Assembly (NCBI GenBank): GCA_016188625.1
Contig: JACPHL010000041.1
Span: forward strand, 1 to 11,999
Direction of reading: 5' to 3'
Length of the DNA stretch: 11,999 nucleotides
DNA from: Candidatus Rokuibacteriota bacterium
Lineage (GTDB): Bacteria > Methylomirabilota > Methylomirabilia > Rokubacteriales > JACPHL01
The translations under genes and the position numbers were made by a program. This document shows, in pieces, positions 1 through 11,999 of this stretch. The notes under the pieces are model-generated. The model saw nothing but the letters and a program-made list of their open reading frames with translations. It was not told the DNA's origin and did no database searches. Every line of letters starts with the position of its first letter. Position 1 is the first letter of the stretch.

Positions 1-2
1 GC

Positions 3-179
3 CGGCCCGATCGGAGGTCGGCGACGGAGGAGGACCGGCGCGCAATTGCTTCCTGGCTTGAAGGGCACGGCCATGTTTATGACATCCACATCGGACCCCT
101 GGTGGATGCGTGGCATCCTGCCCCCGTGCGGGCTGTGCGGGCTGGGGGTAGCTTGACCCGTCCTGGAGCGGGGCGCTAG
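3..179 (+). CDS. possible 3' end of an unidentified protein (partial)
   Basis: Frame 3 is open from the left edge to a TAG at 177-179, giving about 58 residues and no family I recognise. It includes a stretch reading roughly WLEGHGHVYDIHIGP that looks protein-like. Third-position GC is mixed and weaker than in the genes downstream, and an open frame of this length is common in GC-rich DNA, so this may be chance. If real, its last codons overlap the promoter proposed for the selenoprotein gene. Confidence 0.3.
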   Translation, partial: RPDRRSATEEDRRAIASWLEGHGHVYDIHIGPLVDAWHPAPVRAVRAGGSLTRPGAGR

Positions 180-182
180 AAT
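153..182 (+). promoter_or_regulatory. sigma70-like promoter for the selenoprotein operon
   Basis: A -35 box TTGACC (153-158, five of six consensus bases) and a -10 box TAGAAT (177-182, five of six) are separated by 18 bases. Transcription would start near 189, almost at the ATG at 190, so the mRNA would be leaderless or nearly so. That agrees with the absence of a Shine-Dalgarno sequence at usual spacing. Confidence 0.6.
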
Positions 183-189
183 TCATTCC

Positions 190-801
190 ATGGAGCCGGT
201 GATCGAGGTCATCGAGTACGCCGACTACCTCTGACCCTGGTGCTATCCGGCGGCCGTGCGCCTCCGGAAGCTGAAGCAGGAGCTGGGCGACCGCCTGGTC
301 ATGCGCTGGCGGCCCTTCCCGCTGCGCCCGGTCCCCGACCCCACCGCCACCTTCAAGGGGACCTATCGGGAGGAGGCCTGGCGGCGCTGCCAGGCCCTCG
401 CCGGCGACGCCGGGGTCGAGTTCCGGATGTGGGAGCGCGAGGACTTCCCCACCTGGAGCCTCCCGGCCCTCGAGGCGGCCAAGTGCGCGGCCCTCCAGGG
501 GGAGGAGGCCTTCGAGCGCCTTCACCTGGCGCTCTACGAGGCCTTCTTCACCCGCGGGGTCAACATCGGCCGGCCTGAGAAGGTCCTGGAGGTGGTGCGG
601 GAAGCGGGGCTCGACATGGAGCGGTTCCAGGCCGACTACGAGACGGGGCAGGCCCGGGAGTGGGTCCTCGCCGACTACGAGGAGGCGGTCCGGACCCACG
701 GGGTCCGGGCGATCCCGACCGTTCTCTTCGACGGGAAGCGGATCGTGGGGGCGGTCCCCCTCGAGGAGTACCGCCGGCTCCTGGCGGCCGCGGGGGCTTG
801 A
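190..801 (+). CDS. DsbA/FrnE-family thioredoxin-fold selenoprotein (UGA-encoded Sec in UPWC motif)
   Basis: The protein has 203 residues if the in-frame TGA at 232-234 is read as selenocysteine. The N-terminus reads MEPVIEVIEYADYLUPWCY, matching the beta strand and CPWCY active site of the FrnE/DsbA-like family, with Sec at 15 replacing the first, nucleophilic Cys and Cys at 18 resolving. The rest is a typical helical insert followed by the cis-proline loop AIPTV (Pro 176) and FDGKRIVGAVP near the C-terminus. It probably acts as a thiol-disulfide oxidoreductase or isomerase. No signal peptide is visible, so it is likely cytoplasmic. Reading only to the next GTG (256) would remove the first beta strand and the whole active site. 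A hairpin at 246-268 fits a bacterial SECIS. The next gene starts one base after the stop. The alternative is a nonsense mutation in a Cys form. The intact downstream frame and the hairpin argue against it, but only finding selA, selB, selC and selD in the genome would settle the point. Confidence 0.87.
232..234 (+). other. UGA recoding site (selenocysteine codon 15)
   Basis: This TGA lies in frame between the ATG at 190 and the long open frame that continues to 801. It occupies exactly the position of the first cysteine of CPWC, followed by codons for Pro, Trp, Cys and Tyr. A one-base substitution in TGC or TGT would give the same codon, so conservation in relatives is the decisive test. Confidence 0.85.
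246..268 (+). promoter_or_regulatory. bacterial SECIS-like hairpin
   Basis: The arms TCCGG (246-250) and CCGGA (264-268) pair. After one C/T mismatch (251/263), GGC (252-254) pairs with GCC (260-262), leaving the five-base loop CGTGC (255-259). The loop starts 20 bases after the UGA and carries G at its second position. This meets the known bacterial SECIS pattern: a short stem, a small loop with G in the first two bases, and a distance of about 16-37 bases from the UGA. It would recruit SelB with Sec-tRNA. GC-rich coding DNA forms hairpins easily, so the structure supports the Sec reading but does not prove it. Confidence 0.65.
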
Positions 802-802
802 G

Positions 803-1288
803 ATGGCCGAGCGCGCCTGGCCCGAGATGGCCGAGTACTACTTCCACAAGGCCTACGAGGCCCAGATGGCCGGGAACCTCGACGAGGCCGTCGAGCTGTA
901 CAAGAAGTCGATCGAGATCTACCCGACCGCCGAGGCCCACACCTTCCTCGGGTGGACCTACAGCTTCCAGGGGCGCTACGACGACGCCATCCTGGAGTGC
1001 CATCAGGCCATCGAGGTGGACCCCGACTTCGGGAACCCCTACAACGACATCGGGGCCTACCTGATCGAGTTGCAGCGCTACGAGGAGGCGATCCCCTGGC
1101 TCAAGAAGGCGATGGAGGCCAGGCGCTACGAGCCGCGGCAGTACCCCCACTTCAACCTCTCCCGGGTCTACGTGCGGCTCGGCAAGTTCCGCGAGGCGAT
1201 CGCCGAGATCGAGAAGGCCCTCGAGATCGAGCCCGACTACGTCCTCGCCCGCCGCGAGCTGCACCGGCTCGTGGGGATGCTGAACTGA
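803..1288 (+). CDS. tetratricopeptide repeat protein
   Basis: The product is 161 residues made almost entirely of about four TPR units, near residues 10-43, 44-77, 78-111 and 116-149. Their helix pairs show the usual G-Y/F-A-P spacing, for example NLDEAVELYKKSIEIYP, RYDDAILECHQAIEVDP and KFREAIAEIEKALEIEP. TPR folds form a groove for binding peptides or partner proteins, so this is a scaffold or adaptor without catalytic residues. No signal peptide is seen and it is probably cytoplasmic. The ATG follows the selenoprotein stop by one base, and the last codon and stop overlap the proposed polymerase start. The gene is therefore likely cotranscribed and translationally coupled on both sides. Its partner cannot be inferred. 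Confidence 0.9.
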   Translation: MAERAWPEMAEYYFHKAYEAQMAGNLDEAVELYKKSIEIYPTAEAHTFLGWTYSFQGRYDDAILECHQAIEVDPDFGNPYNDIGAYLIELQRYEEAIPWLKKAMEARRYEPRQYPHFNLSRVYVRLGKFREAIAEIEKALEIEPDYVLARRELHRLVGMLN

Positions 1289-3579
1289 CCCGCGAGACCG
1301 CCCTCCCCTTCCTCGACCACCCCACCCTCTTCGGCCACGACCGCACCCCCGGGCTGATCGCCTTCGAGCTGGAGGGCGGGGAGGGAATCCGGGTCTACCA
1401 CCGCGACGGGGAGCGGCGGGAGAGCCGCCTCGAGCCGTTCACCCCGTTCCTCCTCCTCGCCGACCCGGACCTCCTCAGGGGGTGGAAGGGGGAGGTCGAG
1501 GTCGAGCCGCTCGAGGGGGCGGGGAGCCTCCGCTGGCTGGTCCGGCTCGGGTCGTGGCCGTCCGCCCTGAAGGCCAGGGAGCACTGCCAGCGGCGCTCCG
1601 GGAGACCCCAGAGCGCCCCGGACGCCCCTTACCGCTTCCTCTCCGACCCGGTCCACCAGCACCTCCTCCTGACCGGGAAGACCTCGTTCCGCGGCCTCGA
1701 GTTCCGCGACCTCCGGCGCCTGGCCCTGGACATCGAGGTCTACTGCGGGGAGGGGTTCGAGTTCCCGAACCCCTCGCGCGAGGGGGACCGGATCATCGCC
1801 GTCGCCCTGGCGGAGTCGAGCGGCTGGGAGCGGGTGCTCTCCGGGAAGGAACTGGACGAGCGGGCGATGCTGGAGGAGCTGGGCCGGCTGATCCGGGAGC
1901 GCGACCCCGACGTGATCGAGGGGCACAACCTCTTCCGCTTCGACCTCGAGTACATCGAGGCCCGGGCCCGCCGCCACCGGGTGCCCCTGGCCTGGGGGCG
2001 CGACGGGGGCCCCCTCCGCGGCCACGCCTCCCGGATGCAGGTGGCGGAGCGGACGATCGCCTACCGCCGGTACGAGGTCCACGGCCGCCACCTCCTGGAC
2101 ACCTGGGTCCTGGTCCAGCATTACGACGTCTCGGCGCGCGATCTGGAATCCTACAGCCTCAAGGACGTGGCCCTCCACTTCGGCCTGGCGGACCCGGGCC
2201 GGACCTACATCGACGGCGATCGGATCAGCGCGTGCTGGGACGCCGACTCGGAGCGGGTCCTGGCCTACGCCTTCGATGATGTCCGGGAGACCCGGGCCGT
2301 GGCGGACCTCCTCGCCCGCCCCTACTTCGTCGAGGCGCAGGTCTTCCCCTACCCTTACCAGACCGTGGTCCTCAGGGGGAACGCCACCAAGATCGACGGC
2401 CTCCTCCTGCGGGAGTACCTCCGCCGGCGCCGGGCGATCCCCCTCCCCTCCCCGGCCCGGCCTTTCGCGGGCGGCTACACCGCCATCTTCTGCCAGGGCG
2501 TGGCCCGGAACGTGCTGCACGCCGACGTCACCTCGCTCTACCCCTCCATCATGCTCACCTTCTCGGTCTTCCCGGCGAAGGACGAGCTGGGGGTCTTCCC
2601 CCTCCTCCTCCGCGACCTCCGCGAGTACCGGCTGGCGGCCAAGGCCCTGGCGCGCCGGGCCGAGGAGCCGGAGGCGCGGAGCTACGCCGCCGCGCTCCAG
2701 CAGACCTTCAAGGTCCTCATCAACTCCTTCTACGGCTACCTCGGCTTCCCCATGGGGCACTGGAACGACTACGAGGCGGCCGAGCGGGTGACGGCCACGG
2801 GGCGCGAGCTGATCGGCAAGGTGGTGACCTGGCTCCGGACGCGGGGGGCCGTCGTCGTCGAGATCGACACCGACGGGCTCTACCTGGTCCCGCCGCCCGA
2901 GGTGCGGACGGAGGAGGAGGCCGAGCGCTTCATGGCCGAGGCGGCGGCGATCCTCCCGGAGGGGATCCGGCTCGAGCAGGAGGGGGTCTACCCGGCGATG
3001 TTCAGCTACAAGATGAAGAACTACGCGCTCCTGGACCCGGACGGGAGGCTCGTCATCAAGGGCTCGGGGCTCCGCTCGCGGGGGCTCGAGCGCTTCCAAC
3101 GCGCCTGGATGGAGGAGATGTTCCGCCTGCTCCTCTCCGGTGAGGCCGAGGCGATCCCGGGCCTCGTCCAGCGCTACCTCGACGACTTCGCCCGGCACCG
3201 GCTCGACGTCCGGATGTTCATGAAGACCGAGACCCTCCAGGACTCGCTGGAGACCTACCGCGAGAAGGTCCGGGCCCGGCGCCGGAACCCCGCGGCCCCC
3301 TACGAGCTGGCCCTGGGCTCGGAGCGCCCCTACCAGCCCGGGGACCAGGTCTCCTACTACGTGACCGGGGAGGGGGTGAAGGTAAAGGTCCACGAGGCGG
3401 CCCGGCTGGCGACCCAGTGGGACCCGGCCCGCCCCGACGAGAACGTCGCCTACTACCAGGCCAAGCTCCTGAACCTCTGGGAGAAGTTCCGCCCCCTGGT
3501 CGAGCACGGACGGCTCCTGCCGCTGGAGGAGGGCGAGGCGGAAGAAGACGGCGGTCCCGGAGAGGGCGTGGTAGAATGA
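1285..3579 (+). CDS. family B DNA polymerase with 3'-5' exonuclease (Pol II-like)
   Basis: The product has 764 residues from the proposed CTG start, close to the length of E. coli Pol II. Exonuclease motifs are present: Exo I LALDIE (D149, E151), Exo II HNLFRFD (N215, D220) and Exo III YAFDD (Y328, D332). So are polymerase motif A DVTSLYPSI (D414), motif B KVLINSFYGYLG (K476, N480, YG483-484) and motif C IDTDGLY (D528, D530), followed by YKMKNY and IKGSG motifs typical of the palm and thumb. All catalytic carboxylates are retained. It should be a proofreading, template-dependent polymerase, probably for repair or lesion-related synthesis rather than chromosome replication. No ATG, GTG or TTG lies in frame between about 1000 and the conserved N-terminus. 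CTG at 1285, overlapping the TPR stop as CTGA, with GGGGA about seven bases upstream, is the best start. Motif C has Gly where most members have Ser. Confidence 0.9.
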   Translation: MTRETALPFLDHPTLFGHDRTPGLIAFELEGGEGIRVYHRDGERRESRLEPFTPFLLLADPDLLRGWKGEVEVEPLEGAGSLRWLVRLGSWPSALKAREHCQRRSGRPQSAPDAPYRFLSDPVHQHLLLTGKTSFRGLEFRDLRRLALDIEVYCGEGFEFPNPSREGDRIIAVALAESSGWERVLSGKELDERAMLEELGRLIRERDPDVIEGHNLFRFDLEYIEARARRHRVPLAWGRDGGPLRGHASRMQVAERTIAYRRYEVHGRHLLDTWVLVQHYDVSARDLESYSLKDVALHFGLADPGRTYIDGDRISACWDADSERVLAYAFDDVRETRAVADLLARPYFVEAQVFPYPYQTVVLRGNATKIDGLLLREYLRRRRAIPLPSPARPFAGGYTAIFCQGVARNVLHADVTSLYPSIMLTFSVFPAKDELGVFPLLLRDLREYRLAAKALARRAEEPEARSYAAALQQTFKVLINSFYGYLGFPMGHWNDYEAAERVTATGRELIGKVVTWLRTRGAVVVEIDTDGLYLVPPPEVRTEEEAERFMAEAAAILPEGIRLEQEGVYPAMFSYKMKNYALLDPDGRLVIKGSGLRSRGLERFQRAWMEEMFRLLLSGEAEAIPGLVQRYLDDFARHRLDVRMFMKTETLQDSLETYREKVRARRRNPAAPYELALGSERPYQPGDQVSYYVTGEGVKVKVHEAARLATQWDPARPDENVAYYQAKLLNLWEKFRPLVEHGRLLPLEEGEAEEDGGPGEGVVE

Positions 3580-3610
3580 GGCTGTACCTTTCGAAGGCGG
3601 GACCGAGAAC

Positions 3611-4273
3611 GTGAGCGAGCAGATCCCCGCTAACCACCTGATCACCCAGGACCCCTGGCGGGTCTTCAAGATCATGGCGGAGTTCGTGGAGGGGTTCGAG
3701 ACCCTGGGCCAGCTCCCGCCGGCCGTGGCCTTCTTCGGCTCCTCCCGGGCGACCCCCGACGACCCCGCCTACCTCCTGGCGGAGAAAACCGCCCGGACCC
3801 TGGCCGAGAACGGCTTCGCCATCATCACCGGCGGCGGACCCGGGATCATGGAGGCGGCCAACAAAGGCGCCACGGAGGGCGGTGGCCTCTCCGTCGGGCT
3901 GAACATCGACCTCCCCAACGAGCAGGCCCCGAACCCGTACGTGCGGAAGCTCGTCAACTTCCGCTACTTCTTCGTGCGGAAGGTGATGTTCGTGAAGCAC
4001 TCGATCGCCTTCGTGATCATGCCGGGCGGGTTCGGGACGCTGGACGAGCTGTTCGAGGCGACGAACCTGATCCAGACCCAGCGCAGCCGCCCCTTCCCGG
4101 TAATCCTGATGGACGGGGGCTACTGGCAGGGGCTCCTCGACTGGATGCGGGGGACCGTGGTCCGGCAGGGGCGCGTCTCGGCCGAGGAGATGGCGATCTT
4201 GCGGGTGGCCGAGACCCCCGAGGAGGTGCTCAGCATCATCCGGGCTTCAACGGAGCCCCCGCTGACAGTCTAG
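3611..4273 (+). CDS. LOG family protein (TIGR00730-type nucleotide 5'-monophosphate phosphoribohydrolase)
   Basis: This 220-residue protein carries the family signatures GGGPGIMEAANKGA (residues 74-87) and PGGFGTLDE (138-146), with the Rossmann-like start AVAFFGSSR near 39-46. LOG proteins, once misnamed lysine decarboxylases, hydrolyse the N-glycosidic bond of nucleoside 5'-monophosphates, releasing base and ribose 5-phosphate. Some act on cytokinin ribotides; the true substrate here is unknown. It is expected to be a cytoplasmic dimer. The GTG start at 3611 preserves the N-terminal DPWRVFKIMAEFVEGFE helix typical of this subgroup. The Shine-Dalgarno sequence is weak. The gene follows the polymerase stop by 31 bases and could share its transcript, although TAGAAT at 3572-3577 might also act as a -10. 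A GC-rich hairpin without a T tract lies just past the stop (about 4288-4311). Confidence 0.88.
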   Translation: MSEQIPANHLITQDPWRVFKIMAEFVEGFETLGQLPPAVAFFGSSRATPDDPAYLLAEKTARTLAENGFAIITGGGPGIMEAANKGATEGGGLSVGLNIDLPNEQAPNPYVRKLVNFRYFFVRKVMFVKHSIAFVIMPGGFGTLDELFEATNLIQTQRSRPFPVILMDGGYWQGLLDWMRGTVVRQGRVSAEEMAILRVAETPEEVLSIIRASTEPPLTV

Positions 4274-5195
4274 AAACTCGGAGGGGCCCCGCCCGGCAAG
4301 CCACAGGCGGGCGCGCCGCGGAGCGTGTGTAGCGAGGGGCTGACGCCTCCCGAGGGGAGTCCGCGTTCAGCGCCGCACCTTCGTCGGCCAGAGTGCGAGC
4401 TGCGCCGGCTCGGCCTCCCCCGTAGGCGCGGGGGGCATACGCCCCGGGGTAGAGCCGCCGGTAGAGCGGGAGGAGGTCCGGGGCCTCGGCGGCGAGGAAC
4501 GCCTCGAAGTGCTCCTTCACCCCCGGCTTCAGGTAGAGGAGGTTCGGCACCACGAAGCGCGCGCCGTGATCCGCCGCCGCCCGGAGGAGCGGCGCGAGGT
4601 GCCGGGGCGTGGCGGTGAGCCCCGGGACGATCGGCGCCAGGAGGACGCCGGCCCGGATGCCGACGCGTGCCAGCTCCCCCATCGCCCGGAGGCGCTGCTC
4701 CGGGGGCGGGGTCCCGGGCTCGAGCCGCCGCCAGAGGTCCCGGTCGAGGGTCGTCAGGCTGATCGAGACCGTGGCCGAGGCGCGGCGGCCCAGCTCGGCG
4801 AGGACGTCCCGATCGCGCACGACCATGGTCCCTTTGGTGACCAGGCTCGCGGGGGTGCGGAACTCGGCAAGGATCTCGAGGATCCCCCGGGTGAGGCGGT
4901 AGCGCCCCTCGACGGGCTGGTAGGGGTCGGTCGCGGTCCCGATGGCGACCAACTCCCGGCGCCAGCTCGGCCTGGCCAGCTCCTCGCGCAGGACCGCGGG
5001 GGCGTTGACCTTGACGAAGATGACGGACTCGAAGCTCCGATCGGGGTTGAGGTCGAGGTAGCTGTGGTAGCGGCGGGCGAAACAGTAGTGGCAGCCGTGT
5101 GTGCAGCCCCGGTAGGGGTTCAGGCTCCAGCGGAACCCCATCCCGCGCACCGGGTTCAGGACGCCCCGGGCCTGGACCTCCTCGTACCGAACCAC
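4236..5195 (-). CDS. radical SAM protein, SplB-like / Rv2578c-type, with probably frameshifted 3' end
   Basis: As read, the product has 319 residues. The cluster motif CTHGCHYC (C31, C35, C38) binds the [4Fe-4S] centre that cleaves S-adenosylmethionine. NPYRG before it and VIFVKVNAP, GTATDPYQPVEGRYRLTRGILE and VSISLTTLD after it match the spore photolyase-like radical SAM group. The substrate is unknown and most members are uncharacterised. Residues 1 to about 258 look normal. Beyond YAPRAYGG the third-position GC collapses and the frame runs on to overlap the end of LOG. Removing one base from the C run at 4417-4421 instead gives GEAEPAQLALWPTKVRR and a TGA at 4367-4369, with restored codon bias and a length near 276. 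The GTG start at 5195 is forced by an upstream in-frame TAG and fits the adjacent promoter. No Shine-Dalgarno sequence is visible. Confidence 0.87.
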   Translation of the reverse strand: MVRYEEVQARGVLNPVRGMGFRWSLNPYRGCTHGCHYCFARRYHSYLDLNPDRSFESVIFVKVNAPAVLREELARPSWRRELVAIGTATDPYQPVEGRYRLTRGILEILAEFRTPASLVTKGTMVVRDRDVLAELGRRASATVSISLTTLDRDLWRRLEPGTPPPEQRLRAMGELARVGIRAGVLLAPIVPGLTATPRHLAPLLRAAADHGARFVVPNLLYLKPGVKEHFEAFLAAEAPDLLPLYRRLYPGAYAPRAYGGGRAGAARTLADEGAALNADSPREASAPRYTRSAARPPVACRAGPLRVSRLSAGAPLKPG

Positions 5196-5204
5196 CGTGA
5201 CAAT

Positions 5205-5233
5205 ACTCTACACATGATGAGTTGCCATGTCAA
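5205..5233 (-). promoter_or_regulatory. sigma70-like promoter for the radical SAM gene
   Basis: On the minus strand a perfect TTGACA (complement of 5228-5233) and TAGAGT (complement of 5205-5210) are spaced by exactly 17 bases. The start point would fall near 5198, only a few bases before the GTG at 5195, predicting a leaderless or nearly leaderless mRNA. The -35 sits directly beyond the T tract of the upstream terminator. Confidence 0.65.
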
Positions 5234-5234
5234 C

Positions 5235-5265
5235 AAAAAACCGGGGGCCCGAGGACCCCCGGTTT
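5235..5265 (-). terminator. intrinsic terminator of the RRM gene
   Basis: On the minus strand CCGGGGG pairs with CCCCCGG (5256-5262 with 5241-5247) around an eight-base loop. A three-base A-T extension of the stem runs into a tract of six T (complement of 5235-5240). It lies 11 bases past the RRM stop, so it ends that transcript before the radical SAM promoter. Confidence 0.9.
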
Positions 5266-5275
5266 CACGTCGCGA

Positions 5276-5590
5276 TCAGCGTCTCCAGGAGCCCCCGCCG
5301 CCCTCGCGCCGGCGACCGCCGCCTCCCCCGGGGGCCCGGCTCGGCTGGGGTCGGGCCTCGTTGACCACCAGGTTACGGTCCCGGAACAGTCGCCCGTTCA
5401 GGAGCTCGATGGCGCGCTCGGCCTCCTCCTTGCTGGACATCTCCACGAAGCCGAAGCCGCGCGGGCGCCCGGTGAACTGGTCGGTGATGATCCTGACCGA
5501 CTCCACGGTCCCGGCCTGCTGGAAGAGCTCCCGGAGGTCCTCCTCGGTGGCCTGGTAGGAGAGGTTCCCGACGAACAGCTTGGCGGACAT
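5276..5590 (-). CDS. glycine-rich RRM RNA-binding protein
   Basis: The product is 104 residues with a single RNA recognition motif: RNP2 is LFVGNL (5-10) and RNP1 is RGFGFVEM (44-51), including the aromatic residues at 46 and 48 that stack on RNA. A short Gly/Arg-rich tail follows (GGGGG, RRR, GGGGSWRR; about 87-104). This is the architecture of bacterial glycine-rich RNA-binding proteins, best known in cyanobacteria, where several respond to cold. It probably acts as an RNA chaperone or translation modulator in the cytoplasm. The start at 5590 is set by a strong Shine-Dalgarno GAGGAGG eight bases upstream. The frame stays open further upstream, but that stretch is the structured leader, with poor codon bias. 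The gene is monocistronic: it has its own promoter about 120 bases upstream and a strong terminator. The two-hairpin leader suggests control after initiation. Confidence 0.93.
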   Translation of the reverse strand: MSAKLFVGNLSYQATEEDLRELFQQAGTVESVRIITDQFTGRPRGFGFVEMSSKEEAERAIELLNGRLFRDRNLVVNEARPQPSRAPGGGGGRRREGGGGSWRR

Positions 5591-5621
5591 GATCCTTTCC
5601 TCCTCGACAGGGGCCCGATGC

Positions 5622-5658
5622 AAAAACGCCCTCAAAGGTTCTCGGCATCTTTGAGGGC
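5622..5658 (-). terminator. terminator-like hairpin in the RRM leader (candidate attenuator)
   Basis: On the minus strand the ten-base arms GCCCTCAAAG and CTTTGAGGGC (5658-5649 and 5637-5628) pair perfectly around an 11-base loop and are followed by G and five T (complement of 5622-5626). This is an intrinsic terminator in form, yet it lies 31 bases upstream of the RRM start codon and downstream of its promoter. It would end transcription before the gene unless the hairpin is disrupted. Confidence 0.75.
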
Positions 5659-5672
5659 ATCCAAAAGGGTCC

Positions 5673-5697
5673 CGCAAAGGTGCGTGCATCCTTTGCG
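5673..5697 (-). promoter_or_regulatory. upstream leader hairpin of the RRM gene
   Basis: Minus-strand arms CGCAAAGG and CCTTTGCG (5697-5690 and 5680-5673) form a perfect eight-pair stem with a nine-base loop. Its 5' arm can also pair with CCTTTG in the 3' part of the terminator hairpin, and its 3' arm with CAAAG in that hairpin's 5' arm. The two hairpins could therefore be alternatives to other folds, as in attenuators. No known riboswitch class is recognised. Confidence 0.55.
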
Positions 5698-5706
5698 TCA
5701 ACTCTC

Positions 5707-5736
5707 ACAGTACTAGTGGGCCATCTTCTCTGTCAA
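5707..5736 (-). promoter_or_regulatory. promoter of the RRM gene
   Basis: On the minus strand a perfect TTGACA (complement of 5731-5736) is followed after 18 bases by the weak -10 TACTGT (complement of 5707-5712). Start near 5700 gives a leader of about 110 bases containing both hairpins. The weak -10 lowers confidence. Confidence 0.5.
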
Positions 5737-5821
5737 GCGAAAATTTCCGACCATCTCCCTCGAGAATGACATGAATCGTCGCGACCCCCGCGGCTCGCCC
5801 CGCCGTCGATGGTGATGGGCA

Positions 5822-5921
5822 GGCCTTGGAGGCCCGTTCGAGTAACGCTATGCGGCTCGCGCGCGCCGGGCTCTCGCCTCGCGGATGGACGGTTCGCTTC
5901 GAGCGCCGGCTGTGCCGGCGC
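5822..5921. repeat. gene-free stretch with stable hairpins
   Basis: Bases 5740-5935 hold no convincing gene; open frames there lack the codon bias of the neighbours. Palindromes are frequent. GGCCT-TGG-AGGCC lies at 5822-5834, and a perfect eight-pair stem GCGCCGGC/GCCGGCGC with loop TGT lies at 5903-5921. The pattern resembles REP-like intergenic elements, but whether copies exist elsewhere in the genome cannot be seen here. Confidence 0.4.
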
Positions 5922-5937
5922 AACCTCATGGGGGAGG

Positions 5938-5967
5938 CTCGGAAGGGGGGCGAAGCCCCCCTCCGAG
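5938..5967 (-). terminator. long GC-rich hairpin after the cyclodeaminase operon
   Basis: CTCGG (5938-5942) pairs with CCGAG (5963-5967). After a single bulged A (5943), AGGGGGGC (5944-5951) pairs with GCCCCCCT (5955-5962) around a three-base loop. The 13-pair stem lies five bases past the cyclodeaminase stop and probably ends that transcript. It lacks a T tract, so termination may be imperfect or the hairpin may mainly protect the 3' end. Confidence 0.6.
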
Positions 5968-5971
5968 GCAC

Positions 5972-6925
5972 CTAGATGGGGAGCGCCTGCCCGACCCCTT
6001 CGGCCCTGGCCCGCTCCCAGACCCTGACCGCCACCGCCACGTCCTCCATGGCGACGCCCTGGGATTCGAAGAGGGTGATCGCCTCCGGGCCCGGGCGCCC
6101 CGGGTGGTTCCCCGCCACCACCTCGCCCAGCTCGTGGATCGCCTCCCAGCGCGTCGCGCCCTGCTCGATGGGCGCCACGAGGTCCCCGCACTCGAGCCGC
6201 GCCTGCTCCAGGGAATCCACCACGATGAGGGCCGCCCGCTGGACCGCCTCCACGTCCAGCTCGGCGCGCTCGAGCGCGTTCGATCCGGCGGCGTTGACGT
6301 GGGCGCCGGGCTCGAGCCAGGCCCCCTGGAGGACCGGGGTGCGGGAGTTGGTGATGGTCACGAGGATCGAGGCGCCCCGGGCGGCCTCCTCCGGCCGCTC
6401 CACCGGGATCACCGGGACGCCGAGGCGCCCGGCCATCTCGCGGGCGAAGGCCTGCCGGCGCTCGGGGTCGCGGCCGTAGGCGCGGACCTCCCGGATCTTC
6501 CGGACCGCCGAGACCGCCTCGAGCTGCGAGCGCGCCTGCCAGCCGGTCCCGTAGATCCCGACCGTCTCCGCGTCGGGCCGCGCCAGGTACCTGGTGGCGA
6601 CCCCGCTGGCCGCGCCGGTCCGCATCTGGCCGAGCCGATCCGCCTCCATCACCGCCAGGAGCTCCCCGGACTCCGCCGAGAAGAGGAGGACCACGAACCT
6701 GGCGCCGCCCCGGGTGGTGGCGTAGGCCTTGAGCCCCATAGCCTTGAGTTCCGGCGCGGCCGCCGGCATGACGTGGAGCAGTCCGCCCGGGACCTTCAGG
6801 CGGACCCGCGGGCGGTTCACGACCTTCCCCTGCCCCTGCCAGCGGAAGGCCTCCTCCACGGCCTCGAGGGCGAGGTCCATCGGGAGGAGTCGGGCGACGT
6901 CCTGCTCGGTCAGGAGGAGCGCCAC
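5972..6925 (-). CDS. ornithine cyclodeaminase / mu-crystallin family NAD(P)-dependent enzyme
   Basis: The product has 317 residues. Family features in order are GLKAY with the carboxylate-binding Lys 66, MRTGAASGVATRYLAR (Arg 102), the dinucleotide-binding GIYGTGWQARSQ (123-134) and NAAGSNALERAELD (211-224). The family includes ornithine cyclodeaminase, archaeal alanine dehydrogenase, and ketimine or pyrroline-2-carboxylate reductases. The loop that carries an acidic catalytic residue in true ornithine cyclodeaminase reads AAGSN here. A ketimine or imine reductase, or another amino acid dehydrogenase, is therefore as likely as cyclodeamination. GTG at 6925 is chosen because it has GGAGG just upstream and begins the conserved LLLTEQDV. 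The preceding in-frame residues are only the shadow of the DUF309 gene. It overlaps that gene by 16 bases and is the last gene of the operon. Confidence 0.88.
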   Translation of the reverse strand: MALLLTEQDVARLLPMDLALEAVEEAFRWQGQGKVVNRPRVRLKVPGGLLHVMPAAAPELKAMGLKAYATTRGGARFVVLLFSAESGELLAVMEADRLGQMRTGAASGVATRYLARPDAETVGIYGTGWQARSQLEAVSAVRKIREVRAYGRDPERRQAFAREMAGRLGVPVIPVERPEEAARGASILVTITNSRTPVLQGAWLEPGAHVNAAGSNALERAELDVEAVQRAALIVVDSLEQARLECGDLVAPIEQGATRWEAIHELGEVVAGNHPGRPGPEAITLFESQGVAMEDVAVAVRVWERARAEGVGQALPI

Positions 6926-7569
6926 GCCGCCTCCGCGTCCGGTCGGGGGAAGGGCGGGGCCACGGCGGGGTCGCCGGCCTGGAGCCGGGCGAGCCCTTCG
7001 GCCAGCGCCGTCCGCCACCCGGCGAGCGGGAGGGGGAGGGCCCGCTCAGCGCCTTCGAGCTTGGCGAGCCCCTCGGCGAGGCGGGAGAGCGCCCCCTCGC
7101 GGTTGCCGTGGGCCTGATGATGGAAGGCGACGGCCACCTGGATCAGCCCCTGCAGCGCCCGGCGCGCTTCACCCGCCGCCCGAAGCCAGTGAGGCTCTAG
7201 GAGTTCGTGGACCTCGAAGTAGAGCCCGGCGTCGAAGAGGTCGCCGGCGCGGGCGAGGGCCTTCTGGAGGGGCGGGCCGACCGGCTCCCGCTCGCGGCCG
7301 AGGACGAACCGGGCTGCTTCGACCCGGCGACAGAGCGCCTCCCGGAAAGGCCGGTGCGCCCCCCGGAGGCGGATCCCCTGCCCGGGGACCTCCTCGAACC
7401 AGCCGAGGGCGTCGAGCCTCGCGCGCCCCTCCTCGGGGAGGGAGACCGGCTCGGCCTCGGCGCAGTAGCGGGCCAGGGCCCCGAGCACCCGCCGGGCCTC
7501 CTCGGCGTCGAAGCCCTCCAGGATCAGCTCGGCGAGCCGGTTCCTGATCCCGAGCGGGAGGCCTCGCAT
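6910..7569 (-). CDS. DUF309 domain protein with N-terminal extension
   Basis: The product has 219 residues. Residues 110-172 hold the DUF309 core: LFDAGLYFEVHELLEPHWL, then ALQGLIQVAVAFHHQAHGNREGALSRL. Its helical His/Glu/Trp pattern is the family hallmark. DUF309 has no established function. The first hundred residues are an extra alpha-helical segment (ELILEGFDAEEARRVLGALARYCAEAE and onward) that most short DUF309 proteins lack, and I do not recognise it. The ATG at 7569 shares its A with the last base of the DinB-like stop (TGATG), indicating translational coupling. The 3' end overlaps the cyclodeaminase start. The role within the operon is unknown. Confidence 0.85.
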   Translation of the reverse strand: MRGLPLGIRNRLAELILEGFDAEEARRVLGALARYCAEAEPVSLPEEGRARLDALGWFEEVPGQGIRLRGAHRPFREALCRRVEAARFVLGREREPVGPPLQKALARAGDLFDAGLYFEVHELLEPHWLRAAGEARRALQGLIQVAVAFHHQAHGNREGALSRLAEGLAKLEGAERALPLPLAGWRTALAEGLARLQAGDPAVAPPFPRPDAEAAWRSS

Positions 7570-8093
7570 CAGCGGCGGGCGCGGGACGCCTCGTGGACCC
7601 GGGCGCCGGTCTCCCCGAGCTGATTGAGGTGGTTCAGGTCGTGCTCGGCGTAGTGGGCGACGAGCTGATCGACCCGGATCGGGCCGTACTCGGGGTGCCG
7701 CCCGACCAGGCTCCACCGGGCCCGGGGAAGGGCGCGGAGGATCGCGAGGTTCGAGTCGCGCAGCGCCCGGAAGGTCGCCAGGAGCCCGCGGGGGTCGCGG
7801 CGGTTGTATCGGAGGCCGTCCGCCCACGCCTCCTGGTCCCAGGTGACCAGGGTCGGCCGCGGCTCCGAGACCATCTTGCGGAGCCTGAACGCGAAGGCGA
7901 CCTCGGCGTCGGCCAGGTGGGCCAGGACCTCGACCATGGACCACTCCCCGCGCTTCGGGCGTCGCCTCCAGAGCCTCGACGGCACCTTCTGGAAGGTCCG
8001 CGCGAGCCTGGCGGCGGTCGCGCGCTCCACAGCAAGCGGATTACCTTTGAGGAGCTTGTGCTGGCCTTGACAGATGGGGCAACGAGCTGACAT
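7569..8093 (-). CDS. DinB-fold protein with N-terminal CPxC...H motif
   Basis: The product has 174 residues. The DinB four-helix fold is indicated by WSMVEVLAHLADAE (Trp 51, His 59) and by HYAEHDLNHLNQL near the end (His 151 and His 155), the usual metal-binding histidine triad. The superfamily includes metal-dependent hydrolases and thiol transferases such as mycothiol or bacillithiol enzymes, and many members of unknown role. A distinctive start, CPICQGQH (Cys 5, Cys 8, His 12), resembles half of a zinc knuckle and might bind metal separately. The ATG at 8093 is preferred to the one at 8108 because AGGAG lies seven bases before it and nothing suitable precedes the other. It is the first gene of a three-gene operon. 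Confidence 0.85.
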   Translation of the reverse strand: MSARCPICQGQHKLLKGNPLAVERATAARLARTFQKVPSRLWRRRPKRGEWSMVEVLAHLADAEVAFAFRLRKMVSEPRPTLVTWDQEAWADGLRYNRRDPRGLLATFRALRDSNLAILRALPRARWSLVGRHPEYGPIRVDQLVAHYAEHDLNHLNQLGETGARVHEASRARR

Positions 8094-8126
8094 GGCGGCT
8101 CTCCTCATGAGAAAAATCGGGATGCC

Positions 8127-8135
8127 AGTGTACCA
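8127..8135 (-). promoter_or_regulatory. extended -10 promoter for the DinB-DUF309-cyclodeaminase operon
   Basis: On the minus strand TGGTACACT combines an extended TGn element with TACACT (four of six). No good -35 is seen at 17 bases. The start point would be about 8120, some 27 bases before the ATG at 8093. Confidence 0.45.
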
Positions 8136-8176
8136 CAGGTCGCGCGCGAGGCGCCCCGGGCTCTCCCGGCTGTGCG

Positions 8177-8185
8177 TGCTATAAT
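8177..8185 (+). promoter_or_regulatory. extended -10 promoter for the aspartic protease gene
   Basis: TGCTATAAT is a perfect -10 with a TGn extension. The start point would be near 8192, just before GAGG and the ATG at 8204. It lies back to back with the promoter of the DinB-like operon. Confidence 0.6.
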
Positions 8186-8203
8186 CGCGTGAGGCCAGCG
8201 CTC

Positions 8204-8563
8204 ATGGGCACCTTTTCCGTTCCCGCCGGTCTTGCCCACCCCGAGCGCCCCGGGGATCGCCTCACCCTTGACCTCCTCGTGGATACCGGAGCCACCTGGA
8301 CCCTGCTCCCCGCCGAGGTGGTCGCACGGCTCGGCCTGACGGCGACCCGCCAGCGCGCGGTCACCCTCGCCAGCGGCGAGCGCGTGACCTACCCCGCCGG
8401 ACAGGTCCTCATCCAGCTCAACGGTGAGGATCTCGTCTCCGTCTTCCTCGCCGGGCCGCCGGGGTGCCTGGCGATCCTGGGCGCGGTCACCCTCGAGGAG
8501 TTCGGGCTGGCCCCCGATCCCGTCCGGAAGACCCTGGTCCCGGTGGGCGGCCTCCTCGCCTGA
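8204..8563 (+). CDS. retropepsin-like aspartic protease, clan AA
   Basis: The product has 119 residues. LLVDTGATWTLLP (Asp 27) is the catalytic D-T-G-A signature, followed by VARLGL. AILGAVTLEEFGLAPDP near residues 87-103 is the typical C-terminal part of bacterial single-domain retropepsins. Such proteins dimerise to form one active site, each subunit giving one Asp. Substrates of bacterial members are mostly unknown. There is no signal peptide or membrane segment, so it is probably cytoplasmic. The ATG at 8204 is preferred over a GTG at 8189 because GAGG (8191-8194) is well spaced and the GTG would lie at or before the predicted transcription start. The gene is monocistronic and converges with doxX, with 24 bases between the stops. 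Confidence 0.85.
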   Translation: MGTFSVPAGLAHPERPGDRLTLDLLVDTGATWTLLPAEVVARLGLTATRQRAVTLASGERVTYPAGQVLIQLNGEDLVSVFLAGPPGCLAILGAVTLEEFGLAPDPVRKTLVPVGGLLA

Positions 8564-8587
8564 TCTCGCGCTGAGGCGCTGGCCGGC

Positions 8588-8992
8588 CTACCGCTTCCGC
8601 CTCCGGGCGAGGAGCCCGTCGAGGCTGAAGGCCCCGCCGCCGTTGACCACAAGGTAGAGCCAGAGGACACAGTAGAGCGCAGCGAGCTCGCCGCGGTTCA
8701 GGATCGGCCAGAACCCCCGCGGGGCGTGCGAGAGGAAGTACGCCGCCGCCATCTCCCCCGCGGCGACGAAGGCGACGGCCCGCGTCAGGAACCCCAGCGT
8801 GATCGCCAGGCCGCCGAAGAGCTCGATGACGCCGGCGAACCACGCCAGCGACAGGAACTCGGCGGCGCTCCCCGACTCCCTCAGGACGCCGAACAGCTTC
8901 TGCGCGCCGTGGGGCATCCAGAGGAACCCCGCCACGATGCGGAGCGCGCCGAGCGAGAAGCGCTGGGATCTGCTCGAGGGGTCACCGAACAT
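8588..8992 (-). CDS. DoxX family membrane protein
   Basis: The product has 134 residues with four predicted membrane helices near 12-30, 50-70, 72-88 and 103-118. ALRIVAGFLWMPHGAQKLFG at the start and FAGVIELFGGLAITLGFLTR in the middle are typical of DoxX/YphA-type proteins. It is an inner membrane protein. The family is loosely linked to quinone or thiosulfate oxidation and to redox stress, but most members are uncharacterised. It starts six bases after the xdhC-like stop with no clear Shine-Dalgarno sequence, so it is probably translated by coupling as the last gene of the RDD-XdhC-DoxX operon. The C-terminal ARRRKR tail fits a cytoplasmic end. Confidence 0.9.
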   Translation of the reverse strand: MFGDPSSRSQRFSLGALRIVAGFLWMPHGAQKLFGVLRESGSAAEFLSLAWFAGVIELFGGLAITLGFLTRAVAFVAAGEMAAAYFLSHAPRGFWPILNRGELAALYCVLWLYLVVNGGGAFSLDGLLARRRKR

Positions 8993-8998
8993 GGATAG

Positions 8999-10066
8999 TC
9001 AGTCGGAACGGCGCTCGTCGAGCCGCATCGGCCGGCCGGCGGCGCCGCGGCGGAGCATCAGGATCTCGCCGACGACGGCGACGGCGATCTCCTCGGGCGT
9101 TCTGGCGCCGAGGTCGAGGCCGATGGGGCTCCGGAGCTCGCGGACCCGCTCGGGCGGGACCCCTTCGGCGGCCAGGCGTTCGGTCACCTGAATCGCCTTC
9201 CGCCTCGCTCCGACCAGCCCCACATACCGCGCCGGGGTCTCGAGGGCCGCGCGCGCCGCCTCGTAGTCCAGGTCCTGGTTCCGCGCCGCGACCACGATGG
9301 CGCTCTCGGGGGTCACGGGATAGCCCCGAAGCGCCTCCCCCATCGGGCGGGCGAGGACCTCGTCCGCCTCGGGGAAGCGCTCCCGGCTGGCGTACTCGGG
9401 GCGGTCGTCGATGACGACGACCCGGAAGCCGAGGAAGCGGCCCAGCCCGGCCAGGGCCTTCCCCACGTGCCCGGCCCCGGCCAGGATCAGAGCCGGTCTG
9501 GGAGCGAAGCCCTCGCCGTAGAGCGTCGCGCCCTCGACGGTCACGACCTCGGCGCCGTCGGTCTCGAGGAGCCGCGCGCCGAGATCGGTCCCCGCCCGAT
9601 CGAGCGCCGGCGCCCCGAGGCTCCCCTCCGTCCGGCCCCGGCGGGCCAGGAGCCGCGCCCCGAGCCGCCCCGGGCCGTCGATCAGGGTCGTCACGGCCAC
9701 CGGCTCCCCGCCTCCCAGGGCGGCCGCGGCTGCCGTGAGCCAGGGGCGGGCCTCAGGCGTGAGGGGGTCGATGAAGACCACCATCGTCCCGCCGCAGGCC
9801 AGGCCCCACTCGTCGGTCTCGTTGGCCAGGGCGTACTCGCGCCGCAGCGCCGCGCCGCCCGCCATGGCCTCTCTGGCTTCCCGGATCGCCTCGGCCTCCA
9901 CCGCCCCGCCACCCAGCGTCCCGGCGATCCCCCCGTCGGCCCGGACCAGGAGCTTCGCCCCGACCTTCTGCGGGGTGGAGCCCCTGGTCGCCACCACGGT
10001 GGCGAGGGCGCACGGGCGCCCGGCCTCCACGGCCTCGAGCGCCTCCCGGACGGTCGCCTCGCTCAT
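8999..10066 (-). CDS. XdhC/CoxI family molybdenum-hydroxylase maturation protein
   Basis: The product has 355 residues. The N-terminal XdhC domain shows LATVVATRGSTPQKVGAKLLV (21-41), GTLGGGAVEAEA and EWGLACGGTMVVFIDP (86-101, Cys 91). The C-terminal Rossmann domain shows ALILAGAGHVGKALA (192-206), VVVIDDRPEYAS, YVGLVGARRK and LRSPIGLDLGARTPEEIAVAVVGEI. XdhC proteins bind molybdenum cofactor and aid its sulfuration and insertion into xanthine dehydrogenase or related hydroxylases; CoxI does this for CO dehydrogenase-like enzymes. The client enzyme is not in the window. The start overlaps the RDD stop as ATGA. MoeA, which makes the cofactor, lies divergently 580 bases away. Confidence 0.9.
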   Translation of the reverse strand: MSEATVREALEAVEAGRPCALATVVATRGSTPQKVGAKLLVRADGGIAGTLGGGAVEAEAIREAREAMAGGAALRREYALANETDEWGLACGGTMVVFIDPLTPEARPWLTAAAAALGGGEPVAVTTLIDGPGRLGARLLARRGRTEGSLGAPALDRAGTDLGARLLETDGAEVVTVEGATLYGEGFAPRPALILAGAGHVGKALAGLGRFLGFRVVVIDDRPEYASRERFPEADEVLARPMGEALRGYPVTPESAIVVAARNQDLDYEAARAALETPARYVGLVGARRKAIQVTERLAAEGVPPERVRELRSPIGLDLGARTPEEIAVAVVGEILMLRRGAAGRPMRLDERRSD

Positions 10067-10518
10067 GGCCGTATGCGCACCACCCGCGTTCCCGCCACCA
10101 GGTCGTGCAGGGCCCGCTTGTCCGCCCGTATCCCCGCCATGAGGTAGCCGAGCAGGAGGGTGAGGGTGGAGAGGAGGTACCCGACCCAGCGGACGAAGGC
10201 GATGCCGTAGGAGATCTCGCCTCCGTCCAGGGAGACCACCCGCGCCCCCACGGCCATCTTTCCCAGGGTCTGCCCCGTCGCCCCGTGGAGGACGACGTAG
10301 TAGGCGGCCCAGAAGTAGAGGGAGAAGGCCGTGGTCACGGCGGAGGCGACCGCCGGGCTCCCGTCCGAGAGCTCCACCCAGTAGGCGACCAGGGCGCGGA
10401 CGAGGCCCATCACCGCGGCGAGGAAGAGCCAGTCGATGAGGCTGGCGACGGCGCGGACCCAGAAGCCCGCCGGCCGCAGGGCCGGCACGGCGAACGGCTC
10501 GGTCGCCAGCGCGGTCAC
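10063..10518 (-). CDS. RDD family membrane protein
   Basis: The product has 151 residues. The family's Arg and Asp positions are seen in GFWVRAVASLIDW (Arg 22, Asp 29), GATGQTLGKMAVGARVV (79-95) and RALHDLVAGTRVV (135-147, Asp 139). About three membrane helices lie near 27-47, 62-82 and 105-128. RDD proteins are small inner membrane proteins of mostly unknown role; some have been linked to ion transport. The GTG at 10518 is the only plausible start and its Shine-Dalgarno sequence is weak. It is the first gene of the operon, with its stop overlapping the XdhC start. Confidence 0.9.
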   Translation of the reverse strand: MTALATEPFAVPALRPAGFWVRAVASLIDWLFLAAVMGLVRALVAYWVELSDGSPAVASAVTTAFSLYFWAAYYVVLHGATGQTLGKMAVGARVVSLDGGEISYGIAFVRWVGYLLSTLTLLLGYLMAGIRADKRALHDLVAGTRVVRIRP

Positions 10519-10580
10519 GGGCGGGCCCCGGCCCCGGGTGGCCGGCGCGGAGGGTGGGTCGCCTGTCGCAAGATGCCCTC

Positions 10581-10589
10581 ACTATAGCA
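10581..10589 (-). promoter_or_regulatory. extended -10 promoter for the RDD-XdhC-DoxX operon
   Basis: On the minus strand TGCTATAGT carries a TGn extension and TATAGT (five of six). A weak TTGTGG lies 18 bases upstream. Start near 10574 gives a leader of about 55 bases before the GTG at 10518. Confidence 0.6.
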
Positions 10590-10622
10590 GAACCGGGATC
10601 GCCCCCACAACGCGCGGCGCGG

Positions 10623-10628
10623 TATAAT
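10623..10628 (+). promoter_or_regulatory. -10 box of moeA
   Basis: A perfect TATAAT lies 18 bases before the moeA ATG at 10647, with GGAG (10637-10640) between. No clear -35 is visible. With the minus-strand promoter at 10581-10589 it forms a compact divergent control region. Confidence 0.6.
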
Positions 10629-10646
10629 AGCCGTCTGGAGCCCTCC

Positions 10647-11852
10647 ATGATCTCTGTCAGCGACGGCCAGGCGCGGATCCTCGGCCAGATCGCCCGCACC
10701 ACCGAGCCCGAGACGATCCCGGTCGGCGAGGCCCTGGGGCGGGTGCTGGCGGGCGACGTCACGGCCCCCTTCGACGTCCCTCCCGCCGACAACTCCGCCG
10801 TGGACGGCTACGCGGTGCACGGGGAGGCGATCCCCGGGGAAGGCCGGGCCCGCCTCCGGGTGGTCGCCGACCTGCCGGCCGGCTCGGTCTTCGAGGGCGC
10901 GCTCCGCCCCGGCGAGACGATCCGGATCATGACCGGGGCGCCGATGCCCGCCGGCCCGGACACGGTGGTCCCGCAGGAGCTGGTGGAGCGCGAGGGGGAC
11001 GAGGTCCTGATCCCGCCGATCGCGCGGGAGGCGAACGTCCGGAAGCGGGGCGAGGACGTCCGTGAGGGGGAGGCGGTCCTCCGGGCCGGCGCCCCGCTCC
11101 GCGCCCAGGAGCTCGGGCTCCTCGCCTCCCTGGGCTTTGCGACGGTCACGGTCCACCGCCGCCCGCGGGTGGCCGTCCTCTCCACCGGCGACGAGGTGGT
11201 CGAGCCCGGGCTCCCCCGGAAGCCCGGCCAGATCTACGACGCCAACCGCTTCTCCCTCCGGGGGCTCGTCGAGGGGCTCGGCTGCGAGGCGTTCGACCTC
11301 GGGATCGTCCCCGACGTGCGGGACCTCCTCAAGGCGCGGCTCCTCGAGGCCGCCGGGGTTGCCGACGTGGTCCTCACCTCGGGCGGGGTGTCGGTGGGGA
11401 TCTACGACCTCGTCAAGGACGTCCTCTCCGAGATCGGGGGGATCGACTTCTGGCAGGTGAACATGCAGCCCGGCCGCCCCCTGGCGGTGGGGCGGATCGG
11501 GGAGACCCACTTCTTCGGCCTCCCCGGCAACCCGGTGGCCTCCATGCTCACCTTCTCCCTCTTCGTCCGCCCCGCGCTCCTCCGGCTCATGGGACGGCGC
11601 GACCTCGAACCCGCGCGCTTCTGGGCGGTGGCGACGGAGGGGATGCGGAAGAAGGCGGGCCGGCGCGAGTTCAAGCGCGGGATCCTGCGCCACACCGACC
11701 GGGGGTGGGAGGTCTCCATCACCGGCCCCCAGGGCTCCGGGATCCTCACCTCGATGGTCCTCGCCAACTGCCTGATCGTCCTCCCCGAGGAGCGGGGCGA
11801 GGTGAAGGCCGGGGAGCTGGTCCTCGTGGAGCCGTTCAACGCGCTCGGGTGA
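10647..11852 (+). CDS. moeA: molybdopterin molybdenumtransferase MoeA
   Basis: The product has 401 residues, a normal length. Signatures in order are PADNSAVDGYAV (46-57), IMTGAPMPAGPDTVV (94-108), the RGEDVREGE segment (134-142), VAVLSTGDEVVEPG (175-188), VVLTSGGVSVGIYD (241-254) and FFGLPGNPVASM (289-300). MoeA inserts molybdate into adenylylated molybdopterin to give active molybdenum cofactor, in the cytoplasm. The ATG at 10647 is supported by GGAG six bases upstream and a TATAAT further up. The open frame extends upstream of 10647, but only across the promoter. Cofactor made here would be the substrate handled by the XdhC protein encoded divergently. A second gene follows 21 bases downstream. 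Confidence 0.95.
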   Translation: MISVSDGQARILGQIARTTEPETIPVGEALGRVLAGDVTAPFDVPPADNSAVDGYAVHGEAIPGEGRARLRVVADLPAGSVFEGALRPGETIRIMTGAPMPAGPDTVVPQELVEREGDEVLIPPIAREANVRKRGEDVREGEAVLRAGAPLRAQELGLLASLGFATVTVHRRPRVAVLSTGDEVVEPGLPRKPGQIYDANRFSLRGLVEGLGCEAFDLGIVPDVRDLLKARLLEAAGVADVVLTSGGVSVGIYDLVKDVLSEIGGIDFWQVNMQPGRPLAVGRIGETHFFGLPGNPVASMLTFSLFVRPALLRLMGRRDLEPARFWAVATEGMRKKAGRREFKRGILRHTDRGWEVSITGPQGSGILTSMVLANCLIVLPEERGEVKAGELVLVEPFNALG

Positions 11853-11873
11853 CCCCGGGGTTCGGGAGGGACG

Positions 11874-11999
11874 ATGCGGCGGATCACCACGGATCTGATC
11901 GACGAGATCAAGCCCCTCGCCTTCGACCTCGTCACCGGCTTCGCGCGAGGTCTCGCCCACCTCCGGTACGCCGACCTCAGGATCGAGGTGATCGAGGCC
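11874..11999 (+). CDS. N-terminus of an unidentified protein, possibly TldD/PmbA family (partial)
   Basis: An ATG at 11874, with GGGAGGG a few bases upstream, opens a frame that continues to the window edge (42 codons). Third-position GC is high, as in a real gene. The end of the visible part reads LRYADLRIEVIEA, which resembles the start of TldD/PmbA metalloproteases, where a helix leads into an A-D-V/L-R strand. The fragment lacks the HExxxH zinc motif that would confirm this, so the family is a guess while the gene itself is likely real. It is probably cotranscribed with moeA. Confidence 0.7.
   Translation, partial: MRRITTDLIDEIKPLAFDLVTGFARGLAHLRYADLRIEVIEA

Follow-up and report, generated by a model that had tools for sequence, protein, structure and literature searches.

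The start of the window (the whole stretch of 11,999 nucleotides analyzed here) raises the question of whether a frame interrupted by TGA close to its 5' end is a broken gene or a gene whose UGA is read as selenocysteine (Sec). On sequence grounds we hold with high confidence that 190-801 encodes a selenoprotein, probably a cytosolic DsbA/FrnE-like thiol-disulfide oxidoreductase with Sec as the nucleophile of a UPWC motif. What can be read directly from the DNA is the open frame, a conserved UGA that falls on the catalytic residue, the Sec machinery, the hairpin and the protein family; from these we infer that Sec would be incorporated at codon 15 and play a catalytic role there. An earlier note on this DNA had arrived at the same interpretation, which is now supported by the machinery, by homologues with UGA or Cys at this codon, by their open frames, by the hairpin, and by the family and fold of the protein.

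When the TGA at 232-234 is taken as U, the product begins MEPVIEVIEYADYLUPWCYPAAVRLRKL, and its 203 codons contain a single internal stop, at codon 15. The nearest in-frame stop 5' of the frame lies at 154, and inspection by eye revealed no clear Shine-Dalgarno motif ahead of the ATG at 190. The coordinates from which the earlier note assembled one full-length frame (ATG at 190, in-frame TGA, open to 801) are thus confirmed, with codon 15 as the sole internal stop, and its placement of the interruption at the catalytic Cys agrees with the alignment, in which the TGA coincides with the nucleophilic Cys of CPWC in DsbA/FrnE-like homologues. The GTG at 256, named there as the start that an ordinary gene caller would choose, does open a 181-aa ORF in the ORF-finder listing. 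In any genome with this gene, annotation would yield a truncated protein that lacks its active site, and DsbA-like selenoproteins of the known type are usually mis-annotated as truncated. Coordinates of the features are collected in the table.

Table. Features of the selenoprotein locus, in window coordinates.
Feature	Position (strand)	Detail	Basis
Predicted selenoprotein CDS, DsbA/FrnE-like, 203 aa	190..801 (+)	ATG 190-192, stop TGA 799-801	Read-through translation, PF01323 match, same-frame homologues in about 60 loci
UGA codon 15, putative Sec of the U-P-W-C active-site motif	232..234 (+)		Aligned with TGA of relatives and TGC/TGT of Cys homologues
TGC, putative resolving Cys18 of UPWC	241..243 (+)		Invariant across 39-sequence alignment
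Predicted bacterial SECIS hairpin	246..268 (+)	Apical loop CGUGC	Folding, bSECIS constraints
IPTV segment	712..723 (+)	Contains invariant P176 (715-717)	39-sequence alignment
TPR protein	803..1288 (+)	Directly downstream; neighbour in some relatives too	Pfam, synteny
Family-B DNA polymerase	1300..3579 (+)		Pfam PF00136/PF03104, synteny

We searched 95 genomes of Rokubacteria/Methylomirabilota, accepting homologues at E 1e-20 or better, and found one in 60 of them; a scan of public bacterial genomes yielded 64 relatives. The comparison at codon 15 that the earlier note had called for returned UGA or Cys: in the public scan every Cys homologue has TGC or TGT there, and a single relative at 48% identity, from a MAG labelled Deltaproteobacteria (L002), has TGA. 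With genes clipped by contig ends left out, each close-clade homologue contains exactly one TGA, at codon 15, and the frame downstream of it stays open, free of the decay that the note had named as contrary evidence. The same TGA recurs in roughly 60 genes, the most distant at 32% identity, with conserved open frames downstream, and its presence at one alignment position in so many homologous genes of the phylum is, judging from the alignment, far beyond chance. In a quick maximum-likelihood tree from which the Sec/Cys residue had been removed, the clade of the window gene comprises Sec-encoding genes in all 44 unclipped rows (support 99), and the tree as a whole, in which many deep branches are poorly supported, requires approximately six changes between Sec and Cys. 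This extends the FrnE-like enzymes by a clade spread across a phylum of uncultured bacteria; all of its members seen here are of the Sec form.

The Sec genes that the earlier note had listed for checking, selA, selB, selC and selD, were all found in the window's own genome, the assembly of which is fragmented and 84% complete. There selA scored 600 bits, selB 381 bits and a tRNA-Sec with anticodon TCA 75.7 bits, the three being clustered within 5 kb of contig 273; selD (396 bits; locus L079, contig 179:1347-2267) contains a single in-frame TGA and itself probably encodes a selenoprotein. Across the phylum, 83 of the 95 genomes have a selA that scores above the cut-off. Among the 12 others, selB or tRNA-Sec was detected in six, and a selD with an in-frame TGA was present in all eight that were searched for it. 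Since selA, selB and tRNA-Sec are co-located in the window genome, a single missing contig could account for their joint absence elsewhere. TGA also serves as the stop codon of 8 of the 11 other window genes checked, so that UGA is not reassigned globally, and the selenoprotein gene too ends in TGA.

These observations bear directly on other ways of explaining the interruption. A nonsense mutation in a pseudogene, or a Cys codon misread in sequencing, could be suspected in an assembly of this quality, and one relative, G078, carries a decayed remnant at the corresponding place; that remnant, unlike the window gene, is itself without the active site, and the identical, deeply conserved TGA with its open frames downstream already refutes this reading, which we consider extremely unlikely. 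Similarly, a code in which UGA stands for tryptophan or glycine throughout the organism would leave the frame intact, as the frame is open whichever residue UGA encodes, but the probability of such a code is close to nil: it is already refuted by the TGA stops of the neighbouring genes, and is further opposed by the TGA that ends the selenoprotein gene, by homologues with Cys, not Trp or Gly, at codon 15, and by the TCA anticodon of the tRNA-Sec.

It is also conceivable that translation mostly terminates at the UGA and that the useful product is a short protein made by re-initiation at GTG 256, from which the frame is open. This product would be without the first strand and the active site, and the codons flanking the UGA are conserved as protein in about 60 genes, whereas a non-coding leader would need no such conservation, and we regard this possibility as very improbable.

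In the selenoprotein reading, tRNA-Sec with SelB would decode the UGA at 232-234, guided by a hairpin at approximately 246-268. The SECIS-like element for which the earlier note had advised a search is indeed predicted just 3' of the UGA, where it occupies positions 15-37 (counting the UGA as 1-3), has the GU of its loop at 25-26, and folds with an energy of -11.1 kcal/mol (247-267) or -13.8 kcal/mol (244-270). The bSECIS model, as quoted in PMC13188914, describes an apical loop of 3-9 nt with a G among the first two positions, a spacing of 16-37 nt, an energy of at most -7.5 kcal/mol and an upper stem of 4-16 bp. The present loop starts at UGA+24, giving a spacing of 20 nt, has G in second position and at -11.1 kcal/mol lies within these ranges, as does the stem length only when a one-by-one C.U mismatch is allowed inside the upper stem. 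Rfam gave no match within the window, a result that is uninformative because bacterial SECIS elements vary widely.

Constraint on RNA was set apart from constraint on protein by comparing the UGA+16..36 segment of each gene with synonymous recodings that preserve the peptide. All 63 TGA genes, which are related and hence not independent tests, were more stable than the mean of their own recodings (mean z -1.61, 81% below -1), compared with a mean z of -0.18 for 47 Cys homologues, and no gap of similar size separated the Sec from the Cys group in segments farther downstream. G occurs within the first two loop positions in 61 of 63 TGA genes versus 27 of 47 Cys homologues. The hairpin register varies by sequence group, as seen in GCCGAGGUUCGGC from the L141 group versus CCGGCGGCGGUCCGCCUCCGG from the main group, with GU in both loops. 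Covariation scored on a single register is weak (70% of cells pair, with few changes on both sides) because other sequence groups use a shifted register. Moreover, the Cys genes of a mixed group, L129-L138, keep a similar hairpin, so that in this group the hairpin alone cannot separate Sec from Cys.

When Cys is substituted for U, residues 7-198 match PF01323 (DSBA) at 90.6 bits, against a curated cut-off of 25.6; among NCBIfam models, none reaches its cut-off on the protein. Eight columns are invariant in the alignment of 39 sequences (D12, Y13, L14, U/C15, P16, W17, C18 and P176), the last of which, by analogy with the thioredoxin fold, is expected to be the cis-proline facing the active site. 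The AlphaFold model (pLDDT 95.7, pTM 0.91) positions residue 15 in the turn preceding the first long helix (H18-35), which is the nucleophile's place in thioredoxin folds, and its structural matches at TM 0.74-0.80 include S. coelicolor SCO1869 (3gl5), D. radiodurans FrnE (5cnw and others), YjbH and an N. europaea protein, the TM values for FrnE and related DsbA-type structures being 0.76-0.80. The DsbA/FrnE-like thioredoxin-fold identity advanced in the earlier note is therefore supported by both the PF01323 match and the predicted fold. A cytosolic location is likely because the stretch ahead of residue 15 is too short to accommodate a signal peptide. As the enzyme exchanges with a substrate disulfide, a selenenylsulfide between Sec15 and Cys18 would likely form and be reduced.

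To our knowledge, the FrnE of Deinococcus radiodurans uses no selenocysteine. HCCA isomerase and kappa-class glutathione transferase share the overall fold and have Ser and glutathione at the site, whereas the UPWC redox motif belongs to the window protein. The likeness to FrnE (5cnw, 5xwh) consists of a shared DsbA-type fold (TM 0.76-0.79) and weak sequence similarity (22-24% identity, phmmer E 5e-5), and FrnE is the longer protein, with 228-245 modelled residues versus 203 aa here. A weak match over the C-terminal half to the Rcas_1661 family thioredoxin-like (seleno)lipoprotein, NF041057, was rejected as a sign of membership at 57.9 bits versus an equivalog cut-off of 190.

DsbA-like UxxC selenoproteins (COG2761/PF01323) have been on record from the Sargasso Sea since 2005 (PMC1088965), appeared again in the GOS metagenomes (PMC2398784), and are listed in reviews of 2022 (PMC9312934) and 2026 (PMC13188914), in agreement with the earlier note, which had placed such oxidoreductases among bacterial selenoproteins. 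Form 1 from the Sargasso Sea/GOS data shares with the present gene the domain family, the UxxC motif, Sec at the nucleophilic position and a SECIS-like hairpin after the UGA; going by its description, the present gene differs in its origin from Rokubacteria/Methylomirabilota, in forming an all-Sec clade there, and in its link to a DNA polymerase gene. The suggestion that this version might be new in its lineage holds in part: the phylum-wide clade is an addition, but the type goes back to 2005 in the literature, and one genome of Methylomirabilota is reported to have 63 predicted selenoproteins (Deng et al. 2026, Cell Rep, as cited in PMC13188914). Judged by its sequence, the gene is a well-supported further example of the DsbA-like selenoprotein type already described.

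The least expected part of the finding is the adjacency to the polymerase. In the window the selenoprotein gene is followed by the TPR gene, the family-B DNA polymerase gene and a LOG-family (lysine-decarboxylase-like) gene. The polymerase gene comes next on the same strand, with or without TPR between, in 31 of the 34 close-clade loci within the order (190-3579, L082-L126), and the adjacency is kept among relatives whose proteins are roughly 50-70% identical. In the remaining three loci, LOG comes next in one, TPR and then LOG in another, and the third is cut short; among the 10 clade members outside the order, polymerase adjacency was observed in none. This pattern suggests a shared operon and says nothing firm about function. 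It is a speculative and rather unlikely proposal, built on gene order, that the Sec oxidoreductase cooperates with the adjacent polymerase, for example by keeping the polymerase or a repair complex reduced; if true, DNA synthesis or repair would be tied to redox state in a selenium-dependent way.

The remnant in G078 (L147, about 2016-2288) precedes the polymerase gene, with its active-site segment deleted and its frame ending early. It might be taken as a sign of Sec loss, but a TGA-containing selD remains in G078, so that the missing selA, selB and tRNA-Sec of this genome may reflect an assembly gap.

More distant paralogues are found in the same order. The mixed group L129-L138 comprises five Sec and five Cys genes, some within one genus, and offers natural Sec/Cys exchange pairs for asking what Sec gains over Cys. 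Separately, loci L139-L151 from the same phylum hold further, divergent paralogues of DsbA-like type whose corresponding codon is likewise TGA, in the motifs DLLUPYCY, FDYLUPWCF and HDVLUCWC.
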